DNA of 50,938 nt. Origin: Clostridia bacterium (GTDB lineage Bacteria > Bacillota > DTU025). Within the stretch, counting starts at the first letter, position 1. Each line of letters begins with the position of its first letter. The position numbers were made by a program, and so were the translations under genes. The notes below the pieces were generated by a model. It ran no database searches. It was not told the DNA's origin and saw nothing but the letters and a program-made list of their open reading frames with translations. Location: NCBI GenBank assembly GCA_034926675.1, contig JAYFQW010000029.1, forward strand, positions 1-50,938, written 5' to 3'. This document shows positions 1-50,938 of the stretch, in pieces.

Positions 1-370
1 GTGACCATCTTAAGCAATTCCTTTCCTCCTGTTGCCGGTAGATCGTTCACCTATCAGCATACAGGAATAGGTTCTTAAGGTGGTCAACTTCTCGACGCCC
101 ACAGTCTGTACTGGTGGTCAAGTTTTAGATTAGCATACACACTCGAGTTCTCTCGGTGGGCTGAGGTGTTCGGAGACGTCACCATGACGGCCGCCTTACT
201 AGATCGGCTGACTCATCACGTTCATACCTTTGTCCTAACGGGTCAATCATACCGACTGAAGCAAAGCAAGACACGAAGCGGGGTGACGAAGATGACGGAT
301 GCCGGAGCATACTCAGATCAGCCAGTGACATCCTAAACAGGTAGGATTTAGTGGTAAACTTTTCGATTGT
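1..370. repeat. Degenerate IS21-type terminal repeats, no gene
   Basis: No credible coding sequence is visible. A short motif recurs: GTGGTCAACTTCTCG at 80-94, GTGGTCAAGTTTTAG at 114-128 and GTGGTAAACTTTTCG at 351-365. Positions 1-14 and 74-87 form an imperfect inverted repeat (CTTAAG next to GTGGTCA). Several short repeats at each end are typical of IS21-family elements. The copy at 351-365 lies just outside the istA fragment, so these are best read as decayed ends of one or two IS21-like elements. Confidence 0.5.
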
Positions 371-373
371 CAT

Positions 374-591
374 TCACAAGAACTGGCTGTACTGGATCCC
401 ATCGGGGTTTGCCTGCTTGTACTCATACCATAAAAGGTGCAGAGTAACGGACTTCTTGCTTTTGAGCTCGCGGTGAATCTGTTGATCACGTCGCCGACGG
501 TGCCGTGGGCAACTTGCAGGCTTTCGGCAATCTGGCGACGGCTCAACCCCATCTCGTGATAAAGCCTCAGAATCTCCCTAATCTTGCGCAT
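374..591 (-). pseudogene. istA: IS21-family transposase IstA, N-terminal remnant
   Basis: A minus-strand reading frame beginning RKIREILRLYHEMGLSRRQI matches the N-terminal helix-turn-helix of IS21 transposases. An AGGAGGT ribosome site lies 5 bases before the ATG at 591. After about 50 residues the frame is lost. A second frame then encodes LLWYEYKQANPDGIQYSQF, a motif normally more than 50 residues further on, followed at once by a stop at 374-376. The DDE catalytic core and the helper istB are missing. This is an internally deleted, inactive remnant. Confidence 0.7.
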
Positions 592-973
592 CGACGACCT
601 CCTATTTGCCACGGCCCCCAATCACCCTCCCAAAAGCATCTTGCTTACGGGAGTTCGGTGGCTTCACTTGGCGATCCTCCTGTGGCATAGTTGCCGGCGC
701 GCATCAGCTCCGAGCCAAGGTCATTGCCCTGGACGATTTGCCCCGGAATCAGTGGACGATTTGGACCGGAATGTGCACCTGATCTTGATCTCGACGATAT
801 CGATTGGTCCTTCAGCCGACTCGCGGCTAGCTGCAGCATGTGTGCCAATTTGTCGACAGGTTGATGCAAATGAACTGTAACAAGGAGGGGTCTGGGTGAT
901 CTGCGGCATCTACCGGCCTCACAGATCCATAGGGGCAGACCTAATTGATCGCGGATGTTGTTGAGACATAGGT
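592..973. repeat. IS21 left-end direct repeats and unassigned sequence
   Basis: Two near-identical 20-mers, TGGACGATTTGCCCCGGAAT at 730-749 and TGGACGATTTGGACCGGAAT at 753-772, lie upstream of the istA remnant. They look like the multiple terminal repeats of an IS21 element, which would place its outer end near 780. From about 780 to 973 I recognise nothing. Overlapping short reading frames there look like chance. Confidence 0.45.
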
Positions 974-1290
974 TCATCCCCCACTTACGGTTACTTTTCT
1001 TAGGGCTCGGTTTCGCAGAAAGAGGTATATCATTGCGGTAATGCAATTCGACAAGAGCAGAACAATAATCTCTCTACTGGCGTCTATGTGTCTCCCAAGC
1101 ATTAGCTGTATAGGGTTGTAGAATAGCCCTTCAAACGGAAGCGCTCTTATTACTCTTAGCACCGTCATGGGATAGAAACTAAGCGGGATTGCCCTTCCAG
1201 ATAGCAGACTCACTAGGGCAATCTTAAGCTTTGATATGCCCCAAATGCTGCTAGTGTAGAATATGGTGGACCCCTTCGTCAAGACACCGT
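974..1290 (-). pseudogene. ABC-2 family permease, C-terminal fragment
   Basis: About the last 105 residues of a membrane protein, ending in RKVTVSGG at the stop (974-976). The pattern LLSGRAIPLSFYPMTVLRVI, then LPFEGLFYNPIQLMLG and a final hydrophobic helix matches the C-terminus of the DUF990 (PF06182) ABC-2 permeases, which normally work in pairs with an ATPase. Upstream of about 1290 the frame runs into unrelated GC-rich DNA, so the first half is lost. A second member of the same family lies at 2487-3296 in the opposite orientation, implying rearrangement of one transporter locus. Confidence 0.6.
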
Positions 1291-1540
1291 TAATAGGTTT
1301 CCTAAGCAATGCCCCGTACGCTTGTGAGGGGTGAGGGTGGTCCTTGGCGTAGGCCCCAGGGGGTGCTCTGCGGGACCCGGGCGCAGGGGGTGTACTTCGC
1401 CGGGGCACCGGGACGCTGGCTTGACCCACACATGGCGAGACTTATGCACAGGGCGCCATGAGCGTGCAGAGGACCCCGCCTTAGCATCCGCGGATCGCAC
1501 CTCCCCCCACACTGAAGGCTGCTGGGGCGGTCCGCCTGTT

Positions 1541-2019
1541 TTACCCCAGATACACCTCAGCCGGAGTCCTGTATGCTAGCGCTTGATGAGGCCTGAGGTC
1601 ATTGTAAAACCCGATGCAGTCCCCAATGCCAAGTCTGGCCTCGCGCGGGATTGAGTACTCCTTATCTCCAAGCCCCGAAGCAGGTAAGGATATAGCCTGC
1701 TCTGAAGATCGCGGCGGCTCAGGTTCGGCCCCGGGCAGATCTCGGCGATCTGCATGTCGCTCATGCAGTGCTGAATCCGCTTTCGGTTAACCTGCCAGCC
1801 GCGCCGGCACAGCTCTTCAGTGATGCGCCTTGAGCCGTAGAAAGGGCGCGCAGTATAGATCTCGTCTATCTCCCGCCTGATGGCCACTTCCTCTGGGGAT
1901 GGAGGCCTGGGAGCGTAATACAGGCTGGATCGGCTCACGCCGAGCAGCTTAGCCTGAACACTGAGCGGAATCTTCGAGCCCCCCAGTTCAAGCAGTTCCA
2001 CACGTTCAGATTTGGACAC
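1541..2019 (-). pseudogene. IS3-family transposase OrfB remnant
   Basis: The N-terminal part (SVQAKLLGVSRSSLYYAPRP, then RPFYGSRRITEELCRRGWQV) is typical IS3-family OrfB (HTH_21) sequence. After a frameshift it reads YPYLLRGLEI, then jumps over the whole integrase core. The extreme C-terminus, IGFYNDLRPHQALAYRTPAE, survives in another frame and ends at 1541. The catalytic residues are absent, so the gene cannot be active. Confidence 0.65.
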
Positions 2020-2038
2020 GGTTGATGCCAGTCCTTTT

Positions 2039-2308
2039 TTACCAAGCTAGTTGAGTGTTCAGCCGCCCGATCTCTGCATAAAGCTCCTTCAGCCCCCGTT
2101 CGTGGGCGGCTCTCAGCGTTTCCTGCGAGCGCCCTTCGTCAGCGAACAGGCTCGTCATGTTCTCAACGGCAGTAGCTTTCCAGCGAACTAACAGCGAAGG
2201 GGATACGCCTAACTCAGACGCAATCTTGGATATGGGCCTATCCTCCCTGAGAAGCGCCATTACGGCTTCGGCCTTGAATGACGGTGTGTAGCTCTTTCTC
2301 ATGGGCAC
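2039..2308 (-). CDS. IS3-family transposase OrfA
   Basis: An 89-residue helix-turn-helix protein (RKSYTPSFKAEAVMALLRED, then ISKIASELGVSPSLLVRW) ending in the leucine-zipper-like tail ELYAEIGRLNTQLAW. This is the usual size and layout of IS3 OrfA, which binds the element ends. It stops within a run of six A residues (2035-2040), the place where IS3 elements usually frameshift into orfB. Here the two frames differ by +1 rather than the standard -1, suggesting an indel in the run. With orfB broken it is probably non-functional. Confidence 0.65.
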   Translation of the reverse strand: MPMRKSYTPSFKAEAVMALLREDRPISKIASELGVSPSLLVRWKATAVENMTSLFADEGRSQETLRAAHERGLKELYAEIGRLNTQLAW

Positions 2309-2486
2309 AGTCTATCGTATTCCTCCTCGCTGCAGTGTCCAGATTCCTGAGTCCACTATATCCTGCCCCATTCAAAATTCATACGGCATTACCAAATGGT
2401 CCGAACTGGTTAGCTTGGTATCTCAACCGCGGCAGTCTTGGTATAATTGACCAGAGCCTGCGAGTGTGACGAAGGAGGAGCATACC

Positions 2487-3296
2487 ATGATCTCATTACT
2501 GAGAGAAGTAAGGCACAGCTTCTGTGTTTTCGCAGCATATTTGCGAATTGGCTTTCGGTCAATAGCGTACAACACTGGAGACTTTTCTGTTGGCATAGTC
2601 ACAATAGTCTTTGAGAACGCCTTAAGCCTAGTCCTCTTGTCCTTTGTCTACATGCGTGTCGATCGTGTAGCTGGGTGGCCAATCCATGACCTGCTTTTTC
2701 TATATGCGTTCAACTCCCTGGGGGTATCATTGTGGTCATTCTTCTTCATCAACACGATTACGTTGCCGTACTACCTGAGGAATGGGGAATTTGACAGGTT
2801 TCTTGTTAGGCCACTAGCACCCTTGGCTCAGATACTGCTAGATGGCCTTGATGAAGACTCAATTGGCGACATCGTGGTGAGTGTAGCATTGCTGTCAATT
2901 ACCGTTCCACATACCTCGATATCCAAGTCCAGGCTGGTTTTGATCGCCCCACTACTCATATGTTCATGCCTCATATATGCAGGAATGTCGATACTCTTAT
3001 CATCGTTGAACTTTGCATTTCAATCAAACGCCAACTATGCAAACATTACTATGCGCTTGTCTAGCTACGGGAACTATCCGCTTCGGATATTTCCCGTAGG
3101 ACTAAGGGTTGTGTTTACGGCCGTTTTCCCAATTGGGCTGGCCTCGAGTGTTCCATTTCATATACTGAACCTGGTGAGTATGAAGACGGCCATTCTTTGG
3201 ACGGCTGGACTACTAGCTATTGCAGTAGCCTACTTCTTTATGACGATGGCGATCTGGAATCGGCTCTTGAGGAGATATGCTAGTGTAGGATCATGA
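2487..3296 (+). CDS. ABC-2 family transporter permease (DUF990-like)
   Basis: A membrane protein of about 269 residues with roughly six hydrophobic segments. The pattern LRNGEFDRFLVRPLAPLAQI, then DGLDEDSIGDIVV, is characteristic of PF06182 ABC-2 permeases, which export unknown substrates with a second permease and an ATPase. The ATG at 2487 is preferred over an in-frame GTG at 2466 because AAGGAGGAG (2472-2480) is well spaced from it. TATAAT-like sequence lies around 2440-2450. No ATPase gene is nearby and the partner permease survives only as the fragment at 974-1290, so this is probably an orphan. Confidence 0.65.
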   Translation: MISLLREVRHSFCVFAAYLRIGFRSIAYNTGDFSVGIVTIVFENALSLVLLSFVYMRVDRVAGWPIHDLLFLYAFNSLGVSLWSFFFINTITLPYYLRNGEFDRFLVRPLAPLAQILLDGLDEDSIGDIVVSVALLSITVPHTSISKSRLVLIAPLLICSCLIYAGMSILLSSLNFAFQSNANYANITMRLSSYGNYPLRIFPVGLRVVFTAVFPIGLASSVPFHILNLVSMKTAILWTAGLLAIAVAYFFMTMAIWNRLLRRYASVGS

Positions 3297-3983
3297 ATGA
3301 ACGCAAGGGGAAACCGCGGCGACAACTTTTGGAGGTTCTCTGGCCACCTGATGCGTATTCCGATGAAATCGGTTGTACATGATGTGAGGCTACTGATTGT
3401 CCGTGTGCTCTCTTTTCTTGGTGTCCTCGCAAGTCTAGTCTGGGTCCTCCTTCCGAATGGGGAATACGACTTCCAGTGGCGTTGGGATCGCGTCATTCTC
3501 TTCCTAACAGCACTAACGGCATTCGTCGGTAGTGAAGGCGCAGATATTCGCCGGAGCGCCAGACGAAGCCACCCACGTGACGTAACCCTCGCTGACGAGT
3601 TCTTCAAAGCACTGCCTCCAGGCGGGACAGTGAGGTTCCTGAGAGTACATGATTTCGGAGGCACGTTTCGCCGCCACGACACAGAGCAGCTGTTCCGTTT
3701 TATTCATGACTGGGACGAACCTGACAAGGAGTTCATTGACACCGTGATAGAGAGACGGCGGAAGGAGCTTCTACGTACCGGCAAGGAACTGCACGGGTCA
3801 ATCGGTGAGTATACATTCACCTTTCTTGACGACAGGCAGTCGGTTGCACCCAAAGTCCCGCAAGACAGACCGCGTTCTGAGTCTGACATAAGGCGCGCAG
3901 AGGCCCTAAATGAAGCCGCAACACGATTTGTCGAGAAGTATGATGAATTCTGCCGGCTAGTGCGCAGGAGGATACACGAGTGA
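3297..3983 (+). CDS. Hypothetical membrane-anchored protein
   Basis: A 228-residue protein of unknown function that starts at the base after the previous stop. Two hydrophobic segments near the N-terminus (LLIVRVLSFLGVLASLVWVL and VILFLTALTAFVGS) are followed by a charged cytoplasmic region of about 150 residues with a motif FLRVHDFGGTFRRHD and a helical, arginine-rich C-terminus. I have a vague recollection of similar small two-helix proteins annotated only as hypothetical. No strong ribosome site precedes 3297; in-frame ATGs at 3351 and 3363 are alternatives. Position beside an AbiE locus and defence genes is suggestive only. Confidence 0.5.
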   Translation: MNARGNRGDNFWRFSGHLMRIPMKSVVHDVRLLIVRVLSFLGVLASLVWVLLPNGEYDFQWRWDRVILFLTALTAFVGSEGADIRRSARRSHPRDVTLADEFFKALPPGGTVRFLRVHDFGGTFRRHDTEQLFRFIHDWDEPDKEFIDTVIERRRKELLRTGKELHGSIGEYTFTFLDDRQSVAPKVPQDRPRSESDIRRAEALNEAATRFVEKYDEFCRLVRRRIHE

Positions 3984-4248
3984 TTCGTGTGCCGGACCAG
4001 TTTATCAGGCGCATCCAGCAGACAGACCTGATCATAGCTCTCACCTGAAACTGCGGCGTCAATGATCAGTAGTTTCGTAGATGTGGCGCACATATCGGAA
4101 GAGCTCGGACAAGCGAGGAGACTAGAGGAGATTCGGGAGTCTGGATCCGAGGAGAATCGCAGCGGCAGTTTACACTACTTGACACAACGTGACCAGGGCA
4201 AGTGCCTGCAATGCAGAGCGAGATACTGCCGAAGTTGGCAAGAGCTAC
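3984..4248. other. Intergenic, no recognisable feature
   Basis: The short frames here show no family resemblance and no ribosome sites. I see no repeat or RNA structure until the operator at 4256. Confidence 0.5.
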
Positions 4249-4285
4249 TTACTGTCGTGCTAATTTTGATTATGATATTAGCACG
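4249..4285 (+). promoter_or_regulatory. abiE promoter with perfect inverted-repeat operator
   Basis: CGTGCTAAT (4256-4264) and ATTAGCACG (4277-4285) form a perfect 9-bp inverted repeat with a 12-bp spacer, 15 bases before the abiEi ATG. The spacer ends in TATGAT (4271-4276), a good -10 element; a weak -35 (TTACTG, 4249-4254) lies 16 bases upstream. AbiEi antitoxins are known to repress their own operon by binding inverted repeats over the promoter, and this geometry fits. Confidence 0.65.
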
Positions 4286-4300
4286 AAGGGATTGAGCGCC

Positions 4301-4894
4301 ATGGTGCAGTATGAACGACTTGAACAGCTGATTTCCGCGAATCGCGGAATCGTTCAGACGGCAGAAGCTGTTGCCGCCGGCATTTCGAAACCGGTGTTCT
4401 ACAAATTTGTTAAAGACCGAGATTTCGAGCGAGTTTCCCACGGTGTCTATGCCGCGCCGGACGCATGGATCGATACAATGTATCTGATTGGCCTGCGCTC
4501 TAGGCAAGCTGTGTTTTCCCATGAGACAGCTCTGTTTCTCCACGACCTGGCCGACCGGGAGCCAACACAATACTCCGTTACCGTAAAGACAGGGTACAAT
4601 CCATCAAAGCTGAAGGCAGACGGAATCAAGGTCTACACAGTCAAACGAGAGCTTTACGAGATCGGTATGTCGGAAGCGCAAACGCCATTCGGGCACTCGG
4701 TTCGCGTGTATAATCCGGAGCGTACCGCTTGTGATATCATCCGCTGCCGGAGTGGAATTGAGATTCAGACCTTCCAGGATGCCTTGAAGCAGTATGCTAA
4801 ACGAACGGACAAGAATCTGCGCCTGCTGATGCAGTATGCACAGGCATTCCAGGTGGAGAAAATCCTGGACCGCTATCTGGAGGTACTGCTGTAA
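4301..4894 (+). CDS. abiEi: AbiEi-like antitoxin, type IV toxin-antitoxin
   Basis: A protein of about 197 residues. The N-terminus (LISANRGIVQTAEAVAAGI, then KPVFYKFVKDRDFERVSHGV) is the winged-helix domain of AbiEi antitoxins, followed by the family pattern AVFSHETALFLHDLADREP and VRVYNPERTACDIIRC. In this family the N-domain represses the operon and the C-domain is needed for antitoxicity. The ATG at 4301 is chosen because the extension from 4202 would run through the operator. The stop overlaps the start of the toxin gene (TAATG), showing translational coupling. The gene looks full length. Confidence 0.85.
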   Translation: MVQYERLEQLISANRGIVQTAEAVAAGISKPVFYKFVKDRDFERVSHGVYAAPDAWIDTMYLIGLRSRQAVFSHETALFLHDLADREPTQYSVTVKTGYNPSKLKADGIKVYTVKRELYEIGMSEAQTPFGHSVRVYNPERTACDIIRCRSGIEIQTFQDALKQYAKRTDKNLRLLMQYAQAFQVEKILDRYLEVLL

Positions 4895-5223
4895 TGATCA
4901 AATCATCGCGCCAGTTAAAGGATCTGGTCCGCAATCTCTCAAAAGAAAAGAAAGCGGATGCGCAAATCCTGATGCGCAATTACATGATGGAGCGCTTCCT
5001 GGAACGGGTTTCACTGTCGGCATATAGGAATGCATTTATTCTTAAAGGTGGTATGCTAGTGGCGGCTATGGTCGGGCTGGATGCCCGTTCCACAATGGAT
5101 ATGGATGCTACTATCAGGGGTATACGGGTTGACGTTGATGCTGTTGCCGGCATGATGGCAGAGATGCTGTCCGTACCGGTTGATGACGGGGTAGAGTTTC
5201 ACATCAGGCAAGTTTGTGTATGA
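4894..5223 (+). pseudogene. abiEii: AbiEii-like nucleotidyltransferase toxin, truncated
   Basis: Begins in the TAATG overlap with the antitoxin. The 109 residues contain the nucleotidyltransferase signature AFILKGGMLVAAMVGLDARS and TMDMD (about residues 47-71), matching AbiEii/DUF1814 toxins. Those are normally around 250-300 residues. This frame stops at 5221-5223 soon after the DxD motif, with no continuation in the other frames that I could follow. The rest of the catalytic domain is gone, so the toxin is very probably inactive. Confidence 0.75.
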
Positions 5224-5460
5224 TTCTCGAGTACGCGCGGCAGGCTTTGTAACCCGAGTTTGACAACTGAGGATCAGATGGCCAGTTAAAGCGCGTTTAG
5301 TGTAGTCGGAGTAGTCGAGAGCACACGTCTGTTGCGCTCGCAGAATCGAGCTCAGCGAAGGTTCCCAAATGAACGGCGCAGCATGACTCTATATCAGTGT
5401 CTGTACTCTGCTTCCCGCTGTGATATCACTGAAGGTAGTCGAGACGAACGGAGATGCCGG

Positions 5461-5632
5461 GTGTTTCTCAAGACGACCGTCAGTCGAGCCGGCGATGGGA
5501 GCAAGCTCAGGTATTACACTATCGTCAAGTCTATCAGACGGGACGGAATTCCTAGGCATGAAGCGTTGCACTACCTCGGAGCCTTAACCGACGAAGAGGC
5601 TCAGGGCATTCGAAACGCTCTTCAGGCAGCTA
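5461..5632 (+). pseudogene. IS1634-type transposase, N-terminal fragment
   Basis: The frame beginning VFLKTTVSRAGDGSKLRYYT, then VKSIRRDGIPRHEALHYLG, matches the start of IS1634/IS4-type transposases (usual pattern: short basic strand, then a line like LVESYREDGKVRHRVLANLG). About 57 residues remain. The fragment ends exactly where the terminal repeat of another element begins at 5633, so it was interrupted by that insertion. Confidence 0.5.
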
Positions 5633-6127
5633 AGCCCATTTTCCGCAGTAGGGGCCCATCGAGTTAATCGCTACAGGACGGAGGGGATGGAACACAGTCA
5701 TCCTTGAGGGCGACGGTACTCTCCGATCAGGAGTCCGAGTTTGTCGAGGATATGGTAGTGAAAAGGCAGGGCGTTTTCGACGTGGCTTACCTCGGCGCCG
5801 TTGGGTAACTTGACCTTGGTCAGGGCAATCTGGTCGAAATCGAGGAACAGCTCACGGACGGATTCATCCATGCCGGTTTTTTTCAGCATGTGCTCGAGAA
5901 GGCAATAGACGACAAGAGCGAGGTTCGTGACAAACGCAAAAGGAGTTCCAGGCAGCGCCCGAGTTTGTCGTCGTTGAGCAGAGAGGGAGATATGCCGAAG
6001 AGGTCAACGGTGGATACATGATCCGCCTAATCCTCGACCTTGAACAGCGGCCTGGGAGAGTTGAGCCTGTTGGATACGGGTTGAAGGTTCCTCGGTGCTG
6101 CTTTTTGGGATTTTTGAGTGCCATGCC
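5633..6127 (-). mobile_element. Deleted copy of the IS1634-type element
   Basis: The left terminal repeat AGCCCATTTTCCGCAGTAG (5633-5651) and the following 250 bases closely match 16181-16440, the same end of the longer copy. Inside are the last 63 codons of its transposase (5698-5889). After a short junction come the first codons (MALKNPKKQHRGTFNPYP, ending at 6124). The central 1.3 kb is deleted and the other terminal repeat is absent. Homology to the long copy ends at about 6127, some 65 bases beyond the end of the defence cassette. Confidence 0.7.
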
Positions 6128-6193
6128 TACAGAATCAGGCGCTTTCGTGACTTGTCAACCAGATGGCCCAAGCTATCAAGAAGGAAATCACGC

Positions 6194-8944
6194 TTACCAA
6201 CCATGCATGAGTTCCTGCCATTCGTCGGATTTGTCCAATACCACGGCGCATTTTTCCCAATCACCGCAGTCGGGGATTGCTTCCTCGTATTTGAGGATAA
6301 ACGGGTTCTTCTGCGGCAGTTTGCTAATCGCCAATTCTGCGCGGGCCTCGTCTTTCTGGGCGATAGCGATCCACACATCTTCCAGTACATCGGGGATTTG
6401 CCCGAACAGGGCATAAATGCCCTGCAACCTGCCGGAGAGCTTGCTGTGAACCTTGTCCTCAACCGAGTCCTTGTAACGCATGTTGTATATGTAAATCTTG
6501 TCGGCCAATTGCCCTATACGCTGAATACGTCCTTTGCGTTGTTCGAGCCTTGTCGGGTTCCATGGAAGGTCGATATTGATGAGCGATCCCAGCGCCTGAA
6601 GGTTTAGCCCTTCGGACGCAGCATCCGTGCCGACTAGAATTAGAAGCTCCCGAGCCTTTACGAGCCGCTTGATTTCGTCCTTGCTCTCCTTCCTGAACAA
6701 GCCATTCAGGTATGTGCCGGACTTATCGCCGCCAGCGTACAAGCCGATGCGGGCATCCGGGAAGTCTCTTGATAACCGTTCCGCCACATACCACGCGCTA
6801 TCAAAGTATTGAGAGAACAGAATGCAGCCCTTGTCCCTCCACGCGCCTTCGCCTTCTACGCCTTGCCCAAGGATCGTTTTGACGCGGTTATACTTCGGGT
6901 CGGTATCGGTGTTCGAGTTCAAAACCGCTACCAGTTTGCCCAGGCACTCGGTTTCTCCCGGCGTGAGGTCTTTGATGTCACTTTGACCGGTTTCCTCTGG
7001 TTCATCATCATCTTCGCCCGCAAACTCATCGCAGAGCGAGCGGAGTAGGTCTTTCCCTTCTGCTGTCCAGGCAAGCATCTTCTTTGCGGTGTTTTCGCCT
7101 GCGATCATTGTGCTCCCGATACGCTTCAGGAGCAGTGTGGACATAAAGCCGCCACCATTAACCCTTGATGACAGCATATCGCAGAAGTCCTCGGCTATGC
7201 CGTATGCCTGCGCCAGATAGCCGGAGAGCTCGAGAGCTTCATCATCCTTTTCGCCGAGCAGAACCGGCTCTATCTTTTTGAGATAAGGTTCGCCCGTGTC
7301 GGGGTTTTTGTGGGTCTCCAAGTAATCACGGGTACGACGGACAATCGTGCGAATATATGGATTGCGGTTCTGTATGAAGTTATCATCGTTGTAGATCAGC
7401 TTAACTCGGTTCTTCTGCGGCCAGTTTAGCTTATCATACACATTTTGCGCGAGTACGTTTTTGTCGTCGGGTATGCCGAGCTGTTGACGTAGAATCTCAA
7501 AGCTCTTGTCCTCGCTTCGCGGCGGGAAGGGGTTACGAACAATCTCCCACATCTCGGCTTCCGCGGATGGATACGGTTCTTCACCCTGAATGTACTTAAT
7601 GCCTGTTCCCGGCGTTCTTCTCCAGACACTGTAATTGTCGCCCAATACCCGATCCGCGTCCGGGGGATAACCTAACGCCGATAGCAAATCGAACGCCTCT
7701 ATCGGGTCAATCTGAACGGGCGTGGCCGTTGCGAGAAGCAGGCTCTTTGTACGGAGCGTGATCTCGTTCAGGAACGCCAGAAGATTGTTCATCTGCGGCT
7801 TATGCTTGTCGGGATCCTTGCCGAGATTCTTGCGTCTCGCACGATGCGCTTCGTCCAGTATCACACAAGAGAAGCGTAAAGACTTCAATAGCTCTGCTGA
7901 CTCAGACTTGCGAATAATCAAACCCTGTGAGATTATCCCAACCCTGCGGGGGCATCTCAATATCGCCTTCGCGCTGTCGGCAGGATATTCGTAGCCGTTT
8001 TCATCAACCCAATAGCGCCCCGTCCATACGGCAGACGGGAGGTTGAGCAGGGTCTTTAACTCATCTTGCCACTGAAAGAGCAGCGTTTTTGGCACGATAA
8101 TCAACACGGGCTTATCGTCATACAGTGCAATGAGTTTTGCTGACATCGCGAGCTGAACGGTTTTTCCCAGGCCTACCTGGTCGGCAAGCAGTAATCTCGC
8201 GCCCCCGCGCTGTTTATGTTCGTTGAATGCACGGGCGACGAAATACTTTTGGTGCGCCCATAGCCCAAACTCGTTGCGATAAATCGGTTCCTCGACAGCG
8301 ACAGCGGGAATCGTTTGGTCATCCGATTCACGCCAGTCTTTCAGAGGGATAGAGCGGCGTTCGGATATGCGTTTCACGTCGTCAATCACATAATCGGAAA
8401 GCGAGATGGCGTGAGGGTTACTCCAGAAGAAATCGAACTCCGCTTGCACCCATGCGACGGACTCGGGATCATCATCCTCCCACACCATCTCATAGTTGGT
8501 GGTAAACGCGCTTTTCGTTTCGTTGATACTGCCGAGGAAAGAGGTCTTGCTGCCATCAGCGTAAGTGATCACGCCCGCCTTGCCATGCATAAGTCCGTAT
8601 ATCTCATCGGGAAGCACCCTAACTTCCAGTTTACCGGAATTCAAGAGCTCATACAGCCTTTTCAAGCGTGCCATTGCACCGGGGGTCGCATATACCTCCT
8701 CTGGTTTGAAATCATTCCATTCCTGTCGCATGCCGAGCTTGGCGACGGCAACATCGGAAGGGGCAAGCCCTGAGTTGCAAATCACTCTGACCTTGCCCTG
8801 GACCGCTTCTATCGCTTCGCCTGCCACCTCCAAAATGGATGAGCAGAAATAGCCGGCTATGCGATTATAGCCAACCGCGCCCTGCAGTTTGGCGTTTAGG
8901 AATTGCTCGCCCAATTTGCTTCTGCGGGATGAATACCGGTTCAT
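6194..8944 (-). CDS. PLD-domain SNF2 helicase, antiphage cassette
   Basis: A 916-residue protein. Residues 1-180 form a phospholipase D-like domain with H120-x-K122 and GSIN at 138-141. A SNF2-type superfamily 2 helicase follows: motif I DQVGLGKT (255-262), DEAH box (364-367), and in the C-terminal lobe GTDAASEGLNLQ and the arginine-rich motif VI RLEQRKGRIQRIGQ. A single PLD half-motif suggests a nuclease that dimerises, with the helicase driving DNA translocation. It is the last gene of the cassette, starting 9 bases after the methylase stop. The frame is complete with no damage. It resembles entries named phospholipase D-like domain-containing anti-phage protein. Confidence 0.9.
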   Translation of the reverse strand: MNRYSSRRSKLGEQFLNAKLQGAVGYNRIAGYFCSSILEVAGEAIEAVQGKVRVICNSGLAPSDVAVAKLGMRQEWNDFKPEEVYATPGAMARLKRLYELLNSGKLEVRVLPDEIYGLMHGKAGVITYADGSKTSFLGSINETKSAFTTNYEMVWEDDDPESVAWVQAEFDFFWSNPHAISLSDYVIDDVKRISERRSIPLKDWRESDDQTIPAVAVEEPIYRNEFGLWAHQKYFVARAFNEHKQRGGARLLLADQVGLGKTVQLAMSAKLIALYDDKPVLIIVPKTLLFQWQDELKTLLNLPSAVWTGRYWVDENGYEYPADSAKAILRCPRRVGIISQGLIIRKSESAELLKSLRFSCVILDEAHRARRKNLGKDPDKHKPQMNNLLAFLNEITLRTKSLLLATATPVQIDPIEAFDLLSALGYPPDADRVLGDNYSVWRRTPGTGIKYIQGEEPYPSAEAEMWEIVRNPFPPRSEDKSFEILRQQLGIPDDKNVLAQNVYDKLNWPQKNRVKLIYNDDNFIQNRNPYIRTIVRRTRDYLETHKNPDTGEPYLKKIEPVLLGEKDDEALELSGYLAQAYGIAEDFCDMLSSRVNGGGFMSTLLLKRIGSTMIAGENTAKKMLAWTAEGKDLLRSLCDEFAGEDDDEPEETGQSDIKDLTPGETECLGKLVAVLNSNTDTDPKYNRVKTILGQGVEGEGAWRDKGCILFSQYFDSAWYVAERLSRDFPDARIGLYAGGDKSGTYLNGLFRKESKDEIKRLVKARELLILVGTDAASEGLNLQALGSLINIDLPWNPTRLEQRKGRIQRIGQLADKIYIYNMRYKDSVEDKVHSKLSGRLQGIYALFGQIPDVLEDVWIAIAQKDEARAELAISKLPQKNPFILKYEEAIPDCGDWEKCAVVLDKSDEWQELMHGW

Positions 8945-8953
8945 CTATTCACC

Positions 8954-11770
8954 TCAAACGTGGTCGTTGTCCACCAAGACGAAGATATGCTCAGCCATCT
9001 GCGCCGCCTCTCTCCAATGCGGCATATTGGCGATGTCCTTCGTGTCCTTTAGGAAGATGAGCAGCTGTTTCAGCATGTCTCGGCTGCCCCAATAGTCCGG
9101 GAGGTTGTTTTTCAGATGCCACAAGCCCTTATCCGGCTGTTCATCCTCTTTCAGTGCGATATGGATCGCCGCGAGGACGAGTCGCAAGGTCGATTCCTCA
9201 AAACCCGGCACGTCGCCCACCGTCCGCATTGCAAACTCGGACGGCGTTCTCAGGCGGCAGGTGTTCGCCCGCTCGTTGGCCATCAGTTGACTGTAGCTAC
9301 TGATAGCAAAGCCCCGGGCGTACTCCTGATACGTCGAAATCTGATAGCCGCCGTTCTTTTCGTTCTCCAAGCCCTTGATGTAAAACCGCTCGGCGGGTGA
9401 AAGCTCTTTCCACAGGAAGTTATCGAAGCCGGTCGGGATGATGCAGTCATAGGCTTGTTTCTTCGCCCGCTCGATCAGCGCGACAATCTTGGAGTTTTTC
9501 GGGTCGTTGATTGCCTTGTCAAGCTCGTAATCAAGATCAAGCTCGCCAATAGACGAGTATGAGGTCAGCACCTTCAGACTCGCGGCATAGGCGGCAAGCA
9601 CATAATCGGGGTCGGAGAAATTCGGGTCTTCCTTGTCATCGAGCCGCTGCATACTCTCAATCTGGGCGATAACCTCGCATTTGATGTCGGCATTGATCTC
9701 GTCAAGAAAAGCCTCGCTCGTACCTGTGTGTTTGCGCAGGACGAGCAGCACCGTACCCTTGACGTAGTTGCCGTCTTTGAGCCCCGATGCGTCGGTCTCG
9801 GTGGCGATGTTCCAGGCCGCCGTAACTTTCAAGCCCGCCTTCCACATGATCAGAGCAAGCTGCGCCCATACAGCCGGGTCGGAGTGGGTGAACATCACAA
9901 CCTGCATTCCGTTGTCCGGCATATGCGCTGTAAGATTCGAGAAAATATCAATCATGCTCTGCGCGAAGCCATCGCCGCCGCGCACAGCCAAAACCCGCTT
10001 GCTATCGGCGTACCAGTCGGGGAATGCCTCTATCAGCAACCGCTTATCCCAGGCGAGAAAGAACTCCGAGAGTTCATGATAGTTCACCGCATCGGCATAT
10101 GGTGGGTCGGTTAGCCAAATGTGGGCTGTGCGGCTTATTGAGCGGGCATCCATTGTTTTGACTTCAAATTCTGTGGCGGACCTAAAATGCTCCACATCGA
10201 TATGCCATTGTGTATCCAACGCAAGAAGAGCCCTCACACCAGAAACAAATACCGTATTTAGTGCTTGGTTATAGAATGTATGGGATGTTATATCTCTACC
10301 AGGATGCCATCCACATAATAGAGAACAACACTCTGTCAGGCGATTCAGTGCCAATAACCCTGTTGCTTCTAACAAGCCACTATTAGCTGATGAAGCGATT
10401 CTTGACGCAAACCTGCTCAATACCAGCAGTTGCCGCGCATTGAACAGGTGGTTCCAATGCGTCCATCCGCGCTCTTTCAGAAGACGTTCTGTCTCATCGC
10501 CGCGCTCGATAGCCGCACTCGGCACAAGCCCCTGTTCCTGCCATTTGACGATGTTCTCGGCGACAGTGCGGCGTACTTTTTCCTCGTTTGCTAAATCATG
10601 CTCATTCGGGGTACGGTAATAACGTTTGGTTTTCTTCCTGCCTTTCTCAACGTACTCATGTTCATATCGGACGGCATAGAGCCGCTCTTGAAACACATCA
10701 TCAGGACGCGGCTCAAACTCGCTTTTTTCCCATTGTCGCAATCCATAGATTGTATTCCCATTCTCATCCCTGCGGTCGCGGCGCAAAACGCCAATCGGTG
10801 TCGATTTGCCACAGTTGGGGCAAGATAAAGTGTTTGCGGTTGCTGTCCCACTTTCTCCTGCGTCCTTTATCTCTTTGGGAGACACGCCTGAAACGATGTC
10901 AATGTTGTAGCGGTCGCCATCCTTCTCCAGCTTTGCCACAACGCTTCCGGCGCGTTTGCCTACGACGAGCGAGGGCATCATAGGGACAACTGCGCCACAC
11001 TCCGGGCAAGTGGCTTCTACGCAGTAAATATATGACAGGGCTCGGTCGCCTTTTTCATTAAGCTCGATACCGAGTTCGGTGATCTCCTTGTCGACGGCGT
11101 TATAGACTTCCTGCTGAAAGCGTTTTATTTCCTCAGTTTCTGCTTCTGACGCGCCACAGATATTGATGGCTGCCCATGTCAGTAATCCCGCCACGGGGTT
11201 CAAGTCGGAGGCGTACACATCAAGCCCCATTCGAGCCGCCTCGAACGGCACCGAGCCACCGCCGCAGAAACAGTCGCCAATGACAGCGTTTCGGCCGAAT
11301 CGCTTTTCAGACAACTGCCGTGTCAAGTCTTGCAGGTTGTACGCGTGAGTCCCTAAATGATGGTTTATCTCGTTCCAGGCGTGGTCGCCAGTGGGACGCT
11401 CGAACTGCTCCGGCCGGACGCAGGCTTTCAGCTTTTCGTCATATCCGAGCTTCTCAAACTCACGACGGAGTTCTTTCTCCCGCTCCTGCCAGTATTCGTC
11501 ACTCTTCTTTTCCCACGCTTTATGGCGGAGCCACAACCCGCCATCATCCATACTCATGATTTTCAGGAAGATTTCCGTGTCGCGGCGCGGGTTGTCGTTG
11601 GCGGGCATCAGGCAGCCTAGTATTGCGGCGCGGACAAGCACGAGCGGCTTACGCCCCCACCATTTACCAAGTCCTGTTAGCGTCTGGCTCTGTGCCGCTT
11701 TCCGCTCCTTGTAGCTCTCTTTTGAAAGCTTTGATACGGGGAACTGCCTTTCAATGAATGACACGGTCAT
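8954..11770 (-). CDS. DUF1156 DNA methylase with zinc ribbons
   Basis: A 938-residue DNA methyltransferase. The SAM-binding motif FCGGGS (168-173) and the following ASDLNP precede two cysteine pairs, CPECG (255-259) and CPNCG (317-321), that form a zinc ribbon. The catalytic DPPY is at 555-558, typical of N6-adenine or N4-cytosine methylases. The N-terminus with GKWWGRKPLVLVRAAIL matches DUF1156 proteins. Its start overlaps the DUF3780 stop by ATGA. In this cassette it presumably marks self DNA. The coding DNA for roughly residues 445-545 is visibly AT-richer than its flanks (see findings). Confidence 0.9.
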   Translation of the reverse strand: MTVSFIERQFPVSKLSKESYKERKAAQSQTLTGLGKWWGRKPLVLVRAAILGCLMPANDNPRRDTEIFLKIMSMDDGGLWLRHKAWEKKSDEYWQEREKELRREFEKLGYDEKLKACVRPEQFERPTGDHAWNEINHHLGTHAYNLQDLTRQLSEKRFGRNAVIGDCFCGGGSVPFEAARMGLDVYASDLNPVAGLLTWAAINICGASEAETEEIKRFQQEVYNAVDKEITELGIELNEKGDRALSYIYCVEATCPECGAVVPMMPSLVVGKRAGSVVAKLEKDGDRYNIDIVSGVSPKEIKDAGESGTATANTLSCPNCGKSTPIGVLRRDRRDENGNTIYGLRQWEKSEFEPRPDDVFQERLYAVRYEHEYVEKGRKKTKRYYRTPNEHDLANEEKVRRTVAENIVKWQEQGLVPSAAIERGDETERLLKERGWTHWNHLFNARQLLVLSRFASRIASSANSGLLEATGLLALNRLTECCSLLCGWHPGRDITSHTFYNQALNTVFVSGVRALLALDTQWHIDVEHFRSATEFEVKTMDARSISRTAHIWLTDPPYADAVNYHELSEFFLAWDKRLLIEAFPDWYADSKRVLAVRGGDGFAQSMIDIFSNLTAHMPDNGMQVVMFTHSDPAVWAQLALIMWKAGLKVTAAWNIATETDASGLKDGNYVKGTVLLVLRKHTGTSEAFLDEINADIKCEVIAQIESMQRLDDKEDPNFSDPDYVLAAYAASLKVLTSYSSIGELDLDYELDKAINDPKNSKIVALIERAKKQAYDCIIPTGFDNFLWKELSPAERFYIKGLENEKNGGYQISTYQEYARGFAISSYSQLMANERANTCRLRTPSEFAMRTVGDVPGFEESTLRLVLAAIHIALKEDEQPDKGLWHLKNNLPDYWGSRDMLKQLLIFLKDTKDIANMPHWREAAQMAEHIFVLVDNDHV

Positions 11771-12318
11771 AGCTTCAGGTCCTCCAATATTTGGCGCTCA
11801 ACCACAGGATTCTCACACAGCGCATAGCGCAACGCCGTACGCCAGCCCTTCTTGTCTTTCAGCCCCCCTGTAGCAGCGTTCGTCATCGTGTACAGCCACC
11901 AACGCTCCTCCGGCAGCAGCCCTTTCCAGTTGCGGATAGCGGCGGGGATGACGGAGGGGTCGCTGTCCTCGATGCTCCACAGTAGCACCATCATTTCTTT
12001 GCCGAATAGCCGTTCCACGGGTGTGCCGCCGCCGACGGCGTGGAATCTGCCGTTCTTCAGGCCATCCTTCTTCAGCCGAGAGTTGAACTCAGCCGTCAAT
12101 GCAGCTTTTACTGCGTTCCATTTATGTTTTGAGATTTCAATCCGCATTACATCCGCAGGATCAAGCTGCTGTTCGTCGCCCTCAGTCCAAGTGTATCGTT
12201 CATAAACTTGAATGGCTGGCGGCGAAGCTGAATTCGGGTCTTTCGGCGGGATCAGCACAAAGAAGTGGTTCTTGCTTTGTGCCGGATCTACGCCGAAGCC
12301 GTAGGTCTGTTTCTTCAC
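11767..12318 (-). CDS. DUF3780 protein, antiphage cassette
   Basis: A 183-residue protein beginning KKQTYGFGVDPAQSKNHFFV and containing WNAVKAALTAEFNSRLKKDG, VERLFGKEMMVLLWSIED and ERWWLYTMTNAATGG, the pattern I associate with DUF3780 proteins annotated as antiphage-associated. The biochemical role is unknown. It overlaps both neighbours by ATGA, so it is made in fixed ratio with the ATPase and methylase and is probably an adaptor or regulator of their complex. Confidence 0.85.
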   Translation of the reverse strand: MKKQTYGFGVDPAQSKNHFFVLIPPKDPNSASPPAIQVYERYTWTEGDEQQLDPADVMRIEISKHKWNAVKAALTAEFNSRLKKDGLKNGRFHAVGGGTPVERLFGKEMMVLLWSIEDSDPSVIPAAIRNWKGLLPEERWWLYTMTNAATGGLKDKKGWRTALRYALCENPVVERQILEDLKL

Positions 12319-15300
12319 TGTCTGATTTCTCCCTTTCTGCTGAGCTCACTCGAATCCAGCCTGTTCACTTCCACCCACTGCTTGAAAGCAGCCCCCGTGG
12401 CAAATAAGATGATCTTGTATTCAAATTCGACCTCGACATCCTTGCCCCCAAAGGCCGTCTCACGGATCAGGTCAACCATCGACTGCAGGTTATCGGTATC
12501 CCAGGGCACCTTGGCGGTGGTGATCTCCATGTAGTTGTCGAGGTTGTCCTTTTGGCTGATCGTCACGGTGAATTGACGGATAAACGTCCCGGGCAGCTGT
12601 TTCAGCTTGGCAAACTCGGCATAAGCCTGTTCCGTGTCGCCGCACTTCTTCTGCGAGTTCATCGTGTATTCAAGAGGAGCTGCATCCTTTATCTCCACCT
12701 TTTTCTTCGGTTGCGCGGCTGTTACGTTGATAGTCTCTTCTTGCACAAGCGTGTCCTTGTAATACACTGCGACGGGGACAAAGCGGCAATCTGCGGGAAG
12801 GATAATCTCACCAGTATATGAACCCCCGCTCTCCTTGGGATTCGATCCGTCAGTGGTGTAGCGAATCTCAAAGTCTTTGTGTGTTTTCAGCGCAAGGACG
12901 TTATTCCCGTCCGCGCTCAGCCGCTGTTCCCGTTTCAGCGGAACGGTGCCGAGCCACTTCTTGGCCGTGCCTGTCGGATGCGGGTTCTTACCTCCAGCCG
13001 TGTCAAAGCATACGAAGTACGCCGAGGGTTCTTTGAGCGTCAAAGACTGCTGCTGAATCTCGCTAGACGCTTTTGTCGGTTCGGCGCCAAAGTCATAATA
13101 CACGCGGTCACCACGAACGGGCTTCACTTTTAGGGTAAACGCGCCCATCTGCTCGCTATAGTCGGTCTGCTCAACAATAACATCGGTAGGCTCTTTTTCA
13201 AAAGGCCCCTTGGCGATGTAACCGCCAATCTCACGCCATGCGTCACTGTTGAGGCACTTCTTTTTGAGCTCGTCCATCTGCTTTGGGTGATACCACTGCC
13301 ACGATGGTTCCGTTGCCGCCCTTTCCAATATTTGGCTCCACGGCATCTCTTTTTGTGTGAAGATACGGGCTTCGGCTTTCTTACGCAGGGCGTCAACAAA
13401 AGGCTCCTCCGCCTGAAAATCCTCAAACTTCATCGCTTCTTTGAGGGCCTTGATAATCTGGTCTTCTCCGTCAAACTTGTTCGCCGCGAACTCTAACTTG
13501 AAGTCTTCGCGGGACAGCCCATTCTTCGACGGATAGTATATGGTAATGAATGTTTCGCGGATCGTCTGGAGCAGCGCGGTGGTTGCCTTGTCCTGTTGGC
13601 TTTCGGCCTCCTTGTACTGCTGATCACTTTCGGGTACGTGTTCTACTTTCATATTGGCGAGTATCTGCCGGATAGCCGTGAGCCGCTTGGCGTTGGCGTA
13701 CAGCTTCTCCATCACATTCCGTTGGCCCGAGAGGAAGAAGACGCGGTTCTTGTAGGCGCAGTTGTCATAGAGACTCTGCAAGTCGGGGTGAAGACCCGTT
13801 CCGGCATACGGCTCGAAAATGACCAGCGACACCCTGTTTTGATCGATATGAATCTCGTCGATCGCAGGTAGAATGAAAAGCTGCTCATAACACTTCTTCA
13901 GTTTCGGGTAGAAATTGGCTTCCAAGAATCTGCGGAGTTCCTTCTTTGCACTTTCGTTGGAATATGAATCCACGAGGGTGTTCATCTCGGCGACCATATT
14001 CTTCGTGTTTTGGAAATAGAACCGCCCGCGATTGTCCGTCTTCAAATACCAGCATTGCGAAACAATCTCGTCCAAGGCCTTCTTAAAGCTATTGAGATCA
14101 GTGCCCGGTTCGCAGAGGAAGCCGAGAACATCTGATTCCGTTAAGCCCAGCACGCCATTGGGCGTTTCATTGAGCGACGACATCAGCAGGAGTCTGGCAA
14201 CATCCTGGGAGTACCGTTCTCTCTTTTCACCGTTTTGTTCGTCAATGATCTCGGCGACAGATTTTCCTCCCTGAGCGATGTCGTGACTGATAGCCGCTTC
14301 AAGCGAGGGCTTTACTTGCTTAATAAGCGAGAGCATATTGCGCTCGTTTAGGTCAACATCAAATACATTAATGAGGTTCTTCCTCTCGGCGCTGCCGCTA
14401 TCGTAGAAACCGCGCACCACCTGACGCATCAGCCTTATCAGCCCGCGTGTTTGCTGGAAGCCAGGGTTCTCCTTGAAACGGGCATAGAGCTCCTTTATTG
14501 ATGGATGGAATGGGTACGAATCCTTGATGCCAAGGTACACCGAGTCCCCGGTATGCCCTGTCAAACCAGACTTCCCGGCGCTCACAAGGGCCTCTTTGTA
14601 CGCTACCGCTATTTCATTCACCGCTGACGAATTGGGCGCGGAGCACTGTTCAAACAGACGCTTACGGAGAATATCGTAGACCTCGTCTGTGTTCAGTGCG
14701 ACAGGCTCCAGATTCAACGCAACGCGATTGGCTTCATTCTCCAGTTCCTTGAAGCTAGTTGCGAGCAGTTGGCTCCCCGACTCGTACGTGGCACGGAGAT
14801 CGGAGAGTACAAGGCAGACACGAGCAAGCTGCCCTTTGCCTATGGCGGTAAAGAGGTTGGACAATGCGGTTATCGTGACTGTGCAGAGGTCTGATTGTCC
14901 GATTTCAATGGACTTCGCGTTCACAAGATAGGGCGGCAGCTCATCGAGAAGGATAAGTACCTTCTGGCCTTTGAGTAGGTTGACCCACGCGCCTTCACCC
15001 GGAGCTTTCAACGGAGAGTAGTGATCGGCAAAGAACTCTTTTCTGCCAAGCTGTTCCGCAATGCTGCCCCAAATGCCAAACGCCGCATCGCTTTCGCGCC
15101 CGGAGAATGCAACAACCTTGATTTCACCAATGCCGTCATAGCCGCCGCCTACGAGTTTTCTGCGCCAGTCCGGGTTCTGGGCGAGTAGAGCGAGGGCAAG
15201 CATATTATGGGTCTTACCGCCCCCCATTGCCTGTGTCAGCTTGATAACGCCCGTGTCAGACTTGCCGGAGAATCGCTTGAACGCTGTTTCAAACAGGATT

Positions 15301-15449
15301 TCCATACCCTTCGTTTTGAAGTTCTCATCGAAGAACTTCGCGGCATCAATCTTGCCTTCAATCAGGTCACTAAGGTTTAGGACGTCATCACGCGTGGTGT
15401 CAGAGAACACACTAGCACGTGGTTTGCATAATGCCGAAACGGTCTGCAT
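12315..15449 (-). CDS. DUF499 AAA-type ATPase, antiphage cassette
   Basis: A 1044-residue protein and first gene of the cassette. A Walker A-like GGGKTH lies at 76-81 (in QAMGGGKTHNMLALALL) and Walker B LILLDE at about 165-170, followed by an arginine-rich helical region (TRGLIRLMRQVVRGFYDSG). This is the layout of DUF499 ATPases, distantly related to BREX BrxC/PglY. The C-terminal third contains a chitobiase-like turn (YTTDGSNPKESGGSYTG). The ATG at 15449 has GGAGGT six bases upstream. It is probably the motor or switch of the complex. Confidence 0.9.
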   Translation of the reverse strand: MQTVSALCKPRASVFSDTTRDDVLNLSDLIEGKIDAAKFFDENFKTKGMEILFETAFKRFSGKSDTGVIKLTQAMGGGKTHNMLALALLAQNPDWRRKLVGGGYDGIGEIKVVAFSGRESDAAFGIWGSIAEQLGRKEFFADHYSPLKAPGEGAWVNLLKGQKVLILLDELPPYLVNAKSIEIGQSDLCTVTITALSNLFTAIGKGQLARVCLVLSDLRATYESGSQLLATSFKELENEANRVALNLEPVALNTDEVYDILRKRLFEQCSAPNSSAVNEIAVAYKEALVSAGKSGLTGHTGDSVYLGIKDSYPFHPSIKELYARFKENPGFQQTRGLIRLMRQVVRGFYDSGSAERKNLINVFDVDLNERNMLSLIKQVKPSLEAAISHDIAQGGKSVAEIIDEQNGEKRERYSQDVARLLLMSSLNETPNGVLGLTESDVLGFLCEPGTDLNSFKKALDEIVSQCWYLKTDNRGRFYFQNTKNMVAEMNTLVDSYSNESAKKELRRFLEANFYPKLKKCYEQLFILPAIDEIHIDQNRVSLVIFEPYAGTGLHPDLQSLYDNCAYKNRVFFLSGQRNVMEKLYANAKRLTAIRQILANMKVEHVPESDQQYKEAESQQDKATTALLQTIRETFITIYYPSKNGLSREDFKLEFAANKFDGEDQIIKALKEAMKFEDFQAEEPFVDALRKKAEARIFTQKEMPWSQILERAATEPSWQWYHPKQMDELKKKCLNSDAWREIGGYIAKGPFEKEPTDVIVEQTDYSEQMGAFTLKVKPVRGDRVYYDFGAEPTKASSEIQQQSLTLKEPSAYFVCFDTAGGKNPHPTGTAKKWLGTVPLKREQRLSADGNNVLALKTHKDFEIRYTTDGSNPKESGGSYTGEIILPADCRFVPVAVYYKDTLVQEETINVTAAQPKKKVEIKDAAPLEYTMNSQKKCGDTEQAYAEFAKLKQLPGTFIRQFTVTISQKDNLDNYMEITTAKVPWDTDNLQSMVDLIRETAFGGKDVEVEFEYKIILFATGAAFKQWVEVNRLDSSELSRKGEIRQ

Positions 15450-15459
15450 ATCTCTACCT

Positions 15460-16070
15460 CCCCGAGACTGTCATGACTCGAAAGCGCTAATCTTGCGTAT
15501 GCCTGGGGCGCATTCTCATCCGGAATAAGCTCCATAAGAGCTCGCTCACCGAGGATATGCTTCAGGACATCGATGACGCCGTTCGGCATCGGCGTCCTGC
15601 AGACCACAGATACAACGAGAACCGTTGGGATACCCGGGTTCTTCAGCGGTATGTCCTCGATACCTATGGGAGGGAGTACTCCAATGAATGGATCCGGCAA
15701 GTGCGTCACAAGCTCGGTCATTCATGGGCCCCTATGCGCAGTATTCCAGGCTGGCCCATCGTGCGGTGCGATAATGAATGCACGGCGTGTGCCGATTCCT
15801 GCGTCGCGGCCCTGCGGACGGAGTGGTTGGGATAGTGATAGATGGGTCCGCCCGGGAGCTAGATCATCTGGGTAGGCCTCGCCTGTGTGCAACAACGCCA
15901 CGGCGATGCCGGCGCCATCAGTAGCGTGGAATTGGTTGCATCCTTGTCTGCCCGGATTCCCTGGGCGCCGCTATACAGCCGCATGTCGCTGAGCACGGTG
16001 GGCTGCACGCCAAGCGGTCCAGCGGCCTTCTTCAGTTGTTTCTACATCTCGAGGCGACGGCGGCACTCGC
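15460..16070 (-). pseudogene. Frameshifted restriction-endonuclease-like remnant
   Basis: Read on the minus strand from about 16040, adjacent frames give LYSGAQGIRADKDATN, then DGAGIAVALLHTGEAYPDDL, then GPIYHYPN. The order QGI-x-DK, LLHTG-x-Y-x-DDL, YHYP resembles the conserved block of an HNH/YDG-type restriction endonuclease family that I recall but cannot verify. At least two frameshifts and a TGA interrupt it. Nearer the operon, a frame from 15721 contains a protein-like stretch that I cannot assign. The plus strand of 15590-15730 alternatively reads like an IS630 winged helix (RYVLDTYGREYSNEWIRQVR). Confidence 0.35.
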
Positions 16071-16180
16071 TGCGCGCAGGGACTCACCATGTATCCAGAA
16101 CACTCTTCGCCAACCGCCGCACCATCTCAAGTGCACAGTCGATCACAGATATTCGTCAAATTTGCTCGTCAATCCTCCTA

Positions 16181-17988
16181 AGCTCATTTTCCGCAGTAGG
16201 GGCCTATCAAGTTAAGCGTTACAGGACGGAGGGGACAAGATGCGGTCATGCCTGAGGGCGGCGGTATTCTCCGATCAGCAGTCCGAATTTGTCGAGGATA
16301 CGGTAGTGAAAAGGCAGGGCGTTTTCCACGTGACTCACCTCGGCGCCGTTGGGCAGCTTGGCCTTGGTCAGGGCGATCTGGTCGAAATCGAGGAACAGCT
16401 CACGGGCGGATTCATCCATGCTCGCCTCTTTTAGCATGCGTTCGAGAAGGCAATAGACGGCAAGATCGAGATTGGTGACAAATGCAAGCTCCTTTATCCG
16501 CATATCCGATTCGAGAAGCACGGGTCTCACTTTGAGCTGGCTCTTGAGGCGCCGCATGCGTGTTTCGATGCGGCTTGGTTTCCTGGAAGTGCGGAATATG
16601 TCGGCGGCGCTGACGGCAGGATCCATTTGGTTTGAAACCACCATGTACTTGCCGTTGAGCGCCATGAGTCTTCGCAGGGCCTGTTCGTCGACGGACCAAG
16701 TGAAGTCGAGACGGGCGTCGTCGCTTGCCGCTTTGGGGTTGTAGATCTTCCGGTGCTTGCGCAGAGGACCGCCAAAGAAAGCGTCTATCCGCTTTTCGAC
16801 GTAGTCGAGTTTCTTGTAGCGATACTTGTTTATCTTGCTGTCGCGAACATCACGCAGCCAGGCGTCGATTGTCTCCGTCTCTTTGGATCGTTTCATCTCG
16901 TCGACCTTGAGTTTGCTTGGGCTCTTGACGACGATTGCCCGAAACCACCTGGATTCGTACTTTCGTTCTTCGGGTTCAAGTTCTCGATGGAGGCCGATGC
17001 CTCATTCAGCGATGAAGAAGGGCTCGCCGACCTTGGATTTGTAGTCCGCTTCCTGGAACTCGTCGTCGCCCGTGTCTAGAATTAGTTGAACATAGCGGGC
17101 GTCATCGTCGGCTGAAGCCACGAACTTCGTGTTCCTTGAGTCCAGCAGGAACACGTTATCTACGCCTGCAAGCGCTCTATCCGCTACTACAACATAGTCG
17201 GCGCGGCCTGCTTAGCTGAGTGTGGCCTTCAGAGTCTCGATGTTGTCGACGACAAGGTCCGCATCGTCTCTTCTGCCCGGCTCTCGGCCGCTGGTGAGAG
17301 GTATGCCAGTGTCGGCATCCATGCACATGCCGACGCGAACGCGCTTGGCGTCAGTTCTTCCTTCCAGGGCATATCCGAACGTCACGAACTCGGAGTTCTC
17401 GTATGCCCCTTCGAAGTAGAACGAGGTGCTATCCCATATCACAAGCTCGGGGGAGACCCCGAAGTCGCGCATGGGTTTGAGACAGAACAACGCCTCTATG
17501 TCGCCGGAGTACGTAGCTAGGAGTTCCAGGCAGCGCCCGAGTTTGTCGTCGTCTAGCACGGCGGAAGGTATGCCGAAGAGGTCAACGGTGGATACATGAT
17601 CTGCCCAGTCCGCGACCTTGTCCAGCGGCCTGGGAGAGTTGAGCCTGTTCAGGACGAGGATCTTGCACACCTCGCCTACCGATACCCTGGCCCTGTTCGA
17701 CGCAAGGAGACAGACGCTGTCCACGATGTCCTCGAGGCCAAGCAGAGCCATGACCGGTTTCAGGAGAAAGAGGTTCCCGATGACCCTTGACTCGTACCCC
17801 GAAAAGACACCCGATGGATACGGGTTGAAGGTTCCATGGTGTTGCTTCTTGGGGTCCTTGAGCGCCATGCAGACCAGCCCCTCGTATCTGTATCGGGGCT
17901 ATGTTCGACATGAGTGTTGCCAGTACCTTCTCAGAAGATTCTGGTTAGAGTTCGAAAATTCAGCCTTTTCTACTGCGGAAAATGAGCT
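16181..17988 (-). mobile_element. IS1634-type insertion sequence with matching ends
   Basis: A 1.8-kb element bounded by perfect 19-bp terminal inverted repeats: AGCTCATTTTCCGCAGTAG at 16181-16199 and its complement at 17970-17988. It contains a single transposase gene filling most of its length, as in IS1634 elements. I could not define a clean target duplication. The insertion separates the defence region from the truncated metallopeptidase locus. The same end sequence recurs at 5633. Confidence 0.8.
16246..17868 (-). pseudogene. IS1634-family transposase with two in-frame stops
   Basis: One uninterrupted reading register of 541 codons runs from ATG 17868 to the stop at 16246. It is broken only by TAA at 17212-17214 and TGA at 17002-17004. 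The sequence between the stops (SKVGEPFFIAE, then LEPEERKYESRWFRAIVV) continues the family pattern. The N-terminal half includes VIWDSTSFYFEG, the region of the first catalytic aspartate. The C-terminus ends HYRILDKFGLLIGEYRRP. Two point nonsense mutations inactivated an otherwise full-length transposase, so decay is recent. Confidence 0.8.
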
Positions 17989-18102
17989 AAGCCGTGTGAC
18001 ATGGTCATCTTCCGACGGTCAACCCCCGCAGTTCCAGCACCAGTGGTTCTGCAAACACGTCGCGGTATGACATCCTGTGAGTCGCGTGGGCTCGGACGAT
18101 GA

Positions 18103-19065
18103 ATGACATCCGTTTCCATACTGGAATTCGCCGGCAAGGCCCTTCTCCCCGAGCTTGGAGCTGGGGGATTTGCGGCCTCGTCATTCTATTGCCGATATCC
18201 CCTACCGCCGGCTCGCTCCTTCGAGACGCTCTCAGGGCTGAGGGTACGATTGGTGTCGGGCAGCTACTGGACCGGCCCAGGCAGCATCGGCGACGCCCGG
18301 CGGATAGTCAACTTCAACCACGGCGACGATACGAATGCGATTGAGCAGACAGCGTTGCATGTCACCGTCACCAACGGCTACAACCTTGTGCCCCCCGAGT
18401 GGCTCAGGTTCTGGGAATCCAGCACTGGAAAGCCCCTTACTGTGGGCATGTTCGACATGTGGCTGTTTAGCAGCGGATATGCCTTCCCTGACATCGGCGG
18501 CGGAAAGATCGGGTCGCCCATGCACACCCACCAGATCAACATCTCTCTGGGACTACTCGACTATAACCTGAAGAGCAGCGCGGCGGCGCACGTAAGGCGG
18601 CAGGACTGGGCACGTGAAGAGTCTGACCGCATTGAACAGGACTTCAAGAAGTGGCTGGATGAGCATCCTCATACCTATGAAGACTTCCATCCAAAGCCGG
18701 GGCAGTCCGCCAAATTCCTCGAAGCCTATGGGGCTCGAAAGGCCCAGCGGGAGGAAGAGAAGAAGGCTCTGGAAGAGCGCATCAAGCAGGCTGTCGAAGA
18801 CCACATCGCCGCCCACCCCGACGAGTGGCAGCGGCGACGGTCAATCGAGATCGCTTACGTCGTGGCACACGAGCTAGGTCACGGCGTGGGAATCTCGCAC
18901 CATGCAAACGATTCCGGCAATGCCATGTGCATTATGACAGTGTTCCAGTGCGACTACGACACTGACCCATACGACGTGCTGGATGCCCGTCAGCTTCACA
19001 AGATCCCGAACAAGATCTGCCCAAGCTGCATGAAGCAGATCGTCGTGTCGGATGCGAAGGGATAG
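18103..19065 (+). CDS. Metzincin-like zinc metallopeptidase
   Basis: A 320-residue protein whose C-terminal part contains AYVVAHELGHGVGISHHAND, fitting the metzincin zinc site HExxHxxGxxH, followed by CIMTVFQCDYD with a methionine suitable for the Met-turn. A charged, probably coiled-coil stretch (about residues 180-245) precedes the active site. The first 170 residues are unrecognised. No signal peptide is visible, and an in-frame TGA lies directly before the ATG. The gene begins 115 bases after an IS end, so it may be the 3' part of a longer secreted protease. A CPSCMK pair lies near the C-terminus. Confidence 0.6.
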   Translation: MTSVSILEFAGKALLPELGAGGFAASSFYCRYPLPPARSFETLSGLRVRLVSGSYWTGPGSIGDARRIVNFNHGDDTNAIEQTALHVTVTNGYNLVPPEWLRFWESSTGKPLTVGMFDMWLFSSGYAFPDIGGGKIGSPMHTHQINISLGLLDYNLKSSAAAHVRRQDWAREESDRIEQDFKKWLDEHPHTYEDFHPKPGQSAKFLEAYGARKAQREEEKKALEERIKQAVEDHIAAHPDEWQRRRSIEIAYVVAHELGHGVGISHHANDSGNAMCIMTVFQCDYDTDPYDVLDARQLHKIPNKICPSCMKQIVVSDAKG

Positions 19066-19081
19066 CACGGGCGGGATATGA

Positions 19082-19337
19082 TCAGCCCTTGACAGAGCCA
19101 ATGGTGATCCCCTGGGTGAAGTACTTCTGAAACGCAAAGAACACTATCAGTATCGGCAGGGCTGCAAGGGTTGCGCCTGCCATGGGCACCACAATGCGCG
19201 TCAGGGTTTTCAGCTCACTGCAACCATCGATCTTGGCCGCTTCCAGGATCTCGCTGGGAATGGTCTCGCTGAACTGCTCTATCAGGAAGACGCCAAACGG
19301 CCAGCCTACTGCGGGCAAGATCGCCGCTGCAAGCGTA
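19082..19337 (-). pseudogene. Sugar ABC transporter permease, C-terminal fragment
   Basis: The last 80 or so residues of a MalG/UgpE-type inner-membrane permease: AAILPAVGWPFGVFLIEQF, then the EAA cytoplasmic loop PSEILEAAKIDGCSELKTL, which docks to the ATPase, and a final transmembrane helix. The rest is replaced upstream of about 19337 by an IS630-like fragment. The stop at 19082 appears to be the original one. Partner permease, binding protein and ATPase are not nearby. Confidence 0.75.
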
Positions 19338-19540
19338 TTGTGGATACAAGGCGCACTAAGGGGACAAGTATCACCTGCACGCGCGCAATCTCTGTGACGC
19401 AGTGGCACCTGTTCGAGAAGAGCACGATATGCGCCCTCTGCGATACCCGCCCTGCGGCAGTGCATCTCGTAGTCTCCAAGACTCGGACCTCGTCATCGTC
19501 GAGTTGTCGTACGAATCGCATCTGACCTACCCCTTCCTCG
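19338..19540 (-). pseudogene. IS630-family transposase, N-terminal fragment
   Basis: A frame reading MRFVRQLDDDEVRVLE, then VSQRAHIVLFSNRCHCVTEI, matches the first helix-turn-helix of IS630 transposases. Only about 60 residues remain before the frame joins the truncated sugar permease. It is abutted on the other side by the IS1182 remnant. Confidence 0.5.
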
Positions 19541-19664
19541 ACGCCGAATAGGCGTCTAGGAATCTGTTCGGAAACTCTCGCGAACCCGCTGCATTTCGGT
19601 GACGGCAAGCGATGTGGGGTCGCTTGGGAGCGAAAAAGGCCTCTCGATTTCGTAACATAGTACT

Positions 19665-20972
19665 CCATTTTGCGCTCCAGAGGAGTCCTGGTTTGACGAG
19701 CGATGCAAGTATGCGCTGGGGGTCAGCAGAGACTTTCCGGGAATGGACGCGGTTACTCTCTGCGACCATCGAACAAGGTTCATGCAGTCCGGCATCATAT
19801 TCGCGCTTTTTGCCGACCTCTTGGCCCAAGCCAAGGATAAGGGCCTTATCTCCGAGGATAGACTCCAGATAGTAGACTCCTTCATGGTCGGAGGGGCGGG
19901 TGCCGTTCAAGACACCTACACCCTTCTGCGCAAGGGGATCGTTCGTCTGCTCAGAGTCGCCGAATTCCACGAGCTGCGCTCCAGGCTTGAGCCGGTCCTT
20001 GCACGTCAAGACTACGGAGTCGATTCGAAACCCAAGATCAACTGGGACGATCCCGAGGAGAAGCGCAAGCTTCTGGAATCCTACGTGATCGATGCGCGCA
20101 ATCTTGTGGCCACCGTCCGCGCTCTGCGCCCATTGCCCAAGAATCTCAGCGATGCATCCGATCTGCTGGAGCGCATCGCCAGCCAAGATATCGACAACGG
20201 CGACGGCCAGGTAAAGATGAAGAAGGGCGTTGCCAAGGATAGGGTGATATCAGTGACTGACCCAGACATGCGTCATGGGCGCAAGACGTCCTCTGCAAAA
20301 GCGAACGGTTTCAAGGCGCACATCGCTACCGATGGAGACTTCGTGACTTCCGTCGTGATAACTGCGGCTAACAAGCCGGATACCGAGCCCTTGCCTGAAG
20401 TCCTGAAGCAGTGCGAAGCTAACGGAGTTAAGCCCAAACAAGTTATGGGCGACAGCGCCTACTGCATCTGGCTGATCAAGGAGAACATGGCCCTGGACGG
20501 AATCGAGCTCATCGCAAAGGCACCATCCGAGGCGAGAGTGTACGGAAGGTATCCCAAGAGCATGTTCGACATCGACACACTGGCTGGGGTTGTTCGCTGT
20601 CCCGAAGGATCGCAGGCGCGATCTGGCCCGTCGGTGATCAAGTCGCGCACGGGAGCGGTCGTATGTTTATCAGACTGCGCGGCGTGTCCGTCCAGGACGG
20701 AGTGCACTCGGGCCAAGGTGGGCCGTACCATATCGGTTCATCCTTACGAACCGGAGATGGCGGCAGAACGGGAGAAACAGGATACCGCGGAGTTCAAGGA
20801 GTTCTGTGTTCAGCGATCTGACGGCGAAAGGGTCATAGGCCATCTGACGAGGCATGGAGCCAGAGATGCAGGGTACATCGGAATCCTCAAAGTGTGGTGC
20901 CAGGAGATTCTCGCGGCACTCAATTTCAACATCAAGGCCTTTGCCGGGCTATCGGCAGCAACCACCGGATAG
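19665..20972 (+). pseudogene. IS1182-family transposase, N-terminally truncated
   Basis: About 435 residues of a DDE transposase are open from 19655. Before the first ATG (19743) the frame already encodes family sequence (WFDERCKYALGVSRDFPGMD), showing that the true start has been lost. Visible elements include RLQIVDSFMVGG, TDPDMRHGRKTSSAKANGFK, VMGDSAYC and the four-cysteine segment around CLSDCAACPSRTECTR found in IS1182 proteins. The C-terminus looks complete. I found no terminal repeats, and without its N-terminal domain it is unlikely to transpose. Confidence 0.75.
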
Positions 20973-21092
20973 CAATGCCAAGGGGGTAGTGTCGGTTCTG
21001 GACGAAAGAAGGCCTGAAAAAGGCAGACAGGCCGAGCCTTCAGAGACGCGAAACCTTGAATCCGCGGTTCGGAGCGTGCGATAATTCAGTTC

Positions 21093-21404
21093 TTGCCCAT
21101 ATTGTGCCATTGTCCGGTTCTCAAAGAGCCTGGTACGTTTCCGTCAGCGCGCATTTCGAGCAGACTCCTAGAGGTGACTGGGTATGGGAAAGCTCTCATG
21201 GAGTTTCTGTTCTCCTACTATCCTGATTGCAGGACTATGCTTGTCGGAACAGGCGATAGCTCTGCCGCTCTGGACTTCTATAGGAAGTGCGGCTTTACAG
21301 AGTCGCATCGTGTCAGGAGTTTCTTCACTGACAACTACGATCACCCAATATACGAAAACGGCAAACAGCTTGCTGATATGGTCTACTTGAGAAGGGAACG
21401 GTAA
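21093..21404 (+). pseudogene. GNAT acetyltransferase, C-terminal half
   Basis: The recognisable part starts near 21170 (GYGKALMEFLFSYYPDCRTM). It continues with the acetyl-CoA-fold region TGDSSAALDFYRKCGFTESH and a C-terminal tail, YDHPIYENGKQLADMVYL, seen in a subgroup of GNAT N-acetyltransferases. The N-terminal half, including most of the acetyl-CoA binding loop, is replaced by unrelated sequence. Possibly truncated by the neighbouring IS1182 event. Confidence 0.65.
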
Positions 21405-21720
21405 GTCCCGGCTTGTTGGCTATTGACCAGGGAGTCTTGGTGCTGAAGCCAGCAGACTCCGTGGCGCTGGAGAGAACACACGCATGGGGAGAGGACCGTA
21501 ATGCCATTGTCCGGCATGTGGATTGGGCGCGGAGGGATACAGGCAGAAAGCTTCATCCGTCGCGATCACGACTGAATGGTCGGCTTGGTGTTGGCATGAC
21601 GCGGGGGTCGCTCTATGCTTCGGTGAGCCACGGGGATACCGGTTGACATTCTGCTGGATTGCGGCTAAAATGCAAGAGCAACGGATATTTGCCGCAAACC
21701 TGGCGGCGGAATGGGTGAGC

Positions 21721-22953
21721 ATGAAGTACATCAAAAGAAGTATGGAAGAGGTCTTTCTCCGGCTGAGCGCCGAGTATCCGGCGATCCTCGTCACTGGGCC
21801 GCGCCAGTGCGGCAAGACCACAATGCTGCAGAGGCTCATGAGTCAAGATGGAGGCGGACGCGAGTATGTCACTCTTGACGACATAAACGAAAGGCGTCTG
21901 GCCAAGACTGATCCGGCCATGTTCCTCCAACTGCACAGGCCGCCTTTGATCATCGACGAGGTGCAGTATGCGCCTGAGCTGTTCTCCTACATCAAGATGT
22001 ATGTGGATAAGAGCCCCAACCAAGGGGCTTTCTGGCTGACCGGATCTGAGCTATTCAAGCTGATGGACGGTGTTCGAGAGTCCCTTGCCGGGCGCGTCGC
22101 GCTCTTGTACCTGTGGCCCCTTTCCCAGCAGGAGATGTACCAGTCATGCGAGGCTGCGCCGTTTGCATTGGATCTTGCGGCGCTATCCCTGAAGCAAAAG
22201 AGCGTCCAACCGGTCGGTACGCCGGAGATGTTCGAACGCATATTCCGAGGCGGCATGCCCGCTCTTGCAGGCGGCAGGTACAGTGACACGACGCGCTACT
22301 ACTCGGATTATGTGAGTACCTATCTTGAGCGTGATGTGAAGACTATATCAGGCGCCATCGACTCTCTGCGATTTGCTGACTTCCTGACGGCGGCGGCTGC
22401 TCGTGCAGCTCAGACATTGAACTTCAAGAGCATCGCAGATGACTGCGGCATTGCCCAGGTCACTGCGAAGAATTGGATGAACATCCTGGAGAGGCTTGGG
22501 ATCGCATTCTGCCTGCACGCTTATTCCAACAACGTATTGAAGCGCACAATCAAGGCGCCGAAGTTGTACTTTGCAGACACCGGGCTTGTTTGCCATCTCA
22601 CGAAGTGGAGCAGTCCTGAGACGGCCATGAACGGGGCCATGAGCGGCGCGCTGTTTGAAAACCACGTTGTCGGCGAGATCGTCAAGAGCTATCGGAATAC
22701 TGGCAGAGATCCCTACCTGTACTACTATCGCGACAGGGACATGAAGGAGATCGATCTGCTCATCGAAGGCGATGGGAAGCTATGGCCCATTGAGATCAAG
22801 AAGACCGCCGCTCCCGACAGAAAGCTCATCCGAGCGTTCAAAGTCATCGACAGGTCGCCCCTGAAGGTTGGCGTCGGAGCCGTCGTCTGCATGGCCGACA
22901 AGCTCGGCGCATTTGACGAAGACAATCTGATTGTGCCTGCGTGGCTCATATAG
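21721..22953 (+). CDS. AAA ATPase with C-terminal DUF4143
   Basis: A protein of about 410 residues. Walker A GPRQCGKTT lies near residue 26 and Walker B PLIIDEVQ near residue 80, in the AAA_14 layout. The C-terminal DUF4143 domain (KLYFADTGLVCHLTKW, then YYYRDRDMKEIDLLIEGDGK and PIEIKKT) has a PD-(D/E)xK-nuclease-like D...ExK pattern. Physiological roles of this common family are unclear. The frame extends upstream to 21523, but 21721 gives the family N-terminus (KYIKRSMEEVFLRLSAEYPA). It looks complete and is one of few intact genes in this IS-rich stretch. Confidence 0.85.
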   Translation: MKYIKRSMEEVFLRLSAEYPAILVTGPRQCGKTTMLQRLMSQDGGGREYVTLDDINERRLAKTDPAMFLQLHRPPLIIDEVQYAPELFSYIKMYVDKSPNQGAFWLTGSELFKLMDGVRESLAGRVALLYLWPLSQQEMYQSCEAAPFALDLAALSLKQKSVQPVGTPEMFERIFRGGMPALAGGRYSDTTRYYSDYVSTYLERDVKTISGAIDSLRFADFLTAAAARAAQTLNFKSIADDCGIAQVTAKNWMNILERLGIAFCLHAYSNNVLKRTIKAPKLYFADTGLVCHLTKWSSPETAMNGAMSGALFENHVVGEIVKSYRNTGRDPYLYYYRDRDMKEIDLLIEGDGKLWPIEIKKTAAPDRKLIRAFKVIDRSPLKVGVGAVVCMADKLGAFDEDNLIVPAWLI

Positions 22954-23101
22954 CCCCGATACTCGCGGTTCGGCCGGGAAAGCGCTAACCATTGTATACA
23001 CTCCTGAGAGTATCAGACTCCCACGGGGTATGTCACGTTGTTCCTCTTGGGCAGAGAAACCGCAGCTTCGCCTGTGTAACTGCATTCAGTAACGAAAGGA
23101 G

Positions 23102-23503
23102 TTGGACGGTGCGTACATCAACGGGCGCTTTGGGTTCAGTATCGTGGTGCTGGAAGAATTCGGCATGGGACCGGAGCCCGCGAACGGAGACGGCAGGCAC
23201 CTCTATGACAGGGACGGTTGTTATGTCACCGCGTCGGGGCGCCACAACTACCTTGGAGCGACCCTGGAGTCGGAGATGGAGGAAAGAAAAGAGGGCTTCG
23301 ACTCGGTCGCCTATGAGAAGAAAGGGAAAGGATGGTTCGTCCTGTCATGGTATAAGGAGGATGATATCCTGTACCTGAAGGTATATGTGGGACCAGGGGC
23401 CATCAGTACTCTACATGTCCAGTACCCTGCGAGTATGAAGGAGCGGTACGACGAAGTCGTGACAATAATGTCCAGGTCCTTCCGGCCCGGGGATCTCGAA
23501 TAG
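23102..23503 (+). pseudogene. Possible lipoprotein, C-terminal domain only
   Basis: A 133-residue frame beginning at a TTG with no usable ribosome spacing. The content (YINGRFGFSIVVLEEFGMGP, then WFVLSWYKEDDILYLKVYVG) resembles the C-terminal domain of secreted lipoproteins seen in Bacillota, which normally follow a signal peptide and linker. None is present, so the 5' end is probably lost. Function unknown. Confidence 0.4.
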
Positions 23504-23964
23504 TCCGATCTCGCAATATCGCGCCTTTCGTGCGTTTGCGACCGCCTCACGAGCCACAGTTCATGTGCTTCGGCTTTCATTCCTACTCCTGCGCCGGGGC
23601 AGGGGCCATGATGGCGATGATGTCGTCCTTCTTGACGTAGGCGGCGAATCTGCTGTGGACTTCGGTGAAATCCTTGAGGATCGCTTCGGCCATCATATCG
23701 AAGGGAACGACCACGTAGCGCCCCAGAGGGGACCGACGGGGGTTGTACAAGAGGGTTCCCGTGACCCATCTTCGCTCATCAACATCTTGATGGGCCGCAC
23801 CCTGGACAAGATATTCGATGCCGGCGCCAAGAAGGTGTTTGGAGCTGCGGCTATGAGGGCGGCTCTCAGGGAAGACGTCAAGTTCGACGTGGTGCATTCA
23901 GGGAGGGGTGCGTGTAAGGATTGTGGCACTCAAGGATTGGCATCTCTTCCTCGTGGGTGGCGCA
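23504..23964. other. Degraded region with possible transposase scraps
   Basis: No intact gene. On the plus strand near 23780-23920 a frame reads GRTLDKIFDAGAKKVFGAAA, reminiscent of an early segment of IS1634-type transposases. On the minus strand 23583-23740 reads VVVPFDMMAEAILKDFTEVH and ends in KKDDIIAIMAP; I cannot assign it. Both may be chance frames or decayed fragments. Confidence 0.3.
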
Positions 23965-24867
23965 TTAGGCTGCCCGTAGGATGTTTACTGGATTCTGTAT
24001 GCTCGAATTGGTTCTCTGCCTCCGCCTCTGCCAGAATTCGTCCCACTTGCTGTTCAAGATGCTTGTTCTCAGGTTCAGGACTTCCTGTGCTCCCTCCACG
24101 CTCCAGCGCATCCCTGGCCTCTTGTGCCGTATCTGCACCACGTTCTTGCATGCGCTCTCCACCACGCCGCTGCCGATGTGGTAACCCTTGGCCCGGTATT
24201 CGTCATACCTCATTCTCTCACGGCTAGTCTGAAGGTATCTTGCAGGGTTGTCGCGCTCCGCTGCCGATTCGTCGGCCAAGTCCGTCATAGAGCCTACTCG
24301 AACACGAGGTCGAGTTCAGTCCATCTGTGACTGCGATTGCCGCTTGTGCCTCAAGCTCCTTGTCCATCTCGGCGCCAATCTCCTCCGAAAGGATCTGTGC
24401 TTCCTTCGGAGACACGCTGATCCCGGAAAGCCTCTCCATGATCTCCGAGGCCGATTCAAACGGCAACTGGGCACAGCAATAGCTTGTCGCCTCCACGATC
24501 ATGTCGCTGAAATGCCCTGCGGCACCCCTAGCTGCTCATCAAGGGGAACCCTGGAGGCCCCGCACCGCTTGCAGTGATAGTAAGCTCTCTTATAGGTAAT
24601 CTGACCGCACCACGTTGTTAGTGTTCGACTACGGTCACCGGCAAACCTGAGCGTGCCGCCGCATTCGCAGGGCATCGTACTGCCGACGTAACCACTGCCC
24701 ATTTCATCAATCTGGGCTTGGAGCAGCAACTCCCCAATTTGATGCATCGCAAGCTTGGCGCTGACCTCGATGTCATGCAACGTAACCTCATGGTCGCCAC
24801 TCATGTTTTCCTTAAAGAGCCTATCGACTAGCTGCGGTATTGCTGAGACAATAGTAATGCTATTCAT
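23965..24867 (-). pseudogene. ISKra4-family transposase, deleted and frameshifted
   Basis: Three minus-strand pieces make one decayed gene. The first, from ATG 24867, has the zinc-binding segment MPCECGGTLRFAGDRSRT, then YYHCKRCGASRVPLDEQLG. The second (from 24502) has SASEIMERLSGISVSPKEAQ. The last (from about 24240) has YHIGSGVVESACKNVVQIRH and KRPGMRWSVEGAQEVLNLRT, the conserved C-terminal block of ISKra4 transposases. The central part between pieces two and three, including catalytic aspartates, is deleted. Confidence 0.75.
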
Positions 24868-24954
24868 CTGTATCCTCCTCGATAGGCCAGCTAAGGGCCC
24901 TTTTCGAGGAGGATATCACTTTTCCGCCCATTGTCCCGTTTGGAGATGTCTACC

Positions 24955-26174
24955 GGTTTCCCCAGCCGTCCTTGCCACAGAACTTACACGCACCCTTCAG
25001 GGAGACCGTGGCCTGGCCGATCTACTTGAGGCCGTGCTCAACCAGGTGCTGCAGGCGCAGGCCACTGAGTACGTGAAGGCTGAACCCTATGAGAGAACCG
25101 AGGAAAGGGTGGGGTACCGCAACGGGACTAGGGATCGGCCGCTTACGACGCACGTGGGCACGCTGGTTCTTGAGGTTCCTCAGTTCAGGAACGGCAAGCT
25201 GCCGACAGACATGTTCTAGCGATACCAGCGCAGCGAGCAGGCGCTGATCGTCACGCTCATGGAGATGGTGGTGAATGGAGTATCCACTCGCAAGATCAAG
25301 AACATCACTAGGGAACTATGCGGAACCGAGTTTTCCAAGTCCACAGTGTCGGACATGCTCAAGGGGCTGGATCCCGTGGTGCACGAGTGGATTGAGCGAC
25401 TCCTTGGTACGTATCCGTTCCTGATCGTCGACGCCATCGTGATCAAGATACGCAAGGGAGGTCGTGTCTGGAGCCAGAGCGTGCTCATGGGCACTGGCAT
25501 AAACCCCGAAGGGATCCGCAGGTCCTTGGTCTCCGGCCTGCGGACAGCGAGAAGGAGACCTCCTGGAGAGACTTCTTCAGGTGGCTGAAGGGCAGAGGCC
25601 TTGCGGGCGTAGATCTGGTGGTTTCCGACGACCATGGCGGACTGGTCAATGCGGTAGCCGTGGAGTTCCAGGGCGCATCATGGCAGCGTTGCCAGACTCA
25701 TTTCATCAAGAACATTCTGGATGCGTGCCCGAAGGCCGTTCAGCACGAACTGCATTCGAGGCTGCGCCTCATGTTCGAAGCGCTCGACATGGACACTGCA
25801 AGGGTATTGCTGGATGGGATAATCGACGACTTCGGCGGGAAGGCCCCCGGGGCCGTAAGCAGGCTCGAGGCTGGGTTTGAGGATGCGATGGCGGCCATGG
25901 CCCTGCCCGAAGGCCTTCGCAAGAGGCTGCGAACGACCAACCAACTGCGCGGAACGCCTAAACGAGGAGGTCCGAAGGCGCGAACGGGTCATCAGGATAT
26001 TCCCGAACGACGAGTCCGCCATTAGGCTGATCGGAGCTGTGTTGATGGAGATAGACGAAGCTTGGTCAACCGGTCGCCGCTACCTGAACATGGAGGAATA
26101 TTGGCGATGGAAGCAGTCATGCGAGTCGGGCGAGGCTCAACTGCTGCCGACCGGAGCGCAGCGGGCGGCATGAA
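24955..26174 (+). pseudogene. IS256 (Mutator-type) transposase, multiply broken
   Basis: The gene is traceable over nearly full length. It starts LADLLEAVLNQVLQAQATEY with YRNGTRDRPLTTHVGTLVL. An in-frame TAG at 25217-25219 (normally Glu) precedes QALIVTLMEMVVNGVSTRKI and LIVDAIVIKIRKGGRV. Around 25530 the frame shifts to DLVVSDDHGGLVNAVAVEFQ and WQRCQTHFIKNILDACPK. Near 25945 it shifts again to AERLNEEVRRRERVIRIFPN and the terminal SAIRLIGAVLMEIDEAWSTG. One nonsense mutation and two frameshifts make it non-functional. It divergently abuts the ISKra4 remnant. Confidence 0.85.
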
Positions 26175-26241
26175 GCCCTGAACATGACACCCCAAGCCGG
26201 TAGCTGCCGTCCCCTCCGGCGCAGGCCGAGAGGCAAGCGGC

Positions 26242-26456
26242 ATGCACAATTTCCCCCTCGATGTGAAGCGCCGCCTGTATTCCCGAATCGCCGGTGCTCT
26301 CAAGGCCATCGGAGAGGATGGCCCCGTAGACGGTAAATACCACATAGACATCCCGCTGAGCGTCCAGCCGCAAGTCTCGATGCTGAAGGACTCCGGGTTT
26401 GTCGATGTCGAAGTAGTGTTTAGTCAGGGCGTAGCTGCCGTTTTCTGCGCGAGAGC
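26242..26456 (+). pseudogene. SAM methyltransferase, C-terminal fragment
   Basis: About 70 residues, HNFPLDVKRRLYSRIAGALK, then KYHIDIPLSVQPQVSMLKDS and GFVDVEVVFSQGVAAVFCAR, match the last part of a class I SAM-dependent methyltransferase. The SAM-binding core is missing, apparently lost when the IS256 element inserted upstream. The open frame continues beyond 26456 antisense to the next gene and is not meaningful there. Confidence 0.6.
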
Positions 26457-26526
26457 GGGGTGGTGGAGCGCCCGTGCCGCGCGGGCACGCCCGGTTGACC
26501 AATCGCCTGCCCAGTCGCCTGGTAGC

Positions 26527-27165
26527 CTAGACACTCTGCGCTTTCCTCACGGCAACTGTGACCCCGTCGCCTACCGGGAGGATAGTGCTCTCGAACTCGG
26601 GACACTCGGCAACCAGCCGGTTGAACTCGTCTATGGGCGGGATGAGATCATGCCACTTCGGATCGAGGTTGATGACGGGGAAGAGGGTGTCTTCGGCCAC
26701 GAGGAGCCCCTCTTCCTTGAGCAGGCGCGCGCATTCTGGAAGCAGCGGCGGGTACAGCCGCTTGTCCACATCCAGGAAGATGAAATCGAACGCATCGAGC
26801 TGCGGGAGCACTGTCCGGGCATCGCCGAGGATCTGTTCGATGCTGCCCGCCACGCCGGCGCGTTCGAAATTCGCGCGGGCCTGCAGCGACGCCTTTTCAT
26901 CCTGCTCGATGGTAGTGACCGTGCCGCCCCATTCGGCCACGGTCTGCGCTATGCAGGCAGTCGAGTACCCTATGCTCGTTCCGATCTCCAGTATTCTCAT
27001 GGGGCGGGTCAGCCATATGAGCACTCTGAGCAGCCTGGCCACGTCGTCGTCTATAACGGGGCCATAGGTCTTTAGGTCAGTGGCCGCTCTGTAGAGTGCC
27101 TGGTTGAGCGATGTCTTGCCTGAATACAGGCGCGCGATGTAACTTTCCGCGTTCTCGGTGTTCAT
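26527..27165 (-). CDS. O-methyltransferase, CCoAMT-like
   Basis: A 212-residue class I SAM methyltransferase of PF01596 type. Motif I is RILEIGTSIGYSTACIAQ (about residues 57-74), followed by TTIEQDEKA, which binds the SAM ribose, and DFIFLDVDKRLYPPLL, with the metal-binding aspartate of this family. A GGGGGA ribosome site precedes the ATG. It is the last gene of the export operon, 52 bases after the ABC exporter. It may modify a small molecule that the operon exports; the substrate is unknown. A GC-rich hairpin (26473-26489) lies downstream. Confidence 0.85.
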   Translation of the reverse strand: MNTENAESYIARLYSGKTSLNQALYRAATDLKTYGPVIDDDVARLLRVLIWLTRPMRILEIGTSIGYSTACIAQTVAEWGGTVTTIEQDEKASLQARANFERAGVAGSIEQILGDARTVLPQLDAFDFIFLDVDKRLYPPLLPECARLLKEEGLLVAEDTLFPVINLDPKWHDLIPPIDEFNRLVAECPEFESTILPVGDGVTVAVRKAQSV

Positions 27166-27216
27166 CGAACTTATCCCCCTTGTGCCGCCTGCCGCCGGTG
27201 CTGTCCGGGCAGGGAA

Positions 27217-29007
27217 TCACCTGCTGTAGGCCTTTCCGCCGTCTATCCGGATTTGCGTCGCTGTCATGACTGCGAGTTCGGGGTCGTGTGTCAGTATGAT
27301 GCAGATCTTGTTGGAGAACAGCGCCTGCAAGACTTCCCTCAGCAATTCGCGCATCTCTGCGTCGAGGTGTGCGGCGGCCTCGTCGAACACGACGACATCG
27401 GCGTCTCGCAGCAGCGCGCGCAGTATGGCTACGATCTGTCTTTGGCCGCCTGAAAGACGCTTTCCGCCTTCGCCCACTCCGGTGGCGAGCCCCTGGGGGA
27501 GCCGTTCGAGCAGTCTCGCGACGACGGGCGTATCCGCCTGGTTTTTCGCCAGCATGTCCCGGACGCGCGCGCTTTTCCTCTTCCCGTCCTTGTCCATGTC
27601 CTCGTGCGCTTTTTCATCCCCTTGCTGCGCCGGAGCCGCCAACTCCAGATTCTCCTCGACGGTGCCGTCGAACAGGAACGGGTCCTGGGAGACCACGGCG
27701 ATCCGCCGCCGCAGCTCGATGATGTTGAGGTCGCGCAGTTCACGACCGTTCACTGCGATCTTGCCTTGGTAGCCGGGGTAGTAACCTAGGAGCAGTTTCA
27801 CAATGGTGGATTTGCCTGCGCCGTTGGGCCCTGCGAAGCTGAGGCTTGCGGGCCGGGTTGCGCCGAGGGTGACCCCGTCCAGCACGGGCCGGTCGGGCGC
27901 GCTTGGGTAGGCGAACTTGACGTCGAGCAGCTCGATACGGTCGATACGCCCGGGCGACGGCTTGTCGGAGAATTCCTCTTTCTCCGTGGCATTGTCCATG
28001 AACTCGCTCACCCGCTCCAGGGAGGCCAGGGCTGGCTGGACCATGAGGGCGTAGGTCATGAGGTGCGCGAAAGGCGCAAGGAGTTTTCCGGTGTACCAGG
28101 TGAAGGCCATGTAGCCGCCGAGCGTGAACGTGCCTCCCACGATGCTTCTTCCTGCGAGATAGAGGACTGCCACTGTGATGAGGCTGGTGATCAGAGTGAG
28201 CAGTTGGCCGCTCACCACGGCCAACGCGCCCTGACGCACGCTGGCGCTGGCGAATTCGTCGGATAAGCTGATGGCCTTCTGCGCCCGATTGTCCTCTGCT
28301 CCTAGGTTCTTCACTTCTTCTACGCCGTCCAATGTTTCCTGGAGATTGGCGGACATGACCTCCGCCGTCTCCATCAGCTTCTTCGAGGAGCTTCGATAGC
28401 CGCCCGACAGGAACCTGACCGCGGCATAGTACAGGGGAAGCAGCGCGAGCAGCATAACGGTCAGACGTGCGTTCATGGCGAGCATGATCGCGAGCGCTCC
28501 GACGAACCCCACTACGGATACCAAAATCTTGAACGTATTGGGGCTGAACAGCATGCCGACGGAGGAAATCTCTCCGAGCCGCGCTGTAAGATAGCCTGTC
28601 TGTCGTTGCTCCAGGAACTCTATGGGCAGACTCAGCACGCGCCGGAACACTGTGCGGCGTATTTCGCTCAGGATGGATTGGCCGGTCACCAGGAAGACGG
28701 CGTTGGCCGCGAAGTCCGCGATTGTGCTTGCGATATACAATCCGGCCAGGGCCGCCGCAAGTCTGCCGAGAAGGGCCAGATCGCCGCCGACGATGGCGAC
28801 GTCCACGATGCGCTTCGTTACGAGCGGCGGAAGCAGGGCAATTCCCGCCACGATCAACATGAGGAGGCTTCCGAGCGCTACGGCAGGCCACCGCTTTCGA
28901 ACGCTTACGAGTATCAGCCGGCGGGCGCCGCCCGCTGTGGCGGCGGCCACGCCGGCCTTCGAGTTTGGCCCACCCGTTGGGGCTGCTAGCGATGTCGCTG
29001 TTGTCAA
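27217..29007 (-). CDS. MsbA/BmrA-type ABC exporter half-transporter
   Basis: A 596-residue fusion of a six-helix membrane domain (about 40-330) and an ATP-binding domain. The latter has Walker A GPNGAGKST, Q-loop VVSQDPFLFDG, signature LSGGQRQ, Walker B VVVFDEAAAHLD with the catalytic Glu, and H-loop LTHDP. It would work as a homodimer exporting lipids, drugs or peptides. A lysine/aspartate-rich insert between Q-loop and signature (DEKAHEDMDKDGKRKSARVR) is unusual. The TTG at 29007 is supported by AGGAGG ten bases upstream. It follows the second tolC-like gene by 100 bases. Confidence 0.85.
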   Translation of the reverse strand: MTTATSLAAPTGGPNSKAGVAAATAGGARRLILVSVRKRWPAVALGSLLMLIVAGIALLPPLVTKRIVDVAIVGGDLALLGRLAAALAGLYIASTIADFAANAVFLVTGQSILSEIRRTVFRRVLSLPIEFLEQRQTGYLTARLGEISSVGMLFSPNTFKILVSVVGFVGALAIMLAMNARLTVMLLALLPLYYAAVRFLSGGYRSSSKKLMETAEVMSANLQETLDGVEEVKNLGAEDNRAQKAISLSDEFASASVRQGALAVVSGQLLTLITSLITVAVLYLAGRSIVGGTFTLGGYMAFTWYTGKLLAPFAHLMTYALMVQPALASLERVSEFMDNATEKEEFSDKPSPGRIDRIELLDVKFAYPSAPDRPVLDGVTLGATRPASLSFAGPNGAGKSTIVKLLLGYYPGYQGKIAVNGRELRDLNIIELRRRIAVVSQDPFLFDGTVEENLELAAPAQQGDEKAHEDMDKDGKRKSARVRDMLAKNQADTPVVARLLERLPQGLATGVGEGGKRLSGGQRQIVAILRALLRDADVVVFDEAAAHLDAEMRELLREVLQALFSNKICIILTHDPELAVMTATQIRIDGGKAYSR

Positions 29008-29107
29008 TGTCGTGGCGCCTCCTCAGCACTTGTACTCTGCGGCGCAGTGAGGATCTCTGGCCTTGCTCCGGGCGCCGCTTCAGCTACTCGATGGGCGCCC
29101 TGAGAGA

Positions 29108-30472
29108 CTACAGCGATTCGCCGCTGCCAATCGCCGCTCGGAGCTTGGGCTTCGCGATGAAGCATGCGGCCACGGAAGAGGCTAGATCGGACTTCGCCTT
29201 GCGCACCGTCTCAATGGCCTCGGATACCTCCGCATATGACACTGCCCCCATGCGGCACTGCTCTTCCTTGACCTTTAGGGTTGCCACGGCAATGCCTACC
29301 GTTGATTGCGCCAGTTCAACCGCGGTTTCGGCATCGCGAAGGCTGTAGAAGGCTTCGGCGACTTCAAAGATTATGGAGTTTACCGTCTCGTCTACATTGG
29401 CTCTGGCCTGTTCCAGCAGGTCCTCTGCGGACTTGATGGCAATGTCGGCGCCATAGTCCGGGGTGAGCAGAGCCGAGACTTCAAGCCCTGCATTCCATTT
29501 CCCCCCGGACGACAGGCGCCCTTGCAGTGACACACCCGGACACTTCGCTGCGATCGCGCAAGCCAAAGCTACCTCGGCGTCACCCACATCCTGCTGCGCC
29601 ATGAGGATCTCTGGCCTTGCCCCGAGCGCCGCCTGCACACACGCGTCTAGATCCATCTCTGCAGGCCACGCCATATACTCTCCTACTGGGGCAATATGCA
29701 CTGTCGCCGCTAGTTCGACGCCTATGGCTCTGTTCAGGTTCATGCGGGCGATAGCCAGTCCATTCCGGTCAGACTCAGTTGCCGCCTGGGCTTTGGCCAT
29801 GCTCGCCCTGGCGCCCAGCAGATCAAGATCCCCCGCGTTGCCCAAAGTGTATCTCGATTCCACAAAACCCGCGTGTTCTCTCGCGCGGGCAAGAGCCTGA
29901 TCGGCAGCAGCAACCCTGTCCTGCGCTGCAAGGACATTGAAGTACGCAGCTTGCGCTGAGGTCCGGGCCTGGCGTATTGCCTCTTCCAGACGTGATTGGG
30001 CCTTCAGTGCCTGAGATTCGGCGGACCGAACCGGATCTGCGGTTTTCTTCTCCGGGCCCAGTATCGGCATGAACAGGCTTGCGCCCCAATCGCCCTTTCC
30101 CTGCGGACCCGGCTCTGATAGTAGCAAAGACATGCTGGCCGACAGCGACAGAATCCCGCTTCCGAGCGGGATTCGCACCTCCCCGCCCACGCTGCTCGTG
30201 GCCGGAAGCTCGGCCTCAGCCCGAAGAGGCGCAACGCGCAGGACCACGGACGGTCGTCCTTCTGCTTCAGCCGCCTGTAGCTGAAGGCGAGCAACCTCCA
30301 GAGCTCGCCTGGCAGAAGCAACTGACGGAGCACAGGATTCGGCCATTCGCATGGCGTTTTCCATGGTCAGCGGCGGGACCTCAGGGGCGCCGTAGCAGGC
30401 GCAGCAGGCCGCTGCGAGCGCCAACGTTGCCAAGCATGCCGTGGCAAGAGCGCGCAGGGGACTCTTGTTCAT
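29108..30472 (-). CDS. TolC-like outer membrane efflux protein (second)
   Basis: A 454-residue protein with a signal peptide (LATACLATLALAAACCACYG) and two repeats of the long coiled-coil OEP fold. Examples are RQARTSAQAAYFNVLAAQDR with LGNAGDLDLLGARASMAKAQ in the first, and FEVAEAFYSLRDAETAVELA in the second. TolC proteins form a trimeric channel joining an inner-membrane exporter to the outside. The start overlaps the upstream gene by ATGA and has GGTGAG five bases before it. Having two different OEP genes in one operon is unusual and may allow a mixed channel. Confidence 0.8.
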   Translation of the reverse strand: MNKSPLRALATACLATLALAAACCACYGAPEVPPLTMENAMRMAESCAPSVASARRALEVARLQLQAAEAEGRPSVVLRVAPLRAEAELPATSSVGGEVRIPLGSGILSLSASMSLLLSEPGPQGKGDWGASLFMPILGPEKKTADPVRSAESQALKAQSRLEEAIRQARTSAQAAYFNVLAAQDRVAAADQALARAREHAGFVESRYTLGNAGDLDLLGARASMAKAQAATESDRNGLAIARMNLNRAIGVELAATVHIAPVGEYMAWPAEMDLDACVQAALGARPEILMAQQDVGDAEVALACAIAAKCPGVSLQGRLSSGGKWNAGLEVSALLTPDYGADIAIKSAEDLLEQARANVDETVNSIIFEVAEAFYSLRDAETAVELAQSTVGIAVATLKVKEEQCRMGAVSYAEVSEAIETVRKAKSDLASSVAACFIAKPKLRAAIGSGESL

Positions 30473-31620
30473 GAAGACTCACCGGGTTCAGCGTCTTCTG
30501 CCGGGTAGTTCGTCCACGCGTCGAACCGCAGACGTTCGATGTTGTAGTTCATCACCGCCTGAAGCTCAGCCAGTCTCGCCTGGGTGAGGCCGAGCTGCGC
30601 GCCCAGTAGCGAGTTGGCGATTTCCATGCCATGCTCGTACCGGAGTTTCATAATCCTGTAGCTTTCTTCTGCCTGCTTAGCCGCGGCAGACGCAATTGAG
30701 ATCGCTCTGCGCGATTCTTCCAGCGACAGATACATCCGTCGAACCTCAACTCGCACTCCTTGTTCGGACTTGGCCGCAGCCAGCCTGGCTTGCTCAAGTG
30801 CATTGTTCAGCTGCCGCTTGGTGAGTTCAGGAGTATACTCGTTATCCGCGAATCCGACCTCGAGCTGGGCAATCTCCAATGCTTCGCGGGCCTGCACAAT
30901 CTCTGGCCGGCTCTTGAGAGAGCGAGCGAGGGCAGCCTCGTAATCCACCTCGCCTGCGATCGGCTGGGCGGAATCCACCACTACGACGGGCATTCCAAGG
31001 TCAACGCCCAGCGTCTGCTTCAGAGCTAGCTGCGCCAGTTCGAGCTGGTTCTCGGCGGAAACGGTCTCCGCGGCCGCACGCTCCAATGCGATCTCGGCCG
31101 ACATTACGTCCATCTTGCTGGCCAAACCTGCCTCCGACTTCAGGCGCACGATTCGGAGGCTCTCCCGCGTTTGCTCCTCGGACCTGCGCATTATCCCCAT
31201 GCGCTCCTGAGCTGTGACGAGGTTGTAGTAGGCTTTGTCGACCTCCAGCATCAGAGACTGCTCCTTGGCAACCAGGGCGCGTGCAGCGTCTTTTCTGGCG
31301 CTAGCTGCACGTTTGGATGCGACTACAGAGGGCCTTAAGAGGGCGTCCGCCTCAGCCATCTTGAACTGGATCTCCGATGCTTCGAACTCCAACTTCGCTA
31401 TGGAGTAGTCGTAATTGCAGCCCATCGCGCGGCCTCGGGCTTCATCGAGCGCAAGCTTCACAGGTTCGTTCTGAGCGGCGGCGCATCGCGCGCCTTCATG
31501 GGCGCAAAACACTAGCGTCATCAGAGTGACAATGGCTACAGCCAGAGCGGTTCGTGCGCACCAGCTGCGGGCGGCCGCGCCTCCGGCCGGCCCAGAGCGG
31601 AACATTCTTGTGATCATCAT
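30469..31620 (-). CDS. TolC-like outer membrane efflux protein (first)
   Basis: A protein of about 383 residues with an N-terminal hydrophobic signal (TALAVAIVTLMTLVFCAHEG) and OEP-type helices: LEVDKAYYNLVTAQERMGIM, then LKSEAGLASKMDVMSAEIAL and VRRMYLSLEESRRAISIASA with YEHGMEIANSLLGAQLGL. The ATG at 31620 is chosen because AAAGGAG sits six bases upstream; a TTG at 31626 would abut it. It is shorter than typical TolC (about 430-490). Co-transcribed with the MacA/MacB-like genes upstream and overlapping the second TolC-like gene. Confidence 0.8.
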   Translation of the reverse strand: MMITRMFRSGPAGGAAARSWCARTALAVAIVTLMTLVFCAHEGARCAAAQNEPVKLALDEARGRAMGCNYDYSIAKLEFEASEIQFKMAEADALLRPSVVASKRAASARKDAARALVAKEQSLMLEVDKAYYNLVTAQERMGIMRRSEEQTRESLRIVRLKSEAGLASKMDVMSAEIALERAAAETVSAENQLELAQLALKQTLGVDLGMPVVVVDSAQPIAGEVDYEAALARSLKSRPEIVQAREALEIAQLEVGFADNEYTPELTKRQLNNALEQARLAAAKSEQGVRVEVRRMYLSLEESRRAISIASAAAKQAEESYRIMKLRYEHGMEIANSLLGAQLGLTQARLAELQAVMNYNIERLRFDAWTNYPAEDAEPGESS

Positions 31621-31692
31621 GGTCAACTCCTTTCCAACAAGGCCTTGGCGCCTGGCAACTGATGGCCCTTCGCGTGCTGGAACGGCGCCCGC

Positions 31693-32430
31693 TTACGCCG
31701 ATGCCGACTCCGATACTGCCGCTCGCTGGTCCGAGTCTACCTGCCCGTCGCGCATGGTTATGACCCGGCTTGCCCGGGCGGCAACTTTCTCGTCATGGGT
31801 GACCATCACGATGGTGACTCCTCGCGTGTTGAGCCCGTCCAGGATGTCAAGTATCTCTTGGCCCTGCTTTGTCGCCAGGTTTCCAGTGGGTTCGTCGGCG
31901 AATATCGCATCGGGGTCGTTGGCCAGGGCCCTTGCAATGGCCACACGCTGCTGTTCTCCCCCTGACAGCTGATTCGGAAGGTGCCGGAGCCTGTGGCCCA
32001 TTCCCAGAGAATCCAGAAGCTCCGCGCCTCGCCTGGCGCGCTCCGCCGGCGCGACGCGTGCGTATGTCATGGGCATCATCACGTTCTCAATCGCCGTGAG
32101 TTCGGGGAAGAGGTTGTAGCTTTGGAAGACGAACCCGAAGTGCCGGCATCTAATCCTCGCCAGTTCAGCGTCGGGCAGGCGGGTCACCTCCACTCCTTCG
32201 AGCAGGTACTTGCCGGATGTAGCTACATCCAGGCCGCCCACGATATTCAGAAGAGTGGACTTGCCCGACCCTGACGGCCCCATGACCGCAGCGTATTCCC
32301 CGCGCTGAATCCGAAGCGATACGCCGCTGAGGGCCGCAACCTTCACGTCTCCCATCATGTATATCTTGGATATGTCCTCAAGTTCTATGAAGGCCTGGGC
32401 CTGAGCCTGAGCTTGTCCATTATCATTCAC
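31693..32430 (-). CDS. MacB/LolD-type ABC ATPase
   Basis: A 245-residue ATP-binding subunit: Walker A GPSGSGKST, Q-loop FVFQSYNLFPELTAIENV, signature LSGGEQQRVAIARAL, Walker B AIFADEPTGNLAT, H-loop VTHDEKVA. This is the sequence type that powers FtsX-fold permeases by mechanotransmission. The N-terminus holds a short Gln-Ala repeat (QAQAQAQA). A GTG start overlaps the adaptor stop by four bases (GTGA). It pairs with the two separate permeases upstream, in contrast to E. coli MacB where both domains are fused. Confidence 0.9.
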   Translation of the reverse strand: MNDNGQAQAQAQAFIELEDISKIYMMGDVKVAALSGVSLRIQRGEYAAVMGPSGSGKSTLLNIVGGLDVATSGKYLLEGVEVTRLPDAELARIRCRHFGFVFQSYNLFPELTAIENVMMPMTYARVAPAERARRGAELLDSLGMGHRLRHLPNQLSGGEQQRVAIARALANDPDAIFADEPTGNLATKQGQEILDILDGLNTRGVTIVMVTHDEKVAARASRVITMRDGQVDSDQRAAVSESASA

Positions 32431-33767
32431 TGAGCTTCGCGCCCTCCCTCCGGCACAACCTTGATCTTTCGTCTGTCCTTGAATTCCTCGTATGAGGATG
32501 TGATTACGCGCTCTCCAGCCGACAGCCCGTCCACGACTTCGATCAGGTTTCCAAATGCACTGCCGAACCGCACATCGCGCTGAACCGCGCTGGTCCCTTC
32601 GATGATATAGACGAACATCTCGCGACTGCTGCCCAGGTATGGGCCGCGGGGCAACGACTGAACGTCCGTGCGCTTTCGGACCTGGATCTCGACGAATGCT
32701 GCGCTGTTGGGCGGCACATCGGCCGGCTGCGAGTCGAAGTCGATCGTCACCTCGACGGTAGCTCCCTGCCCACTTGTTTCGGCCTTGGGGGCCACGTTCC
32801 GGACTGTCCCCGTTGCCCTTTTGCCCCCAAGGTTGATGGAGACCAGCTGCCCAACTGTCACCAGACGCACGTCGGTCGAGGGGACTTTTGCCTTGACAAC
32901 CAGGTTGCCCGTGTCGGCTACTTGGGCTACGTTTCCGCCCTGGCTTGCAGTAGCGCCCGGAACAACGCTCAGCTCCAGCACTTTGCCTCGAATGGGCGAA
33001 CGCACCACCAGCTGGGAGATAGCGCCCTCGGCAGCACGCAACGCATCTTTGGCCACGTTCACCTGCCTCGCGGCCGTCTCCACAGAAAGCGCGTTCGACT
33101 TAACGGCAGCATCGAGCTCTGACCGCTTAGCCTCGAGCGACATGCGGGCCTGGCTTTCTGCGCTGCGCGCCTCATCCACCTGGCTCCGCGGCGCCGCGCC
33201 GGCTTCAAACAGCTTTTCCATGTCGCCCCGGCGCGCGGCTGCATCGGAGACCGCTTGCTTGGCGATGACAACCTCTCGTCTGAGCCGCTCCTCGAGTTGA
33301 ACAGAGTCGAGTTTGGCCTTAGCCAATGCGTCTTCGGCTGCGAGCACTTGCCGTCTGGCCTCTTCGCGACGGGTGACGAGTTCCGGAGACTGAAGGACGC
33401 AGATCGGTTCTCCCACATTCACCTCGTCGCCTGGAGCCACGTTGAGCTGGGCGACTACGCCGGAGACGGCGGCGCGCACGTCTACGGTGTTGACCGGAGC
33501 CACGGTGCCCGGAGCGGTCACCGAGTCGACGAAATCAGCCGAACGGACCTGAGCAAATGTGTAGTTGGAGAGGGTATAAGGCTTCTCCCTGGGCATAAGA
33601 AAGCGGACAGCCAGGGCCGCTGCACCAACCAGGACAGCCAGGACGAATATGAGCATACCCATGTCGCGGCGCGTCCGACTCGATGAGGTCCGCGCTGGAC
33701 TGGTGACTATCGGCTGATGCTTCTTCCCGCCGTCTGAGTTCTCTGTCCCTGGTGAATCCGACGTCAC
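32427..33767 (-). CDS. MacA-like periplasmic adaptor (HlyD family)
   Basis: A 446-residue membrane fusion protein. One N-terminal transmembrane segment (MGMLIFVLAVLVGAAALAV, about 37-55) is followed by a biotinyl-lipoyl half (TVDVRAAVSGVVAQLNVAPG and GEPICVLQSPEL). A long alpha-hairpin (about 125-260) comes next, then the second lipoyl half (VVRSPIRGKVLELSVVPG) and beta-barrel domains. Such adaptors bridge an inner-membrane ABC pump to TolC. The GTG start has GGGGGGA five bases upstream. It lies between the permease and ATPase genes. Confidence 0.9.
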   Translation of the reverse strand: MTSDSPGTENSDGGKKHQPIVTSPARTSSSRTRRDMGMLIFVLAVLVGAAALAVRFLMPREKPYTLSNYTFAQVRSADFVDSVTAPGTVAPVNTVDVRAAVSGVVAQLNVAPGDEVNVGEPICVLQSPELVTRREEARRQVLAAEDALAKAKLDSVQLEERLRREVVIAKQAVSDAAARRGDMEKLFEAGAAPRSQVDEARSAESQARMSLEAKRSELDAAVKSNALSVETAARQVNVAKDALRAAEGAISQLVVRSPIRGKVLELSVVPGATASQGGNVAQVADTGNLVVKAKVPSTDVRLVTVGQLVSINLGGKRATGTVRNVAPKAETSGQGATVEVTIDFDSQPADVPPNSAAFVEIQVRKRTDVQSLPRGPYLGSSREMFVYIIEGTSAVQRDVRFGSAFGNLIEVVDGLSAGERVITSSYEEFKDRRKIKVVPEGGREAQ

Positions 33768-33782
33768 GGTAATCCCCCCAGC

Positions 33783-35213
33783 CTAAAGATCTCGGATTAT
33801 CTCTGCAGGCTGAACCCTAGTGGCCTGTGCTGCAGGCATCGCCCCAAACACCGCGCCGGCCGCGGCGGAGACAACAATTCCTGCGAGAACGGCCCATCCT
33901 GCAGGTCTGGCGCTGACGCTCAGAATCCCTCCCGGGCCCATTCTGGAAAAAACAGAACGCATGAGATATGGATAGAGGGCAAATGCCAAAAGCCCTCCGA
34001 ACACGCCCCCAATTGCTGCCAGAACGGCCGAGTCCACGGTGAACTGCGACACAACAGAACGTCGGGACGCGCCAAGGACGCGCCTGAGGCCGATCTCCCG
34101 AGTGCGTTCGGCAACGTTGATCAGCATAACGCTCTGGACCCCCAGCGCGCTTACGATGATCGCCACGAGCGTCGCGCCTCCCAAAAGCAGCATCGTGGTG
34201 GTCATAGACGAGCCGACCATCCGTTCCACGTCTCTGGCCGACTCGAATATCACCGAGGCGCCGCTGCCTTCGGCGTTCATGCTTGAACCTGCATCTGTGC
34301 CTGCGTCTGAACCGTTCGCGGCGACTGGCCCATCGACGTCCATCTCTACAGATCCACCCTCGACGAACATGCCCCCGCCGCCGCTGGACGAGTCGGGATG
34401 GGGGCGGCCCGACACCATGGCAGTGATGCGGTCGCGCACGGCAGCAGCCTTGCCGGGAACGGCCTTGATCATCAGCGTGCCATATGGGCGCCCGCCGGTC
34501 GCGCGCGCCCAGCCTGAAGAGGCGTCGTGGATACTATTAGGGTCAGCCGTCACTGGCCACATAATGGAGGCGGCGCCTCGTCTCCACCCGCTCCCTGGAT
34601 CCCCAGGGCGCACGTCATATACGCCTATAACACGATACTCGGTGGGCGAGACAGGCGGGGCCGCGTTTTGTTCGCCAGCGGACGACGGCCGCGCCCAGTC
34701 GGGAACAAGTCCGAGTGTTCTGCCTACGTAGGGGCGATCGCCGAAAAGGATCCGGCCGAGGGCCTCCGAGATGACTACCACCCGGGCGCGTGCCTCCAGA
34801 TCCGCTGTGGTTATGGAATCGCCTTCAGTCATGTTCAGGTCGGCTGCCAGCCGATAACCCGGACCAACGCCGGCGCCCGCGGAGAGCTGATAAAGTGTTC
34901 CGTTCACTTCGGCTTGCACTCCCCACGAATCCATGTAGGGGGTGACTGCCTCCACGAGGGAGGTCTCAGCGGTTAGCTCGGCGATGTCATTGTCGTCGAA
35001 GATGTTGTACATCGTTCGCATATACCCGTTTCGGGTGCGTGTTTCCGTGCCGCCCATGACGATTACCGTGTCTTCTGTGGAAGCTCTGAACTGATCAACA
35101 GCTGCCGACACGTTCATTCTGTAGCTTGCCACCGATACCATGCAGGCCACGGCCAGAGCTACCTGAAGGATTGTGAGGAAAGACTGCATCGGGCGGCGAC
35201 GTATGTTCATCAT
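33783..35213 (-). CDS. FtsX/MacB-type ABC permease (second)
   Basis: A 476-residue permease with one N-terminal helix (SFLTILQVALAVACMVSVAS) and an extracytoplasmic MacB_PCD domain of about 310 residues. This domain contains a low-complexity Ser/Gly/Asp-rich segment (SSSGGGGMFV to SGASVIF). Three C-terminal helices follow, with the FtsX-family cytoplasmic loop RTREIGLRRVLGASRRSVVS. The start ATG is five bases after the previous gene stop, with GGGGGA before it. It probably forms a heterodimer with the upstream permease. Confidence 0.85.
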   Translation of the reverse strand: MMNIRRRPMQSFLTILQVALAVACMVSVASYRMNVSAAVDQFRASTEDTVIVMGGTETRTRNGYMRTMYNIFDDNDIAELTAETSLVEAVTPYMDSWGVQAEVNGTLYQLSAGAGVGPGYRLAADLNMTEGDSITTADLEARARVVVISEALGRILFGDRPYVGRTLGLVPDWARPSSAGEQNAAPPVSPTEYRVIGVYDVRPGDPGSGWRRGAASIMWPVTADPNSIHDASSGWARATGGRPYGTLMIKAVPGKAAAVRDRITAMVSGRPHPDSSSGGGGMFVEGGSVEMDVDGPVAANGSDAGTDAGSSMNAEGSGASVIFESARDVERMVGSSMTTTMLLLGGATLVAIIVSALGVQSVMLINVAERTREIGLRRVLGASRRSVVSQFTVDSAVLAAIGGVFGGLLAFALYPYLMRSVFSRMGPGGILSVSARPAGWAVLAGIVVSAAAGAVFGAMPAAQATRVQPAEIIRDL

Positions 35214-35217
35214 CGGG

Positions 35218-36612
35218 CTAATCCCCCCTCAGAGCATCTGCCGGGACAACGCGGGCGGCAAGATACGCAGGATAGAGGCCGAAAAGAACGCTGGCGGCAA
35301 TGCAGGATGCAGCCCCCGCCAGAATCCCGGTAAGCCCGACCGATACGGTCAGCCCCTGGGTGATGTGCGACATCAGCCTGGCCAGGCCGAACGAAAGCGG
35401 AAGGCCCAACACGCCCCCGCATATCCCCAAGACCAGCGCCTCCGCAAGGTTCTCCCGGAATACGTCGCGTCGGCCGGCGCCCAGGGCAGCTGAGATGCCG
35501 ATCGCTCGCGTGCGCCGCAGAACCCTTGCGAGCATCAGGTTGAGGACATTGATAGACGCAATAACCAGCCCCGCCGACGCCAGAACCAGAATTCCAGTCG
35601 CAAGACTGCGTAGTTCTTGCATACTCTCTTTCATGTAATCCATTACGGAGGAGACATGAAGGCGTCCATGGCATTCTGCCTCGACGACCTGCCTTATCTG
35701 ATCTAGGGCCTGCGCTGCGCCTCTATACGAGAGTGAGGCGGCATGGATCTCGTTGACGTGGGGATTTGGACCGTCCATACCGGGAGCTGAAGTTATCGGA
35801 ACGTAGGCCCTGCCGTCGGCAGAGTAATCTGGGGAGCGGGTGTCTTCTTCTTCTGGATTTTCTCTCGCTTCGGTCAGCAATGGGGATTTCACTGGCGCCA
35901 TGACTCCGATCACCGTGTATACCTGGCCGGTAGGAGAAGGCTCGAGTTCGCCAGACGGGCCTTGGCGCCATTCGTCCTGCCAGACCAACTTCTTCCCGAG
36001 GGCCGGTTCGTCCCCAAACAGGCGCGCTGCAAGCTTGCTGCCCAGCACTATGCACCGGTTGCCGGAGGCCACGTCAGATCCGGAGAACCCTATGCCCTCC
36101 CTGAACTCGGCGCCATACGCGAGGAACATGTCTTCAGTGGCAGCAACTACGTGGACCAGCCTGGACACAGTCCTTGTCTCCCCATGCGCTGGAGAGGCTG
36201 GAATGGAACTGCCCTGCGCGATGCCTGTTGGCGCGTCGCCTTTCAGCGCTATCTGTGTGAAGAAGTCCTCGTACGCATAGACCTTAACATCAGGAGAAGT
36301 TCTCGATTTGATGCGTTCCACATCGTTGAGCGTCAGAGAATACGGAGGCCCATCCGTCCGAGTGACAGCGACCGCAGGCACATCAGCTGAGAAGCTGACA
36401 TCTGTGCGGTCGGATTTGGACTGGATGATAATCTCCCTGGCTTCCAAGCTTTCGGCAAACGCGCGGTTCCGCGCTCCTACTGTGCCGATAAGGCCTGCAA
36501 AAGCAGCTGCCACTGCCACCCCAAGGGCGATCCCTAGCACGATGAGTAGGGACTCCAGGAGCCTCGCACGGCACCGCCGCACGGCTGTGGCGAAAACGTC
36601 GGCGAACCTCAC
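35218..36612 (-). CDS. FtsX/MacB-type ABC permease (first)
   Basis: A 464-residue permease and first gene of the export operon. It has helix 1 (LLIVLGIALGVAVAAAFAGL), a large periplasmic domain (about 45-340) and three C-terminal helices. The family motif RRTRAIGISAALGAGRRDVF precedes the penultimate helix, and PADALRGD ends the protein as in MacB. The GTG start at 36612 has GGAGGT six bases upstream. About 57 bases before it lies a perfect TATAAT on the same strand. Substrate unknown: MacB relatives export antibiotics, peptides, siderophores or lipids. Confidence 0.85.
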   Translation of the reverse strand: MRFADVFATAVRRCRARLLESLLIVLGIALGVAVAAAFAGLIGTVGARNRAFAESLEAREIIIQSKSDRTDVSFSADVPAVAVTRTDGPPYSLTLNDVERIKSRTSPDVKVYAYEDFFTQIALKGDAPTGIAQGSSIPASPAHGETRTVSRLVHVVAATEDMFLAYGAEFREGIGFSGSDVASGNRCIVLGSKLAARLFGDEPALGKKLVWQDEWRQGPSGELEPSPTGQVYTVIGVMAPVKSPLLTEARENPEEEDTRSPDYSADGRAYVPITSAPGMDGPNPHVNEIHAASLSYRGAAQALDQIRQVVEAECHGRLHVSSVMDYMKESMQELRSLATGILVLASAGLVIASINVLNLMLARVLRRTRAIGISAALGAGRRDVFRENLAEALVLGICGGVLGLPLSFGLARLMSHITQGLTVSVGLTGILAGAASCIAASVLFGLYPAYLAARVVPADALRGD

Positions 36613-36668
36613 GCAGCCACCTCCAAATGCACAAGACGCGGACTTGCGGGTGCTTTACAACACTATCC

Positions 36669-36674
36669 ATTATA
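36669..36674 (-). promoter_or_regulatory. Promoter -10 box of the export operon
   Basis: The minus strand reads TATAAT, a perfect sigma-70/sigma-A -10 hexamer, 57-62 bases before the GTG at 36612. No good -35 stands 16-18 bases upstream (TCCATT at 17 bases), so the promoter may need an activator. Confidence 0.5.
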
Positions 36675-36930
36675 GCAGAAGCCGATCCACTAATGGACGC
36701 AACCCCCTGGGCGCCGCCATATCAAGCCACAAGGCGATGCTGCCCACGCATAGAGCAGGTGATAGACACAGACAGCGGCAGGAACCTGCGTACTCAGGGC
36801 GAATCACACTGATCAGCGCTGTGTTGGAAGGTGCGCGAGCGATGAGCGGTGAAGGCGGCCAGTATCTCGAGTGACTGCTTTGTGGACTAGTCCGCGCTGA
36901 ACTCGCTCAGGAGAAAGGTGTCGTGATGGC
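36675..36930. other. Intergenic between divergent operons
   Basis: Together with the leader to 36612 this is about 320 bases without a gene. Apart from the -10 box above and AGGAGAAAGGTG (36909-36920) before the next gene, I see no repeat, RNA or terminator. Confidence 0.5.
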
Positions 36931-37671
36931 TTGAACAGCATTTCCACGTCAGTGCATGAAGAGATCAGGGCTTTCTGCGTTGCTCATTCAGACGAGCGCA
37001 TAGTCGAGAAGTATGCGCGGTTCTTTCGGGAGGGCTATGACGCCTATGGTGTGGACAGGGACTCCATTGCAGAGTGCACCAGGGCTATTCTGACCCGGTA
37101 CCGCGATGAACTGGGTCTTGACGGGTTCCTGGATCTCGGCGACAGTCTCATGCAGAGTGGCAAATGGGAGGAGGCCGGTTTCGCGGTGCGCTTCATGAGC
37201 GCGTTTCGGAAGAAGTTCACTCCTGCCACACTCCCGCGTTTTCGCAGATGGTTCGATCTGTGGGTCCGGGACTGGGCTACATCTGACGGATTATGCTCGG
37301 GTGTGCTGCCCCGCTTTTTCGACATGCCTGAAGTCGGGCTGGATGGATTCGCAACATGGCGGGGTTCAGAGTCCAAGTGGAGCCGAAGGGCGGCGCCCGT
37401 TGCCATGCTATCTCTCCTCAAGAGGTGTGACGATGTGGGCGCCTTCCTTGAGTTCATCCGTCCGCTCATGCTCGATGAAGAACGCGTGGTTCATCAGGGC
37501 TTGGGCTGGTTCCTGAGGGAGGCCTGGAAAGTGAGGTCCGATCAAGTGCAACCGTTCCTAATGGAATGGAAGGAAACCTCTGCGAGGCTGATATTTCAGT
37601 ACGCCACCGAGAAGATGGCGAGCGAATCCCGGGCGTGCTTCCGCCGCGAGGGCAAGAGTCGGTGTCTGTGA
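36931..37671 (+). CDS. DNA alkylation repair-like HEAT protein (AlkD family)
   Basis: A 246-residue all-helical protein. The pattern FREGYDAYGVDRDSIAECTR, then WSRRAAPVAMLSLLKRCDDV and GLGWFLREAWK, matches PF08713 (AlkD/AlkC-type glycosylases), which remove N3- and N7-alkylpurines without base flipping. The start is uncertain: TTG at 36931 has AAGGTG ten bases upstream, and GTG 36952 is an alternative. The nearby ATG at 36926 is out of frame. It is monocistronic or co-transcribed with the lipid-enzyme fusion downstream (143-base gap). Confidence 0.75.
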   Translation: MNSISTSVHEEIRAFCVAHSDERIVEKYARFFREGYDAYGVDRDSIAECTRAILTRYRDELGLDGFLDLGDSLMQSGKWEEAGFAVRFMSAFRKKFTPATLPRFRRWFDLWVRDWATSDGLCSGVLPRFFDMPEVGLDGFATWRGSESKWSRRAAPVAMLSLLKRCDDVGAFLEFIRPLMLDEERVVHQGLGWFLREAWKVRSDQVQPFLMEWKETSARLIFQYATEKMASESRACFRREGKSRCL

Positions 37672-37814
37672 TGGGCCTACTGCCCAACAACCAGTAGAGG
37701 AAAGCCGCCTTCCTGCTGTCATATGTGCAGGGACTCTCAGCATTCTCACTGAATGCTCACGTTGCCCGAGCAAGTGAAACCGGCGCCATTGCCCACGCGA
37801 CTGGAGGTATGCGC

Positions 37815-39602
37815 ATGAGTTATCAGGAGAATCTGGAGCAAACAGGGTTCTACGGATGGAAGCTGGCGCTCACAGGAGCACAAACAGCTTTCTACTTCGC
37901 TATTCTGCCATCATACATGATCAGGCTCTCAGCCGGGCTTGATGCCTCACTGCCTGCTATCCCGTTGCCGATGGCGGCCACCGCGACGGGCGCAGTGCTC
38001 ACTCTTCTCGGCCTATACGTAATGATTCGGGCATTCCTCGTGTTGTCGTACGTCGGCAAGAACTGGCCCGGAAGCGCGACGGCTTACCTCGTCGACAAGT
38101 GCATATATGGATTCGTCAGACACCCACTCTTCTGGGGCTACGCACTGTTCTGGGCAGGGATGGGGTTCCGGAGGCGGTCTCCGGGCCTCATAATCCTCTC
38201 AGGCGGGCTGGGCCTGGCGTTCGCTGCATGGGCTAGTGCTGTTGAGGAACCACGGTTGGCCTCTGCATTCGGAGAACGATATGCGGAATACCGTAGGCGT
38301 ACGCCAGGGGTGATCCCCAACTGGGCGGCGCTTCGCTCTGATGCCGAACAACTGCCGACAGTCGCGCTTGCGGTGATGGCTGCCGCTCGCCTCTTGGGTG
38401 CTGTGATGTGGAATATCAGGGCGACAGGCATCGAGCACATACCGACGGAGGGCCCGGTGGTGTTCGCGTCCAACCACATGAGCATAGCCGACCCGCATGC
38501 CCTCGCGTTCTTCGTCAACCGTCCTATCCACTACGTTACAGCTGACGAGGCTTTCAGGGATCCGATTCTCAGATGGTTTCTTCATGCGAACAAGGCCATA
38601 TGCAAGCGGAAGTGGGGAAGGGACATTTCGGCGCTGCGTGCAATGCGGCGCTGTCTGGACGCAGGGGAAGCTGTGGGCATATTCCCGCAAGGCCAGTACA
38701 ACTGGGATGGCGGTGTGAATGTAGTAAGCGATGAGGTGTACCGTGTCCTTCATTACCTAGGCGCACCTGTCGTGCCGGTGACATCCATGGGCGCCCACGA
38801 ATCGTGGCCCGCCTGGTCTACGTGGCCCGCCATGTGTGACTGGGAAGTGCGCTTTTTCCCGGCGGTTAACCCCGCCGACTATCAGTCCGTAACCGGTTTT
38901 CGGCAGGCCCTTGAGTCCAAGATGTTCTCAATCGCGGGGGAACCTCCGCTTCCTAGGCGCGCCCTGGCATCGCACAGAGGCATTACGATTGTGGCATGGG
39001 GCTGCCTCGAATGCGGCGGAGCGCACACTCTAGGGGAGACTTCTTCAGGGCTGGAGTGCTCCAAGTGCGGCGCCAGATGGACCGTTACGCGCGACCTCAG
39101 AATCGTGAATGAGAAGACCGGGCAGAACATGGTGGAGAGTGAGTACAGGGCTGCTCTCATTGAGAAGCTGCGTAGGGGAGAGATGGAGGACGCGCCGGAC
39201 GGGGTTTACGACCTGGCGCGTCCTGCTAGAGCCTACCGTATTGGCTCATCGTCCAGCATTGCCGACCTCGGCAGCGGAACGTTGAGGCTTGCCAACCACG
39301 CGCTCACGTTCTCCTATTCGGGTGGTTCGGTCGAAGTGCCGATTTCGGACGTGAACTTCACCTTTCTTGATTCCCACGGCCACTTGGTCGTATCAGAGCC
39401 GGAAGGGGCGTACGAGTTTGACATCAAGAACGACTCGACCCTTCGGTGGGAGGATTACCTCATGGCGGCTAGAGGCTTGACCACGAGGAGGTGGCCGACA
39501 GCCGAGGAGATCCGCGCCAGGTCTGGCGGCAGGTCCAGCGCGAGACCTAGCGCCAAGTCCGAGGAGCGGGAGGGCGCCCCGGTAGGTGTGTTCCAGCAGT
39601 AA
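37815..39602 (+). CDS. PEMT-like methyltransferase / PlsC acyltransferase / zinc-ribbon fusion
   Basis: A 595-residue fusion. Residues 1-175 are hydrophobic with YGFVRHPLFWGYALFWAGMG (98-117) and EEPRLASAFGERYAEY (144-159), the RHP and EE motifs of the PEMT/ICMT membrane methyltransferase fold. Residues about 200-380 are PlsC-like: SNHMSIADP with H221 and D226 (HX4D), and FPQGQ at 290-294 where typical enzymes have FPEGT. A zinc ribbon follows (C397, C400, C415, C418), then a beta-rich tail of about 150 residues. ATG 37815 is chosen because GGAGGT (37803-37808) lies six bases upstream. Likely a membrane-lipid enzyme; substrates unknown. Confidence 0.75.
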   Translation: MSYQENLEQTGFYGWKLALTGAQTAFYFAILPSYMIRLSAGLDASLPAIPLPMAATATGAVLTLLGLYVMIRAFLVLSYVGKNWPGSATAYLVDKCIYGFVRHPLFWGYALFWAGMGFRRRSPGLIILSGGLGLAFAAWASAVEEPRLASAFGERYAEYRRRTPGVIPNWAALRSDAEQLPTVALAVMAAARLLGAVMWNIRATGIEHIPTEGPVVFASNHMSIADPHALAFFVNRPIHYVTADEAFRDPILRWFLHANKAICKRKWGRDISALRAMRRCLDAGEAVGIFPQGQYNWDGGVNVVSDEVYRVLHYLGAPVVPVTSMGAHESWPAWSTWPAMCDWEVRFFPAVNPADYQSVTGFRQALESKMFSIAGEPPLPRRALASHRGITIVAWGCLECGGAHTLGETSSGLECSKCGARWTVTRDLRIVNEKTGQNMVESEYRAALIEKLRRGEMEDAPDGVYDLARPARAYRIGSSSSIADLGSGTLRLANHALTFSYSGGSVEVPISDVNFTFLDSHGHLVVSEPEGAYEFDIKNDSTLRWEDYLMAARGLTTRRWPTAEEIRARSGGRSSARPSAKSEEREGAPVGVFQQ

Positions 39603-39641
39603 GCCGCTGCGGGGCCGGCCTGTGGAGCGCCTCAAGGCTCT

Positions 39642-39661
39642 CCTGCGGGCTCTCCCGCGGG
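39642..39661. terminator. GC-rich hairpin between convergent genes
   Basis: CCTGCGGG (39642-39649) and CCCGCGGG (39654-39661) pair over eight positions, one a G-T wobble, around a CTCT loop. It lies between the convergent stops at 39602 and 39668 and could end transcription from both sides, although no T-run follows. Confidence 0.45.
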
Positions 39662-39667
39662 CGCCGA

Positions 39668-41518
39668 TTACACCGTCTTGAACCTGGCTGCCAGCTGCTG
39701 CAGGCGGTTGGCCATTTCGGACAGTGACGTTGAAGCCGATGTCATCTTCTCTGTTGAGGCGCTCACCTCTTCCGCGGAGACGGAGACCTCCTTCGCGGCT
39801 TCAGCGTTCTGTTCTGACTCGGTCGCGATGTTCTCGATGACCTTGTGGATCTCGCTGGCGCTGGCGGTTATCTCCTGGGCGGCAGCTGTGTTCGTGTCCG
39901 CAACGGAGACGGCTTCAGCCATGGACTTCTTGACCATACCGGTGGCATCCATCACGCTCTGGCCCGACTTGACCGCCGACTCTACTAGGTGAAGATTGTC
40001 GGTGGCGTGTTGCCGTATCTGCTGGAGCGACGAGGTGGATGCGCTGACCATTGGCATGCTTTCCGCTACCAGCCTGCCGGAGGCGGCGATCGCAGTTGAG
40101 ACTCTCTTAGTGTCGGCGACTGTCTGTTCTATCAGTCGCGATATCGCCTTTGTTTCGGACACTGATCTCTCTGCCAGCTTACGGACTTCCTCTGCGACTA
40201 CTGCGAATCCTCTGCCCTGTTCTCCGGCGTGGGCGGCCTCGATCGCCGCGTTTAGGGCCAGGAGGTTGGTCTGATCGGCTATCTCGCTGATAACCTGCAC
40301 CACGCGACCGATCTCGCGCGAACTGCGGTCGAGGCTGGATGAAGCAGCCTCGACCTCCCGTGAGGCGTCCTCTATCCTGGCTATGCCCTGGGCAACCCGG
40401 GTCACAGAGCGATCGCCTTCTTCCGAAGCATCAACCGTGAGCCGCACTGCTTGTTCCATCTGGCAGAGGCATGCACTGATGTTCGCGAGTTCGCTCACCA
40501 TATGCGCAACAAGCTCCGAGGCCCGGTGCAATTGCTGGGTTTGCTCAACTGCGCCTGCGGCTATCTGGGCGGTGCCCGACTTGATGTGAAGGCTGGCCTC
40601 AACCGTGCGAATGGAGCTGGAACTCTGCTGTTCAGCACTTGATGACATCTGCTGAATAGTGGACGTTATTTGCAAGACGGCTTGCGCAGACGCTTCGGCT
40701 GACGTCGATAGCTGGAGGCTGGCGTCTGCAACGTTGTCCGACTCGGCCCTGATCTCCATGAGCAGACTGGTCAGATTGTGGACCATGGCCTGTGTGGCAT
40801 CATTCAGCTCCTGTATCTCGTCACCTGTCCTGATGGGCGGCACCGACACTGTGAGATCCCCATCTGCTACCGCCTCCGCCACCGTTCTTACCTTCACTAC
40901 GGTGTTCGCGATGCTCCGGGTAAGGCCAACGCCTATGGAAATCGCTGCCGAAGCGCCAACTATCACCCCGATTATGCTTACTAGGCGGCTGCTTCTGCTA
41001 ACTGACTTCGCGTACGCGATTCGACGGTTGTTCGCATCCGACACTAGCCCGGCCAGATCCGCAAGAAGCTTCTCAGACGTGGCGGCCAGCTGACTAGTGC
41101 CTGCTGTCAGCTCAGTCATGGCTTCGTTCGAATCAAGATACGCAACCCGGGTCACTAGGTTGTTGTAATCATTGTTGGCTTCCTCGATCTCGGCAAGAAG
41201 TTTCTGGGATTCCTCATCAGGAAATGCTGCGCGAGCTGCCTCGATCGTTTCCACCAGCTTCGCATCAAAATCATAGAACTCCGTGATGTACAGTCCATCC
41301 TTGGATATCACGAAGCTCTGGATCGTGGATCCTTTTTCGAGAATCCCGCTCTTGATCTGGTGCACAATGGAGTACAGCGGAATCCCCTGATCAATGACAC
41401 TGCTGTAGTTCTTGTCCACCTGACTGACTACCCAAATGCCAACAAGCCCTATCGTTAACGTGAGGGCGAACAGCAATGCATAGGATCCGATGATCTTAGC
41501 CCGTATGCTGATCTTCAA
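39668..41518 (-). CDS. Methyl-accepting chemotaxis protein
   Basis: A 616-residue chemoreceptor. TM1 ([20 protein letters not shown]) precedes a four-helix-bundle sensor domain of about 150 residues, then TM2 ([20 protein letters not shown]), HAMP and a long signalling coiled coil. The conserved hairpin tip is [20 protein letters not shown] followed by [18 protein letters not shown]. There is no C-terminal CheR/CheB pentapeptide. TTG 41518 is preferred over the upstream ATG 41578 because GGAGGTGA stands seven bases before it and [10 protein letters not shown] is the usual family beginning. It is downstream of icd on the same strand. Confidence 0.9.
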
Positions 41519-41647
41519 TGGACTGTCACCTCCGCGATGAGGCATGCACGCATGCTTCTTAACATGGCGCCCGTCCATGGGCGCCGTTCCGGCGACCTGT
41601 CGTCCACATACTGGCTACGCACGCACTCATGCGCCTGCGGTCGGATC

Positions 41648-42856
41648 CTACATGTGAGATACTATGGCCGCGGCGAACTCAGAGGTGCGTATCTCTCTCG
41701 CTCCCTCCATACCGCGAGCGAGATCGTAGGTAACAGTCTTCTCGATGATGGCGGCTTCCATCGCTGGCGCAATCATGTTCGCCGCTTCAGTCCAGCCCAT
41801 GTAATCCAGCATCATTGCAGCGGAGAGTATGAGCGAGCCGGGGTTGACTTTGTCGAGCCCCGCGTATTTCGGGGCCGTGCCGTGGGTGGCCTCGAATACC
41901 GCCAGAAAGTCACCGATGTTGGCCCCCGGGGCCATTCCGAGTCCGCCCGTTTGAGCCGCCGCGGCATCAGAGAGGTAGTCTCCGTTCAAGTTGGGGGTGA
42001 CAATGACGTCATAATCGCGGCTCCTGAGGAGAATCTGCTGAAACATGCTGTCGGCGATGCGATCGTTCACAAGGATCTTGCCTTCGGGAATGGCGCCGGA
42101 TGTCGCGGCCAGCTGATCTTCTGTCACCACTCTGTCGCCGAACTCCTCCATCGCCAGCTCATAACACCATGTCTTGAACGCACCCTCCGTGTACTTCATG
42201 ATGTTGCCCTTGTGCACTATGGTCACTGACTTCCGCCTGTTGTCGATGGCGTAGCGGAGCGCTTTCGCCATGATGCGCCTGGTCGCGGTCCGAGTCATGG
42301 GCTTAATTCCCACGCCGGCCTCTTCGGGCACATTGCATGCCATCTCCCGGTTCAGGAAACGGATGACCTTGACGGCCTTTTCGCTATTTGCAGGCCACTC
42401 TATGCCGGCGTATATGTCTTCAGTGTTCTCCCTGAAGATTACCACGTTTATCCACTCAGGATGGACCACTGGGCTCGGGGCGCCACGGATCCAGCGGACA
42501 GGCCGAATGCATGCGTATAGATCCAGCTCCCGGCGTAAGGCAACATTTAGGCTCCGGATTCCGCCTCCTATGGGGGTAGTGAGCGGACCTTTAATGGCGA
42601 CTATATGCTCGCGAATGGCCTCAAGCGTCTCCCGGGGAAGCCACTCGCCTGTCAGCCTGTGGGCCTTTTCTCCTGCGAGGATCTCTTTCCACGCTATCTG
42701 CCTGCGCCCTGAATAGGCCTTTTGAACAGCGGAATCTACAACGGTCCTCGTGGCTTTCCAAATGTCGGACCCAGTGCCGTCTCCCTCAATGTACGGGATG
42801 ATCGGGCAATCAGGGACGTGAAGTCTATCATCGACGATCGTTATCCTCTGTGGCAT
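41648..42856 (-). CDS. icd: NADP-dependent isocitrate dehydrogenase
   Basis: A 402-residue enzyme converting isocitrate to 2-oxoglutarate and CO2. It has the bacterial NADP-IDH pattern: [20 protein letters not shown] (phosphorylatable-serine loop in E. coli), [14 protein letters not shown] and [37 protein letters not shown] keeps the Lys-Tyr pair associated with NADP specificity. ATG 42856 is chosen over 42907 because GAAGGAG lies nine bases upstream and the protein then starts [11 protein letters not shown]. It is the last metabolic gene of the tct operon, 58 bases after tctA. Confidence 0.93.
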
Positions 42857-42914
42857 CAAGACTCGCTCCTTCCTGAACGCCATTGGGATGAGCAGCGTGC
42901 GTGTCATCTAGCTG

Positions 42915-44429
42915 TCACTGACCTACTGTGGCCGGGCGCTGGCGGCGCTTCAGGAGCCACGTGGATACGAATGGATACGCTACAGACAACGCTGAGAGCA
43001 TCAGCAACGTGATCGTGATCCCTGACCTGAAGAAAATGCCCATACTCCCATCTGATAGGATGAGAGACTGCCTGAAGGACTGTTCCAAAGGAGACCCGAT
43101 TACCACGGCGAGTATGAGCGGCGCCGAAGGAATATCGTACTTCCTCATGAAGTAGCCGAGTAATCCGAACACGATCAACAGGTAGAAATCTACGATGCTA
43201 AAACTGATGGTGTACACGCCCAGGAACGAAATCGCTATGATGAGGGGGTACAGGATCCTTGGCGGAACAGCCAGGAGCCTAACCAATATGCCGGCGAGCG
43301 GCAGATTGACTATCAGGCATACGATGGCCCCCACGAACATGCTGGCGATAATGCCCCACGCGACGTCCGGGTGGTGCTGGAAGAGGAGCGGACCAGGCTG
43401 GAGACCTGCTATCATCAGAGCTCCGAGCATGATTGCCGCAGTGCCTGACCCGGGGACGCCCAGTGTGATCATAGGCAGAATCGCCCCGATTGAGCACGAG
43501 TTGTTCGCTGCCTCAGGTGCGGCAAGCCCCTCTATCGCGCCTTTGCCGAACTCCTCCGGATGTTTGGAGATCTGCTTCTCGTTGTTGTAGGCCATCATAG
43601 TAGCAACGGTGCCGCCGGTTCCGGGCAGCACGCCAATCAGGAAACCCACGGGAGTCTGCCTGAGAATAGGTCCGATTGACCTCTTCCATTGCTCCTTGGT
43701 GATCCAAATGCGTCCGAATTTCGTCTGCATCGGCGTGTCTCCCGCTGTGCTGATCGTCTTGTAGTTCTCGAGCACTTCAGTGATGGCATATAGTCCGATG
43801 ATGACGACCACGAACTCGATTCCCATCTGCAGCTCGGGCACTCCAAACACGAATCGCTGCACTCCGGACTGCAGGTCAATTCCAATGGTAGTCACCATCA
43901 AGCCGAGCAACAGAGCTATGAAGCCCTTGAGCAGCGATTCTCGGGAGAGAGATGTCGTCGCTGCCAGAGCGCACACCATCAGTGTGAAGTACTCTGGAGG
44001 GCCGAATCGCAGTGCGAATCTGGCGATGGGCAGGGCTGCCGCCATGGCGGCAATGGCAGCTGCGATCTGCCCGATGAACGAGGCCAGCGCGGAGATGGCC
44101 AGGGCAGCTTCGGCCTGTCCTTTCAGGGTCATTGGATATCCATCGAAACACGACACAACTGAGGACGCATCTCCGGGTATGTTCAGCAATATGGAACAGC
44201 GCGAACCCCCGAACATCGCCCCGTAGTAAATGGCGCACATCATGATGAGCGCCGCCGCTGGCTTGAGTGCGAATGTCATGGGCAGGAGAAGGGCGATGCC
44301 AGTCGCTGGCCCTATGCCTGGCAGCATGCCCACAACGGTTCCCATGATGCATCCAGCGGTCAGCCAGATCATGTTCATGGGTTGCAAAACCACAGACAAC
44401 CCGTACAACATGTTTCTTATAACGTCCAT
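42915..44429 (-). CDS. tctA: Tripartite tricarboxylate transporter large membrane subunit TctA
   Basis: A 504-residue membrane protein with about twelve helices. The N-terminal signature GTVVGMLPGIGPATGIALLL and YYGAMFGGSRCSILLNIPGD and the internal repeat GVLPGTGGTVATMMAYNNEK with TLGVPGSGTAAIMLGALMI are hallmarks of TctA (PF01970). It forms the transport channel with TctB, driven by an ion gradient and supplied by the binding protein TctC. GGGGGAG precedes the ATG, 13 bases after tctB. Confidence 0.93.
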   Translation of the reverse strand: MDVIRNMLYGLSVVLQPMNMIWLTAGCIMGTVVGMLPGIGPATGIALLLPMTFALKPAAALIMMCAIYYGAMFGGSRCSILLNIPGDASSVVSCFDGYPMTLKGQAEAALAISALASFIGQIAAAIAAMAAALPIARFALRFGPPEYFTLMVCALAATTSLSRESLLKGFIALLLGLMVTTIGIDLQSGVQRFVFGVPELQMGIEFVVVIIGLYAITEVLENYKTISTAGDTPMQTKFGRIWITKEQWKRSIGPILRQTPVGFLIGVLPGTGGTVATMMAYNNEKQISKHPEEFGKGAIEGLAAPEAANNSCSIGAILPMITLGVPGSGTAAIMLGALMIAGLQPGPLLFQHHPDVAWGIIASMFVGAIVCLIVNLPLAGILVRLLAVPPRILYPLIIAISFLGVYTISFSIVDFYLLIVFGLLGYFMRKYDIPSAPLILAVVIGSPLEQSFRQSLILSDGSMGIFFRSGITITLLMLSALSVAYPFVSTWLLKRRQRPATVGQ

Positions 44430-44442
44430 GCAGTCTCCCCCC

Positions 44443-44916
44443 TTACGGCAGGCTAATCATCAAGAGCCGATCGAAAGTGAACCAGATGCCGTACGTGAAA
44501 AGCACCGCGACAGCGATATTGGCTCGCCATCCTTTGAGGCCGTTCACGAGGAAAAGCATTGCTCCCAGGAAGAGGATCGTGGAGACTATGAAACCCAGCT
44601 TGTTGAAGGCAACCGCATACAGGATGCACAGTGCGATAGTGCCGAGAGCCAGTTTGGGGAACTCCTTATCCACCTGAGGCTTCTTTTCTGGTTCCTTCGC
44701 TTCCTTTGGCCCCTTCGACGCAACGGGCCTCCGCTTTCCGATGTTCTTCAGGCACAATGCCGCGCCAAGAACCGTCATGAGCACTCCCAGAGTGAGGGGA
44801 AAGTACACAGGCGCCCACGGGTTTCCGATCATGGCCTTTGGAAGCCTCAGCGACTGAGCCGAGTAGATGACCCCGATCAGCACAGCCAGCAGTCCTACTG
44901 TGAAATCGCCATTCAT
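44443..44916 (-). CDS. tctB: Tripartite tricarboxylate transporter small subunit TctB
   Basis: A 157-residue protein with four hydrophobic segments (TVGLLAVLIGVIYSAQSL, VYFPLTLGVLMTVLGAAL, a central pair around LGFIVSTILFLGAMLFLV, and VAVLFTYGIWFTFDRLL). A Lys/Pro/Glu-rich cytoplasmic linker (KRRPVASKGPKEAKEPEKK) separates helices 2 and 3. Size and layout match TctB. GGAGGTGA lies four bases before the ATG. It pairs with TctA immediately downstream. Confidence 0.85.
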   Translation of the reverse strand: MNGDFTVGLLAVLIGVIYSAQSLRLPKAMIGNPWAPVYFPLTLGVLMTVLGAALCLKNIGKRRPVASKGPKEAKEPEKKPQVDKEFPKLALGTIALCILYAVAFNKLGFIVSTILFLGAMLFLVNGLKGWRANIAVAVLFTYGIWFTFDRLLMISLP

Positions 44917-44939
44917 GTGCTCACCTCCAGCACCGTTGT

Positions 44940-44973
44940 GCTCTGTGGAACGGCTTAAGCCGTTCCACAGAGC
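44940..44973. promoter_or_regulatory. Perfect 34-bp palindrome between tctC and tctB
   Basis: GCTCTGTGGAACGGCTT (44940-44956) is followed directly by its exact reverse complement (44957-44973). As RNA it would fold into a very stable hairpin with a tiny loop, about 25 bases before tctB and 34 after the tctC stop. It could act as an attenuator or an mRNA-stability element that keeps binding-protein transcript above that of the membrane subunits. There is no T-run. Confidence 0.6.
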
Positions 44974-45007
44974 ATCGCCTTGTATGAGAAGGAACAGCGG
45001 GCAGCTC

Positions 45008-46021
45008 TTACTGGGCGAGCAAGCCGATATCCTGGAGGAGTGATCTGTACTCCTCGTTGGTCACTTCCAGGAACTTGCCGAATTCCTTGGGCCCTAGGAA
45101 GGCCTCATCCCATCCGTTCTTCATGCAGATGTCCTTCCATTCCACTGTTTGAGCCATCTCGGCAAGAGCCTTGCTGAGGAACTCAACGGCGTAGTCGGGC
45201 ATGCCTGGAGGTCCGAAGAGCCCTCTCCAGTTCACGAACTCCGTATTGATGCCGAGTTCCCTGAGAGTGGGCGCCTTTGCCATCGGGCCCTGCTTGATGC
45301 GGGTGGGAGCAGTGATGGCGAGCACGCGGATATCCCCGCTCTCCATCGGGCCCACGGTTTCCGCCATTCCTGTTGTCAGGAGGTCGACATGGCCGCCCAT
45401 GAGGCTTGCAAGACCCTCGCCGCCCTGGAAGGGTATGTACTGAATTCCCCTGATGTTCGTCACACCCGCCACCTTGGCGGCCTGCATGAACTGGATATGG
45501 TCCATGCTTCCGGGGGAGGAGGTGCCTGCGATCTTGACGCTCTTTGGATTCTTCTTGAGTGCGTCCATAACGTCGTTGATTGTGTGATAAGGCGAGTTCT
45601 TGGGCACTGCAAACGCTCCGTAGTCGCATATGAGCCGCGCGATCGGTGTAACGTCCTTGTAGCTGAGCTTTGTCTGTCCTGTCAGCCGTATTAGGAGCAA
45701 CGGAGGCGAGTACACTGCAACCTCATACGGGTCGCCCTTCCTGGTCTGCAAGTAGGCTAGTGCCACCCCGCCGCCACCGCCCGGCTTGTTGACAACAGGC
45801 ATGGGTTGCGTGATGATGCGTTTCTCGCCGAGAACCCTGGCAACCATTCTGATGGTAGTATCCCAACCACCGCCAGGTCCGGCAGGAGCGATGAACTCAA
45901 ACGGGCCGCTGGGATACTTCTCTGGGGCAGTAATGGCATAACCACTCAGAAGACAACATGCGAATACTATCGCCAGGATGAGCCCTGACTTGGCAAACCG
46001 TCGATATGACATGCCGTTCAC
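45008..46021 (-). CDS. tctC: Tripartite tricarboxylate transporter binding protein TctC
   Basis: An extracytoplasmic solute receptor of about 337 residues. It has a signal peptide (SGLILAIVFACCLLSGYAIT), then the family motif FEFIAPAGPGGGWDTTIRMV, GGGGGVALAYL in the ligand loop, and GTSSPGSMDH, matching TctC/BugT. It captures citrate or another tricarboxylate outside the membrane for TctAB. GTG 46021 is preferred because GGAGGG lies six bases upstream; the frame extends to 46072 without a ribosome site. It is 115 bases after the aconitase gene and may have its own promoter. Confidence 0.88.
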   Translation of the reverse strand: MNGMSYRRFAKSGLILAIVFACCLLSGYAITAPEKYPSGPFEFIAPAGPGGGWDTTIRMVARVLGEKRIITQPMPVVNKPGGGGGVALAYLQTRKGDPYEVAVYSPPLLLIRLTGQTKLSYKDVTPIARLICDYGAFAVPKNSPYHTINDVMDALKKNPKSVKIAGTSSPGSMDHIQFMQAAKVAGVTNIRGIQYIPFQGGEGLASLMGGHVDLLTTGMAETVGPMESGDIRVLAITAPTRIKQGPMAKAPTLRELGINTEFVNWRGLFGPPGMPDYAVEFLSKALAEMAQTVEWKDICMKNGWDEAFLGPKEFGKFLEVTNEEYRSLLQDIGLLAQ

Positions 46022-46136
46022 TGTTATCCCTCCGTTCAGTTTGTTGCCTACCGCGACGAACGATATCCCCACGTCAAACAGGGGTTTCCCTGCGGCATCC
46101 CTCCTTTTCGCATATTCGCGCTTGTTTTAGGGCCGC

Positions 46137-48056
46137 TCAGCGAAGCCCGCCCGCCCAGCTCAGCAGTCCTCCAGCCAGGACCACTTCCTTCTGCCGGTCA
46201 GACAGGTTGTGCTCTAGCTCGATGGCCTGCCCGTTTGTCACATCCATCACCACCACTACGTCCGAAAGGATCTGCTCTCTTGCATGGTCCATCCGTAGTT
46301 CATGGCCCTGCTGCACGGCCTCGTACGCCTCTGCCGTGCGGAAGGTGAGCGGAAGTATTCCGAAGTTGATGAGGTTCTGACGGTGTATGCGGGCAAAGGA
46401 CTTGGCGATCACAGCCCTCACCCCAAGGTAGAGAGGCGCCAATGCAGCATGTTCTCTGCTCGAGCCCTGTCCGTAGTTGGCGCCTCCGACAATGAACCCG
46501 CCCCCAGCAGCGCGGGCTCTCTCGTAGAAGGAAGGATCGACGGCTTCGAAGCAGTGTTTGGAGATCTCCGGTATGTTGGAACGCAGCGGAAGCACCTTTG
46601 CTCCCGCGGGCATGATGTGATCAGTGGTGATGTTGTCGCCGACCTTCAGAAGCACTGTGCCGCTGATCGAGGCCGGCAGCGACTCCGACCTTGGGAGGGG
46701 CTTGATGTTGGGCCCTCTAACTATCTCCACACCGCTGCCGTCTTCAGGAGGAAGCACGATCATGGAGTCGTCGACAGAGAATGGCAATGGCCCTGACACT
46801 CTGATTGGCGCCCCAAGCTTCCTTGGGTCAGTGATGACACCGGTTAGCGCGGATGCCGCTGCAGTCTCAGCGCTCACCAAGTACACCTGAGCGTCCTTTG
46901 TTCCGCTTCTGCCCTCGAAGTTGCGGTTGGACGTTCTCAGAGACACTCCGGCGGATGCGGGCGCTTGCCCCACACCCACACAGGGGCCGCATGTACATTC
47001 CAGGATCCGCGCCCCCGCCTCAACTAGGTCGAACAGGGTCTCGTTTCGCGCGAGCATGCTGAGAACCTGTCGCGAGCCTGGTGCGATCACGAGGCTTACA
47101 TTGGGTGCGATGGTCTTGCCCTTGAGTATGGCCGCCACCTTCTGCAGATCGGCTGCCGATGAGTTGGTGCAGCTGCCGATGAACACCTGGTCCACGCGTG
47201 TGCCCACTGTCTCGGATACTTTGACCACGTTGTCGGGGCTATGAGGAAGGGCAATGAGGGGTTCCAGCAGGTCCAGATATATGTCGTAAACCTCGTCGTA
47301 GACTGCACCAGGGTCCGCAGAAAGCGGCACGAAGTCTTGTTCGCGGCCTTGAGCCCGAAGGAACTGCCAGGTGATGCTGTCGCTTGGGAATATGGACGCG
47401 GTCGCTCCCAGCTCGGCGCCCATGTTGGTGATTGTGGCCCGCTCGAAAACGCTGAGGGAGCCTACGCCGTCCCCGCTGTATTCTATGATTTTGCCCAGTC
47501 CGCCCTTTACGGAAAGCCTATGCAGGACCTCAAGTATTACGTCTTTGGCAGAAGTCCATGGAGCCAGGGAGCTGTGGAGTCGAATGCCCACGATGGTCGG
47601 CATCTGAAGGTAGAAAGGAAGTCCTGCCATGGCCATTGCGACGTCGAGGCCGCCCGCGCCGATGGCGAGAGCGCCCATTCCGCCTGCGGTAGGAGTGTGG
47701 CTATCGGCGCCAAGCAAAGTCTTGCCTGGCACAGCGAACCTCTCGAGATGAACCTGATGGCAGATGCCGTTGCCGGGACGGGAGAATCTGACGCCGAACT
47801 TCGCTGCTGCAGTCTGGAGAAATCTGTGATCATCAGCGTTTTCAAAACCCGTCTGCAGTGTGTTGTGATCTACGTAGCTAATGGATAGTTCAGTTCTCAC
47901 GCGCGGTATGCCCATGGCTTCGAACTCGAGGTATGCCATGGTTCCGGTAGCGTCCTGGGTGAGGGTCTGATCGATCCGTATTGCGATCTCGCTGCCAGGT
48001 TCGCCCGTTCCGTGAACGAGATGAGCATGGATGATCTTCTGGGCTAGACTACGCAT
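46137..48056 (-). CDS. acn: Aconitate hydratase, monomeric type
   Basis: An enzyme of about 639 residues interconverting citrate and isocitrate through cis-aconitate. The 4Fe-4S ligands are visible as the cysteine of FIGSCTNSS (about residue 296) and the two of CTCGPCVG (about 356 and 359). The active-site segments HQVHLERFAVPGKTLLGADS, GDNITTDHIMPAG and GANYGQGSSREHAALAP are intact. The length matches the mitochondrial/thermophile-type aconitases rather than the 900-residue AcnA. ATG 48056 is preferred; ATGs at 48068 and 48065 sit too close to TAGGAG. Confidence 0.92.
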   Translation of the reverse strand: MRSLAQKIIHAHLVHGTGEPGSEIAIRIDQTLTQDATGTMAYLEFEAMGIPRVRTELSISYVDHNTLQTGFENADDHRFLQTAAAKFGVRFSRPGNGICHQVHLERFAVPGKTLLGADSHTPTAGGMGALAIGAGGLDVAMAMAGLPFYLQMPTIVGIRLHSSLAPWTSAKDVILEVLHRLSVKGGLGKIIEYSGDGVGSLSVFERATITNMGAELGATASIFPSDSITWQFLRAQGREQDFVPLSADPGAVYDEVYDIYLDLLEPLIALPHSPDNVVKVSETVGTRVDQVFIGSCTNSSAADLQKVAAILKGKTIAPNVSLVIAPGSRQVLSMLARNETLFDLVEAGARILECTCGPCVGVGQAPASAGVSLRTSNRNFEGRSGTKDAQVYLVSAETAAASALTGVITDPRKLGAPIRVSGPLPFSVDDSMIVLPPEDGSGVEIVRGPNIKPLPRSESLPASISGTVLLKVGDNITTDHIMPAGAKVLPLRSNIPEISKHCFEAVDPSFYERARAAGGGFIVGGANYGQGSSREHAALAPLYLGVRAVIAKSFARIHRQNLINFGILPLTFRTAEAYEAVQQGHELRMDHAREQILSDVVVVMDVTNGQAIELEHNLSDRQKEVVLAGGLLSWAGGLR

Positions 48057-48207
48057 GACACACATCATCTCCTACAAGGTCATTTGCCAAGAGGAATCTG
48101 TCGGAGTCGCACGTAGATGTGGACTTGAGGGCTAACGCCACACTATCGCCTGCCCAATGCCGTTTTCGCCAGTCTGAAACCTGGCAGGCATACCTCACGT
48201 TCCTATG

Positions 48208-48900
48208 CTATTGAGTCACCCGGCCGGCGCGCACCTCCAATGCTCTCAGGTACTCCTCACGGGCAGCCGTCAAGTGCTGGCGCATCAACTGCTCTGCAAG
48301 CGCCACGTCCTTTTTCTCAACTGCCGCCAGAATCGCTACGTGCTCTCGCAACGCAGAAAGCTTTCGAGACTCCTCGGATAGAGTCACCCCTCTGAACGCG
48401 GCCTGATACTCCTGGTAGGTGTCGATCAGCCTAATCAACTGAGGCATTCTCGATGACCTGAATAGCGTGTCGTTAAACTGCCGAGCGACCCCCAATAGCT
48501 CCGCAATGTCGCCCTCATCAGTAAGGCGCCTCATTTCGGCTACGAGCTGGTAGAGCGTTCCCATCTCCTCTTCCGTGATGTTCTGGATTACGAAAGGGAT
48601 TACCGCCACTTCCAGAGCCTCGCGAATGGCGAAAACTTCTATGGCAGCCTTCGGCGTGATGCCGAGGACCACGACGCTCCTCCGAGGTTGGTATTCGATC
48701 AAGCCCTCCGTTTCCAGTTTGCGCATTGCCTCGCGAATGGGCGTACGGCTGACTCTCAGTTTCTCGGCCAACTCCTTTTCTATCAGACGGTCGCCGTCTT
48801 TCAGCTCGCCTTGGAAAATCGCCTGCCTGAGGGTTTCATGGACGAGCTCCCTTATTGTTCTCGCGTTGGAAGGGTCGAAGGAAGCCATTGGGGCTTTCAT
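48208..48900 (-). CDS. GntR-family transcriptional regulator (FCD/FadR subfamily)
   Basis: A 230-residue regulator. The N-terminal winged helix (LVHETLRQAIFQGELKDGDR, then ELAEKLRVSRTPIREAMRKL) binds DNA. The C-terminal all-helical FCD domain usually binds a small organic acid and a metal; FNDTLFRSSRMPQL and LREHVAILAAVEKKD carry typical FCD residues. GGAGTGA lies eight bases before ATG 48900, so the 48927 start is less likely. Placed directly upstream of acn-tctCBA-icd on the same strand, it probably controls that operon in response to a tricarboxylate. Confidence 0.88.
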   Translation of the reverse strand: MKAPMASFDPSNARTIRELVHETLRQAIFQGELKDGDRLIEKELAEKLRVSRTPIREAMRKLETEGLIEYQPRRSVVVLGITPKAAIEVFAIREALEVAVIPFVIQNITEEEMGTLYQLVAEMRRLTDEGDIAELLGVARQFNDTLFRSSRMPQLIRLIDTYQEYQAAFRGVTLSEESRKLSALREHVAILAAVEKKDVALAEQLMRQHLTAAREEYLRALEVRAGRVTQ

Positions 48901-48943
48901 CCTGATGATCACTCCAATACTGCACATGCTACGGATACTGTAT

Positions 48944-48957
48944 TTCGGTATACGGGA
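48944..48957. promoter_or_regulatory. Candidate GntR operator
   Basis: GTATAC at 48948-48953, within CGGTATACGG, lies about 48 bases upstream of the regulator ATG. FCD-type GntR proteins often bind palindromes with a GTATAC core, so this may be an autoregulatory site. I did not find a second copy upstream of acn or tctC. Confidence 0.35.
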
Positions 48958-49074
48958 TACCTTGCTGACTATTCTGCTTCATTCTCCGTTGACGGGGCAA
49001 GTCCTTTCGGTGCACTGGGTATTTCTGCAGGTACATTGCCGCCCATACGGTTATCGGCTAGGCTTTCCTGGCGA

Positions 49075-49911
49075 TTACGATGCACTCATCTCCAGATACG
49101 TATGGACTATAGGCCGAAGGCCACGCCCCGCCCGCGGCTTTCTGCCCTCATCTCCAGATACGTATGGACTATAGGCATAATCCGAGTAGAACCCCTCCGC
49201 GCGAAATCCTTCTCCCGCAAGCATCTCCTTCATGCGGGACGGGGAGCAGGTGGACTCGAGGCTTGCCTCCACTGTGATCTGGGCGTGTGAACCATTGTGC
49301 CTGTAGCTGATCTGATCGACTAATCTGAGCGTGGGGTCAATCGTCTTCATTTGAACCGTTTGAACCACGATCCCCCCAGTGTCCGGGTTGATGTCTTGAA
49401 TGCCAAGCCATGGATTGGACTCGCCCGGCTGGCATGTGCCGGCGTCGAAGTCAAAGGCCAGTAACCCTGAGTTCTCGAGATGGCGGTATGCGGAGCGGAA
49501 TACGCGCTGTCGTTCCTCGTCGGCATGCATGTAGATCATGGTGAACTATGGAATTATTATTAGTGAGAACCTGCGACCCTCAAGATCGAACTCCCTCATA
49601 TCACCCTGATGCAGAACCGGCTCGAAGCCGAGCGTCCGGGCCTTTTCCCTGGACATCTCCAGCATGGGAGCGGATAGGTCAAGCCCCACGACCGTGTAGC
49701 CGCTGCCGAGCAGATGCAGCAAGACCCGACCAGTTCCGCATGCGATATCCAGCACCGGTCCGCCCTGCTTCTTGGCAAGGTCGCGGTAGAAGGCCAGGTC
49801 ATCGGTAAACTGAATGGTGCGGTCATAGAGGTTGTCGTTTCCGTAGGAGTCGACCGCCGTGGCCAGACCGTTGTCGAGGAGCCTCCTGGCCATCCCAAAG
49901 TACAGGTCCAT
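49075..49911 (-). pseudogene. SAM-dependent methyltransferase split by one amber codon
   Basis: A single register of about 278 codons runs from ATG 49911 (GAGGAGG seven bases upstream) to 49075. It is interrupted only by TAG at 49546-49548. Motif I is VLDIACGTGRVLLHLLGSGY, then VVGLDLSAPMLEMSREKA, and RFSLIIIP where the family continues with Tyr; the amber codon takes that place, so TAC to TAG is likely. The second half has VFRSAYRHLENSGLLAFDFD and LVDQISYRHNGSHA. The C-terminal 20 residues come from a duplicated 29-bp segment in a shifted frame. Readthrough or a sequencing error cannot be excluded. Confidence 0.75.
49085..49175. repeat. 29-bp direct duplication in methyltransferase 3' end
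   Basis: The same 29 bases, beginning CTCATCTCCAGATACGTATG, occur at 49085-49113 and 49147-49175, 62 bases apart. Since 62 is not a multiple of three, the two copies are read in different frames (AYSPYVSGDE and RPIVHTYLEM), and the methyltransferase tail is aberrant. Confidence 0.85.
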
Positions 49912-50170
49912 GCAATTGCCTCCTCTATGTATGCACTATTGAACGCTTCCGAATGCCAGTGGCACATTCCGGAATGGAGCCCTGGATCAGAGGATTCGAA
50001 CTGATGCTCGGAATTCCTCCATGTTAGGCGAGTGCCGACTGGGCTTCCGCATGCCGCAGCGGGCGCAACGCGCGTAGCTGGGCATAAAGGAAAGGCGGCG
50101 CGGCGGCGCCGCCCACCGCCTATGCTCTTGTGCTTGTTCGGGCGAGCGGTCGCCTGCGATGGCGCCGAGA

Positions 50171-50249
50171 TTCTCATTTCTGAGTGAAACGGCGGGTGCA
50201 GATTCTCATCCGTGAGGATTTTGCGGCGGCCCGCACTCAAAAACGAGAA
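50171..50249 (+). ncRNA. Candidate structured RNA core, unit 1
   Basis: Outer arms 50171-50186 and 50234-50249 pair with two A-C mismatches. The inner hairpin 50202-50219 has a perfect 7-bp stem (one G-U) and loop UCCG, a member of the stable UNCG class if transcribed from the plus strand. No promoter is evident. Confidence 0.3.
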
Positions 50250-50452
50250 ACTTCGCCCGTCCCCAGGGCGCGCGCCATCGGGGCGCGACTGAGTGCCGGT
50301 AGCGGGTCGCCGGTGGAAGGATGCCTGCAGCGGGTACAAAGCGCGTAGCTGGACATAAAGGAAAGGCGGGGGAATGGCGGCGCGGCGGCGGCCCCTACCG
50401 CATATGCGCTTGTACTCGTTCGGGCGAGCAGTCGCGGGTGACGGTGCCGGGA

Positions 50453-50531
50453 TTCTCATTTTTGAGTGAAACGGCGGGTGCAGATTCTCATCCGTGAGCA
50501 TTTTCCGGCGGCCCGCACTCAAAAATGGGAA
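50453..50531 (+). ncRNA. Candidate structured RNA core, unit 2
   Basis: Outer arms 50453-50468 and 50516-50531 pair at 15 of 16 positions, the sixteenth being a G-U. The inner hairpin 50484-50501 has one mismatch (TGAGCAT instead of TGAGGAT) and the same UCCG loop. Confidence 0.3.
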
Positions 50532-50734
50532 ACTCGGTCCGGTCCCAGGACGCGCGCCATCGGGGCGCCGTTGAAGCGCCACTGAGTGCCGCCAATGGAT
50601 TGCGAGCGCCGGGATGCCCACGAAGGTCACACAGCGCGTAGCTGGGCATAAAGGAAAGGCGGCGCGGCGGCGCCGCCCACCGCATATGCTCCTGTGCTTG
50701 TTCAGGCGAGCAGTCGCGGGTGACGGTGCCGGGA

Positions 50735-50813
50735 TTCTCATTTTTGAGTGAAACGGCGGGTGCAGATTCTCATCCGTGAGGATTTTCCGGCGGCCTGTGC
50801 TCAAAAATGGGAA
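50735..50813 (+). ncRNA. Candidate structured RNA core, unit 3
   Basis: Outer arms 50735-50750 and 50798-50813 pair throughout if G-U wobbles are allowed. The changes relative to unit 2 (TGCTC for CACTC) give G-U pairs rather than breaks. The inner hairpin 50766-50783 is intact. Confidence 0.3.
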
Positions 50814-50938
50814 ACTCGGTCCGGTCCCAGGGCGTGCGCTATCGGGGCGCGACTGAGTGCCGGTAGCGGGTCGCCGGTGGAAGGATGCCCGCGGCGGGCG
50901 CAACGCGCGTAGCTGGGCATAAAGGAAAGGCGGCGCGG

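Follow-up and report, generated by a model that had tools for sequence, protein, structure and literature searches.

A tandem intergenic repeat with palindrome triplets spaced at three helical turns in a clostridial lineage

The window, the whole stretch of 50,938 nucleotides that was analyzed, corresponds to contig C29 in a draft genome of 3.38 Mb and 90 contigs (Clostridia bacterium, here G000). A tandem array of three repeat units and the start of a fourth lies at its end, and the periods of 271, 293 and 271 proposed in a sequence-only reading are borne out by the GCGTAGCTGG-core starts at 50,072, 50,343, 50,636 and 50,907. TRF returns a period of 282 and 3.0 copies with a score of 1099 over 50,092-50,933; the direct repeats of the array are real and far beyond chance. 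The extent given here is a minimum, the array continuing past the contig end. Each unit is laid out as three palindromes of the form CTCA-N4-TGAG (boxes 1 to 3), 31 or 32 bp apart, together with a GTAGCTGG/GC-hairpin core. The features are as follows.

50,056-50,938, + strand: tandem array of three units plus a partial fourth, running off the contig end
50,072-50,101, + strand: core of unit 1, GCGTAGCTGG-N8-GGAAAGGCGGCGC followed by a GC hairpin, a pattern common to genomes G003 and G004
50,093-50,114, - strand: GC-rich hairpin of the core, unit 1; terminator-like on the - strand, weak and no better than shuffles
50,173-50,184, no strand: palindrome box 1, unit 1, CTCATTTCTGAG
50,205-50,216, no strand: palindrome box 2, unit 1, CTCATCCGTGAG, with a UNCG loop, 32 bp after box 1
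50,236-50,247, no strand: palindrome box 3, unit 1, CTCAAAAACGAG, 31 bp after box 2
50,343-50,370, + strand: GCGTAGCTGG core of unit 2, with an 11-bp insertion ahead of the GC hairpin
50,455-50,466, no strand: palindrome box 1, unit 2, CTCATTTTTGAG
50,487-50,498, no strand: palindrome box 2, unit 2, CTCATCCGTGAG
50,518-50,529, no strand: palindrome box 3, unit 2, CTCAAAAATGGG
50,636-50,665, + strand: GCGTAGCTGG core of unit 3
50,657-50,678, - strand: GC-rich hairpin in the core of unit 3, likewise terminator-like on this strand
50,737-50,748, no strand: palindrome box 1, unit 3, CTCATTTTTGAG
50,769-50,780, no strand: palindrome box 2, unit 3, CTCATCCGTGAG
50,800-50,811, no strand: palindrome box 3, unit 3, CTCAAAAATGGG
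50,907-50,936, + strand: GCGTAGCTGG core opening unit 4, truncated at the contig end

A SAM methyltransferase gene split in two frames lies beside the array on the minus strand (49,075-49,911); its 49,546-49,911 part matches Methyltransf_25 positions 1-70, and the adjoining ORF covers 49,075-49,539. This split reflects either a pseudogene or an assembly frameshift. A 34-bp direct repeat, TGCNCTCATCTCCAGATACGTATGGACTATAGGC, occurs twice, 62 bp apart, at 49,081-49,176, upstream of the array and outside the unit.

The repeat had been read as multicopy, and the unit indeed has 51 matches in G000, spread over about 20 intergenic loci, many of them at contig ends. A covariance model built on a 118-column core, a search proposed from the sequence alone, recovered about 39 strong copies and a diverged set in G000 but gave zero matches in other genomes, because the palindrome letters differ in relatives. 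The diverged set is a second tandem subfamily (subfamily II), whose periods are about 228 and 242 bp and whose arrays sit at the ends of contigs C80, C7, C72, C59 and C83. Subfamily II and the window units (subfamily I) have the three CTCA-N4-TGAG boxes and their spacing in common, while the remainder is unrecognizable and the likeness of the diverged core was judged by eye (CATAGCAGGAATGGAAGGAA versus CGTAGCTGGGCATAAAGGAAAGG). About 16 contig ends fall in or near arrays, indicating that the assembly breaks there.

The genes adjoining the arrays are unrelated to one another (argininosuccinate synthase, aldehyde dehydrogenase, ABC transporters, TilS, NusG, MTHFR and others); no common neighbor was found across arrays, and the ORF lists give mixed gene orientations, with convergent, tandem and divergent settings and no preference. 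The array of contig C70 (L033, 2,311-2,858) adjoins a livM that keeps only its last quarter (PF02653 positions 208-268, weakly matched at E 0.0088), with its ABC ATPase gene coming next, and the C42 array adjoins a truncated group II intron reverse transcriptase. Flanks are also common to pairs of array loci. These truncated neighbors and common flanks suggest that insertion or recombination has taken place at the arrays. When examined for MITE-type ends, the copies in G000 showed no constant element ends, starting and stopping at different unit positions. Group II intron pieces (an RT fragment and domain V) lie next to an array (L037 and L042), whose 108-bp right flank recurs beside the array of contig C89; C89 and C1 have a 247-bp left flank in common.

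The array was initially held to match no known repeat class; that it is a structured repeat other than CRISPR, IS or rRNA/tRNA stands. A search of Rfam 15 gave no match above gathering score for the array, only group II introns near one array. CRISPR loci have repeats of 24-48 bp with unique spacers, whereas the units here, 271-293 bp long, repeat head to tail along the entire unit.

The 16-base stem between boxes 1 and 3, enclosing an inner UCCG-loop hairpin, is seen in all three units, with at least two mismatches in the stem of unit 1. The whole unit folds better than its shuffles, more strongly on the GTAGCTGG strand (z -4.3 on the + strand and -2.3 on the - strand). The element might accordingly be a multicopy structured non-coding RNA made from the GTAGCTGG strand, in which box 1 pairs with box 3 around the UNCG hairpin of box 2. 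In keeping with this, nearly every copy of subfamily I has UCCG, UUCG or UGCG as its box 2 loop, and G-U outnumbers A-C by 60:5 among cells in the core stems and by about 21 to 7 among parsimony events in the box 1:box 3 and box 2 helices. The palindrome arms of relatives add 11 G-U versus 4 A-C, for a combined 32:11 (nominal p of about 0.001, with events that are not independent). The G-U-compatible arm changes noted earlier are real, but true compensatory change is scarce: covariation in RNAalifold is weak, with change on both sides in only 1 of 18 pairs. Helices outside the core stems show no bias or the opposite bias, and when helices are picked by a strand-neutral rule across the entire unit, no overall bias is seen (179 G-U versus 147 A-C cells). 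The UNCG loop is missing from subfamily II, where the middle-box loop is AAAC, and from relatives, where loops vary; one element of G004 folds better on the opposite strand; and no promoter-like site was found in the array region. Linkers of free sequence but fixed length would, moreover, be unusual for RNA. The data hint that one strand folds, either as RNA or as single-stranded DNA, and the G-U bias would fit folded single-stranded DNA as well. The multicopy structured repeat stands, but we consider its reading as an RNA unlikely and rank that reading second.

A scan with the core identified the element in two genera of the same family, represented by G003 (Clostridia bacterium DTU025) and G004 (Firmicutes bacterium UBA1393). 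Their common core is GCGTAGCTGG-N7/8-GAARG-GC hairpin, and it is accompanied by GACCC-N6-GGGTC palindromes in G004 and G003 and by CTCCTCC-N4-GGAGGAG palindromes in G003. A third genus, G002, has one locus in which two GACCC triplets surround a TAGCTGG core. The GACCC palindrome pair is present in 3 of 8 family genomes (G002, G003 and G004) and in none of the roughly 107 further genomes searched in the phylum; the distribution was searched with the GACCC form and the core, so that other palindrome words could be missed. Beyond the two relatives, the core scan gave single matches in unrelated taxa, as chance would predict for so short a pattern. All genomes are drafts, the carriers G000, G003 and G004 being MAGs of 97, 96 and 84% completeness. 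The long stem and its UNCG hairpin are not what is constant across genera; the three palindromes at 31/32-bp spacing and the GTAGCTGG/GC-hairpin core are. One G003 locus (L258, contig C1, about 1,120-1,420) holds two GTAGCTG plus GC-hairpin cores about 280 bp apart with no recognizable GACCC or CTCCTCC boxes, which perhaps points to a further palindrome word. Searches for a plasmid or viral origin yielded no plasmid relative, and the GACCC geometry matched nothing viral; a loose CTCA pattern gave 10 hits in viruses, which we took to be chance.

Three turns of B-DNA span 31.5 bp, and the palindromes keep close to this distance throughout. In subfamily I and L050 together, the two successive spacings are 32,31 in 28 cases and 31,31 in 9, with the L050 pair at 31,31; in subfamily II they are 31,32 or 32,32. 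Relatives show 28 spacings of 32, 3 of 31 and 8 of 41 bp and nothing else, the 41-bp cases being those with an inserted GTAGCTGG and lying near four turns; the CTCCTCC-type palindromes are spaced at 32. A scan of 671 kb of G003 with no preset spacing found seven same-arm palindrome pairs, six of them exactly 32 bp apart, and zero pairs in shuffled sequence. Applied to G001, from a genus without the element, the same scan gave as its sole signal a CRISPR-like 61-bp period at 28 places, which is probably a CRISPR array. Four G004 elements, 61-66% identical overall, are 94% identical in the arms, 70% in the linkers, 60% in the loops and 61% in other inner sequence, and have no indels inside the triplets. 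Sequence-specific palindromes, whole-turn spacing and constraint are all found, as a phased protein-binding site would show.

A neutral DNA satellite or decayed MITE, functionless and with copies alike only through recent amplification and gene conversion, would explain the tandem growth, the arrays at contig ends, the common flanks between loci and the truncated neighbors. It does not explain why the arms remain 94% identical against roughly 60% for the rest of the element, nor why the spacing persists across two subfamilies and several genera although the letters of the palindromes differ, and neutral decay would not preserve 31/32 bp free of indels. This origin, already disfavored, appears very improbable.

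Mobility was weighed against the REP/BIME elements, which are high-copy intergenic palindromes found in tandem or mosaic groups, with a GTAG near the palindrome and lineage-specific sequence families (PMC3733652, PMC8266576). An element of the REP/BIME type, mobilized by a Y1 (RAYT) transposase or another enzyme in the form of folded single-stranded DNA and afterwards amplified in tandem, would resemble the present one in its GTAG motif 5' of a palindrome, as in REPs (PMC8266576, PMC3733652), in its dispersed, intergenic and tandem repeats of lineage-specific sequence, in the wobble bias on the GTAG strand and in the truncated genes that adjoin the arrays. The differences are of form and of enzyme. 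The present unit of 228-290 bp carries three phased palindromes at fixed 31/32-bp spacing in place of the 20-40 bp REP form, which has GTAG or CGTC at its base, and the palindrome sequence is swapped between genera while the geometry stays. The GC hairpin always has GTAGCTGG ahead of it, as do some GACCC palindromes in G004, whereas the CTCA boxes of the window lack it; the conserved palindromes of G000 have no preceding GTAG. The Y1 transposase family associated with REPs in RAYT systems (TnpA-REP), PF01797, is absent from the carriers G000, G003 and G004 and present in G001, G002, G005 and G008; no form of the element was found in G001 or G005, while G002 has both PF01797 and one element locus. 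A Y1 gene could be missing from the carrier MAGs, given their completeness. RAYT-driven mobilization by a resident enzyme is thus unsupported in these drafts, and REP-like mobility, which we rank third, is a doubtful explanation. G001 also has about ten Y1 transposase matches.

The pneumococcal BOX element, built as boxA-boxBn-boxC (PMC3049150), comes closest, being modular and lacking a known enzyme. Both are modular, lineage-restricted intergenic repeats of a few hundred bases with predicted RNA folds and no enzyme identified (PMC3049150), but the modules here are sequence-specific palindromes in helical phase, and whole units form tandem arrays. We class the present element as a variant of the interspersed extragenic repeat and as a member of neither REP/BIME nor BOX. 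We know of no similarity between its GTAGCTGG/GC-hairpin core and BOX. Multi-site operators place several palindromic sites on one helix face at whole-turn spacing; unlike them, this element occurs in tens of dispersed copies and tandem arrays, beside unrelated genes in every orientation.

Among the options raised at the outset, a protein-binding chromosomal repeat is the best supported, by the fixed 31/32-bp spacing and the conserved arms. We tentatively favor, at somewhat less than even confidence, a REP/BOX-like intergenic repeat that is specific to this lineage and maintained as a putative phased, multi-dimer protein-binding site. It is placed first because fixed whole-turn spacing, combined with linkers and loops that vary freely, would be needed for dimers bound to double-stranded DNA, whereas one would not expect it of an RNA. 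The roughly 50 matches in about 20 loci beside unrelated metabolic genes, the box motif and spacing kept by both subfamilies, the 6 of 7 pairs at 32 bp in the preset-free scan, the conserved, indel-free G004 triplets and the restriction of the GACCC pair to the family also favor it. Weighing against it, no candidate protein was found, and the G-U excess on the GTAGCTGG strand points to single-strand folding. The boxes of subfamily I have self-complementary arms of only 4 bp, and there A-to-G changes in right arms are far commoner than T-to-C changes in left arms, an asymmetry not predicted for a symmetric double-stranded site. The truncated livM and reverse transcriptase fit mobile or selfish behavior as well as function.

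The array in the window is one site of a non-coding intergenic family that has grown in tandem and spread around the chromosome; under phased protein binding, the function retained would be that of a cooperative binding platform on double-stranded DNA. A hypothetical dimeric protein may recognize each palindrome, CTCA-N4-TGAG here and GACCC-N6-GGGTC or CTCCTCC-N4-GGAGGAG in sister genera, and three such dimers would sit on one helix face because their sites are 31 or 32 bp, or three helical turns, apart. We infer that this protein could act on chromosome organization or on the expression of nearby genes, and that recognition sequences may have evolved in step with proteins that are paralogous or diverging. 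A bolder proposal, which we regard as rather unlikely, is that these repeats form an undescribed element class defined by geometry and not by sequence, with palindrome triplets locked at three turns plus the conserved GTAGCTGG/GC-hairpin core and a recognition word that is replaced from genus to genus, two such words being present together in one genome, which would imply a coevolving family of DNA-binding proteins that organizes or marks the chromosome.

To our knowledge, most bacterial intergenic repeats are classified by sequence and regarded as mobile debris. The present repeats keep a three-turn spacing although their letters differ between genera, which makes the specific prediction that a protein binds along a single face of the DNA. 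Should this be true, the repeats would offer a natural series of swapped recognition words with which to find that protein and to ask what effect the arrays have on the chromosome.
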